A stretch of 64,000 nt of DNA, taken from contig NZ_BMNA01000017.1 of NCBI RefSeq assembly GCF_014646215.1, forward strand, positions 1 through 64,000, given 5' to 3'. Under the pieces are notes generated by a model that was given only the letters and a program-made list of their open reading frames with translations, was not told the DNA's origin and ran no database searches. Source of the DNA: Nakamurella endophytica. GTDB lineage: Bacteria > Actinomycetota > Actinomycetes > Mycobacteriales > Nakamurellaceae. This document shows, in pieces, positions 1 through 64,000 of the stretch. How positions within the stretch are numbered: position 1 is the stretch's first letter; each line of letters opens with the position of its first letter. The translations under genes were made by a program, and so were the position numbers.

Positions 1-243
1 ACACCGCCATCGGAGGTCAACCACCCATCACCAGATTGACCAACCTCCCTGGGCAGTACACCTAGGGCTCCCGGCCACGGTCGCCCCGGAGCCGTCCCCA
101 GCGTGCGCGTCAGCGGAACTTCTCCACCAACGGTGGATCTGTCCACAGGGTCCCGGAGAGGCATTGCGCCGTGATCGCCCGGCGCGCACGCTGGCCCGGC
201 CACACCGGATAAGGCGGGGTGCGCGGGATCGAGAGGGGACACG

Positions 244-1206
244 ATGGCGGATCGGTGGCGGGTGTCGGCGGCGGCGGCGTCCGTGCTGGCCGTCCTGCTG
301 ATGGTCGCCGCCTGCGCGAGACCCGGCGGCGCGGCGGCGGTGCCGACCGGTGCGGCCGTCACGGAGCCGTCCTCGAGCGGTGCGGCGTCGGCTCCCCGGG
401 CCGGGGACGCGTCGTCCGGTGCGGTCGGCGCCTCATCGGCGAGGGGCGCACCCGGCTCGGGAGCGCCCGCGTCCCCGGCCGCGTCGCCGGCGTCGTCCGC
501 AGCGGACGGCGCGACGGCGACGGTAGCGACGGGGGTCGGATCCGCATCCGCGCCGACGCACCCACCGGCCGCGGTGTCCACCGGCACGTCCGCGTCCCCG
601 TCACCGACGGAGCCGGGGTGGACCGTCCATGCCTCGCCGGCGGGCCCGTCGGCGTCGCTGCCGCCACCCGGGCAGGACTACCTCCCCTCGTCCTCGTCGA
701 GCGGCTACCCGGTGCCCTCCCTGCCCGGGCCGGATCCGATGCCGGTGTCCAGCGGACCGGAGGGGGACCGGGGGCGCTGGGTGTGGGGGTCTCGGTGGCA
801 GGCCGACGAGGTGTCGATGCGGGGGTGCAGGGGACTCGCACCGGTCGGGTCCGGGCGCGTGACGGTGCAGTTCGACGTCTCCGGTCGGGTGTTGCTCGAC
901 GACGGCGGGGAGCGGGTGGTTGCTCGGTGGGACGCCCGGGACGAGCAGGTCCGGCTCACGCAGATCACCCGGACCCCGCAGGGATGGACCTCGTTCGGCA
1001 CGGACCAGCCTCGGGTGATGGCCGCCGCGGAGGCGCTGCTCGGCCCGACCGCCGGGCCGGTGACCCTCACGCTGGGTGCCGACCACGACCGACTCGTCAC
1101 CACGCGTGCCGAGACCTGCATCGTCTGGCACCCGACGGATTTCTGGGAGACCCACCAGCAAGGCGGCCCGGTGGATCCGACGGGACCGCCCACCACCAGC
1201 CGCTGA
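244..1206 (+). CDS. Ser/Ala/Pro-rich secreted lipoprotein, function unknown
   Basis: The N-terminus has a basic start, a hydrophobic core and a lipobox (LMVAAC, Cys about residue 20), so this is probably a lipoprotein anchored outside the membrane. Residues about 25-170 are low-complexity Ala/Ser/Thr/Pro, a wall-spanning linker type. The last 130 residues form a compact domain beginning at WQADEVSMRGC, with two further cysteines, one in the motif ETCIVW near the end. I do not recognise the family. The ATG at 244 follows GAGAGGGGAC, a good ribosome site. It is convergent with the SDR gene that follows. Confidence 0.75.
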   Translation: MADRWRVSAAAASVLAVLLMVAACARPGGAAAVPTGAAVTEPSSSGAASAPRAGDASSGAVGASSARGAPGSGAPASPAASPASSAADGATATVATGVGSASAPTHPPAAVSTGTSASPSPTEPGWTVHASPAGPSASLPPPGQDYLPSSSSSGYPVPSLPGPDPMPVSSGPEGDRGRWVWGSRWQADEVSMRGCRGLAPVGSGRVTVQFDVSGRVLLDDGGERVVARWDARDEQVRLTQITRTPQGWTSFGTDQPRVMAAAEALLGPTAGPVTLTLGADHDRLVTTRAETCIVWHPTDFWETHQQGGPVDPTGPPTTSR

Positions 1207-1329
1207 CTGCCCGAGACAAGCTGTGGATGAGCAGGTCGCATCCGTCTCAGCCGGGCCCGGCGGGCACCATCAGCACCCCGTAAAGATCGGCGTCCGGCCG
1301 GTGACTCAATGCCCTGGTCGCGTCCCGTC

Positions 1330-2133
1330 TCAGCCAGGGCCGCCGGTCACCGTCAGACCGCCGTCGACGACGAGCGTCTGGCCGGTGATCCAGGCGGCGT
1401 CGGGGGAGGCCAGGAAGGTGACGGCGGCGGCGACGTCCTCCGGCTCGCCCAACCGGCCCAGCGGGTACGCGGCGGCGACCTGGTCCTCGCGGCCCTCGTA
1501 CAGCGCCCGGGCGAAGCGGGTGCGGACGACGGCCGGCGCCACCGCGTTCACCCGCACCGCCGGCGCCAGCTCGACGGCCAGCTGTGCCGCGAGCTGGGCC
1601 ACCGCGGCCTTGCTCACCCCGTACATGCCGATGCCCGGAGCGGGTCGCAGGCCCGCGACCGAGCCGAGCAGGACCACAGCGCCGCCGCGATCGTGCAGGC
1701 CCGACCGGCAGACCGCCCGCACCCAGGACAGCGTGCCCAGCACGTTGACGTCGAGGATCTTGCGGCCGGCGCCCTCGGGCAGGTCGAGCAGCGGCCCGTG
1801 CGCCGGGTTGATGCCCGCGTTGGCCACCAGCACGTCGACCGGCCCGAACCGCTCGGTGGCGGCGGCGATCGTCGCGCGCTGGTGCTTCTCGTCGTCGGCG
1901 TGCCCGGCCACGCCGAGCGCGACCTCCGGACCGCCGAGTGTGGCGACCGCGTCGTCCAGCGGCTGTCGATGCCGGCCGGTGACCACCACCCGCGCGCCCT
2001 CGGCGACGAGTCGCGCCGCCACCGCCAACCCGATGCCGCGGCTGGCTCCGGTCACCACCGCCACCCGACCCGCGAACCGGGACGCGGTGAGCGCGACCGC
2101 GGCCGGTCCTGCACCGGGGAAGTCGGGCGTCAC
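1330..2133 (-). CDS. Short-chain dehydrogenase/reductase (SDR)
   Basis: A classical SDR of 267 residues. The NAD(P)-binding motif TGASRGIG lies near residue 28, NAGI near 105, the catalytic Ser in LLGSVAG and the YxxxK motif as YGVSK. The C-terminal [22 protein letters not shown] segment is typical of the family. It probably oxidises or reduces an acyl or alcohol intermediate; the substrate cannot be read from sequence. The GTG start lies one base after the fadB stop, so it is the third gene of the thiolase/FadB operon and probably serves the same fatty-acid pathway. Confidence 0.9.
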
Positions 2134-2134
2134 G

Positions 2135-4399
2135 TCAGGACGGGAGTGTGCCGACGCCCGGCGGGTGAAAGCGGCGTCCGGTCACCCGTTCCGACACGCC
2201 GGTCCGATCCAGGTACGGGGTGATGCCGCCCAGCCAGAACGGCCACCCGGCGCCGGTGAGCAGCGCGAGGTCGATGTCCGCCGCATCCGCGACCACGCCC
2301 TCGTCGAGCATCAGCCGGGCCTCCTCGGCGAGCGCGTCCAGCGCCCGGTCGCGGACCTGCTGTTCGGTCGACCCCAGGTCGCCGCGCTGCCACAGCGCGG
2401 CGATCTCGGGATCCAGTCCCTGCTCGCCGGTCTCGTCCCAGGCCACCAGGGTGCGGAACCCGCCGTCGACGATGCGGCGCAGGTTGTCCGACACCGGGAA
2501 GCGGTCGCCGAACGCCTCGTGCAGCGTCTCGGTCACGTGCAGCGCCACTGCCGGGCCCACCAGTTGCAGCAGCATGATCGGCGTCATCGGCAGCCCGAGC
2601 GGCGCGAGCGCGCGGTCGGCGACCGCCGGGTCGGTGCCTTCGTCGATGGCGGCGATGATCTCGCCCATGAACCGGGTGAGCAGCCGGTTCACCACGAACG
2701 CCGGTGCGTCGGCGGTGATCACCGGCCCCTTCTTGAGCTTCCGCGCCAGGTCGAGCGCGGTCGCGACCGCCACGTCCGACGTCGCGGGCGAGCGCACCAC
2801 TTCCACCAGGGGCAGCACCGAGATCGGATTGAAGAAGTGGAAGCCGACCACCCGTTCCGGGTGGCGCAGCTCGGCCGACATGGCGGCGATCGACAGCGAC
2901 GAGGTGTTCGTGGCCAGCAGCGCGTCCGGCGTCACCACCTCCTCCAGCGCCGCCAACACCGTCCGCTTGACCGACAGCTCCTCGAACACCGCTTCGATGA
3001 CGACGTCCGCGTCCGAGAACGCTTGGTAGTCGAGCGATCCGGTGACCAGCGCGGTCAACCGGTTCGCCTCGTCGGCGGTGGCCCGGCCCTTCGCGGCCCG
3101 CTCGGCGATCTTCCGGTGCACCCCGGCCACGCCGCGATCGAGACGGGCCTGGTCGACGTCGGTCAGCACCACCGGCACGTGCAGCCGCTGCGCGAACAGC
3201 AGCGCGATCTGCCCGGCCATCAGCCCGGCCCCGACGACACCGACCTTCGTGATCGGCCGCGGCGACACGCCGTCCGGCGCGCCGACCGGGCGGCGCGCCC
3301 GCTTCTGGGTCAGGTCGAACGCGTAGAGCCCCGCGCGGAACTCCTCCGACAGGATCAGGTCCGCCAGGGCGTCGGCCTCCGCTGCCAGACCGGTGTCCAG
3401 GTCCTCGGTGCGGGCGGCGGCGATCCGTTCGAGGGCCCGGTAGGGGGACCGCGCCGCGCCGTGGGTCCGCATGTCGGCGACGATCCGCCCGCGTTCCAGC
3501 GCCGCGTCCCACGCCGGGGCGTGCCCGGCCGCGGTCCAGTCGGTGCGCGGCACCGTGACCGCGCCGGACACCACGCCCGCCGCCCAGGCCAGGGACTGCT
3601 CAAGGTAGTCCGCCGGATCGAGCACCACGTCGACCAGCCCGAGCCGGGCCGCGTCCCGGGGCCGGAGCATCCGGTTGGTGTCCAGCGGGTTCTCGACGAC
3701 CACCGTCACCGCGTTCTCGGGGCCCACCAGGCGGGGCAGCAGCTGGGTGCCGCCCCAGCCGGGCAGGATGCCCAGGAAGACCTCGGGCAGCGCCAGCATC
3801 GCCGCGTTGCCGGCCAGGGTCCGGTAGTGGCAGGCCAGTGCCAGCTCCACGCCGCCACCGAGCGCCGCTCCGTTGACGAAGGCGAACGTCGGCACCGGGC
3901 TGTCGTGCAGCCGGCGGAAGGTGGAGTGCCCCAGAACGGCGACCTCGCGCGCCGTCTCGCGATCGGGAATCGCGCCGATCTGCGACAGGTCCGCGCCCAC
4001 TGCGAACACGAACGGCTTGCCGGTGACGGCGATGGCGGCAGGCGCGGCGGCGAAGGCCTCGTCCAGTGCCCGGTTCAGCGACGCCAGGCCCTGCGGGCCG
4101 AAGGTCGACGGCCGGGTGTGATCCTTGCCGTTGTCCAGGGTGATGAGCGCGATACGCCCGGCAAGTCCGGGGACCCGGACCAGGCGGGTGACGGCACGGG
4201 TGACCACCTCGGGACGGACGCCCGGGGACCGGCCGGCGCCGGCGGACGCCGGGTCGGTGGCGCTCGACACAGTGTCGGGGGCTGCGGTCGCCGGGGCGGT
4301 GTCTGGGGCGGTCCCCGGGGCGGCGTCCGTGGCTCTATCCGTGGCGCCTGCCGAACCGGCGGGTGCCTGCGGCACCGGCACCTCCATGCCGGCGGTCAC
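2135..4399 (-). CDS. fadB: Multifunctional enoyl-CoA hydratase / 3-hydroxyacyl-CoA dehydrogenase (FadB/FadJ type)
   Basis: At 754 residues it has the full trifunctional alpha-subunit layout. An Ala/Thr/Asp/Pro-rich extension of about 55 residues comes first. The crotonase domain follows ([15 protein letters not shown] oxyanion region, then [14 protein letters not shown]). The Rossmann dehydrogenase domain starts at [12 protein letters not shown] and carries the catalytic His in [15 protein letters not shown]. Two C-terminal 3HCDH helical domains complete it. It carries out the middle two steps of beta-oxidation with the thiolase upstream. The GTG start overlaps the thiolase stop by 4 bp (GTGA). 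An alternative ATG lies at 4387. Confidence 0.93.
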
Positions 4400-5676
4400 C
4401 GGTCACCACCGGCCGCACCGGTGGCGCTCTCGGCGGCGCTCTCGGCGACACCGTCGTGGCCGGCGTCCCCGGGACCGCCCGTGCAGTGCGGGTTCTCCCA
4501 CACCACGGTGCCGCCCATGCCGAGCCCGACACACATCGTCGTCAACCCGTACCGGACCTCGGGGCGCTCGGCGAACTGCCGGGCGAGCTGCGTCATGAGC
4601 CGGACCCCGGAGGAGGCCAACGGGTGTCCGAGCGCGATGGCGCCGCCGTACGGGTTGACGCGCTCGTCGTCGTCGGCGATGCCGAAGTGGTCGGTGAACG
4701 CCAGCACCTGGACGGCGAACGCCTCGTTGATCTCGATCAGCCCGATGTCGTCGATCCCGAGACCGGCCTTGCCGAGCGCCTTCACGGTCGCAGGGATCGG
4801 CCCGGTGCCCATCGTCTCCGGATCCACGCCGGCGAACGCCCAGGACACCATGCGCATCCGCACCGGCAACCCGAGCTCGGCGGCCACCTCCGCCGACGCG
4901 AGCAGGCAGCCGGTCGCACCGTCGGTCAACCCGGAGCTGTTGCCGGCGGTGACCCGGCCGTGCGGGCGGAACGGCGTCCGCAGGGTGGCCAGCGTCTCCG
5001 GCGTGGTGCCGGGGCGGGGCAGCTCGTCGGCCATCGCCAGATCCCAGCCGTTCGCCGACGACCGGGCGGCGACCGGCACCAGGTCGGGTTCGATCTGCCC
5101 GTTGGCCAGCGCCTTGGCGTACCGCTCCTGGCTGGCCACGGCGTAGGCGTCGGCGCGCTCCCGGGTCAGCTGCGGGTACCGGTCGTGCAGATTCTCCGCG
5201 GTGGCGCCCATCACCAGCGCCGACGGGTCCACCAGCCGGTCGGCGACGAACCGCGGGTTCGGGTCCGCGCCCTCGCCCATCGGGTGATGTCCCATGTGCT
5301 CCACGCCGCCGGCGATCACGACGTCGTACGCGCCCGCCACGATGCCCGACGCGACCGAGGTGACGGCGGTCATCGCCCCGGCACACATCCGGTCGATGGC
5401 AAACCCCGGCACGGTGCGGGGGAGACCGGCCAGCAGCGCGGCCGTCCGGCCGATGGTCAGTCCCTGGTCGCCGATCTGCGTGGCGGCGGCGACGGCCACC
5501 TCGTCGACCCGCTCGGGCGGCAGCTCCGGGTGCCGCCGGAGCAGCTCCCGGATCACCTTGACCATCAGGTCGTCGGACCGGTTCTCGGCGAACTGGCCCT
5601 TCTCGCCGGCGCGGCCGAACGGGGTACGGACGCCCTCGACGAAGACGACGTCGCGCAGCGTGCGGGGTGTGCTCAC
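4396..5676 (-). CDS. fadA: Acetyl-CoA acyltransferase (thiolase)
   Basis: The protein is a 426-residue thiolase. The nucleophilic Cys is in DRMCAGAMTAV, NEAFAVQVLAF provides the active-site Asn/Glu loop, GGAIALGHPLASSG the catalytic His, and CVGLGMG the second Cys. It cleaves 3-ketoacyl-CoA as the last step of beta-oxidation and should pair with the FadB homologue it overlaps. I chose the GTG at 5676 (product VSTPRTLRDVVF) because GGAGG sits six bases upstream. The frame is open back to 5727, but that extension has no ribosome site. First gene of the operon. Confidence 0.92.
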   Translation of the reverse strand: MSTPRTLRDVVFVEGVRTPFGRAGEKGQFAENRSDDLMVKVIRELLRRHPELPPERVDEVAVAAATQIGDQGLTIGRTAALLAGLPRTVPGFAIDRMCAGAMTAVTSVASGIVAGAYDVVIAGGVEHMGHHPMGEGADPNPRFVADRLVDPSALVMGATAENLHDRYPQLTRERADAYAVASQERYAKALANGQIEPDLVPVAARSSANGWDLAMADELPRPGTTPETLATLRTPFRPHGRVTAGNSSGLTDGATGCLLASAEVAAELGLPVRMRMVSWAFAGVDPETMGTGPIPATVKALGKAGLGIDDIGLIEINEAFAVQVLAFTDHFGIADDDERVNPYGGAIALGHPLASSGVRLMTQLARQFAERPEVRYGLTTMCVGLGMGGTVVWENPHCTGGPGDAGHDGVAESAAESATGAAGGDR

Positions 5677-5806
5677 GGCTGTCCTCCACCACTGGATCGG
5701 TGCGCCGGCCGGTGTCCCTGTGGCCACCGGCGGCCCGGCCCGGTCGTCGCGGCGGCCGTGTCCGGAGGCCGCGGCAGGGCCGACGCGGCGATGCTACCCA
5801 AGAACC

Positions 5807-5819
5807 TACTCGTCGGTAA
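5807..5819. promoter_or_regulatory. Possible TetR-type operator upstream of the fadA-fadB-SDR operon
   Basis: On the minus strand the site reads TTACCGACGAGTA, a near-palindrome of the TTAC...GTAR form. It lies about 130 bp upstream of fadA, between the RNase D stop and the thiolase start, and the surrounding sequence is locally AT-richer. Such sites are common before actinobacterial beta-oxidation operons. The identity of the regulator is not visible. Confidence 0.3.
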
Positions 5820-5820
5820 C

Positions 5821-7302
5821 TTAGCCGGCCGCGGGCGCGGGCGCCGCCTGCAGCGCAGCGGCGATCGGAGCGGCGGTCAGCGCCACCTGCCAGGGCCTGG
5901 CCCCGCCGGTGCGCAGCCGCTCGGCCACCCGCCGGACCACGGGATCGGCCGCCCCCGGCACGTCGGCGGTGTCGACGGTGTCGACGGTGTCGACGGTGTC
6001 AGCAGTGTCGGCGGTGTCAGCGGTGTCAGCGGTCGACGCGTCCGACCCGGCCCCGTCCGCCGGAGCCGCCCCGTCGGAGGCGTCCACACGGAGACCAGAA
6101 CCGGAACCGTCCTCCGCCGCGCCGACGCCGTGAGCTCCAGGCCCCCCGCCGCCGGCCGGCGCGTCCGGCGACAGGATCTCGGTGCCGGCGGACCAGACGA
6201 GCCGGCGCACCAGGTCGGGGGCCAGCAGGTTCTCCACCGGCAGCCCGCCCTGTTCGGCGACCAGGGCGAGCGCCGCGCGGACCCCTTGCAGCCGGGCCGC
6301 GGCGGCCGGGTCCTTGGTGGACCAGCGGCCGGGCGGGGGTGGCCCATCGGAGGGCAGCGTGACGGTGGGCAGCTGCGCCGCCGGCAGCCGCAGGGCCCGG
6401 TCGATCGCCTCCCACCAGAGCGTCGCCTGGCGTCGCTGCACCCGCCCGGAGAAGACCGGCAGGGCCACCAGGTCCGCCGGCGAGGACGGCCGCGCCTGCG
6501 CGGCCGCGACGATGGCCGAGTCCGGCAGCACCCGGTGCGGTGCCAGGTCGCGGCGGCGCGCCAGGGCATCGCGGGCCAGCCACAGCTCCCGCACCACCGC
6601 GAGCACCCGCCGGTCGTGCAGCCGGTGGATGCCGGACGTGCGGCGCCATGGGTCGACGCGCGGCTCGGCCGGCGGCGCGGCGACGATCGCCGCGAACTCC
6701 TGCTGCGCCCACTCGGTCTTGCCCTGCCGCTCGAGCAGATCGGCCATGGCGTCGCGGAGCTCCAGCAGGACCTCGACGTCCAGAGCGGCGTAGTCCAGCC
6801 AGGCCTGCGGCAGCGGGCGGGTCGACCAGTCCGCGGCGCCGTGCCCCTTGGCCAGCCCCAACCCCAGCATCTGCTCGACCAGCGGACCCAGCCCCACCCG
6901 CGGCAGCCCGGCGAGCCGGCCCGCGAGCTCCGTGTCGAACAGCCGGCGGGGTCGGATGCCGATCTCGGCCAGGCACGGCAGGTCCTGGTTCGCCGCGTGG
7001 AGCACCCACTCGGACCGGGACAGCGGCTCGTCGAGCACGCTCAGGTCGCCGAGCGCGATCGGGTCGAACAGCGCGGTTCCGAGGTCGGCACGCCGCAACT
7101 GCACCAGGTACGCCCGCGACCCGTAGCGGAAGCCCGAGGCCCGCTCGGCGTCCAACGCCACCGGCCCGCCGGGCGTGGCCAGCCGGCGTGCCCAGTCGGC
7201 CAGCACCACCGGGTCGGTGATCGGCTGCAGGTGCCCGTCCCGGGGGACGAGCAGCGGCACGACCGTGGAGGTGTCCTCGCCGTCGTCCGCCGTCTGGGTC
7301 AC
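5821..7302 (-). CDS. rnd: Ribonuclease D (DEDDy 3'-5' exonuclease) with HRDC domain
   Basis: The exonuclease motifs are DAERASGFRYG (DxE), NQDLPCLAEIG (D) and YAALDVEVLLEL (YxxxD), so the metal-binding DEDDy set is complete. A segment starting KTEWAQQEF and an HRDC-like helical domain follow. It should trim 3' ends of structured RNAs. The C-terminal half contains an unusual low-complexity insert of about 90 residues rich in Asp/Thr/Ala, encoded by a tandem repeat. I place the start at the GTG giving VTQTADDGED. The frame is open further upstream, but that would run into the LuxR gene, and no strong ribosome site separates the candidates. Next to a DUF3000 gene, as in many actinobacteria. Confidence 0.87.
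   Translation of the reverse strand: MTQTADDGEDTSTVVPLLVPRDGHLQPITDPVVLADWARRLATPGGPVALDAERASGFRYGSRAYLVQLRRADLGTALFDPIALGDLSVLDEPLSRSEWVLHAANQDLPCLAEIGIRPRRLFDTELAGRLAGLPRVGLGPLVEQMLGLGLAKGHGAADWSTRPLPQAWLDYAALDVEVLLELRDAMADLLERQGKTEWAQQEFAAIVAAPPAEPRVDPWRRTSGIHRLHDRRVLAVVRELWLARDALARRRDLAPHRVLPDSAIVAAAQARPSSPADLVALPVFSGRVQRRQATLWWEAIDRALRLPAAQLPTVTLPSDGPPPPGRWSTKDPAAAARLQGVRAALALVAEQGGLPVENLLAPDLVRRLVWSAGTEILSPDAPAGGGGPGAHGVGAAEDGSGSGLRVDASDGAAPADGAGSDASTADTADTADTADTVDTVDTVDTADVPGAADPVVRRVAERLRTGGARPWQVALTAAPIAAALQAAPAPAAG
5962..6036. repeat. In-frame 9-bp tandem repeat inside the RNase D gene
   Basis: About eight copies of a 9-bp unit close to GTCGACGGT or GTCAGCGGT, encoding (D-T-A/V) triplets on the minus strand. 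The unit length keeps the frame, so copy-number change would only lengthen or shorten the linker before the last domain. Confidence 0.85.
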
Positions 7303-7427
7303 CCGGCCATTCTGGGCGTCGACGGCCGGCGGCGCGTCACCGACCCGCGGCGGACGCGTGACCCCGGTGGTGACGTCCTCCGCGGCGAGGGTCGCGGGCC
7401 GGGGTGCGGACACCCCGGCCCGGGTGG

Positions 7428-8099
7428 TCAGGAGATGACCCCCGCGCGCATGGCCAGCGCGACCATGTGTGCGCGGTCGCCGGTGCCCAGCTTGCGGCCG
7501 ATCCGCGCCAGGTGGCTCTTGACGGTCAGCGCGGACAGCGAGAGCTGGTCGCCGATCCACTTGTTGGACCGGCCGTCGGCCACCAGCCGGATGACCTCGA
7601 TCTCGCGCGACGACAGGTCGTGGATCGAGTGCGGGATGGTGGCGGCGGCCGGGTTCGCCCGGCGGCCGATCAGCACGCCGTTCACCCCGGCGCCGACGGC
7701 GTCGATGACCGGGCCGATCTCGGCGGTCGGCGCGAGGGCCAGCACCCTGGTCCACCCGGCGCTCCGCAGCGACTCGATCATCCGGACGGTGTCCGCGCCG
7801 TTGGCCAGGCTGACCAGAGCCAGGTCGCCACGCTCGCCGCGGCCGGTGAGCTCCTCCACGGCGGCCAGCGAGCCGGCGACCAGCACCGAGCCGATGCCGA
7901 CCTCGGTCAGTCCGGTCTGCAGCGGCTCACGGGTGGACCGGTCCGGGTCCACGATCAGGACGGTGGTGTTCCGCAGGACGTCGCCGCCGGTGTCGAGCAC
8001 CGGGCCGCGCTGGGTCGGCAGCAGGGTGCCGACGGACGGTAGTTCCTCCGTGGAACGGATCGGGGAGGACGTGTCCACCCCGAGCAACGCAGCATTCAT
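7428..8099 (-). CDS. LuxR-family regulator with a degenerate receiver domain
   Basis: The protein has 223 residues. The C-terminal HTH is clear (LSSREIEVIRLVADGRSNK, then LTVKSHLARIGRKLG). The N-terminal half folds like a response-regulator receiver (TTVLIVDPDRS at its start), but the strand that should carry the phosphorylated Asp reads LALVSLANG, with Ser in its place. It is therefore probably not controlled by phosphorylation in the usual way. I chose the ATG at 8099 because GGGAGG lies four bases upstream; the frame is open to 8174. It sits between RNase D and DUF3000, with no kinase adjacent. Confidence 0.85.
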   Translation of the reverse strand: MNAALLGVDTSSPIRSTEELPSVGTLLPTQRGPVLDTGGDVLRNTTVLIVDPDRSTREPLQTGLTEVGIGSVLVAGSLAAVEELTGRGERGDLALVSLANGADTVRMIESLRSAGWTRVLALAPTAEIGPVIDAVGAGVNGVLIGRRANPAAATIPHSIHDLSSREIEVIRLVADGRSNKWIGDQLSLSALTVKSHLARIGRKLGTGDRAHMVALAMRAGVIS

Positions 8100-8298
8100 G
8101 GCGCCTCCCGACTGAAGCGGCCCACGATGGCAGGGGTGTGCCGACGTCGCACGTGTCCCCGAACACTTCACCACCGTCGACCTGTGTGGTGGGACGTCCT
8201 ACCCGTTGTCCCGACGATCGGACGTCCCGGTGTCCAGTGTCGTTGTCCGGGCAGGAGCGGGTCAAGCACACGATGTGGCGAATGTTGACGAACAGTAA

Positions 8299-8916
8299 TC
8301 AGGGCACGCGTACGTTCGAGGGACCGCTTCGGCCGATCGCCGCCACACCCTCCGGCGGAAGACCCGCGGCGACAGCGAGTAAGTCCCCGAAGCTCTGCAG
8401 ATGGGCGCCCACGTCCCGTCCGGCCACCGTCCAGGACGCCCGTATCTCCAGGTCATCGTTGCGATGCGGGCCGGCGATGTCGCCGAAGCGGGTCGACGAC
8501 GTGGCGGTGACGGTGCCACCGAGAGCGACCATCTCCGCGGCGCGGCCCTCGAGGCAGTCCGTCAACCAACTCCACGCGACGTCCGGCAGCAGAGGGTCGC
8601 GAGCCAGTTCGGGCTCCATTTCGGCCGACAGGAACACTACGATCCGTAGCGTTCCGTCCCAGGCCGCTAGGCCGTTCGGGTCATGCAGGAGGACGAACCG
8701 GCCGCTGGCGGACTCCGGACGCTCGTCGCTCGGGGCGACCTGGGCGGACAGGGCATGGCTGAACGGGGCCAGCTTGGCGGGCGCCGGCAGCGGCGAGACC
8801 TCGACCTCGGGACGCAGCCTGGCGGCCTGCAACTGGGCCACCGCGTCACCGAACTCGGCCGGCACCAGGGGCACCGGCACATCGGCGGCGCCGCCGGGGA
8901 CGGTCGAGAACGACAT
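8299..8916 (-). CDS. DUF3000 family protein
   Basis: The 205-residue protein matches the actinobacterial DUF3000 family: FSHALSAQV, DPNGLAAWDGTLRIVVFLSAEMEP and the WSWLTDCL segment. It is cytoplasmic, with no signal or membrane segment. Function unknown. Its neighbourhood with RNase D is conserved in actinobacteria. Confidence 0.85.
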   Translation of the reverse strand: MSFSTVPGGAADVPVPLVPAEFGDAVAQLQAARLRPEVEVSPLPAPAKLAPFSHALSAQVAPSDERPESASGRFVLLHDPNGLAAWDGTLRIVVFLSAEMEPELARDPLLPDVAWSWLTDCLEGRAAEMVALGGTVTATSSTRFGDIAGPHRNDDLEIRASWTVAGRDVGAHLQSFGDLLAVAAGLPPEGVAAIGRSGPSNVRVP

Positions 8917-9043
8917 GGACGGACCTTAGGACGACACACCGACAGCCACGCGGATCCGACTCGCCGGGACCGCCGCACCGGGCACGTGGGCGAGAGCGGA
9001 CCGAGGATCCGCGGTCGGGGCGGAGCGCGGGTGCCGGCTCCGG

Positions 9044-9454
9044 TCAGCCGGTCGCCGGCTCCAGCCGGAGTGCCACGGAGTTGATGCACCACCGCTGGTC
9101 GGTGGGGGTGTCGTAGCCCTCGCCGGTGAAGACGTGTCCCAGGTGCGAGTCGCAGCTGGCGCAGCGGACCTCGGTGCGGACCGTGCCGAAGCTGCGGTCG
9201 GTGACCAGGACGACGTTGTCGTCGGCGGTCGGCGCGTAGAAGCTCGGCCAGCCGCAGTGCGAGGCGAACTTGGTCTCGGAGCGGAACAGCTCGGCGCCGC
9301 AGGCGCGGCAGTGGTAGACGCCGACGGTCTCGGTGTCGGTGTACTCACCGGTGTACGGGCGCTCGGTCGCCGCCTGGCGGAGCACCGCGTACGCCGCCGG
9401 ATCGAGCTCCCGCCGCCACTCGTCCTCGGTCTTGGTCACCTTCGTGCTGGCCAT
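9044..9454 (-). CDS. msrB: Peptide-methionine (R)-S-oxide reductase MsrB
   Basis: A 136-residue MsrB. Four zinc cysteines are present as two CxxC pairs (C49/C52 and C98/C101). The catalytic Cys is C123 in RWCINSVAL, and HCGWPSFY is the substrate-binding segment. It reduces methionine-R-sulfoxide in proteins. The ATG at 9454 starts MASTKVTKTEDEW; an upstream extension in the same frame is not conserved-looking. Monocistronic. Confidence 0.95.
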   Translation of the reverse strand: MASTKVTKTEDEWRRELDPAAYAVLRQAATERPYTGEYTDTETVGVYHCRACGAELFRSETKFASHCGWPSFYAPTADDNVVLVTDRSFGTVRTEVRCASCDSHLGHVFTGEGYDTPTDQRWCINSVALRLEPATG

Positions 9455-9509
9455 GCCACGACGGTACGCGGGCGCCGGCCCGACGACCCCGGCCGGCGGG
9501 GACCGCGGG

Positions 9510-11147
9510 TCAGGGCGGGCAGAGCGTGCCGGCGGCGGGCACCCGGTGCTGCAGCAGGTAGGCGTCGACGGTGGCCGAGATGCAGGCGCTCGCGGGGTAG
9601 GCGCCGTGCGCCCCGGACTGCCAGCTGACCAGGACGGCCGACGGCATCTGGGCGGCCAGCGACCGGACCGCCGAGTAGGGGGACAGCACGTCATCCACCG
9701 CCCCGAGCACGAGGAACGGCGGTGCGCCGGCACCGGACACCGGTCCCAGTGCGGCCGCCGGAGCCGGCCAGTCGGCGCACAGTGCCACCGTCCCGGCGGC
9801 CCACGGGCCGAACAGCGGCGCCGCGGTCCGGGCCTTGCCCACCGCGTCGGTCAGGGCCGCCGCACTCACCCTGGTCGACGTGTCGTTGCAGGCGTAGATC
9901 AACGCCGCGGACAGCCGGGCCGGCACCGCGTCCCCGCCCAGGGCGCCGGTGACCAGGTCGGCGAGCGGGCCGGGGTCCGAATCGGCATCGTCGAGGGCTG
10001 CGATCGCCGAGGCCAGCGCCGGCCAGCGGTCCTGGTCGGGCAGCTCGAGCAGCAGGGCGAGCAGCACGGTGCCCCCGGTGACCAGCCGCCCGCCGTCGGC
10101 CGTGATGCCGACGTCCCCCAGTGCCTGGACCAGCGCGGTGATCCGGCCGCGCGGGTCCGTGCCGAGCGGGCAGCCGCCGGAGAACCCGGCGCAGGCGGCG
10201 GCGAACGTGTCGAGAGCCTTCTCCGCCGCGACCGCGGTGGCCAGCGCCGTGGCGTCCGGGCCGAGCCGGGGGTCGGCCGGGCCGTCGAGCACCATGGCGG
10301 CCACCCGACCGGGGTAGCGGTGCGCGTAGACGGCCCCCAGCGTCGCGCCGTGCCCGCGGCCGAGGAAGGTCAGCGCCGGCACCCCGAGCGCCGCCCGCAC
10401 GGTGTCCAGGTCGTCGGCGGCCGGGGTGGTCGCGAACCGGGTGAGGTCGGGTCCGGCCTCGTCCGTGCAGTCGAACGTCAGGTCCCGCGACAGCCGCGAC
10501 AGCAGGTCCCCGGACGTCGCCTGCTCTGGATCGGGTGCCAGGGCCAGCAGGTCGCCGGCGTCGGCCGGACTCACGCAGTCGACGCCGACGGAGTCGCCGG
10601 TGCCGCGCAGGTCCAGCGTGACCACCGCGAACCGGGCCGTCACGGCAGCAGGCAGGCTGCCGGCCACCGAGGCGGCCGCGCCGACGCCGTTCTCGCCGGG
10701 CGCGCCGAGCACCGCGACCAGCGGCGGCGCGCTGTCGGCCAGCCCGTCGGCCCGGGCGCGCTGGATGCCGACGGTCAGCGCGTCCCCGTCCTGGCCGTCG
10801 TAGGCCTTGGGTACCTCGATCTGGGCGCAGTCCAGCCGAAACCTCCGCCCGCCGACCTCTGCGCTGGAGCCGGTCGCACACGTCCGCCAGCGCACCGGGT
10901 CCGAGCGGCGTCCCGGCCCGCCGGGGCCGGTGGGCGGGGTGCGGGGCGCCGCCGACGACGCCGGGGGAGCCGGTTCCCCCGAGGTGACCAGCGGCGGCCG
11001 GCTGGACGGCCCGAGGCTGCATCCGGCGACCACGGCCAGGACCGCGGCCAGCCAGCCCAGCAGCCCGGCCCGCAGGCGTCGTCGCGCGCTCCTCGCAATC
11101 CGCCGGGTGCGGGTCCACCGAGCGGGGGTGACCTGGTCCGGCGTCAC
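9510..11147 (-). CDS. Secreted alpha/beta hydrolase of the tripeptidyl-aminopeptidase type, nucleophile missing
   Basis: The product has 545 residues with an N-terminal Arg-rich stretch, a hydrophobic segment and a lipobox-like VVAGC, so it is probably a membrane-anchored extracellular protein. It has the layout of actinobacterial TAP/SlpD hydrolases: the LDLRGTGDS strand, LDGPADP, and a C-terminal TAP-C region with Asp (AVDDVLSPYS) and His (SGAHGAYP). The nucleophile elbow, normally GxSxG, reads GRGHG, and the HGGPG oxyanion motif reads LGAPGENG. It may be inactive as a peptidase. The GTG start overlaps the reductase stop by 4 bp. Confidence 0.82.
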   Translation of the reverse strand: MTPDQVTPARWTRTRRIARSARRRLRAGLLGWLAAVLAVVAGCSLGPSSRPPLVTSGEPAPPASSAAPRTPPTGPGGPGRRSDPVRWRTCATGSSAEVGGRRFRLDCAQIEVPKAYDGQDGDALTVGIQRARADGLADSAPPLVAVLGAPGENGVGAAASVAGSLPAAVTARFAVVTLDLRGTGDSVGVDCVSPADAGDLLALAPDPEQATSGDLLSRLSRDLTFDCTDEAGPDLTRFATTPAADDLDTVRAALGVPALTFLGRGHGATLGAVYAHRYPGRVAAMVLDGPADPRLGPDATALATAVAAEKALDTFAAACAGFSGGCPLGTDPRGRITALVQALGDVGITADGGRLVTGGTVLLALLLELPDQDRWPALASAIAALDDADSDPGPLADLVTGALGGDAVPARLSAALIYACNDTSTRVSAAALTDAVGKARTAAPLFGPWAAGTVALCADWPAPAAALGPVSGAGAPPFLVLGAVDDVLSPYSAVRSLAAQMPSAVLVSWQSGAHGAYPASACISATVDAYLLQHRVPAAGTLCPP

Positions 11148-11875
11148 GTCCGCGCCCGCAGGTACCGGGTGAACAGGTGGCCGCCGGACCGGTGCAGCGT
11201 CGCGAGCCGCCAGTCCCCGGCGACGCCGTCCTGCCCGCCGAGCAGCTCGGTGGCCGGCCCGCCGGCGACGACCGGTGCGGTGGTCAGGCACAGCTCGTCC
11301 ACCAGGTTCGCCCGGACCAGCCGGCCGAGCAGGGCCGGCCCGCCCTCGCACCCGACGTGCCGCAGACCCCGGGCGGCCAGGGCGTCGAGCGCCCGGGACA
11401 GGTCCACGTCACCGTCCCGGTCGTCGCCGACGGCCAGCACGGTCGCCGGGACGCCGGACAGCCTCGCGGCGCCGGCGGCGGTGGTCAGCACGATCGGCGG
11501 CACCGAGGTCCGGGTGAACAGCGGGAGATCAGGGTCCAGCCCACCGCGGGTGACGACGGCGACGGGCGGCGGGTCACCCAGACCCCACCGGGCCCGGCGC
11601 GCGCGGCTCTCCGGGGTGTCGCCGGACCCGCCGTAGCCCTCGGCGCGCACGGTCGCCGCGCCCACCAGCACGACGTCGGCGGTGTCCCGCAGCAGCTGGA
11701 ACAGCCGGCGGTCGGCGTCGTCGCCGAGCGCGCCGCTGCGGCCGGCGACCGCTGTCCGCCCGTCCAGCGACACGATCATGTTCGCCCGCAGCCAGCGGCC
11801 GGCGGGCCAGGGGTAGGACCGCGCCAGCTCGTCGTCGTCCGGGTCCGCGTGGTACCCGGAGAAGAGCCGTTCCAC
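11144..11875 (-). CDS. Pyrimidine reductase family protein (RibD C-terminal domain)
   Basis: A 243-residue stand-alone RibD-C reductase: RANMIVSLDGRTA near residue 30, then VVLVGAATVRAEGYG and HVGCEGGPALLGRLV. Relatives use NADPH to reduce a ribosylated pyrimidine or a similar substrate; there is no deaminase domain and no riboflavin operon nearby, so the true substrate is open. It is divergent from zapE and translationally coupled to the hydrolase that follows. Confidence 0.87.
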   Translation of the reverse strand: MERLFSGYHADPDDDELARSYPWPAGRWLRANMIVSLDGRTAVAGRSGALGDDADRRLFQLLRDTADVVLVGAATVRAEGYGGSGDTPESRARRARWGLGDPPPVAVVTRGGLDPDLPLFTRTSVPPIVLTTAAGAARLSGVPATVLAVGDDRDGDVDLSRALDALAARGLRHVGCEGGPALLGRLVRANLVDELCLTTAPVVAGGPATELLGGQDGVAGDWRLATLHRSGGHLFTRYLRART

Positions 11876-11967
11876 CGCTCCATCCCATCACGCGGGCGGC
11901 GCGGGGCGGCCGCGGTCGCCGGCCGTTCCGCGCCCGCCGGGCCGCTGCGGACCGTGCTCTACAGTCG

Positions 11968-12981
11968 GTGCCCGTGCCCGCCCACCTCGTCGACGCCGAG
12001 CCGGTGGTCACCCCGCGGGAGCTGATCACCGGGCTGGTGCCGCCGCCGCGCTTCGACGGCGTCCGGTTCGAGACCTACCGGCCGGACCCCGCCGAACCGA
12101 GCCAGCGGGCCGCGCTCGACGAGCTGGCGGCCTTCGCCCGCCGGATCGCCGAACCGCCGCGGCGCGGGCTGTTCCGGCGGGCCGTCCCGCAGGCCGGCGC
12201 GGTGTACCTGGACGGCGGCTTCGGCGTCGGCAAGACGCACCTGCTGGCCTCGCTGTGGCATGCGCTCGCCGAGGTGCCACCCGAGCGCAAGGCCTACGGC
12301 ACCTTCGTCGAGTACACGAACCTGGTCGGAGCGCTCGGCTTCGCCGAGACGGTGCGGCAGCTGTCGGACCACGTCCTGGTGGCCGTCGACGAGTTCGAGC
12401 TGGACGACCCGGGGGACACCATGCTGATGACCCGGCTGCTCGGCGAGCTGGCCGACGCCGGGGTGCACCTGGCCGCGACGTCCAACACGCTCCCGGACCG
12501 GCTGGGCGAGGGCCGGTTCGCGGCCGAGGACTTCCGCCGCGAGATCCAGGGCCTGTCGTCGCGGTTCACCACGCTGCGGGTGGACGGTCCGGACTACCGG
12601 CACGCCGGTCTCGCGGACGCGCCGCGGCCGCTGCCCGACGACCGGCTGCTGGCCGCCGCGGACGCGACGCCGGGGTCGACCCTCGACGACTTCGACGCGC
12701 TCACCGGCAAGCTCGCCCGGCTGCACCCGTCCCGCTACGGCGCCCTCGTGCGGGACGTCGCCGCCGTGCACGTCCGTGACGTCCACGCCACCGCGGACCA
12801 GTCCGCCGCGCTGCGCTGGGTCGTGCTCATCGACCGGCTGTACGACCGGACGGTCCCGGTGCGGGCCTCGGGGGAGCCGCTGGACACCCTGTTCACGCCG
12901 GAGATGCTGCGCGGCGGCTACCGCAAGAAGTACCTGCGGGCCACGTCCCGGCTGCTGGCGCTGGCCCGCGAGGCCGCCTGA
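11968..12981 (+). CDS. zapE: Cell division protein ZapE (AFG1-like AAA ATPase)
   Basis: At 337 residues it has Walker A GGFGVGKTHL near residue 90, Walker B VLVAVDEFELDD and the AFG1 family segment TSNTLPDRLGEGRFAAEDF with the sensor residues. The C-terminus holds LIDRLYDRTVPV. ZapE is an ATPase that acts at the division site under stress in other bacteria. It has a GTG start at 11968, with a second possible GTG at 11974. Divergent from the RibD-like gene. Confidence 0.92.
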   Translation: MPVPAHLVDAEPVVTPRELITGLVPPPRFDGVRFETYRPDPAEPSQRAALDELAAFARRIAEPPRRGLFRRAVPQAGAVYLDGGFGVGKTHLLASLWHALAEVPPERKAYGTFVEYTNLVGALGFAETVRQLSDHVLVAVDEFELDDPGDTMLMTRLLGELADAGVHLAATSNTLPDRLGEGRFAAEDFRREIQGLSSRFTTLRVDGPDYRHAGLADAPRPLPDDRLLAAADATPGSTLDDFDALTGKLARLHPSRYGALVRDVAAVHVRDVHATADQSAALRWVVLIDRLYDRTVPVRASGEPLDTLFTPEMLRGGYRKKYLRATSRLLALAREAA

Positions 12982-12987
12982 CCCGAC

Positions 12988-13008
12988 GCCGGCCCGCCGG
13001 GGGCCGGC
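12988..13008. terminator. Hairpin between convergent zapE and rocD
   Basis: A perfect 8-bp GC stem (GCCGGCCC / GGGCCGGC) with a 5-base loop, seven bases after the zapE stop and 23 bases from the rocD stop. It probably ends transcription from both sides. There is no U-tract, as is usual in this GC range. Confidence 0.6.
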
Positions 13009-13030
13009 CCGGGGTCCCGGGCGTGCCGGC

Positions 13031-14296
13031 TCAGCCCCGGATCTCGGCTAGCACGGCGGCGAGAGTGTCGACAGCTGAGTCGATCTCGTCCGTGGTGACG
13101 ACGATCGGTGGGGCGAACCGCAGCGTGGTGTCGTGGGTCTCCTTGACCAGGACGCCGCGCCGCGCCAGCTCCTCGGACACCGGCCGGCCCTCGCCGATCT
13201 CCGGCGCGAGTTCCACCCCCGCCCACAGACCGCGGCCGCGGACCTCGGCGACGCCGCGCCCGACGAGCTCGCCGAGCCGGGCGTGCAGGTGCGCACCGAC
13301 CTCGGTGGCCCGGCGCTGCATCCCGCCGGTCCGCAGCAGGGCGACGACGGCGCGACCCACCGCGCAGGCCAACGGGTTCCCGCCGAACGTCGACCCGTGG
13401 CTGCCCGGCGTCAGCACCCCGAGGACGTCCCGGCGGCCGACCACCGCGGACACCGGCAGGATGCCGCCGCCCAGCGCCTTGCCCAGCGTGTACAGGTCGG
13501 CGCGGACACCCTCGTGGTCCAGCGCCAGCACCTCGCCGGTGCGGCCGAGCCCGGACTGGATCTCGTCGGCGATCAGCAGCACGCCGTGCTCGTCGCAGAG
13601 CCGGCGCACCTCGCGCAGGTACCCGGCCGGCGGCACGACGACGCCGGCCTCGCCCTGGATCGGTTCGAGCAGCACCGCGGCGGTGTCGGGCGTGAGCGCG
13701 GCGGCCAGGGCCTCCGCGTCGCCGTACTTGACGTTGACGAAACCCGGTGTGAAGGGCCCGTAGTCGGCGACCGCGACCGGGTCGTCGGAGAACGACACGA
13801 TCGAGATCGTCCGGCCGTGGAAGTTGCCGCCGGCGGTGACGATCTGCGCCTGGTTCTCCGGCACGCCCTTGATCCGGTAGGCCCACTTGCGGGCCACCTT
13901 GATGGCCGCCTCGACGGCCTCCGCGCCCGAGTTGGCGGGCAGCACCATCTCGGTCCCGGTCAGGTCCGCCAGTTCCTCGCAGAACAGCCCGAGCTGGTCG
14001 TGGTGGAACGCCCGGGAGGTCAGGGTCACCCGGCCCAGCTGCTCGACCGCAGCCGCAACCAGGTCGGGGTGCCGGTGTCCGAAGTTGAGAGCCGAGTAGC
14101 CGGCCAGCATGTCGAGGTAGCGGGTGCCGTGGACGTCGGTCATCCAGGCGCCTTCGGCGTGCGCGATCACCACCGGCAGGGGGTGGTAGTTGTGCGCGCA
14201 CCAGGCGTCGTCGAGTTCGATGAAGTCCGCGGCCGTCACGGGCGCGGCACCCCCCGTCCGGGTGGGGGCTGCCGGTGCGGGACGGGTGGTGGTCAC
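13031..14296 (-). CDS. rocD: Ornithine aminotransferase (ornithine--oxo-acid transaminase)
   Basis: A class-III PLP aminotransferase of 421 residues. It has [10 protein letters not shown] near the start, [27 protein letters not shown], the PLP Lys in TLGKALGGG, and [14 protein letters not shown]. These are ornithine aminotransferase hallmarks; the enzyme turns ornithine and 2-oxoglutarate into glutamate semialdehyde and glutamate. I chose the GTG at 14296 because AGGAGA stands four bases upstream; the frame is open to 14509. Arginine-degradation partners are not in this window. Confidence 0.92.
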
Positions 14297-14581
14297 GGGT
14301 TCTCCTGGCTCGGCGGCGACGCGTCGCGCCGGTGCCGCGGCCCCCCGGGCGTGCCGTCCGCGGGTCCGGCGCCGCGCGGGTGTCCGGCCCAGCCTAGACG
14401 GTCGGCGTCGCCCGCCGGGTTCCCGGCGAGGCGGAGGTGGGAGTGGTGCCCCGCTGGTTTGTCGGGGAACCGGCGGGGCTCCGTAGTTGTACCGCCGCCG
14501 CAAGGTCACTTCCAGTAGTGACCAGGCTGTAATTCTCCACGTTATGTGATCGTGACCCGGTCTCCGAGAGACCCGGACGGC

Positions 14582-15079
14582 TCAGCGCAGGATCTCCACC
14601 AGCAGCACCCAGGCGTTGCTGACCGCGCCGAGCAGGGCGCCGAGGATGCCGGCGAGGACCCAGGCCAGACCGCCGCCCGCGCCGGCGAGCAGGCTGATGC
14701 CGCCGACGGCGTACAGCAGCGTGCCCGGTACCAGGACCAGCAGCCGGGACATCAGCCAGCCGGGATGTCCGCGCATGCCGGTGAACGCCGCGCGTCTGGA
14801 CAGCAGCAGCACGGCCAGCAACGCCGCGCTGACGCACAGCGCCTCCACCCCGAGCGCGCTGGTGCCCTGCGGGACCAGCCCGAAGACGCTGATCACGACC
14901 GCGCCCAGCAGCAGCACGACCGTCTGCAGACCCCGCTCGGGGACGCCGGCGAGCGCGAGGATGCGCTCGATGTTGATCGAGACCGCGACGAACACCAGGC
15001 CGGCCAGCGCGGCTGCCGCGCCCGCGGTGGCGACGAACAGGTCGTGCCAGGCCTCGGTGTCGTAGTTCTGCACCGGCAC
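14582..15079 (-). CDS. Small integral membrane protein, unknown function
   Basis: The protein has 165 residues and about five predicted membrane helices. It begins with the motif DLFVATAGAAAALAGLVFVAVSINIERIL, recognisable from other small bacterial membrane proteins of unknown role. The start is uncertain: GTG at 15079, GTG at 15073 or ATG at 15103. Divergent from the PH-domain gene. Confidence 0.7.
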   Translation of the reverse strand: MPVQNYDTEAWHDLFVATAGAAAALAGLVFVAVSINIERILALAGVPERGLQTVVLLLGAVVISVFGLVPQGTSALGVEALCVSAALLAVLLLSRRAAFTGMRGHPGWLMSRLLVLVPGTLLYAVGGISLLAGAGGGLAWVLAGILGALLGAVSNAWVLLVEILR

Positions 15080-15218
15080 AGCATGGCAGCCGGGTCGCGA
15101 CATGGTCCCACACGTCCCATTTCTGCGGATTCCGCGGCGCGCGGCGGCGCGGTGTGGCACCTTCTCGGCCCAGGGACCCACCGCTGTGACGAGGAGGACC
15201 GATGTCCGGGAGCCGTTC

Positions 15219-15701
15219 GTGACCTCGGCCCGCCCGTCCGGACCGGGTGTCGGCACCACGGTGCTGCGGATCAGCACCCGCATGCGGGCGCTCGCGCTGG
15301 TGCTGCTGGTGGCCTTCGACGCGCTCATGGTGTGGCTCGCCGTCTTCAGCCTGACCAAGCTGGCCACCGGGCCCAGTCCCGGGCTCGCCGTCTTCGTCGG
15401 TGTCGTCGCGCTGCTCATGACCTGGGCGCTGTGGCTGCTGTACCGGACCCGGACCGTCGTCACCCCGGACACCGTCGTGCTCAGGTACGGGTTCTTCCCG
15501 ACCGTCCGCGTCCCGCGGGACCGGATCACCGGCGTCGAGGTCCGGCTGGTGTCCTACAACGGCGCGGGCGGCGGGTTCGTGCACACGCCGTACCTCTCGA
15601 CCGCCGACGGCGACCGGCGCCTGGTGTTCATGCTGGGCCGACGCTCGGAGGCCGCAGCCCGGCGGGAGGCCGCGAACCTGCGGCGCCTGCTGGGGATCTG
15701 A
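15219..15701 (+). CDS. Membrane protein with bacterial PH-like domain
   Basis: The 160-residue product has two N-terminal membrane helices (residues about 25-70) followed by a bacterial PH-type beta domain starting at TVVTPDTVVLRYGFFPTVRVPRDRITGVE. It ends in a short amphipathic helix. Such proteins are common in actinobacteria and have no fixed role. The GTG at 15219 has GGGAG seven bases upstream. An in-frame GTG at 15186 is the alternative. Confidence 0.75.
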   Translation: MTSARPSGPGVGTTVLRISTRMRALALVLLVAFDALMVWLAVFSLTKLATGPSPGLAVFVGVVALLMTWALWLLYRTRTVVTPDTVVLRYGFFPTVRVPRDRITGVEVRLVSYNGAGGGFVHTPYLSTADGDRRLVFMLGRRSEAAARREAANLRRLLGI

Positions 15702-15738
15702 GGACGCCACCCGGTGCCGCCGCGGTGCCGCCCCGGCG

Positions 15739-18700
15739 CTACGACGACTGGCGGGACGGGCTGCGTGTCGGGTCCGCTGCCGGCCGGCCGACCGGCGGGC
15801 GGGGGTGCACGGCGTAGCCCTGTGCCGGGATCGACGCCGACCCGTCGACGGGTGGTCGGCCGTCGGCGATCGGTCCGGTGGACACCGACCCCGCGCCCGG
15901 CCACAGCTGTTCGAACAGCGCCGTCAGCGGCTGCGGCGGCGAGATGTGGTATCCCTGCGCGTAATCCACCCCCAGCCGGCGGACCACCTCGTGGACGGCG
16001 GCGTCGGAGACGAACTCGGCGATCGTCTGCTTGCCGAGCCCGGCGGCGATGTCGACGATCGAGGCCAGGATGAGCTGGTCCGTCGGGTTGCCAGGGGCCT
16101 TGGTGACGAACTCGCCGTCGATCTTGATGAAGTCGAAGAGCAGGTGCTTGAGGTAGTAGAAGGACCCGTACCCCGCGCCGAAGTCGTCCAGCGCGAAACG
16201 GCAGCCGAGGGACCCGATCCGCTCGGCGAAGGCGCGCGCCGCCTCGATGTCGGAGACCGCCGCCGTCTCGGTGATCTCCAGCACCAGCCCGTGCGGGTCG
16301 ATGCCGGACCGCAGCACCGCCTCGGTGATGTGGTCGGCGAGCTCGGCGTTGCCGACGCTCTGGCCCGACAGGTTGACCTCCACGGAGAAGTCCGGGTCGT
16401 GCTGCTGCGCGACGGCGAGCGCCTGCACCGCCCGGGTGACCATGAAGGTGTCGATGTCGGTGATCAGCCGGGTCCGCTCGGCGATGTAGAGGAACCGGCC
16501 GGGCATCACCAGCCCGCCGTCCTCGTCCACCATCCGGACGAGCAGCTCCGCCCCGGCGATGCGGCCGCTGCGCAGGTCCTGCACCGGCTGCGCGTGCACG
16601 GTGAACCGGCCGTCCTCGAGCGCGTGCGCGATCCGGTCGGTCCAGGCGATCCGGGCGCCGGTGCGGGTCTCCGGGAACCGGGTCGCGTCCATCACGACGA
16701 ACCGGTCCCGCCCGGCGTCCTTGGCGTCGTACATCACCATGTCGGAGCTGGCCAGCAGCTCCGACGGCGCGGCGCCGAGGTCCTCGATGAGCACGACGCC
16801 GACGCTGGCGGTGACCCGGCGCGGGCGCGTGCCGTCGAGTACCCGCACCTCGGAGCGGATCAGGTCCACCACGTCCCGGGCCACGGTCTCGGCGCCCGCC
16901 CGGTCGACGCGGGGCAGCAGCACGACGAACTCGTCGCCGCCGAGCCGGGCCACCACGTCCGAGGACCGCATCCGGGCGCGCAGCACGTCACCGACGGAGA
17001 CCAGCAGCTGGTCGCCGACGTGGTGCCCGAGGGTGTCGTTGACCGCCTTGAAGTTGTCCAGGTCCAGCATCATCAGCGCACCGGCCGGGCCGCCGTAGCG
17101 GCGGCAGCGGTCCAGGTGCGAGGCCAGCTCCTCGTCGAACCGGCGCCGGTTGAACAGGCCGGTGAGCGGGTCGTGGTCGGCGAGCCGGGCCAGCTGCTCC
17201 TCGTAGCGCTTGCGTTCGGACACGTCGACGACGGTGACCAGGATGCCGTCCACGGCTCCGGTGGTGCCGGTCATGGTCACCGCCGCGACGGCCAGCGTGG
17301 TCTCGTCCGGCTCGCCGCGCCGGACGGTGCGCTGGACGTCGATCCGGGCGGTGGAGCCGTCGAGCAGGTCGGCCGGGAAGCCGTCGGCGGCCGCGCCGGC
17401 GAAGCCCGGCAGCTGGTCGACGTGCCGGCCCACGAGCTCGGCCGGGGGCCGGTGCAGCAGCGCGGACGCGGCGGCGTTGACCTGCTCCACCCGGCCGTGG
17501 GCGTCCAGCAGCAGCTTGCCGTGCGGCGCGGCGTCGAACAGCCGGTCGGCACGGTCGCGGGCGCGCCGCAGCTCGTCCTGCTGCCGGCGGAACGAGGTGA
17601 CGTCGCGCCCCAGGCTCAGGGCCTGCGGACCGGGCTGGCCGTCGACGGCGGGCAGCGGCACCGCGACGATCTCGGTGATCCGCCCGGTGTGCGTGGAGAC
17701 CAGCTCGACGGAGGCCACCCGCCCGGCCAGCGCGGACCGCAGCAGGGGTGCGACCAGGGCCGCGTTCGCCGGGCTCGACGTCTCCCACAAGGTGCGCCCG
17801 GTGACACCGTCCAGGCCCTGCCGCGCCAGGCCGGCGCCGACGGCGAGCCGGTAGGTCAGGGTGTCGTCGACGACCAGCACGCTGGTGTCCGGCAGGTGGT
17901 CCAGCAGCACCCGCCAGCGGGCCTCACCGGCGGCGGCGGCCGTCATGGCCTGTTCCTGGGCGGTGATGTCGCTGGCCACACCGGTCCAGCCGACCTGCCG
18001 GCCGTCGGCGTCGCGGAGCCGGGTGATCGCCAGCCGAACCCGGAGCGTCGAGCCGTCCCGCCGGCGGTACGTCCACGGCCGGACGTCGGCCCCGTCCTGG
18101 GGCACCGCGGCGGTGAGCACCGCGACGCCCGGGGCCACGCCGAGATCCTGCGCGCGGGCCTCGATCTCGTCGGAGAGGTGGAAGGCGACGGGGCCCGCCC
18201 GGCCCACGACGTCGGCGGAGCGGTGTCCGAGCATCCGTTCGGCGCCCTCGCTGAACAGCCGGACGGTGCCCGCCAGGTCGAAGGTGACGACCGCATGGTC
18301 GGTGGCCGCCCGCAGCACCGACGACAGCTGCCCGGCGAGCTCGGCGCTGCGCTGCTCCGCGCTGCGCATCCGCTGCACCGCGCGCTGCAGCGGCGGGCAG
18401 ACCACCGCCAGCAGTCCGGCCCACAGCAGCCCGCGGCGCCACTCGTCCATGTCGTAGAGCGGTCGCCCGACCACCAGCAGCGGGAGCCAGAACAGCAGGC
18501 CGGTGGCCGCGAGGGACAGCCACAGCTGTACCTGGTCTCCGTACAGCACGATCCACAGCACGGGCAGCAGCAGCAACGGTGTCACCGCGGACAGGCTCCC
18601 GCCGCTGACCTGGCGTCCCGCCGCCAGCACCACGAAGGACGCCAGCAGCACAGCGGTCTCCAGGCCCCGGCGCAGTCCCGTCCGGGCCATGACCGCGGCC

Positions 18701-18858
18701 ATGGCCGCGACGACCGGTACGCCGAGCAGACCGGCCCAGATCTCCAGCGGGACGTCGGCATACGGGGGCAGCAGCAGGGCGAGTACGCCGGCGAACGCGA
18801 CGCCGGCGAAGGGCAGGGCGGTCCTCGCCCGCCCGTACCGCAGGATGGCCTCTCGCAT
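15739..18858 (-). CDS. Membrane PAS-GGDEF-EAL protein (cyclic-di-GMP synthesis and breakdown)
   Basis: The product has about 1039 residues. Five or six N-terminal membrane helices (to about residue 165) are followed by three PAS-type sensor segments. Next is a diguanylate cyclase domain with an intact GGDEF motif (about residue 639), then a phosphodiesterase domain. The EAL position reads ELL (about 769), but the metal and catalytic residues look kept (NLSGQSV, EITETA, DDFGAGYGS near 890, AEFV). Both activities are therefore possible. The ATG at 18858 (MREAILRYGRAR) is preferred; the frame is open to 18930, but that start lies inside a palindrome that looks like a control site. Confidence 0.9.
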   Translation of the reverse strand: MREAILRYGRARTALPFAGVAFAGVLALLLPPYADVPLEIWAGLLGVPVVAAMAAVMARTGLRRGLETAVLLASFVVLAAGRQVSGGSLSAVTPLLLLPVLWIVLYGDQVQLWLSLAATGLLFWLPLLVVGRPLYDMDEWRRGLLWAGLLAVVCPPLQRAVQRMRSAEQRSAELAGQLSSVLRAATDHAVVTFDLAGTVRLFSEGAERMLGHRSADVVGRAGPVAFHLSDEIEARAQDLGVAPGVAVLTAAVPQDGADVRPWTYRRRDGSTLRVRLAITRLRDADGRQVGWTGVASDITAQEQAMTAAAAGEARWRVLLDHLPDTSVLVVDDTLTYRLAVGAGLARQGLDGVTGRTLWETSSPANAALVAPLLRSALAGRVASVELVSTHTGRITEIVAVPLPAVDGQPGPQALSLGRDVTSFRRQQDELRRARDRADRLFDAAPHGKLLLDAHGRVEQVNAAASALLHRPPAELVGRHVDQLPGFAGAAADGFPADLLDGSTARIDVQRTVRRGEPDETTLAVAAVTMTGTTGAVDGILVTVVDVSERKRYEEQLARLADHDPLTGLFNRRRFDEELASHLDRCRRYGGPAGALMMLDLDNFKAVNDTLGHHVGDQLLVSVGDVLRARMRSSDVVARLGGDEFVVLLPRVDRAGAETVARDVVDLIRSEVRVLDGTRPRRVTASVGVVLIEDLGAAPSELLASSDMVMYDAKDAGRDRFVVMDATRFPETRTGARIAWTDRIAHALEDGRFTVHAQPVQDLRSGRIAGAELLVRMVDEDGGLVMPGRFLYIAERTRLITDIDTFMVTRAVQALAVAQQHDPDFSVEVNLSGQSVGNAELADHITEAVLRSGIDPHGLVLEITETAAVSDIEAARAFAERIGSLGCRFALDDFGAGYGSFYYLKHLLFDFIKIDGEFVTKAPGNPTDQLILASIVDIAAGLGKQTIAEFVSDAAVHEVVRRLGVDYAQGYHISPPQPLTALFEQLWPGAGSVSTGPIADGRPPVDGSASIPAQGYAVHPRPPVGRPAADPTRSPSRQSS

Positions 18859-18918
18859 CTCTCGCACCTGACCGAGGCCGCCACCTCGAACGATCCCGAC
18901 ACCGACGACGTACCGTAC

Positions 18919-18931
18919 CGTGTCGGACACG
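18919..18931. promoter_or_regulatory. 13-bp palindrome upstream of the GGDEF-EAL gene
   Basis: A perfect inverted repeat CGTGTC-G-GACACG about 60 bp upstream of the chosen start, flanked by GTAC on the left and TAC on the right. It has the size and symmetry of a dimeric repressor site such as a TetR operator. No regulator gene is adjacent. Confidence 0.35.
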
Positions 18932-19044
18932 TACTGTTAGGTGCCTCGGCGCGGCATCTGGGTGGATCCACGCCGCCGAGCCCCCGGCGGCCGCCGCGGG
19001 GGTTCGGCCGGGCGTGCCGGTGCGGCGGCGATGCGCTACGGCCG

Positions 19045-19061
19045 GGCGGGTGGCGCCCGCC
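19045..19061 (-). terminator. Hairpin after the alanyl-tRNA synthetase-like gene
   Basis: Stem GGCGGG/CCCGCC with a 5-base loop, directly downstream of the stop at 19065 on the minus strand. Confidence 0.4.
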
Positions 19062-19064
19062 GGG

Positions 19065-20462
19065 TCAGACGCCGAGCGAGGTACTCCGCCGGCTGCGGGC
19101 ACGCTGGGCGGCCATCTCGGTGTCGAATTCGGTGCTCCACAGGTCGCTCACCGCGATGCCGGAACGCCGGGCCTGCTCGGTGGACAGCTCCACCGGGAAA
19201 CCGAAGGTGTCGTACAGGGTGAACAACTCCTTGCCGGTGATGCCGGTCCGCCGGTATCCCTCGAGCTGCCGGATGCCCTTGCGCAGCGAGCGGCGGAAGG
19301 CGCGTTCCTCCCGGGCCAGCACCTGGGCGACCTCGCCCGCGCTCTCGGCGACCTCGGGGTAGTGGTGCTCGTAGATGCCGGCGATGGTCGGCACGATCTC
19401 GGCGACGAAGTCCTCGGACAGGCCCAGGTCGACGGCGAACCGCATGGCGCGGCGCACCAGCCGGCGGAGCACGTAGCCCTGTGCCTTGTTGCCGGGCCGG
19501 ACACCGTCCACGGCGAGGAAGGTGGCCCCGCGCAGGTGGTCCGCGATCACCCGCATGGCCTCGGTGTCGTCGTCGTAGCTGCGTCCGGAGAGCTCCTGCA
19601 GCCGCTCGACGACGGGCCACAGGCTGCTGATCCGGAAGATGTCCGGGCTGTCCATGGTGGCCGCGGACAACCGCGCCAGGCCGGCGCCGAAGTCCACGTT
19701 GCGCTGCGGCAGTTCCTCGAAGCCCGTCGCGGTCCGGCGGTACTGCAGGAAGACCGAGTTGCCGAGCTCGACGAAGCGCCCGCAGTCGCAGTTCTGGTGG
19801 CAGTACCGGCCGTACGCCGGGTCGTGGGGGACCTGCGGGTAGAGGTAGAACATCTCGGAGTCGGGACCGCCCGGCTCGCCGACCGGCATGCTGCGCGCGG
19901 ACCCGCCGCGGCACCACCAGTTCTTCTTGCCGTAGAAGACGATCCGGGCACCGCCGGTGCCGACCTCCGAGGCGTGCTCCTCCGAGTCGACCTCGGCGCG
20001 GTCGGCGGACACCCCGGCGGCCCGGAACAGGCCCGTCCAGATGTCCGCGGCCTCCAGGTCGCGCGGGATGCCGTGCTCGTCGTCGCCGGAGAAGCAGGTG
20101 ACGTAGATGCGGGCCGGGTCCAGGCCGAGCACCGCGGTCAGGAACTCCCAGCACTGTGGGAGCTGAACGTCCTTGAAGTAGTCGCCCAGGCTCCAGTTGC
20201 CGAGCATCTCGAAGAACGTGGTGTGCCGGTTGTCGCCGACGTCCTCGATGTCCTGCGCCCGCAGGCACGTCTGGCTGTCCGTCAGTCGTCGGCAGGCCGG
20301 GTGCGGCGCACCGAGCAGGTACGGCAGCAGCGGTTGCATGCCGCTGCCGGTGAACAGGGTGGTCGGATCGTCGTGCGGCACCAGTGGCGCCCGCGGCAGC
20401 ACCACGTGCCCCCGGTCGGCCATGAACTCCAGGTACGCGGTCCGGATCGCGTCGACGTCCAT
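19065..20462 (-). CDS. Stand-alone alanyl-tRNA synthetase catalytic core (no editing or C-Ala domain)
   Basis: The protein has 465 residues against about 880 for a full AlaRS. It covers the class II catalytic domain: GSGMQPLLPYLLG near residue 40, HTTFFEMLGNWSLGDYFK, a Cys-containing loop (HQNCDCGRFVELGN) and motif 3 as GAGLARLSA. The tRNA-recognition helical domain follows (RRLVRRAMRFAVDLGL, TLYDTFGFPVELS), and the protein stops before the editing domain. It may activate alanine for a purpose other than protein synthesis, or charge an unusual acceptor. No ribosome site precedes the ATG, so the mRNA may be leaderless. Divergent from PPK2. Confidence 0.87.
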   Translation of the reverse strand: MDVDAIRTAYLEFMADRGHVVLPRAPLVPHDDPTTLFTGSGMQPLLPYLLGAPHPACRRLTDSQTCLRAQDIEDVGDNRHTTFFEMLGNWSLGDYFKDVQLPQCWEFLTAVLGLDPARIYVTCFSGDDEHGIPRDLEAADIWTGLFRAAGVSADRAEVDSEEHASEVGTGGARIVFYGKKNWWCRGGSARSMPVGEPGGPDSEMFYLYPQVPHDPAYGRYCHQNCDCGRFVELGNSVFLQYRRTATGFEELPQRNVDFGAGLARLSAATMDSPDIFRISSLWPVVERLQELSGRSYDDDTEAMRVIADHLRGATFLAVDGVRPGNKAQGYVLRRLVRRAMRFAVDLGLSEDFVAEIVPTIAGIYEHHYPEVAESAGEVAQVLAREERAFRRSLRKGIRQLEGYRRTGITGKELFTLYDTFGFPVELSTEQARRSGIAVSDLWSTEFDTEMAAQRARSRRSTSLGV

Positions 20463-20556
20463 CACGGGATTGCACACCACCGACACGGAGCGTGTCGAGC
20501 CTTTGGGTGACGCCGTGCCGCAGCGGGCGCTGCCCAGCGGCGTGCAAGGGTGAGCC

Positions 20557-21462
20557 ATGGGTCACGGCAAGGACGGCAAGCACGGGGGGCACAGCGGGCG
20601 CGGCGCCGAGGGCGACCGGCCGGACCTGGTGGAGACCGGGCCCGACTTCCTGCTGCCGCCCGGGCCGGTCGACCTCGCCCGGCTCGACACCGTCGGGTCG
20701 GCGCACGGTCCGCAGCGCAAGTCCGAGGCGGCCGACGCCCTCGCCGACCTGTCCGGCCGGCTCGCCTCGCTGCAGGAACGGCTGTTCGCGCAGGGTCTGT
20801 CCGGTGACCCGCGGCGGGTGCTGCTACTGCTGCAGGGCATGGACACCGCCGGCAAGGACGGAGTGATCAAGCACGTCGTCGGCCTGGTGAACCCGGCCGG
20901 GACCCACCTGGTGTCGTTCAAGAAGCCGACCGCCGAGGAGCTGTCCCACGACTTCCTGTGGCGCATCGAGCGCCAGGTCCCGGGTCCCGGCATCATCGGC
21001 GTCTTCAACCGCTCGCAGTACGAGGACGTGCTCATCGTCCGGGTGCACGACCTCGTCCCGCGGTCGGTGTGGTCGCAGCGCTACGACGCCATCAACCGGT
21101 TCGAGCAGGGCCTGGTCGACCGCGGGGTGGTGCTGGTCAAGTGCTTCCTGCACGTGTCCAGGGCCGTGCAGAAGGAGCGGCTGGCCGCGCGGCTCGAGGA
21201 TCCGGAGAAGTACTGGAAGTTCAACCCGGCCGACGTCGACGAGCGCGGCTACTGGGCCGACTACCAGCAGGCGTACGCCGAGGCGTTGCAGCGCTGCAGC
21301 CCGGCGTCGGCGCCGTGGCACGTCATCCCCTCGGACCGGAAGTGGTACCGCAACTGGGCGGTCGCCGGACTGCTGACCGGGGCGCTGGAGGCCCTGGACC
21401 CGCAGTACCCGCAGCCCGACTACGACGTCGAGGCCGAGCGGCGGCGGGTGGCACGGAGCTGA
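20557..21462 (+). CDS. Polyphosphate kinase 2 family protein
   Basis: At 301 residues it shows PPK2 hallmarks: Walker A QGMDTAGKDG near residue 95, FKKPTAEELSHDFLWR, the FNRSQYEDVL segment (NRSxYEDV), and KYWKFNPADVDERGYW. These enzymes move phosphate between polyphosphate and nucleotides (mostly AMP or ADP phosphorylation in the one-domain class). The His/Gly-rich N-terminus (about 20 residues) is poorly conserved. The start is 95 bp from that of the divergent AlaRS-like gene, so the two may share control. Confidence 0.93.
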   Translation: MGHGKDGKHGGHSGRGAEGDRPDLVETGPDFLLPPGPVDLARLDTVGSAHGPQRKSEAADALADLSGRLASLQERLFAQGLSGDPRRVLLLLQGMDTAGKDGVIKHVVGLVNPAGTHLVSFKKPTAEELSHDFLWRIERQVPGPGIIGVFNRSQYEDVLIVRVHDLVPRSVWSQRYDAINRFEQGLVDRGVVLVKCFLHVSRAVQKERLAARLEDPEKYWKFNPADVDERGYWADYQQAYAEALQRCSPASAPWHVIPSDRKWYRNWAVAGLLTGALEALDPQYPQPDYDVEAERRRVARS

Positions 21463-21545
21463 CCGGTGCCGGCCGGGGTGCAGCCGGGCCGTGGTGTCCG
21501 GTGCCACACCCCGGGCCGCCGGCCGCCGGGTGTCTCCGTCGCACA

Positions 21546-22196
21546 ATGGGCGACATGGGCGAACCCTTCACCGTGATCGTCCCGGTGAAGGCGACCGGCC
21601 GCGGCAAGAGCCGGCTGGGCCTGCCCGACGCGGTCCGCGGCGCGGTGGCCCGGGCGATGGCCGTGGACACCGTGGTCGCCGCCGCGCTGGTCGCGCCCGT
21701 GCTGGTCGTCGCGGAGGACGCCGCCGACGCCGCGGTCTTCGCCGCGCTGCCCGGCGTCCGGGCCCACCTGACCCGGGTGCGCGGCCTGAACCTATCCGTG
21801 CTGGACGGCGCGGCGGCGCTGCGCCGTCCCGGGGCGGGCGACGCCCCGCCGGGGGTGGCGGTGCTGCCGGCGGATCTGCCCGGCCTGGACGCCGCCGACC
21901 TGGCCGACGCGCTGCGCCGCGCACGGCAGCTGGACCGTGCCGTGGTGGCCGACCGGCAGGGCACCGGCACCACCCTGCTGACCGGCCGCCGTCCCGACCT
22001 GCTTGCGCCCGCCTACGGCGAGGGTTCGTTCGCCCGGCACGTGGCCCTCGGTGCGGTGCCGCTGGACGTCCCGGCCGGCGTCTCGATCCGGATGGACGTC
22101 GACGAGCCCGCCGACCTGGACGGCCATCTCGGTCCCCGCAGCCGCGCCGCGCTGGAGGCGGCCGGTCTGCTGCAGCACGGGCGCGCCGGTGGCTGA
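21546..22196 (+). CDS. cofC: 2-phospho-L-lactate guanylyltransferase-type enzyme for coenzyme F420 (CofC/FbiD)
   Basis: A 216-residue nucleotidyltransferase: VIVPVKATGRGKSRL near the start, VAVLPADLPGLDAADL (metal-binding Asp), GTGTTLLTGRRPDLLAPAYGEGSFARH and RMDVDEPADL at the end. In actinobacteria this enzyme (FbiD) uses phosphoenolpyruvate and GTP in F420 biosynthesis. fbiA/fbiB are not in the window. The ATG at 21546 is used; a second ATG nine bases on is possible. Confidence 0.9.
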   Translation: MGDMGEPFTVIVPVKATGRGKSRLGLPDAVRGAVARAMAVDTVVAAALVAPVLVVAEDAADAAVFAALPGVRAHLTRVRGLNLSVLDGAAALRRPGAGDAPPGVAVLPADLPGLDAADLADALRRARQLDRAVVADRQGTGTTLLTGRRPDLLAPAYGEGSFARHVALGAVPLDVPAGVSIRMDVDEPADLDGHLGPRSRAALEAAGLLQHGRAGG

Positions 22197-22266
22197 GCCG
22201 GACCGCGTCGCGCCGGACGCCCGCGGTCCCCGGGCCGGCACAGCCGGGCGCGGTACCGTCGGCGCC

Positions 22267-22869
22267 GTGCACCGTCGGTACCTGCGTCCCGGATGGATCG
22301 CCGGGCACCTGCTGGTCCTGCTGGCCGCGGTGGTCTGCGTCCGGTTGGGCGTCTGGCAGTGGGACCGCAGCCACGCCGCCTCCGGCACCGTGCAGAACCT
22401 GGGCTACGCGATCCTGTGGCCGGTCTTCGGCGCGGCGTTCATCTACATGTGGATCCGCTTCCTGCGGCTGGAGGACGCGCGGGACGAGGCGGACGCGGCC
22501 GCACCGCCGGGCCCGGCCGCCGAGGCGATCGACGACCCGGACATCCCCCCCGCGGGGCCGGCGCCGCGCACCGCCCGGCCGGCGCCGTCTGCCGGGACCG
22601 GGGACGCGACCGGGCAGCCGCGGACGGCGGGGGACCGCCCGGACCGGGCCACCGCCGCCGACGTCCCGCCCGAGGACGCGACCGAAGCGACCGAGCCGGA
22701 CGGCGTCGCGGCTCCGCTGCCGGGCACCCCTGCGTCCCGCGCGGTCACCGTCGGCGTGGGGTACGTCGGCGTCGACGACGAGGACGACCCCGAGCTCGCC
22801 GCCTACAACCGGGCGCTCGCCGCCCTCGCCGCCACCGAGACCGACAAGGACCACCGCCGTGCCCGTTGA
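22267..22869 (+). CDS. Two-helix membrane protein with long acidic/Pro-rich tail
   Basis: This 200-residue product starts RRYLRPGWIAGHLL, an actinobacterial membrane-protein family in which two helices (residues about 10-30 and 45-62) are followed by a cytoplasmic tail. Here the tail is Ala/Pro/Asp-rich and ends with DDPELAAYNRALAALA. Function unknown. An in-frame GTG at 22189, overlapping the cofC stop, is an alternative start. It overlaps the next gene by 11 bp, a pairing often seen with DUF3817 genes. Confidence 0.77.
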   Translation: MHRRYLRPGWIAGHLLVLLAAVVCVRLGVWQWDRSHAASGTVQNLGYAILWPVFGAAFIYMWIRFLRLEDARDEADAAAPPGPAAEAIDDPDIPPAGPAPRTARPAPSAGTGDATGQPRTAGDRPDRATAADVPPEDATEATEPDGVAAPLPGTPASRAVTVGVGYVGVDDEDDPELAAYNRALAALAATETDKDHRRAR

Positions 22870-23224
22870 GCCCACCCCCGCCCCGACCGCCGCGGCGCCG
22901 AGTCCGACCGTCCCGCCCCGGGTCCGGTCGGCACTGGCCCGCTACCGGGTCGCGGCGTTCGTGGTCGGCTGGGGCCTGCTGCTGCTGTGCGCGACGATGG
23001 TGCTCAAGTACGCGTTCGGCATGGACTGGGCGGTCAAGGTGTGGGGGCCGATCCACGGCGTGCTGTACGTCGGCTACGTGCTGCTGGCGTTCGACCTGGC
23101 CTACAAGGACCGGTGGTCCCTGCTGGGGATCCTCAAGGTGCTGGTCGCCGGCGTGATCCCGGTGCTGTCCTTCGTGGCCGAGCGCTGGGTGCACCGCTCG
23201 GTGCTGGCCCGCCGGCGCATCTGA
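22859..23224 (+). CDS. DUF3817 family membrane protein
   Basis: The 121-residue protein has three hydrophobic segments. The family pattern is WGPIHGVLYVGYVLLAFDLAYK followed by SLLGILKVLVAGVIPVLSF. It is an inner-membrane protein of unknown role, common in actinobacteria. The GTG start lies inside the end of the preceding membrane gene. Confidence 0.85.
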   Translation: MPVEPTPAPTAAAPSPTVPPRVRSALARYRVAAFVVGWGLLLLCATMVLKYAFGMDWAVKVWGPIHGVLYVGYVLLAFDLAYKDRWSLLGILKVLVAGVIPVLSFVAERWVHRSVLARRRI

Positions 23225-23232
23225 CCGGGTTC

Positions 23233-23259
23233 GCCGGGCCCGCGCAGGGCGGGCCCGGC
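23233..23259. terminator. Strong hairpin between convergent genes
   Basis: A perfect 11-bp stem GCCGGGCCCGC / GCGGGCCCGGC with a 5-base loop, eight bases after the DUF3817 stop and 26 bases from the aldo/keto reductase stop. Probably a two-way terminator. Confidence 0.7.
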
Positions 23260-23285
23260 GCCGGCGGTCGATCCGGCCGGCCCGG

Positions 23286-24338
23286 TCAGCCGATGTGCCG
23301 GGACAGCAACGACAGGTCCGCAGGCGACAACCGGTCGGACGACGTGTTGGCCTGGTGCCAGTAGGGGTAGGGCAGCGGCTGCGCGCTGACCGCGTCCAGC
23401 CGGGCCATCTCGTCGGTGGACAGCGACAGCTCGGCGGAGGCCAGGTTGTCGGTGAGCTGCTCCTCGGTGCGGGCACCGACGATCACCGACGTCACCGCCG
23501 GCTTGGCGATGGTGTAGGCCAGCGCCACCTGGGCGGCCGAGACGCCGTGCGCCTCGCCGATGGCGACCAGTTCCTCGATGGTGTCGTACAACTTGTCCTC
23601 GTCGTGGACCGGCGGCTCGCTCCACTCGGTGAGGTGCCGGCTGCCGGCGGGCGCCTCCTTGCCGCGCCGGTACTTGCCCGAGAGCAGGCCGCCGGCGATC
23701 GGGCTCCACACCAGGATGCCCAGGCCCTGGTCCAGCGAGACCGGCACCAGTTCGTTCTCTGCCTCGCGCGCCTGCAGCGAGTAGTAGATCTGCTGGCTGA
23801 CGAAGCGCTGCAGGTGCAGCCGCTCGGAGATGCCGAGCGCCTTCATCAGGTGCCAGGCGGCATAGTTGGAGGCACCGATGTAGCGGACCTTGCCGGACTG
23901 CACGAGGGTGTCCAGCGCCGACAGCGTCTCCTCGAGCGGCGTCGCGCCGTCCCACTCGTGGACCTGGTACAGATCGATGTGGTCGGTGTTCAGCCGGCGC
24001 AGGCTGGCCTCGGCGCCGCGCAGGATGTGGTGGCGCGACAGGCCGGCGTCGTTCGGGCCGTCGCCCATCGGCATGCGCACCTTGGTGGCGATCAGGACGT
24101 CGTCGCGCGAGCTGCCCAGGGCCTGGCCGACGATCTCCTCGGACAGGCCGGCCGAGTACACGTCGGCGGTGTCGATCAGGTTGACCCCGGCGTCGCGGGC
24201 CAGCGCGATCTGCCGGCGGGCACCCTCGACGTCGATCTGGCCGACGGGGGTGGCCCACCCGGTGCCGCCGAAGCCCATGGTGCCCAGGGTGATGGTCGAG
24301 ACGCGGAGGCCGGAGCGGCCGAGTTGGCGGTATTCCAC
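23286..24338 (-). CDS. Aldo/keto reductase
   Basis: A 350-residue NADPH-dependent AKR barrel: MEYRQLGRSGLRVSTITLGTMG at the start, catalytic DTADVYSAG (Asp, Tyr), ATKVRMPMG (Lys), YQVHEWD (His), and the C-terminal cofactor loop VIVGARTEEQLTDNL. Substrate unknown. Single gene between two hairpins. Confidence 0.92.
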   Translation of the reverse strand: MEYRQLGRSGLRVSTITLGTMGFGGTGWATPVGQIDVEGARRQIALARDAGVNLIDTADVYSAGLSEEIVGQALGSSRDDVLIATKVRMPMGDGPNDAGLSRHHILRGAEASLRRLNTDHIDLYQVHEWDGATPLEETLSALDTLVQSGKVRYIGASNYAAWHLMKALGISERLHLQRFVSQQIYYSLQAREAENELVPVSLDQGLGILVWSPIAGGLLSGKYRRGKEAPAGSRHLTEWSEPPVHDEDKLYDTIEELVAIGEAHGVSAAQVALAYTIAKPAVTSVIVGARTEEQLTDNLASAELSLSTDEMARLDAVSAQPLPYPYWHQANTSSDRLSPADLSLLSRHIG

Positions 24339-24420
24339 GGTCCGAATCTAGGCCGGACCGGCCTGCGCCGCCGCGCCGGGGTGGCGCGACGGCGCCAGGC
24401 GTCCGTCGGCTCCCACGGCC

Positions 24421-24437
24421 GGCCGGTCCCGCCGGCC
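24421..24437 (-). terminator. Hairpin closing the histidine kinase operon
   Basis: Stem GGCCGG/CCGGCC with a 5-base loop, two bases beyond the kinase stop on the minus strand. It marks the probable end of the operon that begins at 31,850. Confidence 0.45.
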
Positions 24438-24439
24438 CG

Positions 24440-26173
24440 TCAGCTCGCCGTGGCCAGCCGGCGCCGGTCCTGGGCGTCCGAGCGCAGCGGCAGCGCGAGC
24501 GAGAACGTGGTGCCCTCGCCGGGCGTGCTGGCCACCCGGATCGTCCCGCCGTGGGCGGTGGCGATGGCCTTGGTGATGGTCAGCCCCAGGCCGACGCCCG
24601 GAACCGCGTTGGCGGTGGCGGTCGAGGCCCGGAAGAACCGGGAGAACAGGTTCTCCATCTCCTCGACCGGGATGCCGACGCCGGTGTCGGACACCGACAG
24701 CCTGGCCACCGGCTCGTCGCCGGAGTCGTCGATGCCGGCGCTGATGGCCACCCGCCCGCCGGGCTTGGTGAACTTGACCGCGTTGGAGACCAGGTTGTCG
24801 CACGCCTGCCCCAGCCGCACCGGGTCGCCGTCCACCGGGATCTCCCCGTCCGGCAGGAAGACCGACAGCGTGACGCCGGCCGCCGCGGCCGTCGGCCGCA
24901 GGCTCTCGCCGGTGGAGGTGACGATCTGCCGCAGGTCGACCGGCCGCCGGTCCAGGCTGAACTTGCCGGCCTCGACCTGGGCGGTGAAGAGCAGGTCCCC
25001 GACCAGCCGCAACAGGCGCTGCGCGTTCCGCTCGACGGTGGCCAGGTAGCCCATCTGCTCCGCGGAGAGCGGGTTCTCCTCGTCGTCGGCGATCAGTTCG
25101 AGGTACCCCAGGATCGAGCTCAACGGGGTGCGCAGCTCGTGCGAGATGAGGCCGGTGAACTCGTCCTTGAGCCGGGCCGCCTCCCGCTCGGCCGTCATGT
25201 CGGTCAGCACGAACAGGTAGCCCTCGAGGTCCCCGGCGGCGTCCCGCCGGGCCGTCGCGGAGATCCGCACGTCCAGCCCGCCGCCGTCGGCCCGGGTGAG
25301 CGACAGGTCGCGGATCTGCGGCGTGCCCGACCGGATCTCTCTGACCAGCTCGGCGAACCCGTCGTCGGCCGCGGCCGCCAGGGGGGACCCGGCGAGCAGC
25401 TCCGGGAGCAGGTGCCCCATGACCTCGTGCCGGGGCCGGCCCAGCATCCGCTCCGCCCCGGTGTTGTAGACGTCCACTGCACCGACGGTGTCGGTGCCGA
25501 TGATCGACTGCTCGGTGACCGAGTCGATGACGGTGCTCAGCTGCTCGGCCGACTCGCGCAGCAGGCTGGAGGCGGCGGCCGCCTCCAGTGCGTGGTCCTG
25601 GGCCTGCGACAGCAGCACCTCCTGCTGCGCCCGCAGCTGCGCCACCCGCTCGTACCGTCGGCGTAGCCGGCGGGACAGCTCGTTCACGGTCAGCGCCGCA
25701 CAGGCCAGCACCAGCGGTGTGAAGAAGGTGCGCAGCCAGACGCCGGCGGTCACCGAGGCCAGGTCCGGCAGCAGCGGGACCAGCGAGATGACGAACGATC
25801 CGATGGCGGCCAGCACCACGGGGAAGCGACCCCGCTCGATGCCCAGCGACAGCACCGCCAGGATCATCAGCGCGCTGAACGGCGACGACGCAGCCCCGGT
25901 GTCGATCCGCAGCAGGCCGGCCGCGACCAGGTCGGTCAGCGGGATGAGCATGTGCCACCGGGTCGGCACCTGCGGCCAGTGCACGGTGAGCGCCGCGACG
26001 GTGGCCGCGACCACGAGCGCCGCGGCCACCACGACGGGCCAGATCGCGCCCGCCCGGATGCCGGGCACCAGGAAGAGCAGGTACGCGATGAGGAACACGC
26101 CGGCGATCCCGACCTGCCGTTCGGCGACGGCGTACGGGTCCCGGCCGCGCGCGACCTGCTGCAGGAACGTCAC
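24440..26173 (-). CDS. Membrane PAS sensor histidine kinase
   Basis: The kinase has 577 residues. Six N-terminal membrane helices (to about residue 175) and a coiled-coil region (RRRYERVAQLRAQQEVLL) precede a PAS domain (about 220-340). The HisKA domain carries the phosphorylated His in SHELRTPLSS, and the HATPase domain has its N box (NLVSNAVKF), G1 (DTGVGIP) and G2 (GVGLGLTI) boxes. The start overlaps the stop of the receiver gene by 4 bp, so it is the kinase for one or both receivers upstream. Confidence 0.93.
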   Translation of the reverse strand: MTFLQQVARGRDPYAVAERQVGIAGVFLIAYLLFLVPGIRAGAIWPVVVAAALVVAATVAALTVHWPQVPTRWHMLIPLTDLVAAGLLRIDTGAASSPFSALMILAVLSLGIERGRFPVVLAAIGSFVISLVPLLPDLASVTAGVWLRTFFTPLVLACAALTVNELSRRLRRRYERVAQLRAQQEVLLSQAQDHALEAAAASSLLRESAEQLSTVIDSVTEQSIIGTDTVGAVDVYNTGAERMLGRPRHEVMGHLLPELLAGSPLAAAADDGFAELVREIRSGTPQIRDLSLTRADGGGLDVRISATARRDAAGDLEGYLFVLTDMTAEREAARLKDEFTGLISHELRTPLSSILGYLELIADDEENPLSAEQMGYLATVERNAQRLLRLVGDLLFTAQVEAGKFSLDRRPVDLRQIVTSTGESLRPTAAAAGVTLSVFLPDGEIPVDGDPVRLGQACDNLVSNAVKFTKPGGRVAISAGIDDSGDEPVARLSVSDTGVGIPVEEMENLFSRFFRASTATANAVPGVGLGLTITKAIATAHGGTIRVASTPGEGTTFSLALPLRSDAQDRRRLATAS

Positions 26174-26646
26174 GGTGCCGACCTCCTCGCGCCGGCCACC
26201 TCGGCCAGCCGTTGCGCCAGCGCCCGCGGGCTGAACGGCTTGGCGATGTAGCTGTGCGCGCCGGCGTCCAGTCCGACCTGCACCGCCTCGGGCTGCACCG
26301 AGGCGGAGAGCAGCAGGATGTCGGGACGGTGCGGGTCCGCCGGTGCGCCGCCGGTGCCGCAGACCGCGCGGCAGATCTGCAGGCCGGTCATCCCCGGCAT
26401 GCTGACGTCCAGCAGCGCCAGGTCGGGCCGTTCGGCGCGGATCCGCTCCAGCGCGGACGTCCCGTCGTGGGTGACGGCCAGGACGGTTCCGCCGGCCTTG
26501 CGGACCGCGACCTCCATCAGGTACGCGATGGCCGGGTCGTCGTCGGCGATGACGGCGGTCCAGACAGACCCGTCCGTCGCGCCGGTGCCGGGGCCGGTCC
26601 CGGTGGCGGTGTTCGTGCCGGCGGTGCCGGTGTCCTGCGCGGTCAC
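26170..26646 (-). CDS. Single-domain response regulator
   Basis: A 158-residue receiver with an N-terminal Gly/Thr-rich tail. The acidic pocket is VIADDD, the phosphorylated Asp lies in LALLDVSMPGMTG, the switch Ser in LLLSASV and the Lys in YIAKPFSP. There is no output domain, so it probably acts by protein contact or as a phosphate relay. It overlaps both neighbours by 4 bp. Confidence 0.9.
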   Translation of the reverse strand: MTAQDTGTAGTNTATGTGPGTGATDGSVWTAVIADDDPAIAYLMEVAVRKAGGTVLAVTHDGTSALERIRAERPDLALLDVSMPGMTGLQICRAVCGTGGAPADPHRPDILLLSASVQPEAVQVGLDAGAHSYIAKPFSPRALAQRLAEVAGARRSAP

Positions 26647-27035
26647 CGCGGCCGCGTCCGGACGACGTCCTGCAGCACCTCGAGCAGCCGGCTGCGGGTG
26701 AACGGTTTGGGCAGCACGGCGTCCGCCTCCGGGTAGTCCTGCGGGTCGAGCACCGAGGTGATCACCAGGGCGCAGTCCGGGAAGCGTTCGCGGACGATCC
26801 GGGCCAGCGTCCGGCCGTCCATCCCCGGCAGGTTCAGGTCGATGACCGCGACGTCGGGGACCAGCGTCGCGATCTCGACGAGGGCCTGCTCGGCGGACGC
26901 CACCGGGACCGGCCGGCAGCCGGCCCGGGTGACGTGCGTGGTCAGCAGCGACCGCTGGTCCTCCTCGTCGTCGACGACCAGGACGGTCAGTGCCGCCTGG
27001 GTCGACCCGCGCGGCACTGGAATCGACGTGCTCAT
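26643..27035 (-). CDS. Single-domain response regulator
   Basis: A receiver of 130 residues: VLVVDDEEDQ, phosphorylated Asp in VAVIDLNLPGMDG, switch Thr/Ser in VITSVLD and Lys in VLPKPFTRS. No output domain. The ATG at 27035 follows GAGGGG; the frame extends to 27155 without a better start. It is the first gene of the signalling half of the operon, 151 bp after the small membrane gene. Confidence 0.88.
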   Translation of the reverse strand: MSTSIPVPRGSTQAALTVLVVDDEEDQRSLLTTHVTRAGCRPVPVASAEQALVEIATLVPDVAVIDLNLPGMDGRTLARIVRERFPDCALVITSVLDPQDYPEADAVLPKPFTRSRLLEVLQDVVRTRPR

Positions 27036-27186
27036 CCCTACCGGTCCCCTCACCGAGCCTCGTGCCGGAGGCGTCGGCGACGCCGGTCCGGGTACCGCTG
27101 CAACCGCCACGCCGTCCGCCACCGTTGGGCCGGATGTCCAGCTCCTCACCGCCATGACCTCCTCGCAGTCGTGCCGTCGGGTCGGG

Positions 27187-27339
27187 TCACCACAACCCCC
27201 ACCGCAGGGCCAGCAGCGCGGCCACCGCCAGCAGCGCGACGACGGCGCACCGCACCATCCGCAGCTCGGAGCGCCGGTCCTGCCGGATCTCGTCCTCGGC
27301 GGTCGCCCGGTCGGGCACCGCGGCGGGGCCGGTCGTCAC
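27187..27339 (-). CDS. 50-residue single-helix membrane protein in the glycan operon
   Basis: The GTG start overlaps the glycosyltransferase stop by 4 bp. The sequence begins TTGPAAVPDRATAEDEIRQD, followed by a basic stretch and one C-terminal membrane helix (VRCAVVALLAVAALLALRW). The size and coupling suggest an accessory subunit of the membrane glycosyltransferase, comparable in layout to small partners of PgaC/BcsA-type synthases. No homologue is recognised. Confidence 0.65.
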   Translation of the reverse strand: MTTGPAAVPDRATAEDEIRQDRRSELRMVRCAVVALLAVAALLALRWGLW

Positions 27340-28823
27340 ACCATCACCCGCCCGGTCTTCTCGGTCTTGTCCCAGACCTGAGCGGCCTTGCGGTACTCCT
27401 TGACGTAGGCGTCGAAGGTGATCGCGCACAGCAGCGGGCCGTAGCCGACCAGGTAGACGAGCAGCGGCGCGAGCAGCCGGCCGGCCCGGGTCGCCTCGAC
27501 CCGGCGGGCCAGCCAGGCGAACACCATCGAGCAGGACACCCAGGCGTAGATGGCCAGGGTCACCGCCACGCCGCCGGCCGGCGGCAGGTCCAGACCCCAC
27601 AGCGAGATCCGCCCGTCCGGGTCCACCGCGCCGGGGAAGAACGCCAGCGCCATCACGACCAGCGAGACGACGCCCGGGAACAGCATCGCCTCGCGCCAGG
27701 AGCGCCGGCCGGTGGGCGCGTCGATCTGCACCACCATCGCGGTGATGAAGACGTAGCTGCCGGCGGCCAGCCACCACGTCGCCCGGAAGACCACCGTGGC
27801 CAGGTCCGAGTGCAGGAGGAACAGGCCGACCAGCCCGAGCGACGAGCCGATCATCGCCACCGGCAGCAGGAAGATGCAGAACCAGAACAGCCCGAACGAC
27901 ACCCCGCCGATGCGCCGGTCGCGCCACGGCCGGAACCACAGGTGCCGGAACATCTTCGTCACCTGGACGTTGCCGCGCGCCCAGCGCAGCCGCTGCTTCC
28001 ACAGTGCCGCGATGCTGCCCGGCTCCTCGGCCAGCACGACGGCGTAGGGTTCGAAGACCACCCGGCGTCCCGCCAGCTGGCTGCGGAACGTGGTGATGGT
28101 GTCCTCGGCCAGCGTGCTGGTGTCGATCCGACCGCCGATCGCGACCAGGTTCTCCCGGGAGTGCAGCTGCGCGCCGCCGGCCAGGCAGGCCAGCGCGCCG
28201 AGCACGTTGCCGGCCCGCCGCGCCGCCGCCTGCGCAGCGATGTACTCGTAGGCGATGAACCGCGTCAGGTAGTTGGGATCGCCGCTGCCCTCACGGATGT
28301 AGGCGGTGACCGCCCCGACCTCGGGGTCGGCCAGGTGCCGCGTCATCCTGCGCAGCGAGTCCGGCCGGTAGATGACGTCGGCGTCCATGACCAGCAACGC
28401 CTCCATCCAGTCCTCGGCCAGCACGATCTCGATGCCGTGGTTGAGGGTGTGGGCCTTGCCCTGGCCGCCCTTGGCGCGGCGGAGGTGGAACACCCGGCCC
28501 GGGTAGCGGGCGGCCCGACCGAGCACGACCTCGGGGGTGTCGTCGGTGCTGGCGTCGTCGACGACGTACACCCGCAGCGCCGATTCCGGGTACTCCAGGC
28601 CCATCAGCCGGTCGATGGACCGTCCGATCACCGCGCCCTCGTTCCAGGCCGGGACGATGACGGCGACCCGCGGCAGGTACGGCGCCGCCCGCCGGTAGTG
28701 GTTGCGCCACGCGTGCAGGGGGATGAGCAGGAACTGGTACGCGCCGACCGCCACCGGCACCGCGCCGAGCGCGACGAGGACCAGGCAGAGCCCGGTCACC
28801 GTCGCGTGAAGGGCAGTCGTCAC
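27336..28823 (-). CDS. Membrane glycosyltransferase family 2 (PgaC/hyaluronan-synthase-like)
   Basis: This 495-residue processive-type GT2 has one N-terminal helix, then the catalytic domain: PAWNEGAVIG, DDASTDDTPE, the DxD metal motif in VMDADVIYRP, an acceptor-site EDTIT and the processivity motif QRLRW (QxxRW). Five or six C-terminal membrane helices follow. Enzymes of this shape polymerise N-acetylglucosamine or a similar sugar and export it. The GTG start overlaps the PHP gene stop by 4 bp. Confidence 0.92.
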   Translation of the reverse strand: MTTALHATVTGLCLVLVALGAVPVAVGAYQFLLIPLHAWRNHYRRAAPYLPRVAVIVPAWNEGAVIGRSIDRLMGLEYPESALRVYVVDDASTDDTPEVVLGRAARYPGRVFHLRRAKGGQGKAHTLNHGIEIVLAEDWMEALLVMDADVIYRPDSLRRMTRHLADPEVGAVTAYIREGSGDPNYLTRFIAYEYIAAQAAARRAGNVLGALACLAGGAQLHSRENLVAIGGRIDTSTLAEDTITTFRSQLAGRRVVFEPYAVVLAEEPGSIAALWKQRLRWARGNVQVTKMFRHLWFRPWRDRRIGGVSFGLFWFCIFLLPVAMIGSSLGLVGLFLLHSDLATVVFRATWWLAAGSYVFITAMVVQIDAPTGRRSWREAMLFPGVVSLVVMALAFFPGAVDPDGRISLWGLDLPPAGGVAVTLAIYAWVSCSMVFAWLARRVEATRAGRLLAPLLVYLVGYGPLLCAITFDAYVKEYRKAAQVWDKTEKTGRVMV

Positions 28824-29710
28824 CGTGCGATGGTGACAGATGGACGCTCCGTGGCGAAGCGTCCGGCGGACATCCGGCTCCGGCGCAGCACGCCGCGGAC
28901 CGCGTCGTAGCGCCCGACGTCCCGGCTGTGGTGGGCGTCGGTCGAGGCGACCAGCGGCACCCCCGCCGCCCGCAGCGCGGCAACGACCCGCGGGCCCGGG
29001 CAGGCCCACTTCTCGTTGACCTCGACGGTGGCACCGGTGGCGAGCAGGTCGGCGACCAGCGCGGTGAGGTGCTCGTCGGTGACGGCGGTCTCGTCCAGCC
29101 CGATCTTGGGCAGCAGCGAGAACAGGTGCGCCAGCTGCGGGCCGGGCACCCGGTGCACGGCGCGTCCGGTGGCCAGGACCAGGGTGTCGACGATGTCGGC
29201 CGCGGCCAGTCCGGCGGCCCGCCGCTCGAGCACCACCCGGGGGGACGCCGGCCCGTCCGGCCCGGGGAACTGGTGGTCGGCCAGCAGCACCGCGTCCAGG
29301 CCGGCCCGCCCGGCGAGCACCTCGGGCGGCGCGTCGACGGTCCCGGCCGCGTCGAGGATCTTGGCCTCGACGCCGACCCGCACCCGCAGCCCGGCCGGCC
29401 GGGTCAGCCGGCGGACCTCGGCGACGAACCCGGGCAGGTACGTGGTCGAGACCCGCACGTGGTCGACCATCAGCAGGTCGGTCAGCCCGGCCACCGCGGC
29501 GGCGGCCAGGTTCTCCTCCGGGGTGCTGTGGCCGTCGTCGGAGAACGTGGAGTGCACGTGGTGGTCGCCGCGCAGCAGCGCGGCGTCCGCGGCGCCCAGT
29601 ACGTCGGTGCCCAGTGCGTCGGTGCCGAACAGATCCGTGCCGAGCCCGTCGGTGCCGAAGCCGTGGGTGCCGACGCCGATCTCGTCGCTGTCCCGACGCT
29701 CGCCGGTCAT
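28820..29710 (-). CDS. PHP-domain phosphoesterase with an N-terminal pentapeptide-like repeat
   Basis: A 296-residue protein. The metal-binding HxH is in DHHVHSTFSDDG, followed by MVDHVRVS, a further ADHQFPG and a C-terminal STDAHHSRDVGRY, matching histidinol-phosphatase-like PHP enzymes. It could dephosphorylate a sugar or amino-sugar phosphate made by its neighbours. Residues 13-41 are a repeat of five-residue units close to LGTDx. The ATG start overlaps the ATP-grasp stop by 4 bp. Confidence 0.87.
   Translation of the reverse strand: MTGERRDSDEIGVGTHGFGTDGLGTDLFGTDALGTDVLGAADAALLRGDHHVHSTFSDDGHSTPEENLAAAAVAGLTDLLMVDHVRVSTTYLPGFVAEVRRLTRPAGLRVRVGVEAKILDAAGTVDAPPEVLAGRAGLDAVLLADHQFPGPDGPASPRVVLERRAAGLAAADIVDTLVLATGRAVHRVPGPQLAHLFSLLPKIGLDETAVTDEHLTALVADLLATGATVEVNEKWACPGPRVVAALRAAGVPLVASTDAHHSRDVGRYDAVRGVLRRSRMSAGRFATERPSVTIAR
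29588..29674. repeat. 15-bp tandem repeat at the start of the PHP gene
   Basis: About six diverged copies of a 15-bp unit, each encoding a five-residue block of the form (L/F)-G-T-D-x. The frame is kept. Confidence 0.75.
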
Positions 29711-30726
29711 CCCGCGCCCGCGCCGGCCGCCACCGCGTCCCCGAGCTCGCCGCCCGGGACCGCGATGATCTCCGCCGGGTCCAGGAAGACGTCCTCGAGG
29801 TAGCGCACCATCGCCACCTCGCGGAACGGCACGTGCGCCGGCACCGGCCGGCCCAGGACGAGATCCAGGGTGAGCGACGGCATGTCGACGCCGGAGGCCA
29901 CGGTGAGCGGCATCGCGCCGGAGAACCGCGGGTTGACCTCGAGCAGGGCCGGGGTGCCGTCGGCGGTCCGCTTGAGCTGGATGTTGGCGACCGTGGTGAG
30001 CCCGATGGCGCGGGCCACCGCCGCCGCGGTGTCCTGTAGCTCCCGGTCGGCCAGGGTGCGCCCGGCGACGGACACCCCCGAGTCGACCCGCAACCGCGAG
30101 CGCGGCACCGCGGCGATCACGGAGCCGTCCATGCCGGCGATCAGGTCGACCGAGTACTCCTCGCCGGGCAGGTGGTCCTGCACCAGCCAGGCGTTGTCGG
30201 CGCCCCGGGCGGCCAGTTCGGCCGGCGTGGAGACCAGGCTGATGCCCCGCGACCCGGCGCCGCTGCGCGGCTTGACGATCACCGGGAAGCTGCGGCCCTC
30301 GGCGGCCGCGGGGGAGAGCAGGTCGGTCCGCGGGACCGTGACCACCCCGGCGCACCGCTGCGCCAGCGCGTACTTGTCCAGGCAGACGAGCAGGGTGTCC
30401 AGCGACGGCGAGGCCAGCCGGACGCCCTGCGCGGCCAGGTCGTCGGCGCGGCGGGCGGCCACCGGCAGCTCGACGTCCACGGTCGGGAACAGCACGTCGA
30501 CGTCCTCGCGCCGGCACAGCTCGAGCACCGCGTCGGCGAAGCCGGGCGCCAGACCGGCCGGCACCAGAGCCCGGTCGGCCGCGGGCACCAGGTAGAGACC
30601 GCTGGCGTAGGCGTCCATGTCCGCCGCGACGACGCGGACGTCGCCGCGGCGCAGCAGCGACCGGATGATCGCCACGCCGGCGGGTCCGCCGGCCCCCGTG
30701 ACGAGCACCGTCACCCGGTCGCTCAC
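29707..30726 (-). CDS. ATP-grasp ligase (carbamoyl-phosphate-synthase-like fold)
   Basis: The enzyme has 339 residues. An N-terminal Rossmann-type region starts VTVLVTGAGGPAGVAIIRSL. The ATP-grasp core has FPVIVKPRSGAGSRG (glycine-rich loop), LVQDHLPGEEYSVDLI and LLEVNPRFSGAMPLT (metal-binding Glu/Asn). Such ligases join a carboxylate to an amine at the cost of ATP. Next to a PIG-L deacetylase, a free amine on a sugar is a sensible acceptor. GTG start, 4-bp overlap with the upstream gene. Confidence 0.88.
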   Translation of the reverse strand: MSDRVTVLVTGAGGPAGVAIIRSLLRRGDVRVVAADMDAYASGLYLVPAADRALVPAGLAPGFADAVLELCRREDVDVLFPTVDVELPVAARRADDLAAQGVRLASPSLDTLLVCLDKYALAQRCAGVVTVPRTDLLSPAAAEGRSFPVIVKPRSGAGSRGISLVSTPAELAARGADNAWLVQDHLPGEEYSVDLIAGMDGSVIAAVPRSRLRVDSGVSVAGRTLADRELQDTAAAVARAIGLTTVANIQLKRTADGTPALLEVNPRFSGAMPLTVASGVDMPSLTLDLVLGRPVPAHVPFREVAMVRYLEDVFLDPAEIIAVPGGELGDAVAAGAGAG

Positions 30727-31850
30727 GACGCCAGCACCGTCGGGTCCGGGACCGCGACGAGACCGTGGCCGCCGCCGGCCGTCCCGGCCACCGGTCCGTC
30801 CTCGGTCGCGCCGGCGGTCCGGCCGGTGAGCACGTCGGAGGTGTCCCGGAGCACCTCGAGCGGCTCGCAGCTCCGGCCGCCGCCGTAGCGGGACCAGTAC
30901 CGGGCGGTCGCCAGCACGAAATCCGGCTCCAGGTACTCCCTGCGGTCGGTCTGCGAGGCGAAACAGGCCAGCAGCGCCAGTTTCGCGTCGGTGAACCCGT
31001 CGATCGGCGCGAACCGGGTCGGCCGGAAGTCGACCGTGGCGGAGGGGCTCTGGTAGCAGGCGAACGTCGGTACCCGCCGGGTCGCCACCAGCGCGGCCTG
31101 GTGCACGGCGCGGTGGTCCTGGTGCCGGTCGTTCGCGGAATGGGTGTAGACGACGGTCGGTGAGACCTCGGCGACCACCCGCTCGATGATCGAGACCGTC
31201 GGCTCCGCCGCGCCGATCGCCGTGTCGGTCAGGTCCTCGAGGAACAGCCGGGCACCGATGAGCTCCGCGGCCGCCAGCGACTCGTGCTGCCGGTCGTCGG
31301 CATCGCCGCCGCGCGCCCCCCGGGACAGCGTCAGGATGACGACCGAGTCCCCGGCCGCCCGGTGCGCGGCGAGCAGCCCGCCGACGCCTATCTCGACGTC
31401 GTCCGGATGGGCGCCGATCGCCAGTACCACCTGGGGAGCCTGCTCGGTGCGCCGGCGGCGGCTGGTCTCGGCCAGCGCGGTGACCTTGGAGACGACGTCG
31501 CTGCTGCGGAACGGCTTGACCAGGAAGTCGTCCACCTGGTGACGCAGCGCCCGGACGGCGTAGTCGACCGAGGCGTGCGCGGTCATCACCACGACGGACA
31601 GCGCCGGGGACTGCAGGCGGATCTGCTCGACCAGGTCCATGCCGCTCATGCCGGGCAGCTCGATGTCGGTGAGCACGACGTCCGGGTCGACCGACCGCCA
31701 GGCGGCCAGGGCGGCCAGCCCGTCGGTGAACACGTGCACGTCCAGGTCTGCGCGGCGACCCAGCACCACGCGCAGGAGCTCCGCCAGGTCGGCGTCGTCC
31801 TCGACGATGAGGATCCGGTACGGCCCCCCGCGCACGCTCGACGTCGTCAT
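30723..31850 (-). CDS. Response-regulator receiver fused to a PIG-L family N-deacetylase
   Basis: The product has 375 residues. Residues 10-130 are a complete receiver (LIVEDDAD, phosphorylated Asp in VVLTDIELPGMSG, switch Thr in VVMTAHAS, Lys in FLVKPFRSS). Residues about 145-340 are a LmbE/PIG-L de-N-acetylase with zinc motif GAHPDDVEIG and a second metal site HQDHRAVH. Relatives such as MshB remove acetyl from N-acetylglucosamine conjugates. Here phosphorylation could switch a sugar deacetylase directly. The ATG at 31850 has GAGGAGG ideally placed. First gene of the operon. Confidence 0.9.
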   Translation of the reverse strand: MTTSSVRGGPYRILIVEDDADLAELLRVVLGRRADLDVHVFTDGLAALAAWRSVDPDVVLTDIELPGMSGMDLVEQIRLQSPALSVVVMTAHASVDYAVRALRHQVDDFLVKPFRSSDVVSKVTALAETSRRRRTEQAPQVVLAIGAHPDDVEIGVGGLLAAHRAAGDSVVILTLSRGARGGDADDRQHESLAAAELIGARLFLEDLTDTAIGAAEPTVSIIERVVAEVSPTVVYTHSANDRHQDHRAVHQAALVATRRVPTFACYQSPSATVDFRPTRFAPIDGFTDAKLALLACFASQTDRREYLEPDFVLATARYWSRYGGGRSCEPLEVLRDTSDVLTGRTAGATEDGPVAGTAGGGHGLVAVPDPTVLAS

Positions 31851-32144
31851 GGTCCCTCCTCGCCCGGGCACGGTCGGCACACGTCCCCAGCGGCGAGTCT
31901 GACAGCGGGGTCGGCGCCACCGCATCGCCCAAATCGGCACACCTGGTGCGACGAAGGTGACGGACAGTGATTGGTGTGCGGGGCGCGCTCGGCACAGCCG
32001 CGCGACGCCGGGACCGGCCGCCGCCCCACCGGGGAGGGTCGGTCACGATCCGGTCACGGCCGTCGAGCGGGCCCTGCCGGCTCCGACCCGGTCGGGACGC
32101 GCCGCCGGTCGGTGGTGCGGCATGCTCCGGTCGGGAGGCCCTGG

Positions 32145-32504
32145 GTGAAGTACATGGTGATGATGTTCGGTAGCGCCGGGGCGATGATGGCCGAGCGCGA
32201 TCCCGGGTGGATCCGCGACATGGTCACGTTCCTGCGCAGTTTCGACCGGGAGCTGCGGGAGGCCGGCGAGCTCGTCGACGCGCAGGGGCTCGCGGACCCG
32301 GACCGGGCCGAGGTGGTGCGCCGCACCGACACCGGCATCGTGGTGACGGACGGCCCGTACGCGGAGAGCAAGGAGGGCCTGGTGGGGTACTGGGTGCTCG
32401 ACGTGGCCGACCGGGAGCGGCTGCTGGATCTCGCCGGCCGGGTGGTGCAGTGGTCCGGCGCGGTCGAGCTCCGACCGGTGCTCGACGGGCCGCCGGAGGT
32501 CTGA
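32145..32504 (+). CDS. YCII/DGPF-domain protein, partner of the ECF42 sigma factor
   Basis: The 119-residue protein starts KYMVMMFG and carries the signature TDGPYAESKEGLVGYWVLD. DGPF proteins are encoded beside ECF42 sigma factors in many actinobacteria, and that is the arrangement here (five bases between stop and start). Molecular role unknown. The GTG at 32145 has GGGAGG upstream. Confidence 0.9.
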   Translation: MKYMVMMFGSAGAMMAERDPGWIRDMVTFLRSFDRELREAGELVDAQGLADPDRAEVVRRTDTGIVVTDGPYAESKEGLVGYWVLDVADRERLLDLAGRVVQWSGAVELRPVLDGPPEV

Positions 32505-32508
32505 CGCC

Positions 32509-33864
32509 GTGACGGCAGTGGGGGACGGCGCCGGACCGGCAGCCGCCGGGACGGGACCCGAGCCCGGCGGCGACCGGGCCGATGTCGCCCGGTCTCCCCG
32601 TTCGGCCGGCCGGCCGCCCGACCGTGCCGCCGACCGTGTCACGAACCGTGCCGCCGACCGGCGCATTGAGGACGAGCTGCGGGCCTGCGCGCCGTCGGTG
32701 CTGGCGACGCTGGCGGGTCGTTACGGCCAGTTCGACGCGTGCGAGGACGCGGTGCAGGACGCCCTGCTGGCCGCCAGCACCCAGTGGCCGGTCGAGGGCG
32801 TCCCGGACAACCCGCGCGGATGGCTGCTCACCGTGGCCGGCCGCCGGCTGACCGACGCCTGGCGGAGCGAGTCGGCGCGGCGCCGCCGCGAGGACGCGGT
32901 CGGCCAGCTCGAGCCGGTCGGGGCCGTGGCCGTCCCCGACCGCGACGACACCCTGACCCTGCTGCTGCTGTGCTGCCATCCCGCGGTGTCCGCCGACTCC
33001 CAGGTGGCGCTCACGCTGCGGGCGGTCGGCGGGCTCACCACGGCCGAGATCGCCGGCGCCTTCTTCGTGCCGGAGGCGACGATGGCCCAGCGGATCAGCC
33101 GGGCCAAGCAGCGGATCCGGGCCAGCGGCGCCCGGTTCGAGCTGCCGCCGGCCGCCGAGCGACCGGCCCGGCTGGCGTCCGTCCGGCAGGTCCTGTACCT
33201 GGTGTTCAACGAGGGGTACACGGCCAGCTCCGGGGACCTGCTGTACCGGGCCGACCTGTCGGCGGAGGCGATCCGGCTGACCCGGATGCTCGCGGCGGCC
33301 GCGCCGGACGAGGTCGAGACGGCCGGCCTGCTCGCCCTGATGCTGCTGACCGACGCCCGGCGTCCGGCCCGCACGGACCTCGACGGGCTGCTGGTCGCCC
33401 TGCCCGACCAGGACCGCGGGCTCTGGGACCGGGCGGCGATCGAGGAGGGCGTCGGCCTGCTCACCCGCACGCTGGGGACGGGGCCGGTCGGGCCGTACCA
33501 GCTGCAGGCCGCGATCGCCGCGGTGCACGACGAGGCGCCGACCGCCGCGGACACCGACTGGCCGCAGATCCTGGCGCTCTACGACGTGCTGCTGCGTGGC
33601 TGGCCCAGTCCCGTGGTGGCGCTCAACCGCGTCGTCGCGGTCGCCATGGTGCACGGCGCCCGGCCGGGCCTGGCCGAGCTCGGGGTGCTGGCCGGTGACG
33701 CGCACCTGGCCCGGTCGCACCGGCTCGATGCCGTCCGGGCGCACCTGCTGGAGCTGGCCGGTGAGACGGCGGCGGCCCGGGAGGCCTACCGGCGGGCCGC
33801 CGGCCGGGCGACCAACCGCCCCGAGCAGGTGTACCTGGCGCAGCGCGCGGCCCGGCTCGGCTGA
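32509..33864 (+). CDS. ECF42-type RNA polymerase sigma factor with C-terminal helical-repeat extension
   Basis: A sigma factor of 451 residues. An Ala/Pro/Arg-rich N-terminus of about 50 residues precedes sigma region 2 (YGQFDACEDAVQDALLAA), region 4 (LRAVGGLTTAEIAGAFFVPEATMAQRISRAKQRI) and a long C-terminal TPR-like domain (DUF6596 type; VFNEGYTASSGDLLYRADL). There is no anti-sigma gene; in this group the C-terminal extension is thought to regulate activity. Co-transcribed with the DGPF gene. Confidence 0.9.
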   Translation: MTAVGDGAGPAAAGTGPEPGGDRADVARSPRSAGRPPDRAADRVTNRAADRRIEDELRACAPSVLATLAGRYGQFDACEDAVQDALLAASTQWPVEGVPDNPRGWLLTVAGRRLTDAWRSESARRRREDAVGQLEPVGAVAVPDRDDTLTLLLLCCHPAVSADSQVALTLRAVGGLTTAEIAGAFFVPEATMAQRISRAKQRIRASGARFELPPAAERPARLASVRQVLYLVFNEGYTASSGDLLYRADLSAEAIRLTRMLAAAAPDEVETAGLLALMLLTDARRPARTDLDGLLVALPDQDRGLWDRAAIEEGVGLLTRTLGTGPVGPYQLQAAIAAVHDEAPTAADTDWPQILALYDVLLRGWPSPVVALNRVVAVAMVHGARPGLAELGVLAGDAHLARSHRLDAVRAHLLELAGETAAAREAYRRAAGRATNRPEQVYLAQRAARLG

Positions 33865-33865
33865 C

Positions 33866-33882
33866 CCCGCCCGGAAGGCGGG
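33866..33882 (+). terminator. Hairpin after the ECF sigma factor gene
   Basis: Stem CCCGCC/GGCGGG with a 5-base loop, starting two bases after the stop. Confidence 0.5.
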
Positions 33883-33939
33883 ACTCGGGTCCGGTGTGTC
33901 CGCAGGCACGGTGGCGGCCGCAGGCCTACAGTCGCACGT

Positions 33940-35964
33940 GTGTTCGACACCGCGTGGGACGACGGACTCGACGACGCCCAGCTCGCGGCCGTCACCCACG
34001 GGTCCGCTCCGTTGGTCGTGCTGGCAGGGGCCGGCACCGGGAAGACCCGCACGCTGACCTCGCGGGTGGCCCGGCTGCTGGAGACCGGGGTACGCCCCGA
34101 ACGGGTGCTGCTGCTGACCTTCACCCGCCGGGCCGCCGAGGACATGCTGGCCAGGGCGGGTGCGCTGTGCCGCGACCCGGACGCCGGGCGCCGGGTGTGG
34201 GGCGGCACGTTCCACGCGGTCGCGCACCGGCTGGTCACCGAGCACGCGGCGGCGCTCGGGCTGGAACACGTCACGGTGCTCGACCCCGGCGATGCCGCGG
34301 ACCTGTTCGACCTGTTGCGCGACGAGCACGGGCTGACCGGTTCCCCCGGCGGCGAGCGCATGCCGCGGCCGGCCACCCTGGCGGACATCTATTCCAGGGC
34401 GGTGAACACCGGCCGGCCGGCCCGCGATGTCGTGACCGCCGACTTCCCGTGGTGCGAACCGCACGCCGACGCCGTCGCGGCGGTGCTGCGGGACTACGTC
34501 GCGCGCAAGCGGGCGGCCGGGCTGCTGGACTTCGACGACCTGTTGCTGGCGTGGCGGGCGTTGCTCGGCCAGCCCGAGCTGGCGCAGCGGCTGGCCGAAC
34601 GGTGGGACCACGTGCTGGTGGACGAGTACCAGGACGTCAACGCGGTCCAGGTCGACATCGTCGCCGGGCTGCGGCCGGACGGCAGGGGCCTGACCGTGGT
34701 CGGGGACGACGCCCAGGCGGTGTACGGGTTCCGGGGTGCGCGCAGCGGCCACCTGCTCGACGTCGACCGCCGGTGGCCCGAGGCCCGGACCGTGCGGTTG
34801 GAGCGCAACTTCCGGTCCCGGCAGCCGTTGCTGGACCTGGCGAACGCGGTGCGACCGGGACCGCCGGAGTCGCGCCTGCAACTGCGGGCCGACCGCACGG
34901 ATGGGACCGGTCGGCCGGTGCGGCCCGAGGTGGTCCGCTGCTACGACGCCGCCGAGGAGGCCCGGCTCGTCGCGGACGCCGCTGTGGCCGCCGTCGAGGC
35001 CGGCGGCCGGCTGCGGGAGCAGGCGGTGCTGATGCGCAGCGGTCACCACAGCGACCTGCTCGAGGTCGAGCTCACCGCCCGCCGGATCCCGTTCGTCAAG
35101 TACGGCGGCCTGAAGTTCCTGGAGGCGGCGCACGTCAAGGACTTCCTCGCCGCGCTCCGGGTGACCGCCCATGCGGGCGACGAGCTGGCGTGGTTCCGGC
35201 TGCTGCGGCTGCACGAGGGCATCGGCCCGGCCCGCGCCCGGACCCTGCTGCCGTTGCTGCTGGACCCCGAGGTGGACCACGGCGAGGTGGTGGCGGCGGC
35301 CCCGGCGCCTGCCCGTACCCGGCTGGACGCCACCCTGGCCGGATTGGCGCAGGCCCGTGCCGCGGGCGATGTGCCCGGCACCGTGCGGCGGTGCACCGAG
35401 GTGGTGCGGCCACTGGTCCGCGAGCGGTACGCGGACGCGGCGGCGCGGCTGGGCGACGTCGACCGGCTGTCCGAGGCGGCCGCCCTCGCGCCGGACCTGC
35501 CGGGGTTCGTCGCGCAGCTGACCCTGGATCCGCCGCTGAGCACCGGTGACTACGCCAAGCCGCCGCATCTGGACGAGGACTACCTGACCCTGTCCACCGT
35601 GCACTCGGCCAAGGGACTGGAATGGCCCACCGTGCACGTGCTGCACGCCGTCGACGGCGCCTTCCCGTCGGACATGGCCCTGTCGACGCCGGAGGGCCTG
35701 GAGGAGGAGCAGCGGCTGTTCTACGTCGCGATCACCCGTGCCCGCGACCGGCTCTCGATCTACACGCCGCTGCGGATGCCGCACCACCGCACCGGCCGGG
35801 ACGACCGCCACAGCCTGGCGCCGGCGTGCCGCTTCCTCGACGACGCCGCACTGGCCACCGTCGACGTGCGGCAGGTCGGGCGGCCCGGTGCCAGGGCGCG
35901 ACGCCCGGCGGCGGTGACGGTGCCGCGGGTCGAGATGCCGAGCCTGGACGCGTTGTTCGGCTGA
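33940..35964 (+). CDS. UvrD/Rep-family ATP-dependent DNA helicase
   Basis: The helicase has 674 residues with the superfamily 1A motifs in order: Q motif and Walker A (LAGAGTGKTRT, about residue 30), Ia (LTFTRRAAEDM), II (VDEYQDVN), III (VGDDAQAVYGFRGA), IV (ERNFRS), V (STVHSAKGLEW) and VI (AITRARDRLSI). It unwinds DNA 3'-5' in repair or recombination. There is no extra C-terminal domain. It is the last clearly core gene before the accessory island. Confidence 0.92.
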   Translation: MFDTAWDDGLDDAQLAAVTHGSAPLVVLAGAGTGKTRTLTSRVARLLETGVRPERVLLLTFTRRAAEDMLARAGALCRDPDAGRRVWGGTFHAVAHRLVTEHAAALGLEHVTVLDPGDAADLFDLLRDEHGLTGSPGGERMPRPATLADIYSRAVNTGRPARDVVTADFPWCEPHADAVAAVLRDYVARKRAAGLLDFDDLLLAWRALLGQPELAQRLAERWDHVLVDEYQDVNAVQVDIVAGLRPDGRGLTVVGDDAQAVYGFRGARSGHLLDVDRRWPEARTVRLERNFRSRQPLLDLANAVRPGPPESRLQLRADRTDGTGRPVRPEVVRCYDAAEEARLVADAAVAAVEAGGRLREQAVLMRSGHHSDLLEVELTARRIPFVKYGGLKFLEAAHVKDFLAALRVTAHAGDELAWFRLLRLHEGIGPARARTLLPLLLDPEVDHGEVVAAAPAPARTRLDATLAGLAQARAAGDVPGTVRRCTEVVRPLVRERYADAAARLGDVDRLSEAAALAPDLPGFVAQLTLDPPLSTGDYAKPPHLDEDYLTLSTVHSAKGLEWPTVHVLHAVDGAFPSDMALSTPEGLEEEQRLFYVAITRARDRLSIYTPLRMPHHRTGRDDRHSLAPACRFLDDAALATVDVRQVGRPGARARRPAAVTVPRVEMPSLDALFG

Positions 35965-36872
35965 GCGGTCGGGTGCCGAGGTGGTTCGGCTGATCGATCG
36001 GGCCGGCTGTACTGACAGTATTCCGTCAGCTGCCGGTGGAGTTCCGGGACGCTTGCCGGGGTGGTCTGCAGCTGACTGGCCGACGCGACACCTGTTCGGT
36101 CACCGCCGTGGTGCCCGAACGCCTGACCGTGGAACACGGTCGACACGACCGGTTTGCTCGGGTCGGCGAGACGGCTCGCCCACTTCGCCGCGTCGCGCGC
36201 TGACAGCCTGTCTCCGGCGAACGGGGACCCAGGCGTCCAACGCGGGCAGACAATGGATCAGGAAATCCCTCGAAACTCGACATGAACCGGTGCGCCGGTC
36301 ACGTCCGCGGCTCAACCGGACGTGCGGCGCTTGTGCAGCGGACGTCGGAGGCAGGAGAAACCTCCTGGTCCCCGTGGGGTTGGTGTGAGGTCATCGGTAT
36401 TGCGTCCCGATGTCGCCTGCAGACGACAGCAGACCGGTCACCGTGGGACTGCGCAGGTGACTCGGGAGTGCGAGACCGTTGTCTGTCCGACAGTCGCGTC
36501 TCCAGAGTGAGACGTCGCCGCATGACGTCTCGCGGACCGTGACGGGTGACCGTGACGGGTGTAGGACGTTGTCGTGTCGCTCGGGGAAATTCGTCGGAGA
36601 ATCGGCCATAAACGCCGTGCGATTGTAGGAGAATGGTCGCCTCTTGTGCGTTCAGCTGTTATAAGGATCCATTACCACGGCCCATCCCCGCCGCGTGTCA
36701 ACCGACCCAGCCCAGGGGCGGGTCCTACGCTCAACATCCGGTCCAGCCATGGCTGCAGCGGTCGGCGGCGCCGGTGAGCAGGGCGGATGAGCGGTGGGGG
36801 AGGGGAGCGGTGGCCGGTCGAGCGGCGGTTGCAGCGGTAGTTGGCGTAGGCCGCGGATCTTGCCGAGGTCGG
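35965..36872. other. Intergenic stretch at the island border, no gene recognised
   Basis: About 900 bp of lower and uneven GC with only short overlapping frames in all directions and no recognisable domain or transposon end. The segment near 36,600-36,690 is the AT-richest. I see no tRNA that could serve as the attachment site of the nearby recombinase. Confidence 0.5.
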
Positions 36873-37295
36873 CTACCGCGCAGCCCGCTGCGCGTCAGTG
36901 GCGCGGCGCTCCACCTGCGCGCCGGCCAGCAGTGGCACCGTTCCGGCCATCAAGCTGATGCTCAGCTGCCGGGTCAGCAGCCCCCCGACAAGCAGGATCA
37001 GCCAGGCCAGGGTCCCGCCGACGACGAAGAAGTCGCTGGTCCATCCCGACGGAACGTCCAGCCGCCAGCGACGGAATCGCCTGCTTTTGAGGGCAAGGAG
37101 GGATGCGGTCGTCGCAACGGCCAACGGCAGGTAGAGCAGGCTCACGAGGGCGATGAGCGCTGGCGGCATGGTTGCCACGGACGTCGAGTGAAACGCGCTG
37201 CCCCACGCAAGGACGCTGAGCACGGTCAACGTGGCGCCGGGCCGGGTTCGGGCGATGAGCCACAACGGGCGGTGCTGCGGACGCGGCTGGCTCAC
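36873..37295 (-). CDS. Four-helix membrane protein, unknown function
   Basis: The 140-residue product has four hydrophobic segments with a strongly basic loop in the middle (LKSRRFRRWRLD). The layout resembles the genes at 53.5, 56.9 and 59.2 kb, all on the minus strand: two helices, an Arg/Pro-rich loop, two helices and a basic tail. Divergent from the tyrosine recombinase gene. Confidence 0.6.
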   Translation of the reverse strand: MSQPRPQHRPLWLIARTRPGATLTVLSVLAWGSAFHSTSVATMPPALIALVSLLYLPLAVATTASLLALKSRRFRRWRLDVPSGWTSDFFVVGGTLAWLILLVGGLLTRQLSISLMAGTVPLLAGAQVERRATDAQRAAR

Positions 37296-37330
37296 AGGTG
37301 CACGGTATGCCCGGATCGGGCGGTACTGAC

Positions 37331-38638
37331 ATGAGCGGGGTGTCGATCACCCCGTCGAGTTCGGAGCAGCCCGAGCCGGCCGTCGGAGCGCTGCAACGTT
37401 CCGACGTCGCAACGCCCCCCGCGGCGGATCAGCTGCTGCGGTTGGCGGGGGAGCGACGGGTCGACCTCGACGCCGCTGCAGCGGCTGCCGACCGGCCTGA
37501 CCCGACGCAGCAGCTACCCCTCGACGCCGTCCGTCGGGTGTGGGCGGCGGTGGAGGCGTCGACGGCGCCGGCGACGAAGGCGGCGTACCGGTCGGATTGG
37601 GCGCGGTTCGAGCGGTGGTGTCACGAGCAGGGGCAGGCGAGCCTGCCGGCGCATTCGTTGACGGTGGCGGCGTATGTAACGGAGGCGGCGGGGGAGCAGC
37701 GTTCGCCGGGGGTGGGGGAGTCGGGGTTCGGGACGCGGTGGCGGTACAGCCCCGCCACACTCGCCAGGTGGGTGTCCTCGATCAACCAGTTCCACACCGC
37801 CGCCGGCCTCGACGCACCCGGCCGGGCGGAGGTGGTGCGGCGGGCGTTGGCGGGGATTCGCCGGGCCCGGGCGACGCCGCCGGCCCGTCGGGCGCCGCTG
37901 CTGCTCGACGACATCCGGCAGCTGCTGGAGACGCTGCGGCCGGCGTTCCACACGTGGCCGGCCGGGGTGATCGCCCGCCGCGACGCCGCCCTGCTCCTGC
38001 TCGGCTTCGCCACCGCTGCCCGACGCTCCGAGCTCGTCGGCCTGACGGTGGGGGATGTGGTCATGCATCTGATTGACGGGCTGCACATCACCGTCAGCCG
38101 CTCCAAGACCGACCAGGAAGCCCGCGGCACGGTCAAGGCCGTCCCGTACGGCAGAGACCCCCAGACCTGCCCGCCCTGCGCCTACAGCCGCTGGCGGCAA
38201 CTCCTCGACACCGCCAACGGACTGCCGCCAGCCGAGCAGCGGCGGCCCGTCATGGCCGCCCTCTTCCAACAAGCCGGCGACCCCGGCGTCGACGGCCACG
38301 TCTGCCGCGTCGACCTCCCAGCCCCGGCCGTCCCGACCGCGCCGCTGTTCCCGACCGTCCACAAGACCGGCGCCATCGGTGTGCGGGCGATGTCCGGGCA
38401 GGCGGTCAACGAGGTCCTCGCCCGCCGCGCCGCCGCCGCCGGCTACACACCCGCCCAGATCGCCCGGCTCGGCGGCCACTCGCTGCGGTCGGGGTTCGTC
38501 ACCGAAGCGTTCCGGCAGGGCGCCGACGCCCACGCCATCATGCGGCAGACCGGGCACCGCAACCCCGCCATCCTGGAGACCTACGCCCGCGAACACGCGC
38601 CCCTGGTCGGCAACGCCGTCACCAAGCTGGGGCTGTAA
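37331..38638 (+). CDS. Tyrosine recombinase/integrase
   Basis: The protein has 435 residues: an N-terminal core-binding (SAM-like) domain (about 60-170) and a C-terminal catalytic domain. The catalytic set looks intact: Arg in ARRSEL (about 231-232), Lys in SKTDQE, HxLR in GGHSLRSGF (383-386), His in TGHRNP and the nucleophilic Tyr in ILETYAREH (about 418). It probably moved part of the island. The ATG at 37331 is preferred; a GTG at 37298 is in frame. The stop lies three bases before the next gene. Confidence 0.9.
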   Translation: MSGVSITPSSSEQPEPAVGALQRSDVATPPAADQLLRLAGERRVDLDAAAAAADRPDPTQQLPLDAVRRVWAAVEASTAPATKAAYRSDWARFERWCHEQGQASLPAHSLTVAAYVTEAAGEQRSPGVGESGFGTRWRYSPATLARWVSSINQFHTAAGLDAPGRAEVVRRALAGIRRARATPPARRAPLLLDDIRQLLETLRPAFHTWPAGVIARRDAALLLLGFATAARRSELVGLTVGDVVMHLIDGLHITVSRSKTDQEARGTVKAVPYGRDPQTCPPCAYSRWRQLLDTANGLPPAEQRRPVMAALFQQAGDPGVDGHVCRVDLPAPAVPTAPLFPTVHKTGAIGVRAMSGQAVNEVLARRAAAAGYTPAQIARLGGHSLRSGFVTEAFRQGADAHAIMRQTGHRNPAILETYAREHAPLVGNAVTKLGL

Positions 38639-38641
38639 GCG

Positions 38642-39699
38642 GTGGCCACCGAACGCACCCCTCCCGAGGCTGACACGCCGCCGTCGACGGACCAAAGCAG
38701 GGGCGGTCAGTACGCGGCCGAATGGCACCTGTTCGTGGATTGGTGCGCCACCACCGGCCACACCGGTCTGCCCGCCAACACGGCGACCGTGCACGCATTT
38801 CTGGTCGCCTGCCCGGCCGCGCCGGCCACCCAACGGCGGCGGCTGACCGCGATTGACCATCACCATCGGGTCGCCGGCCACCCGCTGCCCGCCCGGGACG
38901 ATGCCCTCCGTGATTTGGTCCGCGGCCGCCCCGCCCGGCCGGTGCGCCGGCCGCTCGACCCGGACGCCGTCGACGCCGCGCTACGTCGGCTCCCGGCCAG
39001 CGGCTGGACCCGCGGCTGGTTCGGCCGCCGCGACCGGCTCCTTCTCGTCCTGGCCGCCCCCGACATCCCCTACCGGCACCTTGCCCAGCTCACTGCCGCC
39101 GACGTCACCATCAACCGCGGTGCCGCCCCATCACCACCCCCGCCGGCGACGTCCAGCTGGCTGCGACCGAGCAGGCGTGGGTGTGCCCGGCCTGCGCCGT
39201 CACCGCCTGGATGGACCTGCTCTACCTCGAAGCCACCCGCGGCACCCGACAGGTCGCGCAGGTACTGCACGACGCCGACCCACTGCACGCCGACGCACCC
39301 CACAACTGCTACAGCCCACGCCCACCCGACTGGACCGGAGACGCAGTACCGCTGCTTCCGCCGATCGACCAACACGGCTGGACACCCCTGGACCGACCGA
39401 CCGGCCTGTCCCGGCAGTCCATCTCCCACCTCGCCCGACAAGCCGCCGCCGGCAACGACCGAACCCACCGCGACATCCCACCACCGGTCAGCGACCACCA
39501 ACCCATCGAGTTCACCGACGACGTCCTGGCACCCCCACTGACCTACGACATCCAGCAGTGGCAACACGGCATCCACCAACGCCACACCGCCCGCGAACAG
39601 CTCGCCCACCTCGGCGACACCCTGGACGACATGGACGCCCGCATAGCCGAGCTGGAAGCCCGCACCAAGCAACTACTCGAGCGGGAAGGACGGGTGTAG
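38642..39699 (+). pseudogene. Catalytically dead tyrosine-recombinase-like partner, frameshifted
   Basis: The N-terminal part (YAAEWHLFVDWCATTG onward) follows the fold of the upstream recombinase, but the position of its catalytic Arg pair reads PYRHL, and the HxxR/Tyr half is absent. Near 39,125, in a C-run, the frame must step by one base (one base appears lost) to continue as TTPAGDVQLAATEQAWVCPACAV. The C-terminus is a coiled coil (LDDMDARIAELEARTKQLL). It is probably a DNA-binding or assembly partner of the recombinase. It could be broken, or the C-run may be a sequencing error. Confidence 0.65.
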
Positions 39700-39770
39700 C
39701 AGGCCCCTCGTCTTGGAACTCCCACCGCGGGTGCCCGTTCAAGGAGACGCCACGTTGGTACCCTTTCGAG

Positions 39771-39839
39771 TGTCGGTTGCCGAGTTATCTGGCGTAGAAA
39801 CGCCAGGCGAGACTACGCCAAATAATGTGGCTATTCACA
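39771..39839. mobile_element. 69-bp mini-element made of transposon left and right ends
   Basis: The left 24 bases (TGTCGGTTGCCGAGTTATC and TGGCG) and the right 24 bases, read inverted (TGTGAATAGCCACATTATT and TGGCG), match at about 16 positions. They have the same form as the ends of the 40,532-43,012 transposon. Nothing is carried between them. No target duplication is visible. Confidence 0.65.
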
Positions 39840-40003
39840 AGACAGGGCTTGGCAGCGCGAGCAGGCGCGACCGGCACGGCCCGCGAACGTCACGTAGCGA
39901 CGACAGGCCAGGCGAGTGAACGCCGCGGGCCGAATCGTCGCACCTACCGTGGTCCATACCGAAACGCAGGCGGTTGAGTCCACTGGCGCATCGACGGACA
40001 CTG

Positions 40004-40354
40004 GTGTCCGTGGTGGATCTCCGGGCGTATCGGGAGTGGGTTCGTCGTGGCCGCAGTTCGTTGCGGGTTGATAGGAAGTGGGCGGAGGTGAACGCCGGCG
40101 TCTTTGTGGACGGTCTCGACGAGCTCGACAGCGGACCGGAACGGGCCAAGGCGTTCCTGATCGGCATCTGCAGCGACCTAGACGACGGGATTGATCCTGA
40201 AGAGTTGACCAGTCACGTCGCATACACCCTGCTAGAGGGAGGCGCCGATCAGTACGGACCGGCGTTCCTGATGCAGCTGGCTCAGTCCGGCAACACGGTG
40301 CTGCAACGCGCCATTGAAGAGCTTTCCGCCAACCGCGAGATTGACGGCAGCTGA
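40004..40354 (+). CDS. Small acidic hypothetical protein
   Basis: About 116 residues, soluble, beginning VSVVDLRAYREWVRRGRS with an acidic helical middle (DLDDGIDPEELTSHVAY) and no recognised domain. The exact start is uncertain (GTG at 40004, 40010 or 40013; the frame is open to 39974). It lies between the mini-element and the transposon's left end. Codon use looks coding but less GC-biased than the core genes. Confidence 0.5.
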   Translation: MSVVDLRAYREWVRRGRSSLRVDRKWAEVNAGVFVDGLDELDSGPERAKAFLIGICSDLDDGIDPEELTSHVAYTLLEGGADQYGPAFLMQLAQSGNTVLQRAIEELSANREIDGS

Positions 40355-40531
40355 GGCCTGTGGTCGCCTGCACACGGCGGCGGATGTGCCAACCATCGCC
40401 CTGATTCTTGCGGGGTTGTTGGACGGCCAGATTGGCGATGCGTTCGGCGCAGCATGCCCTGGGGCCAGACGCACACGAGGTTGCGGTGTCAGCCGGCCGG
40501 TAACGGTGCGGCGGACTCTTCGGCCTAGCGG

Positions 40532-40577
40532 TGTCGTCTTCCACGGTAAGTGGCACTGTTTTGCCACATTATCTGGC
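40532..40577 (+). repeat. Left end of the transposon, two transposase-binding sites
   Basis: The outer site lies within TGTCGTCTTCCACGGTAAG followed by TGGCA. The inner site at 40563-40577 is GCCACATTATCTGGC, identical to the inverted right-end site of the second copy at 61.59 kb. Confidence 0.65.
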
Positions 40578-40652
40578 ACCATGAGCGGCGTGGCTGGCGT
40601 CAGTGTGGGCCGGTGGGGTTGATGATGCGGCGATGCCGGAGGCGGTGACCGG

Positions 40653-42098
40653 ATGGCGGAGCTCGAACAGCGGTTGGCTGTGTTGAGTCCGCACGTGTAT
40701 GACGGGGTGCCGCTCAGCGTGGTGGCCCGCCAGGCCGGGGTGCCGTTGCGGACGGCGCGGCGGTGGCTCGCCGCCTATCGGGCGGCGGGCGCGGTCGGCT
40801 TGTCACGGGTTGGGCGTGCTGACCGTGGTGGCCGGCGCCTTCCTGCAGAGTTGGTGCAGCTGGTGGAGGGACTGGCTCTGCGGCGACCGCCCCCGCGGAT
40901 CGCCGAGGTGCATCGCAGGGTTGTTGAAATAGCCAACGAACGGGCCTTAACGCCGCCGTCGTACCAATCGGTGCGCCGCATCGTGCAAGGACTGGATCGG
41001 GGACTGCTGTCGCTGGCGCACCGCGGACCGGACTCCTACCGAGACGATTTCGAGCTGGTCCTGCGCCGCGAAGCAGCGCACGCCAACGACATCTGGCAAG
41101 CCGACCACACCCAGCTGGACGTGATGGTCCTGGACGAGAGTGGTAGCCCGGCCCGGCCGTGGTTGACCGCCATCGTGGACGACCAATCCCGCGCGGTCGC
41201 CGGCTACACGGTGTTCCTCGGGGAGCCGACCGCCGTGCAGACCGCACTAGCCCTACGGCAGGCGATCTGGCGCAAGACCGACCCACAGTGGCCCGTGTGC
41301 GGAATCCCGGCGACGCTCTACGCCGACCACGGCGCGAACTTCACCAGCGCCCACATCGCACGAGTCTGCGCGGATCTGAAGGTCCAGCTGATCCACTCCA
41401 CGCCGGGCAATCCGCGCGGCCGCGGCAAGGGTGAACGGTTCTTCGGCACGGTGACCACCGAGTTGCTGCCCACGGTCCCGGGCCACATCCCACCCGGCAA
41501 CCACGGCAAGCCCGTCACCACACCGACGTACACGCTGTCCCAACTGGACTCAGCGGTCGGCGCGTGGATCACCGGCACCTACCACCAACGGACACATCCC
41601 GAAACCGGCCAGACGCCAGTGCAGCGCTGGTCGGCGGGGGAATGGCTACCTCGCATGCCCGACTCGATCGAACAGCTCGACCTGCTGCTGTTAACCGTCG
41701 CCACCCCCCGCAAGATTCAACGCGACGGAATTCACCTGCACGGGCTGCGGTACTTCTCCCTTACCCTGGCCGCCTATGTCGGGGAGCCAGTGACGATCCG
41801 CTACGACCCGCGGGATCTCGCCGAGATCCGCGTCTACCACCAAGACCAGTTTCTGTGCCGCGCGGTCGCACCCGACATCGCCGCGGCCAGCATCTCCATG
41901 CAGGACCTACAAGCCGCCCGCAACCAACGCCGCCGGGAACTGCGTCAACACCTATCGGCCCGACGCAGCCTGGTCGACCTGCTCGCACACCCGGCCACGG
42001 CAAGCCCGGCCGCGTCGGCCGAATCAGTCCGCGCCGCCTCACGGTCGTCTGAGCCTGTCGAGGCTGAGCCACCGCTCAAGCTTTACCGCGAGAACTGA
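40653..42098 (+). CDS. tnpA: Mu-type DDE transposase
   Basis: The transposase has 481 residues. An N-terminal HTH (SVVARQAGVPLRTARRWLAAY) and a second helical DNA-binding region precede the retroviral-integrase-like core, with D151 (WQADHTQLD), D225 (LYADHGANF) and E261 (GKGERFFG), a D-35-E spacing. A Mu-C beta-barrel domain and a basic tail (RNQRRRELRQHL) follow. It cuts and joins transposon ends and should work with the ATPase downstream. The product appears intact. Confidence 0.9.
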   Translation: MAELEQRLAVLSPHVYDGVPLSVVARQAGVPLRTARRWLAAYRAAGAVGLSRVGRADRGGRRLPAELVQLVEGLALRRPPPRIAEVHRRVVEIANERALTPPSYQSVRRIVQGLDRGLLSLAHRGPDSYRDDFELVLRREAAHANDIWQADHTQLDVMVLDESGSPARPWLTAIVDDQSRAVAGYTVFLGEPTAVQTALALRQAIWRKTDPQWPVCGIPATLYADHGANFTSAHIARVCADLKVQLIHSTPGNPRGRGKGERFFGTVTTELLPTVPGHIPPGNHGKPVTTPTYTLSQLDSAVGAWITGTYHQRTHPETGQTPVQRWSAGEWLPRMPDSIEQLDLLLLTVATPRKIQRDGIHLHGLRYFSLTLAAYVGEPVTIRYDPRDLAEIRVYHQDQFLCRAVAPDIAAASISMQDLQAARNQRRRELRQHLSARRSLVDLLAHPATASPAASAESVRAASRSSEPVEAEPPLKLYREN

Positions 42099-42113
42099 TG
42101 AAGGGCAGCGCCA

Positions 42114-42965
42114 GTGGCCGAACAAGTCGCCCTGACCAACACCGCACCGCGCCCCCCGCGAGGCCTGGTCGGCTTCCAAGTCACCAAACAGCACCGCCGA
42201 TTCGTCGAGTTTGCCGACGCCGTCCGCCGCCACCGCTACATCGGCGCCTGCTACGGCGCACCCGGCCTGGGCAAGACCCTGTCTGCCCGCACCTACGCCG
42301 CGGCCGACGACTGGGACCGCTGGGCGACCGACCGATACACCCGCGGCACCACCCTCCCCGGATCCCTCCTGGCCAGCCGCACCCTGCTCTACACCCCCCA
42401 CGTCAACGTGACCGCACGCCGCCTGCACCTCGAGGTCGATATCCAGACCTACGCCCTCGGCGCCGACATCAACCGGGCTCTGGACCCCGACTGTCATCCC
42501 GACTTCGACGACGACGCCTTGACACCCAGCCGGACCGAGCTGCTCATCGTTGACGAAGCCGACCGCCTCAAGACCAGCGCACTGGAAGCGCTCCGCGACT
42601 TCTTCGACCGGTCCGACATCGGCCTCATCCTGATCGGCATGCCCGGCTTCGACCGCCAACTCGCCCGTTACCCCCAGCTCTACAGCCGCATCGGCTTCGC
42701 GCACCAATACCGTCCCTTGGACGCCGAAGACATCCCGACCGTCCTGGCCCACTACTGGCAACAACTCGGCCACCCCTACGACAACAACGACCCCAACCAC
42801 GTCGAAGCAGCCAACAGCGTCACCCGGATCACCGGCGGGAACTTCCGCCTCATCGAACGACTCATGACACAGACCGCACGCGTCATCGAGATCAACAACC
42901 TGGACCGCATCACCCCCTCCGCCGTCCACGCAGCCCGACAGATGCTCGTCGTCGGCACCACCTAG
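42114..42965 (+). CDS. tnpB: AAA ATPase transposition helper (TniB/TnsC/MuB-like)
   Basis: This 283-residue ATPase has Walker A GAPGLGKT (K54), Walker B LLIVDEAD, sensor I IGMPGFDRQLARYPQ and a C-terminal lid (GNFRLIERLMTQ). Such ATPases bind target DNA and activate the DDE transposase. It starts 15 bases after the tnpA stop. Confidence 0.88.
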   Translation: MAEQVALTNTAPRPPRGLVGFQVTKQHRRFVEFADAVRRHRYIGACYGAPGLGKTLSARTYAAADDWDRWATDRYTRGTTLPGSLLASRTLLYTPHVNVTARRLHLEVDIQTYALGADINRALDPDCHPDFDDDALTPSRTELLIVDEADRLKTSALEALRDFFDRSDIGLILIGMPGFDRQLARYPQLYSRIGFAHQYRPLDAEDIPTVLAHYWQQLGHPYDNNDPNHVEAANSVTRITGGNFRLIERLMTQTARVIEINNLDRITPSAVHAARQMLVVGTT

Positions 42966-43012
42966 TGCCAAATAGCGTGGTAAATCAGTGCCACCTAATC
43001 TGGCAATTCACA
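42966..43012 (+). repeat. Right end of the transposon
   Basis: It starts at the tnpB stop and contains GCCAAATAGCGTGGT, then GCCACCTAATCTGGC, and finishes AATTCACA. The last 11 bases, GGCAATTCACA, match GGCTATTCACA of the two related right ends at 39.83 and 61.60 kb except at one position. Confidence 0.65.
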
Positions 43013-43129
43013 ACCGAGCCCATCGACGATCAGCAGGGAGGTCCGCCGCAACATCAGCGGCGCCGGCGATTACCGGCCGTTCGGCGCGCGCCGCCATGCC
43101 CTCGCCCGCCTCCCTCGGCCCAGATCGGG

Positions 43130-43288
43130 CTAACTTGCCCGCGCCAGCGGGTTGCGCGACTTGGTGCGGGTCAAGCTCGGGCAGCGGTGGAGCCGGCAGC
43201 AGATCTGCCACGCGCTACGGTCGAGTTCCCCGCGTCAACCGGAGAGGCACCTAGTGCAGAAACGCGCTACCAGGCCCTCGGCGTGTAG
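43130..43288 (+). pseudogene. IS30-family transposase remnant
   Basis: A short scrap reads LRDLVRVKLGQRWSRQQIC, then PRQPERHLV. After a one-base frame change it continues ETRYQALGV before a stop. This is the IS30 pattern (QRWSPEQI... FP..PE... HETIYQALY). The rest of the element is gone. Confidence 0.6.
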
Positions 43289-43399
43289 GGACGCTGTGGA
43301 CTGCGGCGAGAGCTGGTTCGCATCATGCAGCGCCCCGATCGGACAGTGTCAAATAGTGGAGGGCTCGCATACCAACGCGTTAGTGCCGAATCGTCCTCA

Positions 43400-43858
43400 T
43401 CAACTGCGACGGCGACGACCAACCGCGATGATCAGCAGCCCGACCAAACAGATCGCCGCTATGTAGAGTCCGCTACTTAGCTGCCCGCGGGCCATCGTAA
43501 CGACTCCCACTACTGTTCCTAAGACCAATACCGCGCCACCTAGAGCCCGAACACCGACTGCATGATTGGAAGGAGGTCTGGCCGATTGCTCCCAACGACT
43601 ACTAGTCAGGCGGGCGCCCGTCAAGAGAGCTCGCGATCGATAGGCAAGGTAGGCGCATCCAGCTAGTATGATCCCTCCGCAGACGAATCCGACAAGCGGG
43701 GAGCGCGGCGATCGTCCGAGCGCTGAGTATAAGATGATCGCTACCCCGACCGCCACACCGAAGACGCTGCCCCAAAGAAAATGACGAGCGGCAACACTCA
43801 CTATCGCAGATTCGTCCTCATGACGACCTTCCCGTTCACGGTCCTCCAAGCTGGCCAC
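43400..43858 (-). CDS. Four-helix membrane protein overlapping the RHS gene, possible immunity protein
   Basis: About 152 residues with four hydrophobic segments and a basic tail (AVGRRRRS). The GTG at 43858 lies inside the end of the RHS gene (23-bp overlap); a later GTG at 43801 is also possible. In polymorphic toxin loci the gene directly after the toxin tip encodes the immunity protein, and membrane-acting tips have membrane immunity proteins. The role is inferred from position only. Base composition is lower in GC than the neighbours. Confidence 0.6.
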   Translation of the reverse strand: MASLEDREREGRHEDESAIVSVAARHFLWGSVFGVAVGVAIILYSALGRSPRSPLVGFVCGGIILAGCAYLAYRSRALLTGARLTSSRWEQSARPPSNHAVGVRALGGAVLVLGTVVGVVTMARGQLSSGLYIAAICLVGLLIIAVGRRRRS

Positions 43859-46800
43859 CTCCCGAGTAGCCGGTGTAGAACCCGGCAGCGCAAGACACAA
43901 TGTCAACCGCCCCCGCACCGATAGGTCCGAACAATAAACCGGCTAGTTCGGTGATGCCCGACTCATTGGCCGCCACAGCTGCGGTCACACAACCGCCGGC
44001 TCCTTCCGCGAAGCCCTCAGCTTGAGCGCCGGTGGGTTCCTGGTCCTGAGGAACGCCTTCCTCGTAACATCCGTCATAGTTGTTCGGATCGTCGTACTCT
44101 GCTGGATCCGACTGTGCAACGCACGGGTACAAACCCGACGTGTCGCCGCGATTAATTGGGTCCCCGGCGCTGTAGGCGTAGCCGTCATCTTTGCCTGATG
44201 GGTCGAGCTGAGTGAACCGACCGAGGGTCGAGTCGTAGTAGCGAGCCGACAGGTGAGTCAAGCCGGTGCCTGGGTTGGTGTAAGCGCCGAGGTACCCGAA
44301 GGGTTGGTTGAACGGCGCCGGTGTGGTGATGACTTGCTGGCCGTAGGTCTTGTAGGCGTAGGCGGCGGCGGTGGTGCCGGTGGCGTCGCTGATGTAGATG
44401 ATGCTGCCGCGTTCATCGGTGATGGGGTAGTAGCGGTCGCCGGCGCCGGTTTGAAAGCCGAAGATGGCGCCGCCGGGGTCGCGGCGGACGTTGACCTGGT
44501 CGGTAACGGCGCTGCCGTTGAAGGTGTCGACCTCGGTCACGCCGAGCGGGGAGTTGCGCAGCAGGTGCGTGTTCCCGGATGCGGTCTTGGTGCTGTACAG
44601 GTAGCCGTTGCCGTTGCCGAGGTAGCTGTTGGACAGGGCGGTGCCGCCGATGGTGACCGATCCGGTCTGCTGCGAGTCGGTCCAGCTGCTGGTCCGCACC
44701 GCGCCGCCCACGAGGCTGGTGTTGGACGAGGTTTCGTCGCCGTCGAGGTCGTAGGCGTAATTGCCGACGGTGTTAGTCCCGGTAAGAAGCTGGTTGGCGC
44801 CGTCGAAACCGTTGGTTGGGGTGCCGGGGCAGGTGGCGCCGGTGGTGGTGCTGTAGCTGGTGCGGTTGCCGTTGGCGTCGTAGCAGAACACTTCGCTGGC
44901 GGTGGTGGTGCCGTTGGAGTCGAGCTTCGTGACGGCCGAGGTTAGCCGTGCCTGGTTGGTGTAGGTGTAGCTGGTGGTGGTGCCGGCGATGGTGTCTTTC
45001 TTGGTGAACAGGTGCTCGGTGTCCTTGCCGGCGGCGTTGGTGTAGCCGTAGCTGGTGGAGTACACGGGGTTGGCGCTCTGGTTGCGGCCGATGAGCTTGA
45101 GGATGCGGCCGCTGACGTCGTAGATGTACTCCTCCCGCACGAGGTTGCCGGGGTAGGCGATGAACTTGCGGTTTCCGCTCTTGTCGACGCCGATGATGAT
45201 GCAGCCGGAGGCGACGGTGCCCAGGTTGGTTTCGGAGAAGCCGGCGCAGGACCCTCCGGGCATGGTTTCCGAGGTCAGGGATCCAGCGGGGTCGTAGCCG
45301 AAGGTAGTGGTACCGGTTGCGTCGGTGTAGCTCAGCAGGCGCGAGTTCGCGTCGTAGGTCATGGTGATCGCGGTTTCGCCGGAGGGCTGCTCGGAGGTCA
45401 GCCGGTTCATCGTGTCGTAGGTGTAGGTCTCACCCTTGATGACGGTGTTGCTGGCGGTCTTGTCGGTCTCGGTGAGCTTGTTGCCGTCGTTGTCGTAGGT
45501 GAAGGCGGTGTAGTGGCCGTCGTTGTAGGTGATCCTGGTGAGCCGGTCCAACGCGTCGTAGGTGTAGCCGGTGGTCTTGGACCGTGACGAGGTGGTCCTG
45601 GTCAGCCGGGAGAACCCGTCGTAGCTGAAAGTTTCAGCCGGCGGGGTGGTGCGGCTGCCGCCCGGCGCGGGCGGCGTCATGGACACCATCTCACCCATGG
45701 CGTTGTAACTGTACAAGGTGCGGTGGGCGCTACCGGAGGTGTAGTCCGGGTCGCGGGTCTCGCAGACGGCGCCTGTGTAGGCGGCGGCGCCGGACGGGCC
45801 GCAGTTGGCCACCCCGGACTGTCCTTGGTGCCGGATTTCGGTCTTGTTGCCGGAGGTGCCCTTGGTGACGGTGGTGATGAGGTTCCCGCTGCCTGTGGTG
45901 CTGTCGTAGGCGACGCTGGTGGCGCTGCTGCCCGAGCCGTCGGTGGTGGCGTCCCGGTCGTCGGAGACCGAGATCGGCCGGTACACGTCACCGGTGGTGT
46001 TGTAGCTGGCCGAGACGACGGCGCCGGCGACGCCGGTGGCGTTGGACTCGGCGGTCACCTGCGTGAGGCTGTTGTTGCTGTCGTAGGTGGCAGTGCGTGC
46101 GGGGTCGTTGCTGCCGCCCGTGGTGTAGTTGTTCGGCGAGATCGAGGCGGTGGCGTCGCTGTTGGCGTTGAAGGTGGTCGACCGCGTCTGTGTGACGCCC
46201 TGGGTGGTGGTCGCGACCTTGGTGATTCGGTCGGACGAGTCGTAGGTGTAGGTGAACTGCTGGCCGTAGGGGTCGGTGAAGGTCGTCACGCCGGCGATGG
46301 CGCTGCCCTGGTTGAGCGGGGTGGTCGCGGTGAAGGTGACGGTGTTGGGGGTTCCGGAGGCCAGCCGGTACGAAATGCTGGTGACCTTGCCGGCGCTGTC
46401 GTAGGCGATGTCGGTGATGCCGGTGCCGTTGGTGCCGGCGGTGCACGTCGATCCGGCGGCGACACCGCGGGGGGTGATGATCCGGGTGACCAGGTTGCCG
46501 GTGTAGCAGAACGTGGTGACCTTGCTGGCCGGGTCGGTGTAGGTGGTCAGGTGCCCGGACCCGTCGTAGCCGTAGCTCCACGACCGGGCGCCGGTGGCGC
46601 CGGCGGCGAGGGTTTCGGACATGCCGGTGACCCGGCCGGAGGTGTAGCTGAAGTTGATCGACCGCTGACCGGTGGAGTCCGTGAGCGCGGTGGTGACCAG
46701 CGGGCTTCCGGAGGCGCTGTAGGTGATGGTGTTGCCGGAGCGGTCCTTGATCGAGGACAGCCAGGCGGTGGTAGCGCTGCCCGAGGGCATCGTGAAGGTC

Positions 46801-47837
46801 ATGACCTCTTGGCTGGAGTGCCAGGTCAAGGTGTAGTGGGTGGCGTCGGTCTTGATCAGGTCGGCGTTCAGGCCGGTCTTGGACGCGTAGGCGCCGACCT
46901 GGCTTTCGTTGGGGACGGTGGATTGGCGTGCGAAGGGTTCGCGTCCGCCGCCGGGCTGCAGGTAGATGACGCTGGTGGGGTTGATGACCAGGCCGGTGTC
47001 GACGCCGCCGGACATGGACCAGCCCAGGCCGTAGGCGCCGCCGATGCCGTTGGCGGCCAGGACGCTGTTGTAGGTGCGCCGCACGGTCGCCGTCAGGCCG
47101 GGCCCGGCGATCTGGTCGTCGCTGCCGTTGATGACCAGGTTGCGGGTGGCGTAGCCGACGTGGATGTCCATCCGATCGGTGAGCTTGTGGTCGTAGGTGC
47201 CGACGGCCTTCTCCTGCCCGACGCGGGGTGACCATTCGACGGTCAGCTTCGGGTGGTAGGTGGTGTTGGCGACGCCGTAGAAGCTGAGCGTGTTCGATGC
47301 GGTGGACTCGTCGTAGTCCTTGAACACGACGCCGCTGTTGACGCCGCTGCCGGAGATCCACGACCGGGCGAGCTCGGTGATCGAGTACGTGAAGGGCTGG
47401 TTCGCGCCCGGCGGCACGACGTTCAGGTGCTGCTGCACACTCGGGCTGTAGGCCGGCTTGCTCGCCCACGTCAGGCTGGCCGTGTTGGTCCACCACGTGG
47501 ACACACCGGCGCCGGCCGAAGCCGACTGGTACAGGCCGGTGTCGATGATCGCCGTCGGCGACGAGGCGGTCTTCTCGGTCATGGTCAGGTCGGCGTTGAG
47601 GATGGTGGCGTCCTTGGGGATCACCGCGCCGCTGCCCGTGGTGACATCACCAAACCGCAGGTAGATGCGGCGGGTGTAGGCGGAGACGCCATAGTTGAGG
47701 GGGTTGTCGGTGCCGGAGTTGGTGGAGCACAGCTGCGGATCCGACGGCGCGGTGCCGGTGCCCGGATCGGTGACGTAGCAGCCGGTGTCCGAGCCGGTCC
47801 CGAAGGTCGTCGACGGGTCCAGCAGCACCGGGAACAC
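43836..47837 (-). CDS. RHS/YD-repeat protein, C-terminal main part
   Basis: The frame has 1333 residues. The first 200 form a DNRLRE-like beta domain common in actinobacterial RHS exoproteins. Many YD repeats follow (GYTYDALDRLTRITYND, MTYDANSRLLSYTD). The RHS core motif is FGYLGAYTNPGTGLTHLSARYYDSTLGRFTQLDP. After the core the tip is only about 95 residues: an acidic stretch, then Gly/Ala-rich hydrophobic sequence (LLFGPIGAGAVDIVSCAAG). It looks like a small membrane-active tip rather than an enzyme. The true protein should start in the frame upstream (47,858-48,769). Confidence 0.85.
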   Translation of the reverse strand: MFPVLLDPSTTFGTGSDTGCYVTDPGTGTAPSDPQLCSTNSGTDNPLNYGVSAYTRRIYLRFGDVTTGSGAVIPKDATILNADLTMTEKTASSPTAIIDTGLYQSASAGAGVSTWWTNTASLTWASKPAYSPSVQQHLNVVPPGANQPFTYSITELARSWISGSGVNSGVVFKDYDESTASNTLSFYGVANTTYHPKLTVEWSPRVGQEKAVGTYDHKLTDRMDIHVGYATRNLVINGSDDQIAGPGLTATVRRTYNSVLAANGIGGAYGLGWSMSGGVDTGLVINPTSVIYLQPGGGREPFARQSTVPNESQVGAYASKTGLNADLIKTDATHYTLTWHSSQEVMTFTMPSGSATTAWLSSIKDRSGNTITYSASGSPLVTTALTDSTGQRSINFSYTSGRVTGMSETLAAGATGARSWSYGYDGSGHLTTYTDPASKVTTFCYTGNLVTRIITPRGVAAGSTCTAGTNGTGITDIAYDSAGKVTSISYRLASGTPNTVTFTATTPLNQGSAIAGVTTFTDPYGQQFTYTYDSSDRITKVATTTQGVTQTRSTTFNANSDATASISPNNYTTGGSNDPARTATYDSNNSLTQVTAESNATGVAGAVVSASYNTTGDVYRPISVSDDRDATTDGSGSSATSVAYDSTTGSGNLITTVTKGTSGNKTEIRHQGQSGVANCGPSGAAAYTGAVCETRDPDYTSGSAHRTLYSYNAMGEMVSMTPPAPGGSRTTPPAETFSYDGFSRLTRTTSSRSKTTGYTYDALDRLTRITYNDGHYTAFTYDNDGNKLTETDKTASNTVIKGETYTYDTMNRLTSEQPSGETAITMTYDANSRLLSYTDATGTTTFGYDPAGSLTSETMPGGSCAGFSETNLGTVASGCIIIGVDKSGNRKFIAYPGNLVREEYIYDVSGRILKLIGRNQSANPVYSTSYGYTNAAGKDTEHLFTKKDTIAGTTTSYTYTNQARLTSAVTKLDSNGTTTASEVFCYDANGNRTSYSTTTGATCPGTPTNGFDGANQLLTGTNTVGNYAYDLDGDETSSNTSLVGGAVRTSSWTDSQQTGSVTIGGTALSNSYLGNGNGYLYSTKTASGNTHLLRNSPLGVTEVDTFNGSAVTDQVNVRRDPGGAIFGFQTGAGDRYYPITDERGSIIYISDATGTTAAAYAYKTYGQQVITTPAPFNQPFGYLGAYTNPGTGLTHLSARYYDSTLGRFTQLDPSGKDDGYAYSAGDPINRGDTSGLYPCVAQSDPAEYDDPNNYDGCYEEGVPQDQEPTGAQAEGFAEGAGGCVTAAVAANESGITELAGLLFGPIGAGAVDIVSCAAGFYTGYSGGGQLGGP

Positions 47838-47857
47838 CCGGTGCGGGTCGGCCAGCC

Positions 47858-48769
47858 CTATCGGTCCACCACGGTGGTCACCGCGTACGTCGGCGCCACA
47901 CCCGACACCTGATAGCGGGCATTCACGGTCGAGGTGTTGGTGTCCGGGTCCGTCGACGAGTCGAACAGCACCGGGGCGGGCAGCGCCGCCACCTGGGTGC
48001 CGGAGCTGTCCAGGATCGGCAGCGACCCGTCCGCCAGGGCGTCGCCGAGCCGGTAGCCCACGCTGAGCGTGACCTGCTGCGGGTAGGAGGTCGGCACAGC
48101 CGCCGACGCCAACCGCAACGTCTGCTCCAACACCCGCGGCCGCACCTGGAACACCTCGTCCACGCCGGGGAAAACCCCGGCATAGGTGGCGGTTTGGCCG
48201 TCCACCTTCGGTGCGACCAGCGCCGCGCCGGTCAGCAGCGACGTCACCGACAAGCCGCCCTGCCCGCTGATCGCCGGGGTGCCGGCCAGCGCGGGCAGCA
48301 CCACCGAGAAGTCATCGGCCCGGTTGATCAACGCGCCCACCGTGTTGGTCACCAGCGAGTCATCGATCGGCAACCAGCTCTTGCCTGACAGGTAGTTGAC
48401 CGGCAGCGTCGACACCTCGGTGCGCAGCAAGCCTTCCTTGGTCGCGAACGTCCGCGACATCCGCGACCGCAGCCGGGTCACCTCCCCGCCTGCACCCAAC
48501 GGCGTGTCCGCCAACGTCTGTGCCGCAGCGGTTGTCACCGCCCCCGACGAGGCACCCGTCGTCCACGGCCGCGACGTCGAATCCGTCGGGACCGGACCCA
48601 ACGGTGTCGGCGTCGGCGCTGGCGCGGTCGCCGCCGACACCGTCGAAGGCATCGCCACCGCCAAACCGGCAAACAACGTCGCAGCAGCAAGAAGAGACAA
48701 ACGACGGGACGGCCGAAGCGAACAATTGCACTCCCTAGAACGGCGAAAACGCCCGATCCGCTCGAACAC
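47858..48769 (-). CDS. RHS/YD-repeat protein, N-terminal part with signal peptide (split by frameshift)
   Basis: An Arg-rich start and a hydrophobic segment (LSLLAAATLFAGLAVAMPSTVSA) form a long signal peptide. A secreted domain follows (TKEGLLRTEVSTLPVNYLS, YPQQVTLSVGYRLGDAL). The frame ends at TAG after VTTVVDR. One base back, the next frame reads GLADPHRVFPVLLDPSTT, exactly the continuation expected for this family (VD..WLADP.R.FPV..DP). A single base seems lost near 47,860; no slippery heptamer is visible, so programmed shifting is unlikely. Start taken at the GTG at 48769. Confidence 0.7.
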   Translation of the reverse strand: MFERIGRFRRSRECNCSLRPSRRLSLLAAATLFAGLAVAMPSTVSAATAPAPTPTPLGPVPTDSTSRPWTTGASSGAVTTAAAQTLADTPLGAGGEVTRLRSRMSRTFATKEGLLRTEVSTLPVNYLSGKSWLPIDDSLVTNTVGALINRADDFSVVLPALAGTPAISGQGGLSVTSLLTGAALVAPKVDGQTATYAGVFPGVDEVFQVRPRVLEQTLRLASAAVPTSYPQQVTLSVGYRLGDALADGSLPILDSSGTQVAALPAPVLFDSSTDPDTNTSTVNARYQVSGVAPTYAVTTVVDR

Positions 48770-49678
48770 CCCCAAGCGGCCCGCGATGTCTACCACCGCC
48801 CCCCGCTCACAGCTAGCCCACACCCAGCAGGTTCACACGAACGGGCCTACCTGAGACCTACTGCAAGATGGCGGATGTCGCACTCCGGCCAGACCAGGCA
48901 CGCCACCGTTCGAAGTACGGCATCCTCGCTCGCCAGCAGGTACCGTGGCCGCCAGTAATCACGACCAGTGCCGTGCGCACCTTCCTGTAGTGCACAGCCA
49001 CCGCAACCGACCCTGCAACCACCCGAGTGGAGTAGCCAGTACCCGTAGGTGGCGTCTGCGGCCGGCACCAGACCGCTGACCGCATGCGGATGCAGCCACG
49101 CAACCGTCTACTGGGCGAGGATTGCTGCCGCACAGTCATTTACGATCTGCTAACCCTTGATCCGCCTAGCCTTTACCTAAGCCGCCGAGGCTTCATATGC
49201 GGTGCAACTACCACACCCGACCCCAACTCGTCCTGACGGTTCCGGACCACCCGCGGCCGCGACGTTGCCCGAGGAAGCACCGACCAGCGCGACGCGTTGA
49301 GCAACAACCACTTAGACCCAGCATACCGGCAGACGCTCTGCGGTATCGCGGATCTCGTGACACAGGCCGCAGGATCACGACGACAACGTCGCCGGAACCG
49401 TATGGCCTCTCAAACCGCACTTCGCGTCAGCGAGACAGGACGTCCTGTCTGTCCTGCGTTCGAGTCCGGCGCAAACGACCGCCTGGCTCCCACCGATCAC
49501 TCACGGGTGGCGCCACCGGGCTGCCGTAGCGCGCGGTTCATCTCGGGCAGCGTCGAGCGGGCCTTGCCGGCGGGTTCGGGCATGTTGGGGGGGCGCGATT
49601 GAGGCCGCGTATTGGGCTTGGCGCACGCGAGCAGCGCACATCTCCGGTGCGGTGCGGTGAGCCCCGTTTGGAGGTGTG
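48770..49678. other. Intergenic stretch between RHS and rhamnosidase genes
   Basis: About 900 bp with no recognisable gene. Segments around 49,130-49,200 are AT-rich for this genome. The last 180 bp lie downstream of the rhamnosidase stop. I looked for a tRNA around 49,450 (GTTCGAGTC occurs) but the stems do not pair. Confidence 0.5.
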
Positions 49679-52600
49679 CTAACAGGCGGCGGCGAGTTGT
49701 GCGTCGGGGGCGTGGTCGGTGTTTGGGTTGGTGCCAAGGGTGTGGCAGCCGGGTGGGATGTGGTCGATCTGGAGGCCGGTGGGGGTGCGGGTTGCTGGGG
49801 TGGGGTGGCCGTCGAGGTAGGCGGTGGTGCCTTGTGGTGTGTCGGGGATGGTGATGCGGGCGGTGGTGTTGCCGGGGACGGCGACGGCGATGTCGGTGTG
49901 GCCGTCGTGGGTGTGGAAGGCGGCGCCGATGCGGCCTTTGCCGGTGGGGACGGTGATGTGCGCCCAGGCGAGCGGTCCGGGTTGTGGTGCGAGGTCGAAG
50001 GTGGCGAAGCCCGGGGTGGTGGCGGTGATGCCGAATAGGTCGCGGGGTAGCAGGAAGGCCGGTGAGGCGGCCCAGGGGTGGGAGTAGGTGGTGTTGGCTT
50101 TGATGCGGGCGTCCCAGACCTCCATGGTGGCGCCTGCGCCTTGGGCGATCATGTTGAGCCAGCCGCGCGGTCCGGGCGAGGTGAACAGTTGCACGGCGAC
50201 GTCCGGGCGGCCGCCCAGGTAGGCGGCGGGCAGCAGGTAGGCGGCGCAGTAGGTGCTGCAGGCTATGCCGCGGGCGGCGATGGTGGCGGCGACGCCGGCG
50301 GCTTGCGCGGGGTCGGCGATGCCCATGGCGACGGCGAAGACGCCGGCTTGGATGGCGTGGTGGTCGACGGGGCTGCGGTCGGGGTGCAGCCCGTCGCGGT
50401 AGGTCCGGCGTGTCGGGTCCCACAGCAGCTTGTTGACGGCGGTCTTGATGGCGGCAGCGGTGGCCCGGTCGGCGGCGGCGTCGGCGGGGTGGCCGGTGTC
50501 GTCGGCGATGTCGGCCATGTCGAGGTAGGCGCGGTAGCTCAGGGCGTTGACGACGGTGTTGTAAGGGGTGAAGACGTAGCCGTCGCGTTCGGTGGTTGGC
50601 CAGTCGACGAGGTCGCAGTCGACGCACGTGCCGACGCCGGTGTTGCCGGTGGTCTTGTGGATCAGCCCGGTGGCCGGTTCGAACCAGGCGGTGGGCAGGA
50701 TGCCGCGCAGGGTGGCGTAGTCGTAGGCGGACAGCGCGGCGGTGTCGCCGGTCTGTTGGTAGGCCTCGTGCGCGGCGAGGATGGTGTAGAAGGGCCATTC
50801 GGTGGGCCAGGTCCGACCGTGCAGGAGCAGGTCGTTGCTGTAGTTCCCGAGGGTCGGGTCGGCCGAGGTGAACAGGCTGCCCAGCAGCTGCAGGTAGTTG
50901 TCGGCCTCGTACGGGGCGCGTTCCCGCTCCCAGGAGTCGACGAACAGGTTCTGCCCAGTGACGGCGATGGTGTTGTGCGCCGGCTGCCACACCTGGTTCA
51001 GCTGCGGGTCGGAAGAGGCGAAGGTGGCGGCGGTCTCGTCGTACGGGTACAGGTAGGCCATGGCCGGGAAGTTGGGGCGGCCCCACCCGGCGGGGGCGCC
51101 GATGACTTCGACGTACCGGAACACGCGAATGCCCCAGGTTTCCAGGTGCTGGGCGCCGGCGCGGAGGGTCCAGACGTCGCGGTAGGTGTTGCCGGCGGCG
51201 GTGGCGTACCGGACGGTCCTGGGCGCCGAGACGGTCTGGCCGTAGCGGATATCCAGTTGTTGCCCGGCGGTGCCGGTGATATCCAGTGCCAGTCCGCCGA
51301 TCCAGGTGCGGCCGTAGTCGATGAAGTAGTGACCGGGCGCCGTCTGTACCACCGATACGGGCAGGCGCAGTTGGCGCTGCACCTTGCCGGTCGGGGTGGC
51401 GACCAGTTGGGTGAACGGCGCTTTGGGTTGGGCTTGGGGCCAGCGGGCCGGGTTGAATCGGGGGGTGTCGAAGCCGAGGGGGTAGCCGCGGGCGTTGATG
51501 TTCTCGCGGGGTGCGGCGTAGGAGCGGGTGCCGATGCTGCCGCTCTCGGGAAGGGCGCTGCCCCCGGGTTGCGCCTTCCACGCCTGCCCGGTGCCCAGCG
51601 TCTGGGTGGTGCCGTCGGCGAACCGCACGACAAGCAGCGCCTGAAACCGTTGATCGGCCACCGTGTACGCCAGCGCGCCCACCGTGTTGCTCGTGCCGGG
51701 ATGAATCAATCCGGTGACGTCGAAGCCGTCGTATCGGGTCTCGGACCGGATGGACTGTGTCGGGCCGACACCGACGACGCTGCCGTTGACCGACAGTCGG
51801 TACACGAACTGCCTGGCCGGCTTGGGGGATGACCCTGTCGCGTACAGGTGCGCCCACGACACCTGTTTGGCAGCCACAGCCAGTTGGCCGCGTAGGAACG
51901 CCCAGGTCACCGGGTAAGGGAACGGTCGGGCGCAGGTCCGTCCGGGCCCGATCAGCAGTCGGCCGCCGGTGATTTGGCCGCAGGGGAAGTCCATGGATGC
52001 GGTGTCGAAGGTGTTGCTGAAGACGGTGGTGCCGGCCGGGTCGAGGACCGTGACGTCGTCGAACCATGCCGATTCGGTGCGTCCGGTACGGAACCCGATG
52101 CCGCCGGCGGTGAAAGTGGCGTCGGTGCTGCGGTCGACCAGCCGACCGTTCAAGTAGGTCTTGATCGCCGACCCGGTGGTCACGATCGAAAACCGGTAGC
52201 TGGTTCCGGTGACCAGCCGCACCGGCAGCCGCAGCGTCTTAAGCACCGTAAACCGCCCCCGGACGGTGCGGTGGGTCACCAAGGTGTTGACGCCGCCGCC
52301 ACGGAACTGCCACATCAAGAAGTCGGCGGAGTCCTTCACCCGGAACGCCACCGAAGCGTTGCCGGCACGGATGGCAAAGGTGCCGTTGACCGTGTAGTCC
52401 GCCGGGGAGGTCACCGGCGCCCAAATCGGCGAGGAACCGGCCCATGTCGACCCCGGCGCAGTCCCGAAGTGTGCGGGCGCCGACCAGACCGACGGATCCT
52501 GGCTCGGGGAGCCGTCCGCCCCGGCCGTTCCACACCCGGACCCGCCAGAAGTAGCCGGCCGCCCGATCCAACGCCGGACCGGCGTACCGGACGTTGCTGC

Positions 52601-52898
52601 TGTCCGCCGACGCCCGCGGACCCGAATCCCACACGTCAGCTCCAGCAGCGAGCTCCGCTGCGGAACCCGCCAGCTGCACCTGGTAGGCCACCTGCATGCC
52701 CGTGGCCAACTGCCACCCGAACTGCGGACTCGCCGAACCATCCACATCCACCGGACCGGGCAGGCTATTGACGGTCAGCACGGTAGGAGTCGGGACTGTC
52801 GCTGCGGCCGCAGCGGACGGGGGCGACGCCACCAGGACGGTTGCCCCAGCCACGACCAGACACACAGCACCGGCCAGCGCACGACGAACCCACCACAC
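49679..52898 (-). pseudogene. Secreted GH78 alpha-L-rhamnosidase, frameshifted near the N-terminus
   Basis: The N-terminal part starts at GTG 52898 with a signal peptide (RRALAGAVCLVVAGATVLVA, then PPSAAAA) and a fibronectin-like domain. Near 52,525, in a G-run, the frame must change: NGRG continues in the next frame as ADGSPSQDPSVWSAPAHFG. The remaining approximately 950 residues hold a concanavalin-like insert, the GH78 N-domains and the (alpha/alpha)6 barrel with SWERERAPYEADN (catalytic acid region) and EVWDARIKANTTYSHPWAASP. It would release rhamnose from glycans or glycosides. One base missing; otherwise well preserved. Confidence 0.75.
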
Positions 52899-53544
52899 AG
52901 GTGCCCCCACAACAGCGTGCGTCCGCGGACACCGGACAACCCGGCACCCCCCCACGATGAGTGATCGTCGCAGGGCGACACCCGTCTTCGCGTGCGCATC
53001 ACTCGCTTCGATCCAGCGACAACCGCATCGAGTGGCTTGCCACGCTCCTGGCCGCTCGGACGCAGCCCACCCCCCGCGGCAGACAGTCACGCCGCGCCTG
53101 GTGTCAGCGGCCGAATGAACCGAGCTGGCGCTGCCGCCGTCCGCGAGCTGCTCGCCTCACGCTTCCCGCCGGCCGGACCGCCGCTGAGCGGACAACTGAA
53201 GAAGGCTGTCTCGACGCGAGCTGTTAGGTACAGCGGTAAGCGGTAAGCGGCCCACGTCCGCAGCGGTAGTCGGTGTACCGGTCGAGGTGGCGAGTGCTGC
53301 GGGTCTTTCTGGTCAACTGATACCGCGGGTCGGGGACCGAGGCACCAGCGGCTCGGTTCGCGCGGGTGAAACGCCGCGGTTCTACGCCACATAGCCCAGA
53401 GGACGCTCAAGATCGGGTCGGGACGGGGCTCGTCGGGGCCGGCGCCACCGGTGCAGGGCGGACCAGCGCAGGGGTAGCGAAAACAGGGTGACGGGCGGAG
53501 CGTCGACAGCCGCGGTACTTGGCCCGCCGGTGACTGCTGCGGCC
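52899..53544. other. Intergenic stretch, no gene recognised
   Basis: About 650 bp upstream of the rhamnosidase and downstream of the 4-TM gene at 53,545. No convincing frame, terminal repeat or RNA gene. Confidence 0.45.
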
Positions 53545-53931
53545 CTACGGTCCCGTGCGCCGTCGTTGTCGTTGCCATCCGAAGTCCGCCCAGCGGGTTG
53601 CCATGCTCATGCTGGGGATCATGGCGCCGAACGCCAGCCATCCGACGCTGTCAGCGGTGAACCAGAAGGTCACGGCGGTGACGACCGCGCAGGCAGCAAT
53701 CACCGTGAGGACCTTGAGCCCGACAGGCGCTCGCGGCCCCGAGGGTGCCGTAGGCCGGTGGCTTAAGACCCACAACGCCACCACGCCGGCGGCCACGCTG
53801 ACCAGGCCAGCCGCGGCCAACAGGGTTCCGAAGGCGTTCCACCGAGACAGCCTCAGCGGCAGCAGCGGCAGGGTCAGCCCCAGCGCCACGTACCAGGTAG
53901 CTCCAGCCGGGAACCGCTGATCACCCACCAC
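53545..53931 (-). CDS. Four-helix membrane protein, unknown function
   Basis: About 128 residues. Two helices come first, then a basic/Pro loop ending RAPVGLKVLTV, two more helices and a strongly basic tail (GWQRQRRRTGP). The loop-helix junction PVGLKV is nearly the same as PVGLRV in the gene at 56,950. The start is uncertain (GTG at 53931 or 53928, ATG at 54033). Divergent from the META-domain gene. Confidence 0.6.
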   Translation of the reverse strand: MVGDQRFPAGATWYVALGLTLPLLPLRLSRWNAFGTLLAAAGLVSVAAGVVALWVLSHRPTAPSGPRAPVGLKVLTVIAACAVVTAVTFWFTADSVGWLAFGAMIPSMSMATRWADFGWQRQRRRTGP

Positions 53932-54164
53932 GGGCGGTAGGCCGTCGAGTCGGTGGACGTCACGGCCACACGGTATGCCCCGACCGGCATTTGCAATTTG
54001 CGGTTCCAACGCGTTTCCGTCCTTGGCCGCCATCGTCGGCGCCGTGTCACCCGAGAACTCGGCCGAAGCGGCAGCGCTCAAGAAGGAGGCTGATTGCTCG
54101 CGCGCGTGCACGCTCGCGGCGAGCCGTTGCCTCCTGGGGGCGTGCAGCGGCATCGTTACCCGTC

Positions 54165-54686
54165 ATGGCCGCGAGACAGGACGCCGCGCGACGTGGGAAG
54201 AGACTGAACCTGTCCGGCAGTCGGCTGCCCGGCCGGGCGTGGGCGGCTACAGCGGCGGTGCTGGCTCTCGTCATCGTCGGCGCAGCGTGGGCGGTGCAGT
54301 GGCAGCAGCGGACCGAGAATCAAGACCGGATTGAGCAACAACTGGTTGGAGTGAGCTGGCACTTGACCGACGTGTCCTCCGGCGACCAGCACGCGCAGGT
54401 ACCCACCGGCCAACGTTTGGAGTTGAAGCTTGATGCCGACGGCACAGCAGTCCTCGAGAAGTGCGCCGCCACCACCGGGCAATGGCAGGCCACCAACGAC
54501 GGCTTTGAGCTTATCGACCCGCAGACCATGAACATAGCCTGCCAGTCCCTGACGCCGCAGACCCAACCATCCGTCGACGAGGCGCTGCAGCAGGTCGCCG
54601 CAGCACCTGTTGCTGCCGCCAGACACGCAGACAGCCTGACCGTCCACGCGGGCCGGTTCATCCTCACATTCGCCGCGGCGCGGTGA
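54165..54686 (+). CDS. Membrane-anchored META/HslJ-like domain protein
   Basis: The 173-residue product has a basic cytoplasmic start, one membrane helix (AWAATAAVLALVIVGAAWAV) and an extracellular domain beginning LVGVSWHLTDVSSGDQHAQV. The WxLT opening, an LDADGTAVLEKCAA strand and a second Cys (IACQS) match META-type domains. It shares the fold start with the lipoprotein at 55.6 kb (LLGVHWLLLSV). Probably exposed on the cell surface; function unknown. Confidence 0.68.
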   Translation: MAARQDAARRGKRLNLSGSRLPGRAWAATAAVLALVIVGAAWAVQWQQRTENQDRIEQQLVGVSWHLTDVSSGDQHAQVPTGQRLELKLDADGTAVLEKCAATTGQWQATNDGFELIDPQTMNIACQSLTPQTQPSVDEALQQVAAAPVAAARHADSLTVHAGRFILTFAAAR

Positions 54687-55085
54687 GCTGCACTCCACCG
54701 ACCATCGGCCGCGCAGGTGCGCATGTCGGGTCGGACCGTCTGAGGTGCTGTTGCGGGCCGTGTTCCGGGCGGTGTAGCCGCAGCCGCACCCTGATAGGCG
54801 ACTGCATCGCCAGAAGCGGGCATCGCGGTGGGCCGCGCGGATCCGGCGACGGCGGGCAAGGCCGCGTCGGTAGGTCGTTGACCGACGTTGCCGCGGCGTC
54901 TACTTCGGCCAGGCTCGAGCCGCCACCACGGGAGACTTCCTATACCGGCTGAGCTGGCCCCGGGCCCCGCGCGAGCGGTTGGCCGGCGTGTCACCGGCAA
55001 CGCCCCAGACGCATTCACTGAGCGATGGTCCCTGCGCTGCATGTGCCCCCACGTCCACGACAAATCGCTAGGGCGCCGGGGTGCT
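54687..55085. other. Intergenic stretch, no gene recognised
   Basis: About 400 bp between the META protein and the small 2-TM protein, without a credible frame, hairpin pair or repeat. Confidence 0.4.
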
Positions 55086-55442
55086 ATGCCTGTGGCTGTG
55101 GACACCTCGCGGACCCCGCCGGAGGAACCATCTGGTAGTGGCGAGGACCGGCCGCAGTTGACGCGGTGGGGCCGCGTGGCTGGACGCCTCGATCCCGAAG
55201 TTTCGCGGTGGGCGCGCAACGGGGTGTATCGGGCGATGCACGGGCGGCCGATCGCTCAGGCTGTGTGGTACTTCTTCGTGGCCGCGGTCGGCGCCACGGT
55301 GATCGTCATCGCGATCATCCACCGCGGTGACCAGTCCACCGTCCGGCTGATCGGCGGCTGTCTCGCGTTCGGCGCGGTCGTTGCGGTGGCCCTCGTGATG
55401 GGCGCCGCGGCCATCAGCCGGCACCGCCACCGGAAACACTGA
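55086..55442 (+). CDS. Two-helix membrane protein (module copy 1)
   Basis: A 118-residue protein. A hydrophilic N-terminus is followed by RWARNGVYRAMHGRP, two membrane helices and a His/Arg tail (SRHRHRKH). It aligns with the protein at 57,424 through RWA..VYR....RP, a VIAII/VIALI helix, a shared GGC-A motif and a basic tail, so the two are paralogues. It sits upstream of a META lipoprotein; function unknown. Confidence 0.65.
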   Translation: MPVAVDTSRTPPEEPSGSGEDRPQLTRWGRVAGRLDPEVSRWARNGVYRAMHGRPIAQAVWYFFVAAVGATVIVIAIIHRGDQSTVRLIGGCLAFGAVVAVALVMGAAAISRHRHRKH

Positions 55443-55585
55443 CCCGGTCCACTGGTTGCCCGTCAAGGCATGCCGCCTGTCGGCGACCGCCGCAGTGCCG
55501 GGTCGAAGCGTTTGACGGTTGGCCGGTGCAACCTGGACGTCGGCGGCGCCGTCCTGAAGGTGTTGCGTGGGGGCAGGGAGGCGCT

Positions 55586-56767
55586 GTGCGGGGCTGGTCC
55601 GCGGGTGGTGGGGTGATGGCCGCCGTCCTGATAGCAGCCGCCATCTTGTCCGGATGCACGTCGTCCCCCGCGGGCTCCTCGCCGGCCTGGGCGTCCACGA
55701 CGACCGCGGTGCGGCCGACGTTCTCGGCCGGCGTGCAGTCCACCGGATCCTCCGGTGAGCCGCCTTCCAGCACGGCGGCCGTCGTCAGCGCCGCCAGCGA
55801 CGGCGCGAATCCGACCGACGCCACATCAGCGCACGCAGCGCCGACCGTGGACAAGCGGCTGCTGGGTGTGCACTGGCTGCTCCTGTCGGTCCGCACTGCA
55901 TCCTCGAAGGCGCCAACGGCTACCGCCCGCTTCCCGCAAGCTGCCGTCGAGTTCACCGCCACGTACCTGGCCTATGACCTGTACTGCTCCGGGGCCCTGC
56001 ACACCTACACCGCGACCGCCGGACAGTTCACGCCCGGCCCCGCGCTGGACACGATCGCACATGGCTGCGGCCCCGAGGAGTCGGGCCCCGGTCCCGACGC
56101 GATCACCGCGCTCGCGCAGTCGGCGACGCCGGTGCAATACACGGTGACCGCCCGCACGCTGACCATGACCACGGCCACCGCGACGCTGGTGTTCGGCAAC
56201 AACGGCCGCGCCGTCCTCTACGAGTACTGGCCGCAGCTGTACCCGAACAGCGACCTGGCCGCGTGGGTGTCTGAGCCCGCCACACCGCTGTTCCCGGTGT
56301 CCTACCGCCGCCCGCAGCAGTGGCAGCTCTACCCGTTCCACAAGACCTTCCCCGACCTGAGAATCGCCGGCTACTTGAGCACCGACCCGCTACACAACCC
56401 CTGCACCCCCGGACACATACGCAGCACCCAGGACCACTGCGGCCCACCCATCCACCAGTTGGCGGGAGACGGAGTCCTGATCACCCTGGGCGGTCCCATC
56501 GACGTCCACGACGGATCCGCAGCCGACAGCGTCGACACCGCCAACACCACCGTCGCCGGGTGGCCCGCGCACCTCACCGACCGCCGCGCCACCGGCGACT
56601 GCACCGCCATCGGCGGCAACCGCGAAATCGTCGTCCACACCACCTCCGACCCCACCGTGAGCCACCCACTCATCCAAATCAGCGCCTGCATCAAAGGCCC
56701 CTACCCGGACCAGGTCGACCACACCTTCCGGCAGCTGGTCAAGACCATCACCTACCACCGGCACTGA
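55586..56767 (+). CDS. META-domain lipoprotein
   Basis: The lipoprotein has 393 residues with a lipobox LSGC and a Ser/Thr/Ala-rich linker. A META-like domain begins LLGVHWLLLSVRT (about residues 90-215), and a second extracellular domain of about 170 residues has several Cys (NPCTPG, TQDHCGPP, GDCTAIGG, SACIKG) that could form disulphides. The GTG at 55586 has AGGGAGG four bases upstream. Surface-exposed protein of unknown role. Confidence 0.72.
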   Translation: MRGWSAGGGVMAAVLIAAAILSGCTSSPAGSSPAWASTTTAVRPTFSAGVQSTGSSGEPPSSTAAVVSAASDGANPTDATSAHAAPTVDKRLLGVHWLLLSVRTASSKAPTATARFPQAAVEFTATYLAYDLYCSGALHTYTATAGQFTPGPALDTIAHGCGPEESGPGPDAITALAQSATPVQYTVTARTLTMTTATATLVFGNNGRAVLYEYWPQLYPNSDLAAWVSEPATPLFPVSYRRPQQWQLYPFHKTFPDLRIAGYLSTDPLHNPCTPGHIRSTQDHCGPPIHQLAGDGVLITLGGPIDVHDGSAADSVDTANTTVAGWPAHLTDRRATGDCTAIGGNREIVVHTTSDPTVSHPLIQISACIKGPYPDQVDHTFRQLVKTITYHRH

Positions 56768-56949
56768 CCGGCCGGTCTGCCTGGGCTCGGCCCGGGCGAC
56801 TGCCAGGTCCTCCTGGTCCAGCAATGCTCCTTGCAGCGGCGATCCCGGGTGTCCGGGCGACCGGTGCCGTGACGTTGCGCAGCCGTTGCGCGGCGACCAC
56901 GATCGATGGGGGTCCGCGGCCCGCGGTTTCGCAGGTGCCGTTTGCACCG

Positions 56950-57339
56950 TCAGTACCGCTGCGCCCACCACTGGGCGACATACAGCGGTGTGACCGCGCC
57001 GAGGAACGCCAGAGCGAAGGTGTGCGTGTGCAGCCAGCCAGCGGTGAACGAGGCGGCCACCACCACGGCACCCACGGTCGCAACGCGAAGACCGACGGGC
57101 ACGTGACTCCAGCTCATTGGTCGACGTCCCCGCATCAGCCCAACCAACAGACAGCCGAGTGCCCAACCACCGAGGGCGACGCTGACCACAACGGTGGGCC
57201 AGTACCCGAGAACCTTGGTGGTGGACCACAGGCAAAAGATGAGCGCCGAAGCCCCGAGCACTCGTAGTGCGGCCGGCTCGGGCGCCGTCCACACCGACGC
57301 CCGACGCGGCCCGGCAGGTGCGGGTCGATCCGCCGTCAT
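56950..57339 (-). CDS. Four-helix membrane protein, unknown function
   Basis: 129 residues with two helices, a basic loop (LMRGRRPMSWSHVPVGLRV) and two helices ending YVAQWWAQRY. It resembles the 53,545 protein at the PVGLRV/PVGLKV junction. The ATG at 57339 is 85 bp from the divergent start of the 2-TM gene, so they may share a control region. Confidence 0.65.
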   Translation of the reverse strand: MTADRPAPAGPRRASVWTAPEPAALRVLGASALIFCLWSTTKVLGYWPTVVVSVALGGWALGCLLVGLMRGRRPMSWSHVPVGLRVATVGAVVVAASFTAGWLHTHTFALAFLGAVTPLYVAQWWAQRY

Positions 57340-57423
57340 CAATAACTTCCGTCCCTGAGGTGCTGCGCAGCCCAACTACGCTGACCGTGGTCTCTAGCGG
57401 GACGGCACAGCGAGGAGTCGGGC

Positions 57424-57717
57424 ATGTGGCTGGACGACTTCGGAGAGTACGACCAGGAGCCGCCGCGCTGGGCGCAAACGTTCGTGTATCGGTTCTTCAA
57501 GACGCGGCCCCGGTCGCTGGCCGTGCTGCTGTTCGTCTTCCCCCTGGTCTGCTACAGCTTCGTGGTCATCGCTTTGATCCTCGGCACCAGATTCGAGTCG
57601 CTCGCTCAACTCGTCGGGGGATGCATCGCCTCCGCGGCGTTCGGCACCTTCACCCTGCTTCTGGCCATCGGCAACGTTCGGCGCACCTTCTGGCCGCAGC
57701 GTCGCCGTCATCGGTGA
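57424..57717 (+). CDS. Two-helix membrane protein (module copy 2)
   Basis: The 97-residue protein starts MWLDDFGEYDQEPPRWAQTFVYRFFKTRP, then two helices and a basic tail (FWPQRRRHR). Paralogue of the 55,086 protein (shared RWA..VYR...RP and GGC-A motifs). It is upstream of a second lipoprotein, repeating the order seen at 55.1-56.8 kb. Confidence 0.68.
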   Translation: MWLDDFGEYDQEPPRWAQTFVYRFFKTRPRSLAVLLFVFPLVCYSFVVIALILGTRFESLAQLVGGCIASAAFGTFTLLLAIGNVRRTFWPQRRRHR

Positions 57718-57959
57718 CGGAGCGAGGTGGCGACCCCGCCGGGCCGGTGAGCAAGCCGGCGCCTGGTCGCCGTCCGCACCCCGGTTGACCGGCACAGTCG
57801 CAGGCGAATCCACCGGCCAGGAACCAACCTTGTCGTGCTCAGCGTCGGCGGCCGCAGTGGCGACGTCCCAGCGAACCGCCGCCTGCGCGGGCAGCCGGTT
57901 GCTGCCCACGTCCCGGCGACGCGGCAGATATGACCGGCCAACCCTAGGCACCGCTGGGT

Positions 57960-57981
57960 GGCCCGGTGGGCGAACCGGGCC
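57960..57981. terminator. Hairpin between the 2-TM gene and the next lipoprotein
   Basis: A perfect 8-bp stem GGCCCGGT/ACCGGGCC with a 6-base loop, 243 bp after the 2-TM gene and 67 bp before the lipoprotein start. It could be a terminator or a leader structure. Nothing else is recognised in the 330-bp gap. Confidence 0.35.
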
Positions 57982-58047
57982 GGTGTCCCGCTTCAGTGTG
58001 ATCTGGCAAGCAACCTGCTGGTGTGTCGCTTCCGTCCAGAGGGTCAG

Positions 58048-58905
58048 ATGTCGCACGGGTCGGGTGGTGGGGTGGTGGCTGTGTTGCGGTCGCTGGTTGG
58101 TCGTTGGGTCACGGCTGCCGCTGCGGCGGTTGCTGTCCTGGTGTCGGGGTGCACGTCCGCGTCGCCGACGGCCCTTTCCAGCACGGTGTCCGCTCCATCC
58201 GGTAGTGCTGCTGCGTCGGGGCTGACGGACGGCACGACCTCGCCTAAAGTGCAGGGCGCTGCGGGTGCCGCTACCGGTACCGCTACCGATAGCGGTGGTG
58301 CCGCCTCGGACCGTTCACCGACCGAGTCGTGGTCCTCGGTGGGGCCTTCGGCGTCGGACGGTCGTGCCGGTCGCCCGACGGCGACCAGTGCGTCCGGTAC
58401 TGCGCCGGCGTCGACGGTGCTGCAGCCGGCTGTCGCGTGCCGAGGCAGGACCAGCGATGTCGCGGTCCTGCCGTTCTTGTATGCCGGTGGCGATCACCAC
58501 CCGGTGATCTCCATCTTCACCGCCGGTGGTGTACCCGGCCGCGGGGTTCTGTGCCGCACCGGTTGGGGAGGCCTGGATCCGGTCGAGGCCGTTGCGCCCG
58601 TGGAGGGGCCGCTGCCGTATGTGCAGCTGCAGGCGATGCCGCCGCACCCGCGCAGCGTGGCCGGGGAGAACTTCGTGTGGGGTGCCGTCCCGCCCGACGT
58701 CCGCCTCCTCGTGTTCGCTTTCCGGGCCGGCGGCACCCCGCGAGCCGTGCCCGGCACCTACCCGGGCACCAGCCTGGGCAACGGCTGGCGCAGCTTCGTC
58801 GCCGTTGTGGGCGATGGAGACGTCGACAAGCGCATGGTCGTGACGGCCTACAACGGCACCGGCGCCGTCGTCGGCACCCGCACACTCCAGCCACCCAACC
58901 GCTGA
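58048..58905 (+). CDS. Ser/Thr-rich lipoprotein with a small C-terminal domain
   Basis: The protein has 285 residues. The lipobox is VLVSGC; a Ser/Thr/Ala/Gly linker runs to about residue 125. A compact domain of about 150 residues follows with two Cys (VACRGR, VLCRTGW) and a core beginning DVAVLPFLYAGGDHHPVISI. No known family recognised. The ATG at 58048 has GAGGG at a suitable distance. Confidence 0.7.
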   Translation: MSHGSGGGVVAVLRSLVGRWVTAAAAAVAVLVSGCTSASPTALSSTVSAPSGSAAASGLTDGTTSPKVQGAAGAATGTATDSGGAASDRSPTESWSSVGPSASDGRAGRPTATSASGTAPASTVLQPAVACRGRTSDVAVLPFLYAGGDHHPVISIFTAGGVPGRGVLCRTGWGGLDPVEAVAPVEGPLPYVQLQAMPPHPRSVAGENFVWGAVPPDVRLLVFAFRAGGTPRAVPGTYPGTSLGNGWRSFVAVVGDGDVDKRMVVTAYNGTGAVVGTRTLQPPNR

Positions 58906-59157
58906 TATTTGCTGGTCGCCGGCAGGATCACGCGATTGAGGGGAACCGCCACGCCGAGGGGCGACGACGGGCTTATAGGACGGCCACATTGTCCGAAGCA
59001 ATCGAAGACCTGACCAACGCTGGGGGCAGAGCCGCGCGGCTGACCTGGTCTGCACGGTCAACGGGGACGCCAGCAGACCACATCCGGTGACTGTGCCCGC
59101 TGGTCGACACCGACGCGAGGATCGCCAGAACTGTGACAGGGCAGTCGCTGACGTGGG

Positions 59158-59640
59158 TCACTCGAGTTCGACCGGATCGACCGTTGCTTCAGAATCGTTG
59201 TGGGAGCTGACGTCTTCGGGGTGGTGTTCTCGCGCGAAGAACCGGTCCCACCACAGTGTCATCCCGAAGGCGAGGTACCCGCCGATGCCGGCACGGTCGG
59301 TGACGTCGGCGGTGCGCGGCCCGAGCAGCCACAGCAGCAGCGCCGCCGCAGCCAGGACCAGGACCACCGCTGTCGCGACCGGTAGCGTCTTCGGCGGCGT
59401 CCGCAGGATTTGGCGCCTCCACTGCGGCCGCCACAAGAGCCCGATGAGCGTGAGCGCCGCGGCAGCACCGATGACGCCCAGGGCACCGACAACGAGCGCT
59501 TCGCTCAGCCGCCACCGTTGGCCAGGGTCGGGCAACTCGAGAACGATCACCCCGCAGCAGGTGGCCAGGTACAGCGCCGCGGTCGACGGGGTCCTACCTA
59601 CCAACCACCACGGATAAGACCGCGGCGCCACCTGCCTCAC
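59158..59640 (-). CDS. Four-helix membrane protein with acidic tail
   Basis: The 160-residue protein has two helices, a basic loop (WRPQWRRQILRTPPKTLPVAT), two helices and a cytoplasmic acidic tail (SEATVDPVELE). Same layout as the other minus-strand 4-TM genes of the island. The tail differs. Confidence 0.65.
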   Translation of the reverse strand: MRQVAPRSYPWWLVGRTPSTAALYLATCCGVIVLELPDPGQRWRLSEALVVGALGVIGAAAALTLIGLLWRPQWRRQILRTPPKTLPVATAVVLVLAAAALLLWLLGPRTADVTDRAGIGGYLAFGMTLWWDRFFAREHHPEDVSSHNDSEATVDPVELE

Positions 59641-59765
59641 GCCGGCACCGTACGTCGGCTTGCTCGGATTCCGCGCCGACCGCGCAGTCGGTCACTCGAT
59701 CGTGGCCGAACCACCGGATGCCGGTCCCGACGCCCGGCCATAGAGTGTTGCCAAGTATTTTGGCG

Positions 59766-60687
59766 TTGACGGTCATTTTGGACGACCACTCACGGGCGGT
59801 CGCCGGATACACCGTGTTCCTGGGCAGCCCGACCGCGGTGCAGACCGCGTTGGCCCTGCGACAGGCGATCTGGCGCAAGACCGATCCGCGGTGGCCGGTG
59901 TGCAGGATCCCGGTGACGCTGTACTCCGACCACGGCGCCGACTTCACCAGCACCCACATCGTCCAGGTGTGCGCTGACCTGCGGATGCAGCTGATCCACT
60001 TCACCCCCGGGGTCCCTCGCGGCCGCGGAAAAGGGGAGCGGTCCTTCGGGACCGTCACCACCGAGCTGCTGCCCACCCTGCCTGGGCACATCCCGGCGGG
60101 CAACCACGGCCGGCCCGTCACCCCGCCGGTGTTGACGCTGACGCAACCGGACGAGGCAGTCGGGGAGTGGGCCGTCGGCACCTATCTGCAACGACGGCAC
60201 CCCGAAACGCAGCAACCTCCGGCGCAACGGTGGACAGCGGGGGGTTGGCTGCCGCGCATGCCGGAGTCGTTGGAAGCATTGAGTCTGCTGCTGCTGACCG
60301 TGCGGACCCCGCGGAAGGTGCAACGTGACGGGATCCACCTGCACGGGCTGCGGTACTTCGCCACCACTCTGGCGCCCTACATCGGGGAGGCGGTGACTAT
60401 CCGGTACTACTCAAGGGATCTGGCCGAGATCCGGGTGTATCACCGAGATACGTTCCTGTGCCGGGCCGTCGCCCCGGACATCGCCGCCGCCACCATCTCC
60501 ATGCAGGACCTGCAAACTGCCCGCAACGAACGCCGCCGGGAGTTGCGCGCACACCTCACCGCCCGCCGCAGCCTGGCCGAGCTGCTCAATGAACCACGCC
60601 CGGGCAACCCGTAAGTCAGACGCCGACGAGCCGGTCGCCGCGCAGGCGACCACGGCGCCCCGTCTGAAGTTGTACCGCGAAGACTGA
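59766..60687 (+). pseudogene. 5'-truncated, frameshifted tnpA
   Basis: It matches the intact transposase from its residue 171 (LTVILDDHSRAVAGYTVFLG) and keeps the second and third catalytic acids (LYSDHGADF, GKGERSFG). The first Asp is lost. The frame ends early at RPGNP (60,614), while the family C-terminus APRLKLYRED follows in another frame to 60,687. Confidence 0.75.
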
Positions 60688-60713
60688 ACCCACCAGCGGA
60701 AGGTGCAGCGCCG

Positions 60714-61560
60714 ATGGCAGAGCAGGTTGAGTGGGTTCCTCGCTCCCGCCCGCCTCGCCGGCTCGTCGACTTCCAGGTCACCAAGCAGCACCGCCGGTTC
60801 GTGGAGTTCGCCGACGCTGTCCGCCAACACCGTTACATCGGCGCCTGCTACGGCGCCCCCGGCCTGGGTGAGACCCTCTCGGCCCGCACCTACGCCGCCG
60901 CCGACGACTACGACGAATGGGAGCGCGACCGGTACAGCCGCGGCGGCGTCGTACGGGCCTCGCTGGTCGCCAGCCGCACCCTGTTCTACACACCCTTGGT
61001 GCACGTCACCGGCCGACGACTCCACCTTGAGGTCGACATGTTCGCCGGCTCGCTCAGCGCCGACATCAACAGGGCCCTCAACCCGAACTGCCAACCCGAC
61101 ATCGACGAGTTCATCGACATCCCGTATTTCACCGAGCTGATCATCATCGACGAGGCCGACCGGCTCAAAACCAACGCCCTCGAGCAGCTCCGCGACTTCT
61201 TCGACCGCAACGACGTCGGACTGATCCTCATCGGCATGCCCGGATTCGAACGGCAACTCGCCCGCTACCCACAGCTCTACAGCCGTATCGGCTTCGCCCA
61301 CCAATACCGGCCCATAGACCCCGAAGACGTCCCCACAGTCCTGGCCCACTACTGGGAACACCTCGGCCCCACCTACCACCCCGCCCGACCCCATCGACAC
61401 CGAAGCAGCCAACGCGATCACCACCATCACCGGCGGCAACTTCCGCCTCATCGAACGGCTCATGACACAGATCGCCCGCGTCATGGCCATCAACGGACTT
61501 GACACCCTCGCGCCCGAAGCCGTCCACGCCGCCCGACAGATGCTCGTCGTGGGCACCTAG
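60714..61560 (+). pseudogene. Inactivated tnpB (Walker A Lys to Glu and frameshift)
   Basis: It aligns along its length with the intact ATPase, but Walker A reads GAPGLGET in place of GLGKT. After LGPTYHPARP the frame shifts; the expected end (EAANAITTITGGNFRLIERLM to QMLVVGT) is read one frame over to the TAG at 61,560. Confidence 0.75.
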
Positions 61561-61609
61561 CACGCCAAACAACGTGGCGAAACGACGCCAGATAATGTGG
61601 CTATTCACA
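61561..61609 (+). repeat. Right end of the decayed transposon
   Basis: Sites GCCAAACAACGTGGC and GCCAGATAATGTGGC followed by TATTCACA. The inner part matches the 39.83-kb mini-element right end closely. Confidence 0.65.
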
Positions 61610-61664
61610 GGACTGGGGATCTTCGTCGCGCGACCCTTGCCTGGTCCGTTCCGTCTTGGTCGTC

Positions 61665-62408
61665 GTGAGGGTTCGTGCGTGGGCGATGGCCGCAGGCTTG
61701 CTCCTTGCCGGGTGCACCGGCCGGGCCGGACCTGCTCCTGCCAGCCACGCGAGCACGGATGCGGCCAGGCGAGAGTCGACGGTGTTGCCGCTGCCGACAG
61801 CCTCAGAGACGGCGCCGTCGGTCGCCGCGACCGCGACGACGTCCGAGCCTTCGATGTCCACGACGGTGAGGACGCTTCCCACGTCCGAGTGGGAGAGCCG
61901 GGCGACAGGGCAGACTTCGATGGTAGCCACGCTTCTCGGCCGGCTCACCGTGGACCCGCAAGGCTGTTTCCACATCGGGACCGGCCCTGGCAGCGACGTG
62001 CTGTGGCCACGCGGCTTCACCGCCCGGCAACCGCTGAGCGGACCAGCTGAGGTCGTCGACCCCGACGGGGAGGTTGCCGCCCGAGTCGGCGACATCATCT
62101 CCACCGGTGGCGGCTACGCTCCCGCGGCTCCGCAACCGCCGTGCACCAACGACCGACCATGGCACATCAACTCCGCCATCACGGTGATCAGCAGCAAATA
62201 CCCCATCAGCCAACCCGGAGCCGACGCGCCCGCAACGCCGCGAACGACCGACCCGCCACCGGCCCTGCACACCGCACCGACCGACAGTGCCCTTCCACAA
62301 CACGGCGCCGGCCCGACCGACCAGGTGACCGCCTCCGCGCCACCTGTCCCGACGGATACCGGGGTGTCTTCGCCCCGTCCGTCGAGCATTGCTGGGTCGA
62401 CCGGCTGA
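61665..62408 (+). CDS. Lipoprotein with small beta domain and Pro/Thr-rich tail
   Basis: About 247 residues with a lipobox LLLAGC and a Thr/Ser linker. A short domain (LGRLTVDPQGCFHIGTGPG, WPRGFTARQP, VVDPDGEVAARVGDIISTGGG) follows; this pattern is seen in actinobacterial lipoproteins of unknown role. The Pro/Thr-rich tail may be out of its original frame. The start is uncertain (GTG 61665 or ATG 61686). It begins 55 bp after the transposon end. Confidence 0.6.
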   Translation: MRVRAWAMAAGLLLAGCTGRAGPAPASHASTDAARRESTVLPLPTASETAPSVAATATTSEPSMSTTVRTLPTSEWESRATGQTSMVATLLGRLTVDPQGCFHIGTGPGSDVLWPRGFTARQPLSGPAEVVDPDGEVAARVGDIISTGGGYAPAAPQPPCTNDRPWHINSAITVISSKYPISQPGADAPATPRTTDPPPALHTAPTDSALPQHGAGPTDQVTASAPPVPTDTGVSSPRPSSIAGSTG

Positions 62409-63558
62409 CGGTACGGCGGTGGCCGCGGCGGACTTGGCTTCCGAAAGGTGGTCGAGGCTGCCGGCGGCGCCGATCCGGGGCAGGTCCGGCGCGGTGACCG
62501 CGTGGACCGGCGCGCAGATGCTGGTGTGGGGTGGCTGGGACCCGACGGTGCAGGCCATGTCGGCGATGGCCGACGGTGCCTCCTTCGACCCGGCGACCGG
62601 CCAGTGGCAGCTGCTGCCCCAGTCCCCGTTGACCGCCAGAGCCTCGGCGCTGTCAGTGTGGACCGGAACGCAGCTGCTGATCTGGGGCGGACAGAGCGGC
62701 TTCGGCGAGCCCCTGAACGACGGCGCCGCCTACACCCCCGCGACCGGCACCTGATCCAGGCTTCCGGCCGCCCCGGGTGGGCCCGGGCGGGTGGGCTCCC
62801 GAGCGCTGGTCTGGACCGGCAGCGCCGCTGTGCTGCTGACCGGCGATGCCGCCCTGTCGGCGGCCAGCAACGTCCACGCCCGGCTGCTGCGCCCCGGCGA
62901 CACGGCATGGACGAGCCTTCCGACCCTGCAGCTACCCGCCGGGCACCCCATGGAGCGGCTCACCGCCGTCGCTGCCGGCGACCACGTGTGGGTCTGGTCC
63001 AAGTGGTCGCTCACCACCGTCACGGCACGCAACAACACCGGCGAGGCCACCAGCTTCGACAGCACCTTCGGTATCGACGTCTTCCGGCTCGACCCACAGG
63101 CGCACCAGTGGCAGCCCGTCGACCTGAACCTGGCCTCCGGTCAGGGCATGTCGCAGCCGTGGTGGACCGGCACCCAGATCCTCATCCCGGCCGGGCCGCC
63201 GTGGTGGGGTCCCACCGGCCGCGGACCCGCCCCCCGGAGCCTGCACGGCCTCACCCTCGACGCCGCCACCGGCCGCACCACCCCCATGCCACACGGACCG
63301 GTCGACGACCTCCAACCGGACTACCTGTGGACCGGCAGTTTGCTGATCGGCGTCGGCCCCGCTGCTGCTGCCTGGGATCCCAAAAGCCGCGCCTGGACAA
63401 CACTGCCGCCGCCACCGAACGTCGCTGAATTCAGCCCGGCCATGGTGTGGACCGGACACCAACTCATCGTCTGGGGCCAGACCCACCCCACCAAGGCCAC
63501 CGCAACACCCACACCAGCGGTCGCCGGCGGCATCGTCCTCACCCCCCAACACGGATGA
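62389..63558 (+). pseudogene. Kelch-type beta-propeller protein with an in-frame stop
   Basis: Two stretches in the same frame (62,389-62,754 and 62,791-63,558) join across one TGA at 62,752. Kelch-like blade motifs recur: VTAWTGAQMLVWGG, LSVWTGTQLLIWGG, SRALVWTGSAAVLL, MVWTGHQLIVWGQ. Each blade ends in a W.R/QLP-type strand, and the TGA stands where Trp is expected (GTGT-stop-SRLPAAP). The N-terminus has no signal peptide in frame, so the start may also be lost. Probably once an extracellular propeller protein. Confidence 0.7.
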
Positions 63559-63712
63559 ACCGCACCGCGCCGTGGACCCGCGTCGCCACCGCCTTGCCCG
63601 GGGTTTATCTCGCGGGCCGGGTAGGCGACGACGACGGCTGCAGCGCGGCTCGTGCAACGCAGCAGCCTGACTCGCCCGTCACGTTGCGAAGACCATGAAG
63701 CGGAGGTGCTGC

Positions 63713-64000
63713 GTGCCTGGACGGCTGCGGCCCGCCACAGCAGCGGCTGCGGTCGTCGCCGTGGCGCTGTTCGTGCCGTCGTGCACGAGCGGCAGCGGGA
63801 CGCTGCCTTCCGATGTCACGTCGGTGTTGTCGGCCACCTCAACCGGTTCGGCCTGGTCAACGGCGCAGGCGGCTTCCTCCACGGTCGTCGACAGCCGTCC
63901 GCCCCGGTACGGCCAGATGCCGACCACGCCGCGGCCGACGTCCGTGCCGGTGTGCGGGGCGGCGCTACCGGAACTGGCCCCTGAGCCGCCGGATGCCATG
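63713..64000 (+). CDS. Lipoprotein, N-terminal part (runs off the window)
   Basis: The GTG at 63713 follows GGAGG. It encodes an Arg-containing start, a hydrophobic core (AAAAVVAVALFVPSC with lipobox Cys) and a Ser/Thr/Pro linker (TSVLSATSTGSAWSTAQ). The frame stays open to the last base. It is the same type as the other lipoproteins of the island. Confidence 0.65.
   Translation, partial: MPGRLRPATAAAAVVAVALFVPSCTSGSGTLPSDVTSVLSATSTGSAWSTAQAASSTVVDSRPPRYGQMPTTPRPTSVPVCGAALPELAPEPPDAM

Follow-up and report, generated by a model that had tools for sequence, protein, structure and literature searches.

The mycothiol route proceeds through a glycosyltransferase, a phosphatase, a PIG-L de-N-acetylase and an ATP-dependent ligase that acts on the freed amine. 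PgaC/IcaA systems combine a membrane GT2 glycosyltransferase with a small membrane partner, and exosortase genes are nearly always located among exopolysaccharide genes (PMC1569441). Here we describe an operon of Nakamurella endophytica that recalls each of these systems and appears to encode an undescribed pathway, present in many environmental actinobacteria. Among the matches listed in a literature search of openly available papers, none appeared to concern the cassette gene set or a receiver–PIG-L fusion.

Operon organization and proposed pathway

The window, the entire 64,000-nucleotide stretch of contig NZ_BMNA01000017.1 under analysis, carries an eight-gene operon on the minus strand, running from 31850 to 24440 (Table 1). 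An earlier note on this DNA, made from the sequence alone, had reported eight same-strand genes with six 4-bp overlaps and had named their enzyme families. Coordinates and junction letters bear out the arrangement, with GTGA/ATGA overlaps at six of the seven junctions and a 31-bp gap at the sole non-overlapping one, between the small membrane protein and the first receiver; the families likewise match above Pfam cut-offs. The operon is confirmed as described.

Table 1. Genes of the N. endophytica operon, in order of transcription
Product	Length (aa)	Coordinates	Strand	Evidence
Receiver + PIG-L (LmbE-type) de-N-acetylase fusion	375	30723..31850	-	Pfam Response_reg 1.2e-28, PIG-L 1.3e-22
ATP-grasp ligase-type enzyme, PylC-like N-domain	339	29707..30726	-	Pfam ATPgrasp_Ter 1.8e-32, ATP-grasp_3, PylC-like_N
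PHP-domain metal phosphoesterase	296	28820..29710	-	Pfam PHP 2.8e-07
Membrane GT2 glycosyltransferase, DxD/ED/QxxRW	495	27336..28823	-	Pfam Glyco_tranf_2_3 4.2e-31
Small membrane protein	50	27187..27339	-	One hydrophobic segment, preceded by a charged stretch (E-x-x-x-x-R-R-x-E)
Stand-alone receiver 1	170	26643..27155	-	Pfam Response_reg 1.2e-14, without output domain
Stand-alone receiver 2	158	26170..26646	-	Pfam Response_reg 1.1e-22, without output domain
PAS sensor histidine kinase	577	24440..26173	-	Pfam PAS_9, HisKA, HATPase_c; N-terminus hydrophobic by eye

The reading we tentatively prefer, with a little under an even chance of being right, is a signal-gated pathway whose product is an N-modified amino-sugar conjugate made on the cytoplasmic side of the membrane. 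In this scheme the GT2, with the small membrane protein as partner, would use a nucleotide sugar to place an N-acetyl-hexosamine on an acceptor, either a lipid or a small one, or would build a short chain, and PHP would take a phosphate off the intermediate. The PAS kinase would phosphorylate the receiver of the receiver–PIG-L protein, which would free the amine, with the two stand-alone receivers possibly balancing phosphorylation; the ATP-grasp enzyme would then couple the freed amine to a carboxylate, perhaps that of an amino acid. We infer each reaction from knowledge of the families, and the acceptor, order, acyl group, signal and kinase–receiver wiring are pure conjecture on our part.

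Conservation of the cassette

The core order of receiver–PIG-L, ATP-grasp and PHP is found in 15 actinobacterial genera (n = 80 named loci) and also in two genomes outside the class. Many carriers are soil and water actinobacteria. A GT2 gene lies downstream of PHP in 64/80 loci, or in 57/80 when adjacency is held to a strict 600-base limit; among the other 16 loci, 14 lack it there, L058 reaches a contig end and L035 holds a decayed GT2. A search covering eight of those 14 genomes, with the other six outside it, located an unlinked GT2 ortholog, one per genome, in all eight, and the idea that the GT2 is dispensable to the cassette was rejected on this ground. Similarly, one Nakamurella has lost receiver–PIG-L from the cluster and carries it elsewhere in the genome. 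Across 397 genomes of the order the GT2 (E <= 1e-60) occurs in 24, single-copy in each and fragmented in one, all of them within the 26 that have a close ATP-grasp (E <= 2e-75), although such co-occurrence counts overstate independence because related genomes share history. GT2 and ATP-grasp distances correlate (r 0.85, 68 genomes), with 0/2000 permutations equally high. Of the 75 loci with enough contig, 57 have a kinase homologue no more than 3.5 kb downstream, a count that omits one further match on a short contig, and none of the genes flanking the cassette equals the core in breadth of conservation. The set is kept together beyond chance, as the earlier note's reading demanded: the gene order recurs at the 80 loci, every GT2 genome in the order is also an ATP-grasp genome, and the genes stay in the genome when unlinked.

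A plasmid search at E 1e-30 returned a single distant match, from Haloarcula (33%), and viral contigs gave two weak matches to the GT2 alignment. Residue alignments comprised the window plus 76 (receiver–PIG-L), 79 (ATP-grasp), 72 (PHP) or 64 (GT2) of the 80 loci, short or cut matches being left out. Every catalytic and phospho-acceptor position scored is invariant in these alignments.

Membrane glycosyltransferase and its small partner

The GT2 is a membrane glycosyltransferase, as had been claimed, but its motifs and fold look more polymer-synthase-like than that wording conveyed. The processive-synthase residues (D, DxD, ED and QxxRW) are identical in 65/65 aligned sequences, which counts against a small conjugate and would better fit an exported polymer. 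The GT2 and small protein may form a PgaC/PgaD-like synthase-exporter of an amino-polysaccharide, supplied in advance by PIG-L, ATP-grasp and PHP with a modified primer or nucleotide sugar; we regard this as possible but doubtful. The best NCBIfam model is indeed PgaC_IcaA (TIGR03937), yet at 114.5 bits it falls below the cut-off of 422.3, and although the fold resembles hyaluronan and cellulose synthases (Z 18.9–23.8), the top match is PcManGT (Z 30.1). No PgaC structure is among the fold matches listed, which carries no weight either way. In L187, outside the class, the cassette lies divergently to a run of kinase, MBOAT and GH5 genes, and a distant cluster contains an exosortase, which almost always belongs to an exopolysaccharide gene setting (PMC1569441); by Pfam, however, genes for a polysaccharide deacetylase, for export or for length control are missing from the cassette. 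PIG-L and ATP-grasp also look cytosolic, with no signal peptide by eye, so an exported chain would be out of their reach.

The small membrane protein is a conserved partner of the cassette and its GT2. It is present in 75/80 loci, excluding L035, whose match is a GT2 remnant, and 70 share the identical 4-bp overlap, against 0/497 control genes. Four other loci lack it in place: L058 (contig end), L059 and L063, where it is located with the unlinked GT2, and L074, where it was not found. It also occurs in 13/13 loci of a second set, which overlaps the 80 by three genomes. The protein follows the GT2, and in two Cellulomonas it does so even where the GT2 is unlinked; in six Leifsonia genomes the GT2 lies elsewhere without the protein, which has remained in the cassette, and therefore the pairing is not strictly genetic. 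Compared with a PgaD/IcaD-type partner, the cassette has a small one-segment protein that matches no family in Pfam or NCBIfam. One homologue showed two weak family matches, far below cut-off.

ATP-grasp, PHP and thiol pathway tests

The structure model of the ATP-grasp enzyme (pLDDT 91.5) best matches 2pn1 (Z 32.1, rmsd 2.3 over 296 residues), its ATPgrasp_Ter domain scores 112.3 bits, above the 29.1 cut-off, and K118, K152, E263 and N265 are identical in 80/80 aligned sequences. Carboxylases make up most of the other fold matches, alongside some amide ligases, PylC and others, and amide formation by this enzyme therefore stays putative; fold searches gave no specific substrate for the cassette proteins. 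Eight PHP residues (H51, H53, H84, E115, H146, H195, D258 and H260) are identical in 73/73 aligned sequences, as are H148, D150, D151, H243, D245 and H246 of PIG-L in 77/77. A further, more remote ATP-grasp sits beside a DegT aminotransferase within a polysaccharide cluster.

The likeness to mycothiol assembly drawn in the earlier note survives as logic only: under the Msh tests made, none of the cassette proteins qualifies. For PIG-L, the best 25 of 98 families ranked by E-value do not include MshB (TIGR03445, cut-off 224.35), the 25th scoring 54.3 bits, and BshB1 (TIGR04001) reaches 77.4 bits against 182.5. The cassette ligase does not belong to the MshC family (TIGR03447), whose true member lies elsewhere in the same genome (G000:C2; 636.6 bits over 485.1). 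By the tests run, the cassette is neither a mycothiol, a bacillithiol nor a PNAG system. The sequence of glycosyltransferase, phosphatase, PIG-L and ATP-dependent ligase would still suit a soluble small molecule, a mycothiol-like metabolite or a messenger signal, glycosylated by the GT2 and kept at a level that the kinase sets, and the GT2 scores 79.4 bits to the mycofactocin glycosyltransferase MftF (cut-off 280). This product is improbable: beyond its catalytic domain the GT2 is modelled with several long helices, as in membrane synthases, a membrane peptide gene comes next, and the genome has a separate MshC for mycothiol. That independent genes were merely packed side by side in a dense genome is almost certainly wrong, for while such composition and overlaps are by themselves common in actinobacteria, core order in 15 genera, co-occurrence and retention when unlinked contradict it.

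Proposed two-component control and a distant exosortase cluster

The membrane-face conjugate pathway that we prefer would place the de-N-acetylase under its own receiver. Direct two-component control of the cassette enzyme, as proposed earlier, is plausible from the residues: the acidic pair, phospho-acceptor Asp, Thr and Lys of the receiver (D18, D19, D62, T90 and K112) are identical in 77/77 aligned sequences, and neither stand-alone receiver of N. endophytica has a DNA-binding domain by Pfam. The proposal does not hold everywhere, however. The receiver is degenerate in L027, unmatched by BLAST in L147 and matched only in part in L148 and L149, and therefore phospho-control is not universal; in the relative L188, a DNA-binding regulator adjoins the kinase.

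A distant cluster (L140–L144, L153) contains a GT2, a PIG-L and an ATP-grasp together with WecB (UDP-GlcNAc 2-epimerase), a HAD phosphatase and an exosortase. The trio with WecB and HAD is present in 6/6 loci fetched, out of 31, and its ATP-grasp, 37–41% identical, is the next closest in the order search. Because this cluster carries WecB and HAD, the latter replacing PHP, it hints by analogy that the cassette substrate may be an N-acetyl-amino-sugar and that a phosphatase step may be involved, as the earlier note had suggested. The exosortase was considered as a missing partner of the cassette and rejected: only 2/17 genomes with the cassette type carry one, against 5/5 of the other type, and exosortase (TIGR04178) is absent from the N. 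endophytica genome.

In a bolder and unlikely version of these ideas, the kinase would switch the de-N-acetylase of its own cassette, the timed amine would be capped by ATP-grasp and the glycoconjugate would itself be the response, with the distant cluster using the same trio for the amine acceptor of LP...NG-tailed surface proteins. If true, this would be a new class of two-component output.

Further neighbours and significance

An amidase-like gene, of carbon-nitrogen hydrolase type and scoring 229.8 bits against the model for deaminated glutathione amidase (cut-off 355), occurs on the cassette strand in 22/80 loci, Microbacteriaceae-type genera by title among them. It lies 3–75 bases after the kinase in 13 loci, 321–336 after it in two, and upstream of receiver–PIG-L in seven. 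A nearby aminotransferase is convergent in 21 loci, and our guess is that both genes are shared chromosomal neighbours. In 23 Cellulomonas loci a luciferase-like monooxygenase and FMN reductase pair (above the TIGR04036 and TIGR04037 cut-offs) is placed divergently to the cassette; the pair also adjoins the unlinked GT2 in 4/6 Leifsonia loci fetched, with no match in the 64-kb window at E 1e-20; it may reflect an old neighbourhood or a real accessory.

The cassette would link a sensor kinase to a sugar-modifying enzyme, a connection open to testing, and its GT2 is accompanied by a small membrane protein that is conserved but falls in no family. Should the product be found, it would add a new conjugate of the surface or membrane, and it may account for the anchor built by related exosortase clusters.

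Comparison with known systems

The exosortase cluster has GT2, PIG-L and ATP-grasp in common with the cassette, but differs in carrying an exosortase, WecB, a HAD phosphatase and, as a rule, a target-like protein, and it shows no match at E 1e-5 to the PHP, receivers or kinase of the cassette. The Exiguobacterium ATP-grasp protein 2pn1, titled carbamoylphosphate synthase large subunit, resembles the cassette ATP-grasp in fold over its full length and is its best PDB sequence match, at 25% identity; 2pn1 is not known to have been tested for function, and therefore no substrate can be transferred from it. The Ter-operon biosynthetic module shares the ATPgrasp_Ter domain, whereas its Ter-family partner genes are absent by Pfam among the eight cassette proteins. 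The PgaC/IcaA systems have a GT2 of the same broad membrane group and a small membrane partner, to which the small protein of the cassette may correspond; the cassette differs in having PIG-L where PNAG has a secreted polysaccharide deacetylase, in adding ATP-grasp and PHP, and in a partner with one hydrophobic segment. Mycothiol biosynthesis (MshA, MshA2, MshB and MshC) follows the same enzyme logic as the cassette, which has a GT2 rather than a GT4 glycosyltransferase, a PHP phosphatase, a receiver fused to PIG-L, and an ATP-grasp ligase in place of the cysteinyl-tRNA-synthetase-like enzyme of mycothiol.

Conservation and spread of the cassette

The cassette is real and widespread. The eight genes that the earlier note read as a coupled operon lie in the window where it placed them, with 4-bp start/stop overlaps at six of the seven junctions and a 31-bp gap at the remaining one, and each domain that it named scores above the Pfam cut-off. 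The same Pfam search of the window proteins found no output domain, DNA-binding or other, in the two separate receivers. The core gene order, for which the note had proposed a search of other genomes, recurs in relatives. A named-genome scan with the ATP-grasp alignment returned 270 relatives, and the best 80 of these, retained for locus counts, span bins and 15 named genera (Cellulomonas, Blastococcus, Leifsonia, Sanguibacter, Nakamurella, Pseudonocardia, Diaminobutyricibacter, Glaciihabitans, Frigoribacterium, Agromyces, Okibacterium, Pseudoclavibacter, Salinibacterium, Nocardioides and Leucobacter). Among these best 80 of 270 loci, ATP-grasp is immediately preceded by receiver-PIG-L in 76 and immediately followed by PHP in all 80, and GT2 follows PHP in 64. 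In 57 of the 75 loci with sufficient contig, a homologue of the kinase is encoded no more than 3.5 kb downstream; in Blastococcus it is instead found ~6 kb upstream of ATP-grasp (14/16 loci, the contig start being too close in the other two). Distribution is patchy (6/17 genomes of the window's genus, 26/397 of its order and 17/150 of the Cellulomonas family), and the enzyme core also occurs in 2 of 396 sampled phylum genomes, of a class other than that of the window.

Among the neighbours of the loci compared, none matches the core in breadth of distribution. An amidase-like gene accompanies the cassette in 22/80 loci from Microbacteriaceae-type genera, on the cassette strand and either directly after the kinase or just ahead of receiver-PIG-L, and 21 of these loci also have a convergent aminotransferase. 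A CE1758/CE1759 luciferase-like monooxygenase/FMN reductase pair adjoins the cassette in divergent orientation in 23 Cellulomonas loci, and adjoins the unlinked GT2 in four of six fetched Leifsonia loci. Both the amidase-like gene and this pair are absent from the window's operon.

Coordinates of features in the loci compared
Feature	Locus	Coordinates	Further loci
Exosortase cluster with L/M-P-x-x-x-N-G small proteins	L140	3164-10639	L141, L142, L144, L153
ATP-grasp and GT2 split into several frames, PIG-L lost (G382, Blastococcus-type genus)	L152	5810-9152	
Inverted receiver-PIG-L, divergent from other cassette genes, receiver degenerate	L027	6656-7783	
Tandem near full-length receiver-PIG-L copies upstream of ATP-grasp	L091	7809-9935	
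Same tandem arrangement	L098	7821-9935	
Amidase-like carbon-nitrogen hydrolase	L040	14095-14919	21 more
CE1758/CE1759-type pair at unlinked GT2 (Leifsonia)	L170	6108-9616	L167, L168, L173
CE1758/CE1759-type pair, divergent from cassette (Cellulomonas)	L028	6919-8711	22 more
Divergent CHASE3 hybrid kinase, MBOAT acyltransferase and GH5 glycosidase run adjoining cassette (genome of another class)	L187	1843-7188	

Co-occurrence of the enzymes and the small membrane protein

The earlier note proposed testing whether PIG-L and ATP-grasp co-occur with GT2, and ATP-grasp does. At E <= 1e-60, GT2 was found in 24 of 397 order genomes, all of them among the 26 with a close ATP-grasp (E <= 2e-75), and in none of the 397 outside those 26. 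Two exceptions lack GT2 at this limit: one (G220) retains just a GT2 remnant, and in the other (G064) the contig stops within the cassette. GT2 is also kept when unlinked, as exactly one ortholog lies elsewhere in all eight genomes searched whose cassettes lack it (E <= 1.6e-227); in another Nakamurella genome, receiver-PIG-L is absent from the cassette and present on a separate contig (E 5.9e-172). Across 68 genomes, unlinked ones included, the distance matrices of GT2 and ATP-grasp correlate (r 0.85; 0/2000 permutations as high), a correlation that, like the co-occurrence, overstates the evidence because related genomes have a common history. The joint decay of the G382 genes is consistent with a single function, sequencing error being a possible alternative.

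The 50-residue membrane protein has no family match in Pfam or NCBIfam. A small protein with a charged E-x-x-x-x-R-R-x-E-like stretch ahead of a single hydrophobic segment is present after GT2, or after PHP if GT2 is missing, in 75/80 loci, 70 with the identical 4-bp overlap; among 497 control genes of the same loci, 20 have such a hydrophobic ORF, 4 the loose motif and none the 4-bp overlap. The genome-search loci repeat the arrangement after GT2, overlap included, in 13/13 cases, three of which (L022, L024 and L025) are from genomes already counted in the 80. Where GT2 is unlinked, the small protein has moved with it in C. fimi and C. algicola but has remained in the cassette in six Leifsonia genomes.

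Active sites and predicted structures

Invariant residues occupy the PIG-L zinc and base positions (77/77 aligned), the PHP metal ligands (73/73), the scored ATP-grasp positions (80/80) and the GT2 D, DxD, ED and QxxRW motifs (65/65). In the receiver domain, the two paired acidic residues, the phospho-acceptor and the Thr and Lys are likewise invariant in 77/77 aligned receiver-PIG-L sequences, a regularity countered by the degenerate receiver of L027, although that genome has a second PIG-L copy elsewhere, by L147, where the receiver has no BLAST match, by L148 and L149, where the match is partial, and by L188, where a regulator carrying a DNA-binding domain adjoins the kinase.

The ATP-grasp model (pLDDT 91.5) matches 2pn1 over its full length in a fold search (Z 32.1, rmsd 2.3, 296 aligned), followed chiefly by biotin carboxylases, with PylC also among the matches; the predicted fold does not tell amide ligation from carboxylation. 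The GT2 model (pLDDT 85.7) matches PcManGT (Z 30.1, rmsd 3.2, 337 aligned), followed by hyaluronan and cellulose synthases (Z 18.9-23.8).

Substrate and proposed route

The strongest substrate evidence of this analysis, and it is indirect, comes from distant clusters. The order search yielded 31 more genomes with ATP-grasp at E 9e-68 to 1.2e-51. Six of these loci were fetched. By BLAST, each of them has PIG-L and GT2 beside the ATP-grasp, together with WecB, a HAD phosphatase and a gene resembling exosortases, and family models were checked for some of the six; exosortase scores above cut-off in 5/5 genomes searched. Five of the six clusters encode eight small proteins between them, one or two each, whose C-terminal ends show L/M-P-x-x-x-N-G before a hydrophobic segment and arginines and resemble those of exosortase targets. 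The exosortase and these small proteins are a likely enzyme/target pair, and the cluster itself may make the acceptor for such targets. Since WecB interconverts UDP-GlcNAc and UDP-ManNAc, the shared GT2, PIG-L and ATP-grasp probably act on an N-acetyl-hexosamine, and the replacement of PHP by HAD suggests a genuine dephosphorylation step. An even more distant ATP-grasp (L146) lies in a polysaccharide cluster, adjacent to a DegT aminotransferase.

In the most likely working model, GT2 and its small partner would act at the inner membrane face and transfer an N-acetyl-hexosamine to an acceptor that is either a lipid or a small molecule, PHP would remove a phosphate, receiver-PIG-L would free the amine under kinase control, and ATP-grasp would cap it. 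The main rival to such a capped amino-sugar conjugate, an exported polymer, is nearly as likely; the kinase, MBOAT and GH5 run of L187 hints at polysaccharide.

Comparison with known systems

As a PNAG synthase, the cassette GT2 fails the score test. Bacillithiol assembly is similar in logic, but the cassette fails the family model score for membership. The mycothiol resemblance raised in the earlier note stands as a likeness of logic and falls as pathway membership, which fails with the Msh family models. The cassette is apparently undescribed so far and brings known enzyme families into a new combination, distinguished by an unusual fusion of a receiver to an enzyme and by a small membrane protein of no family.
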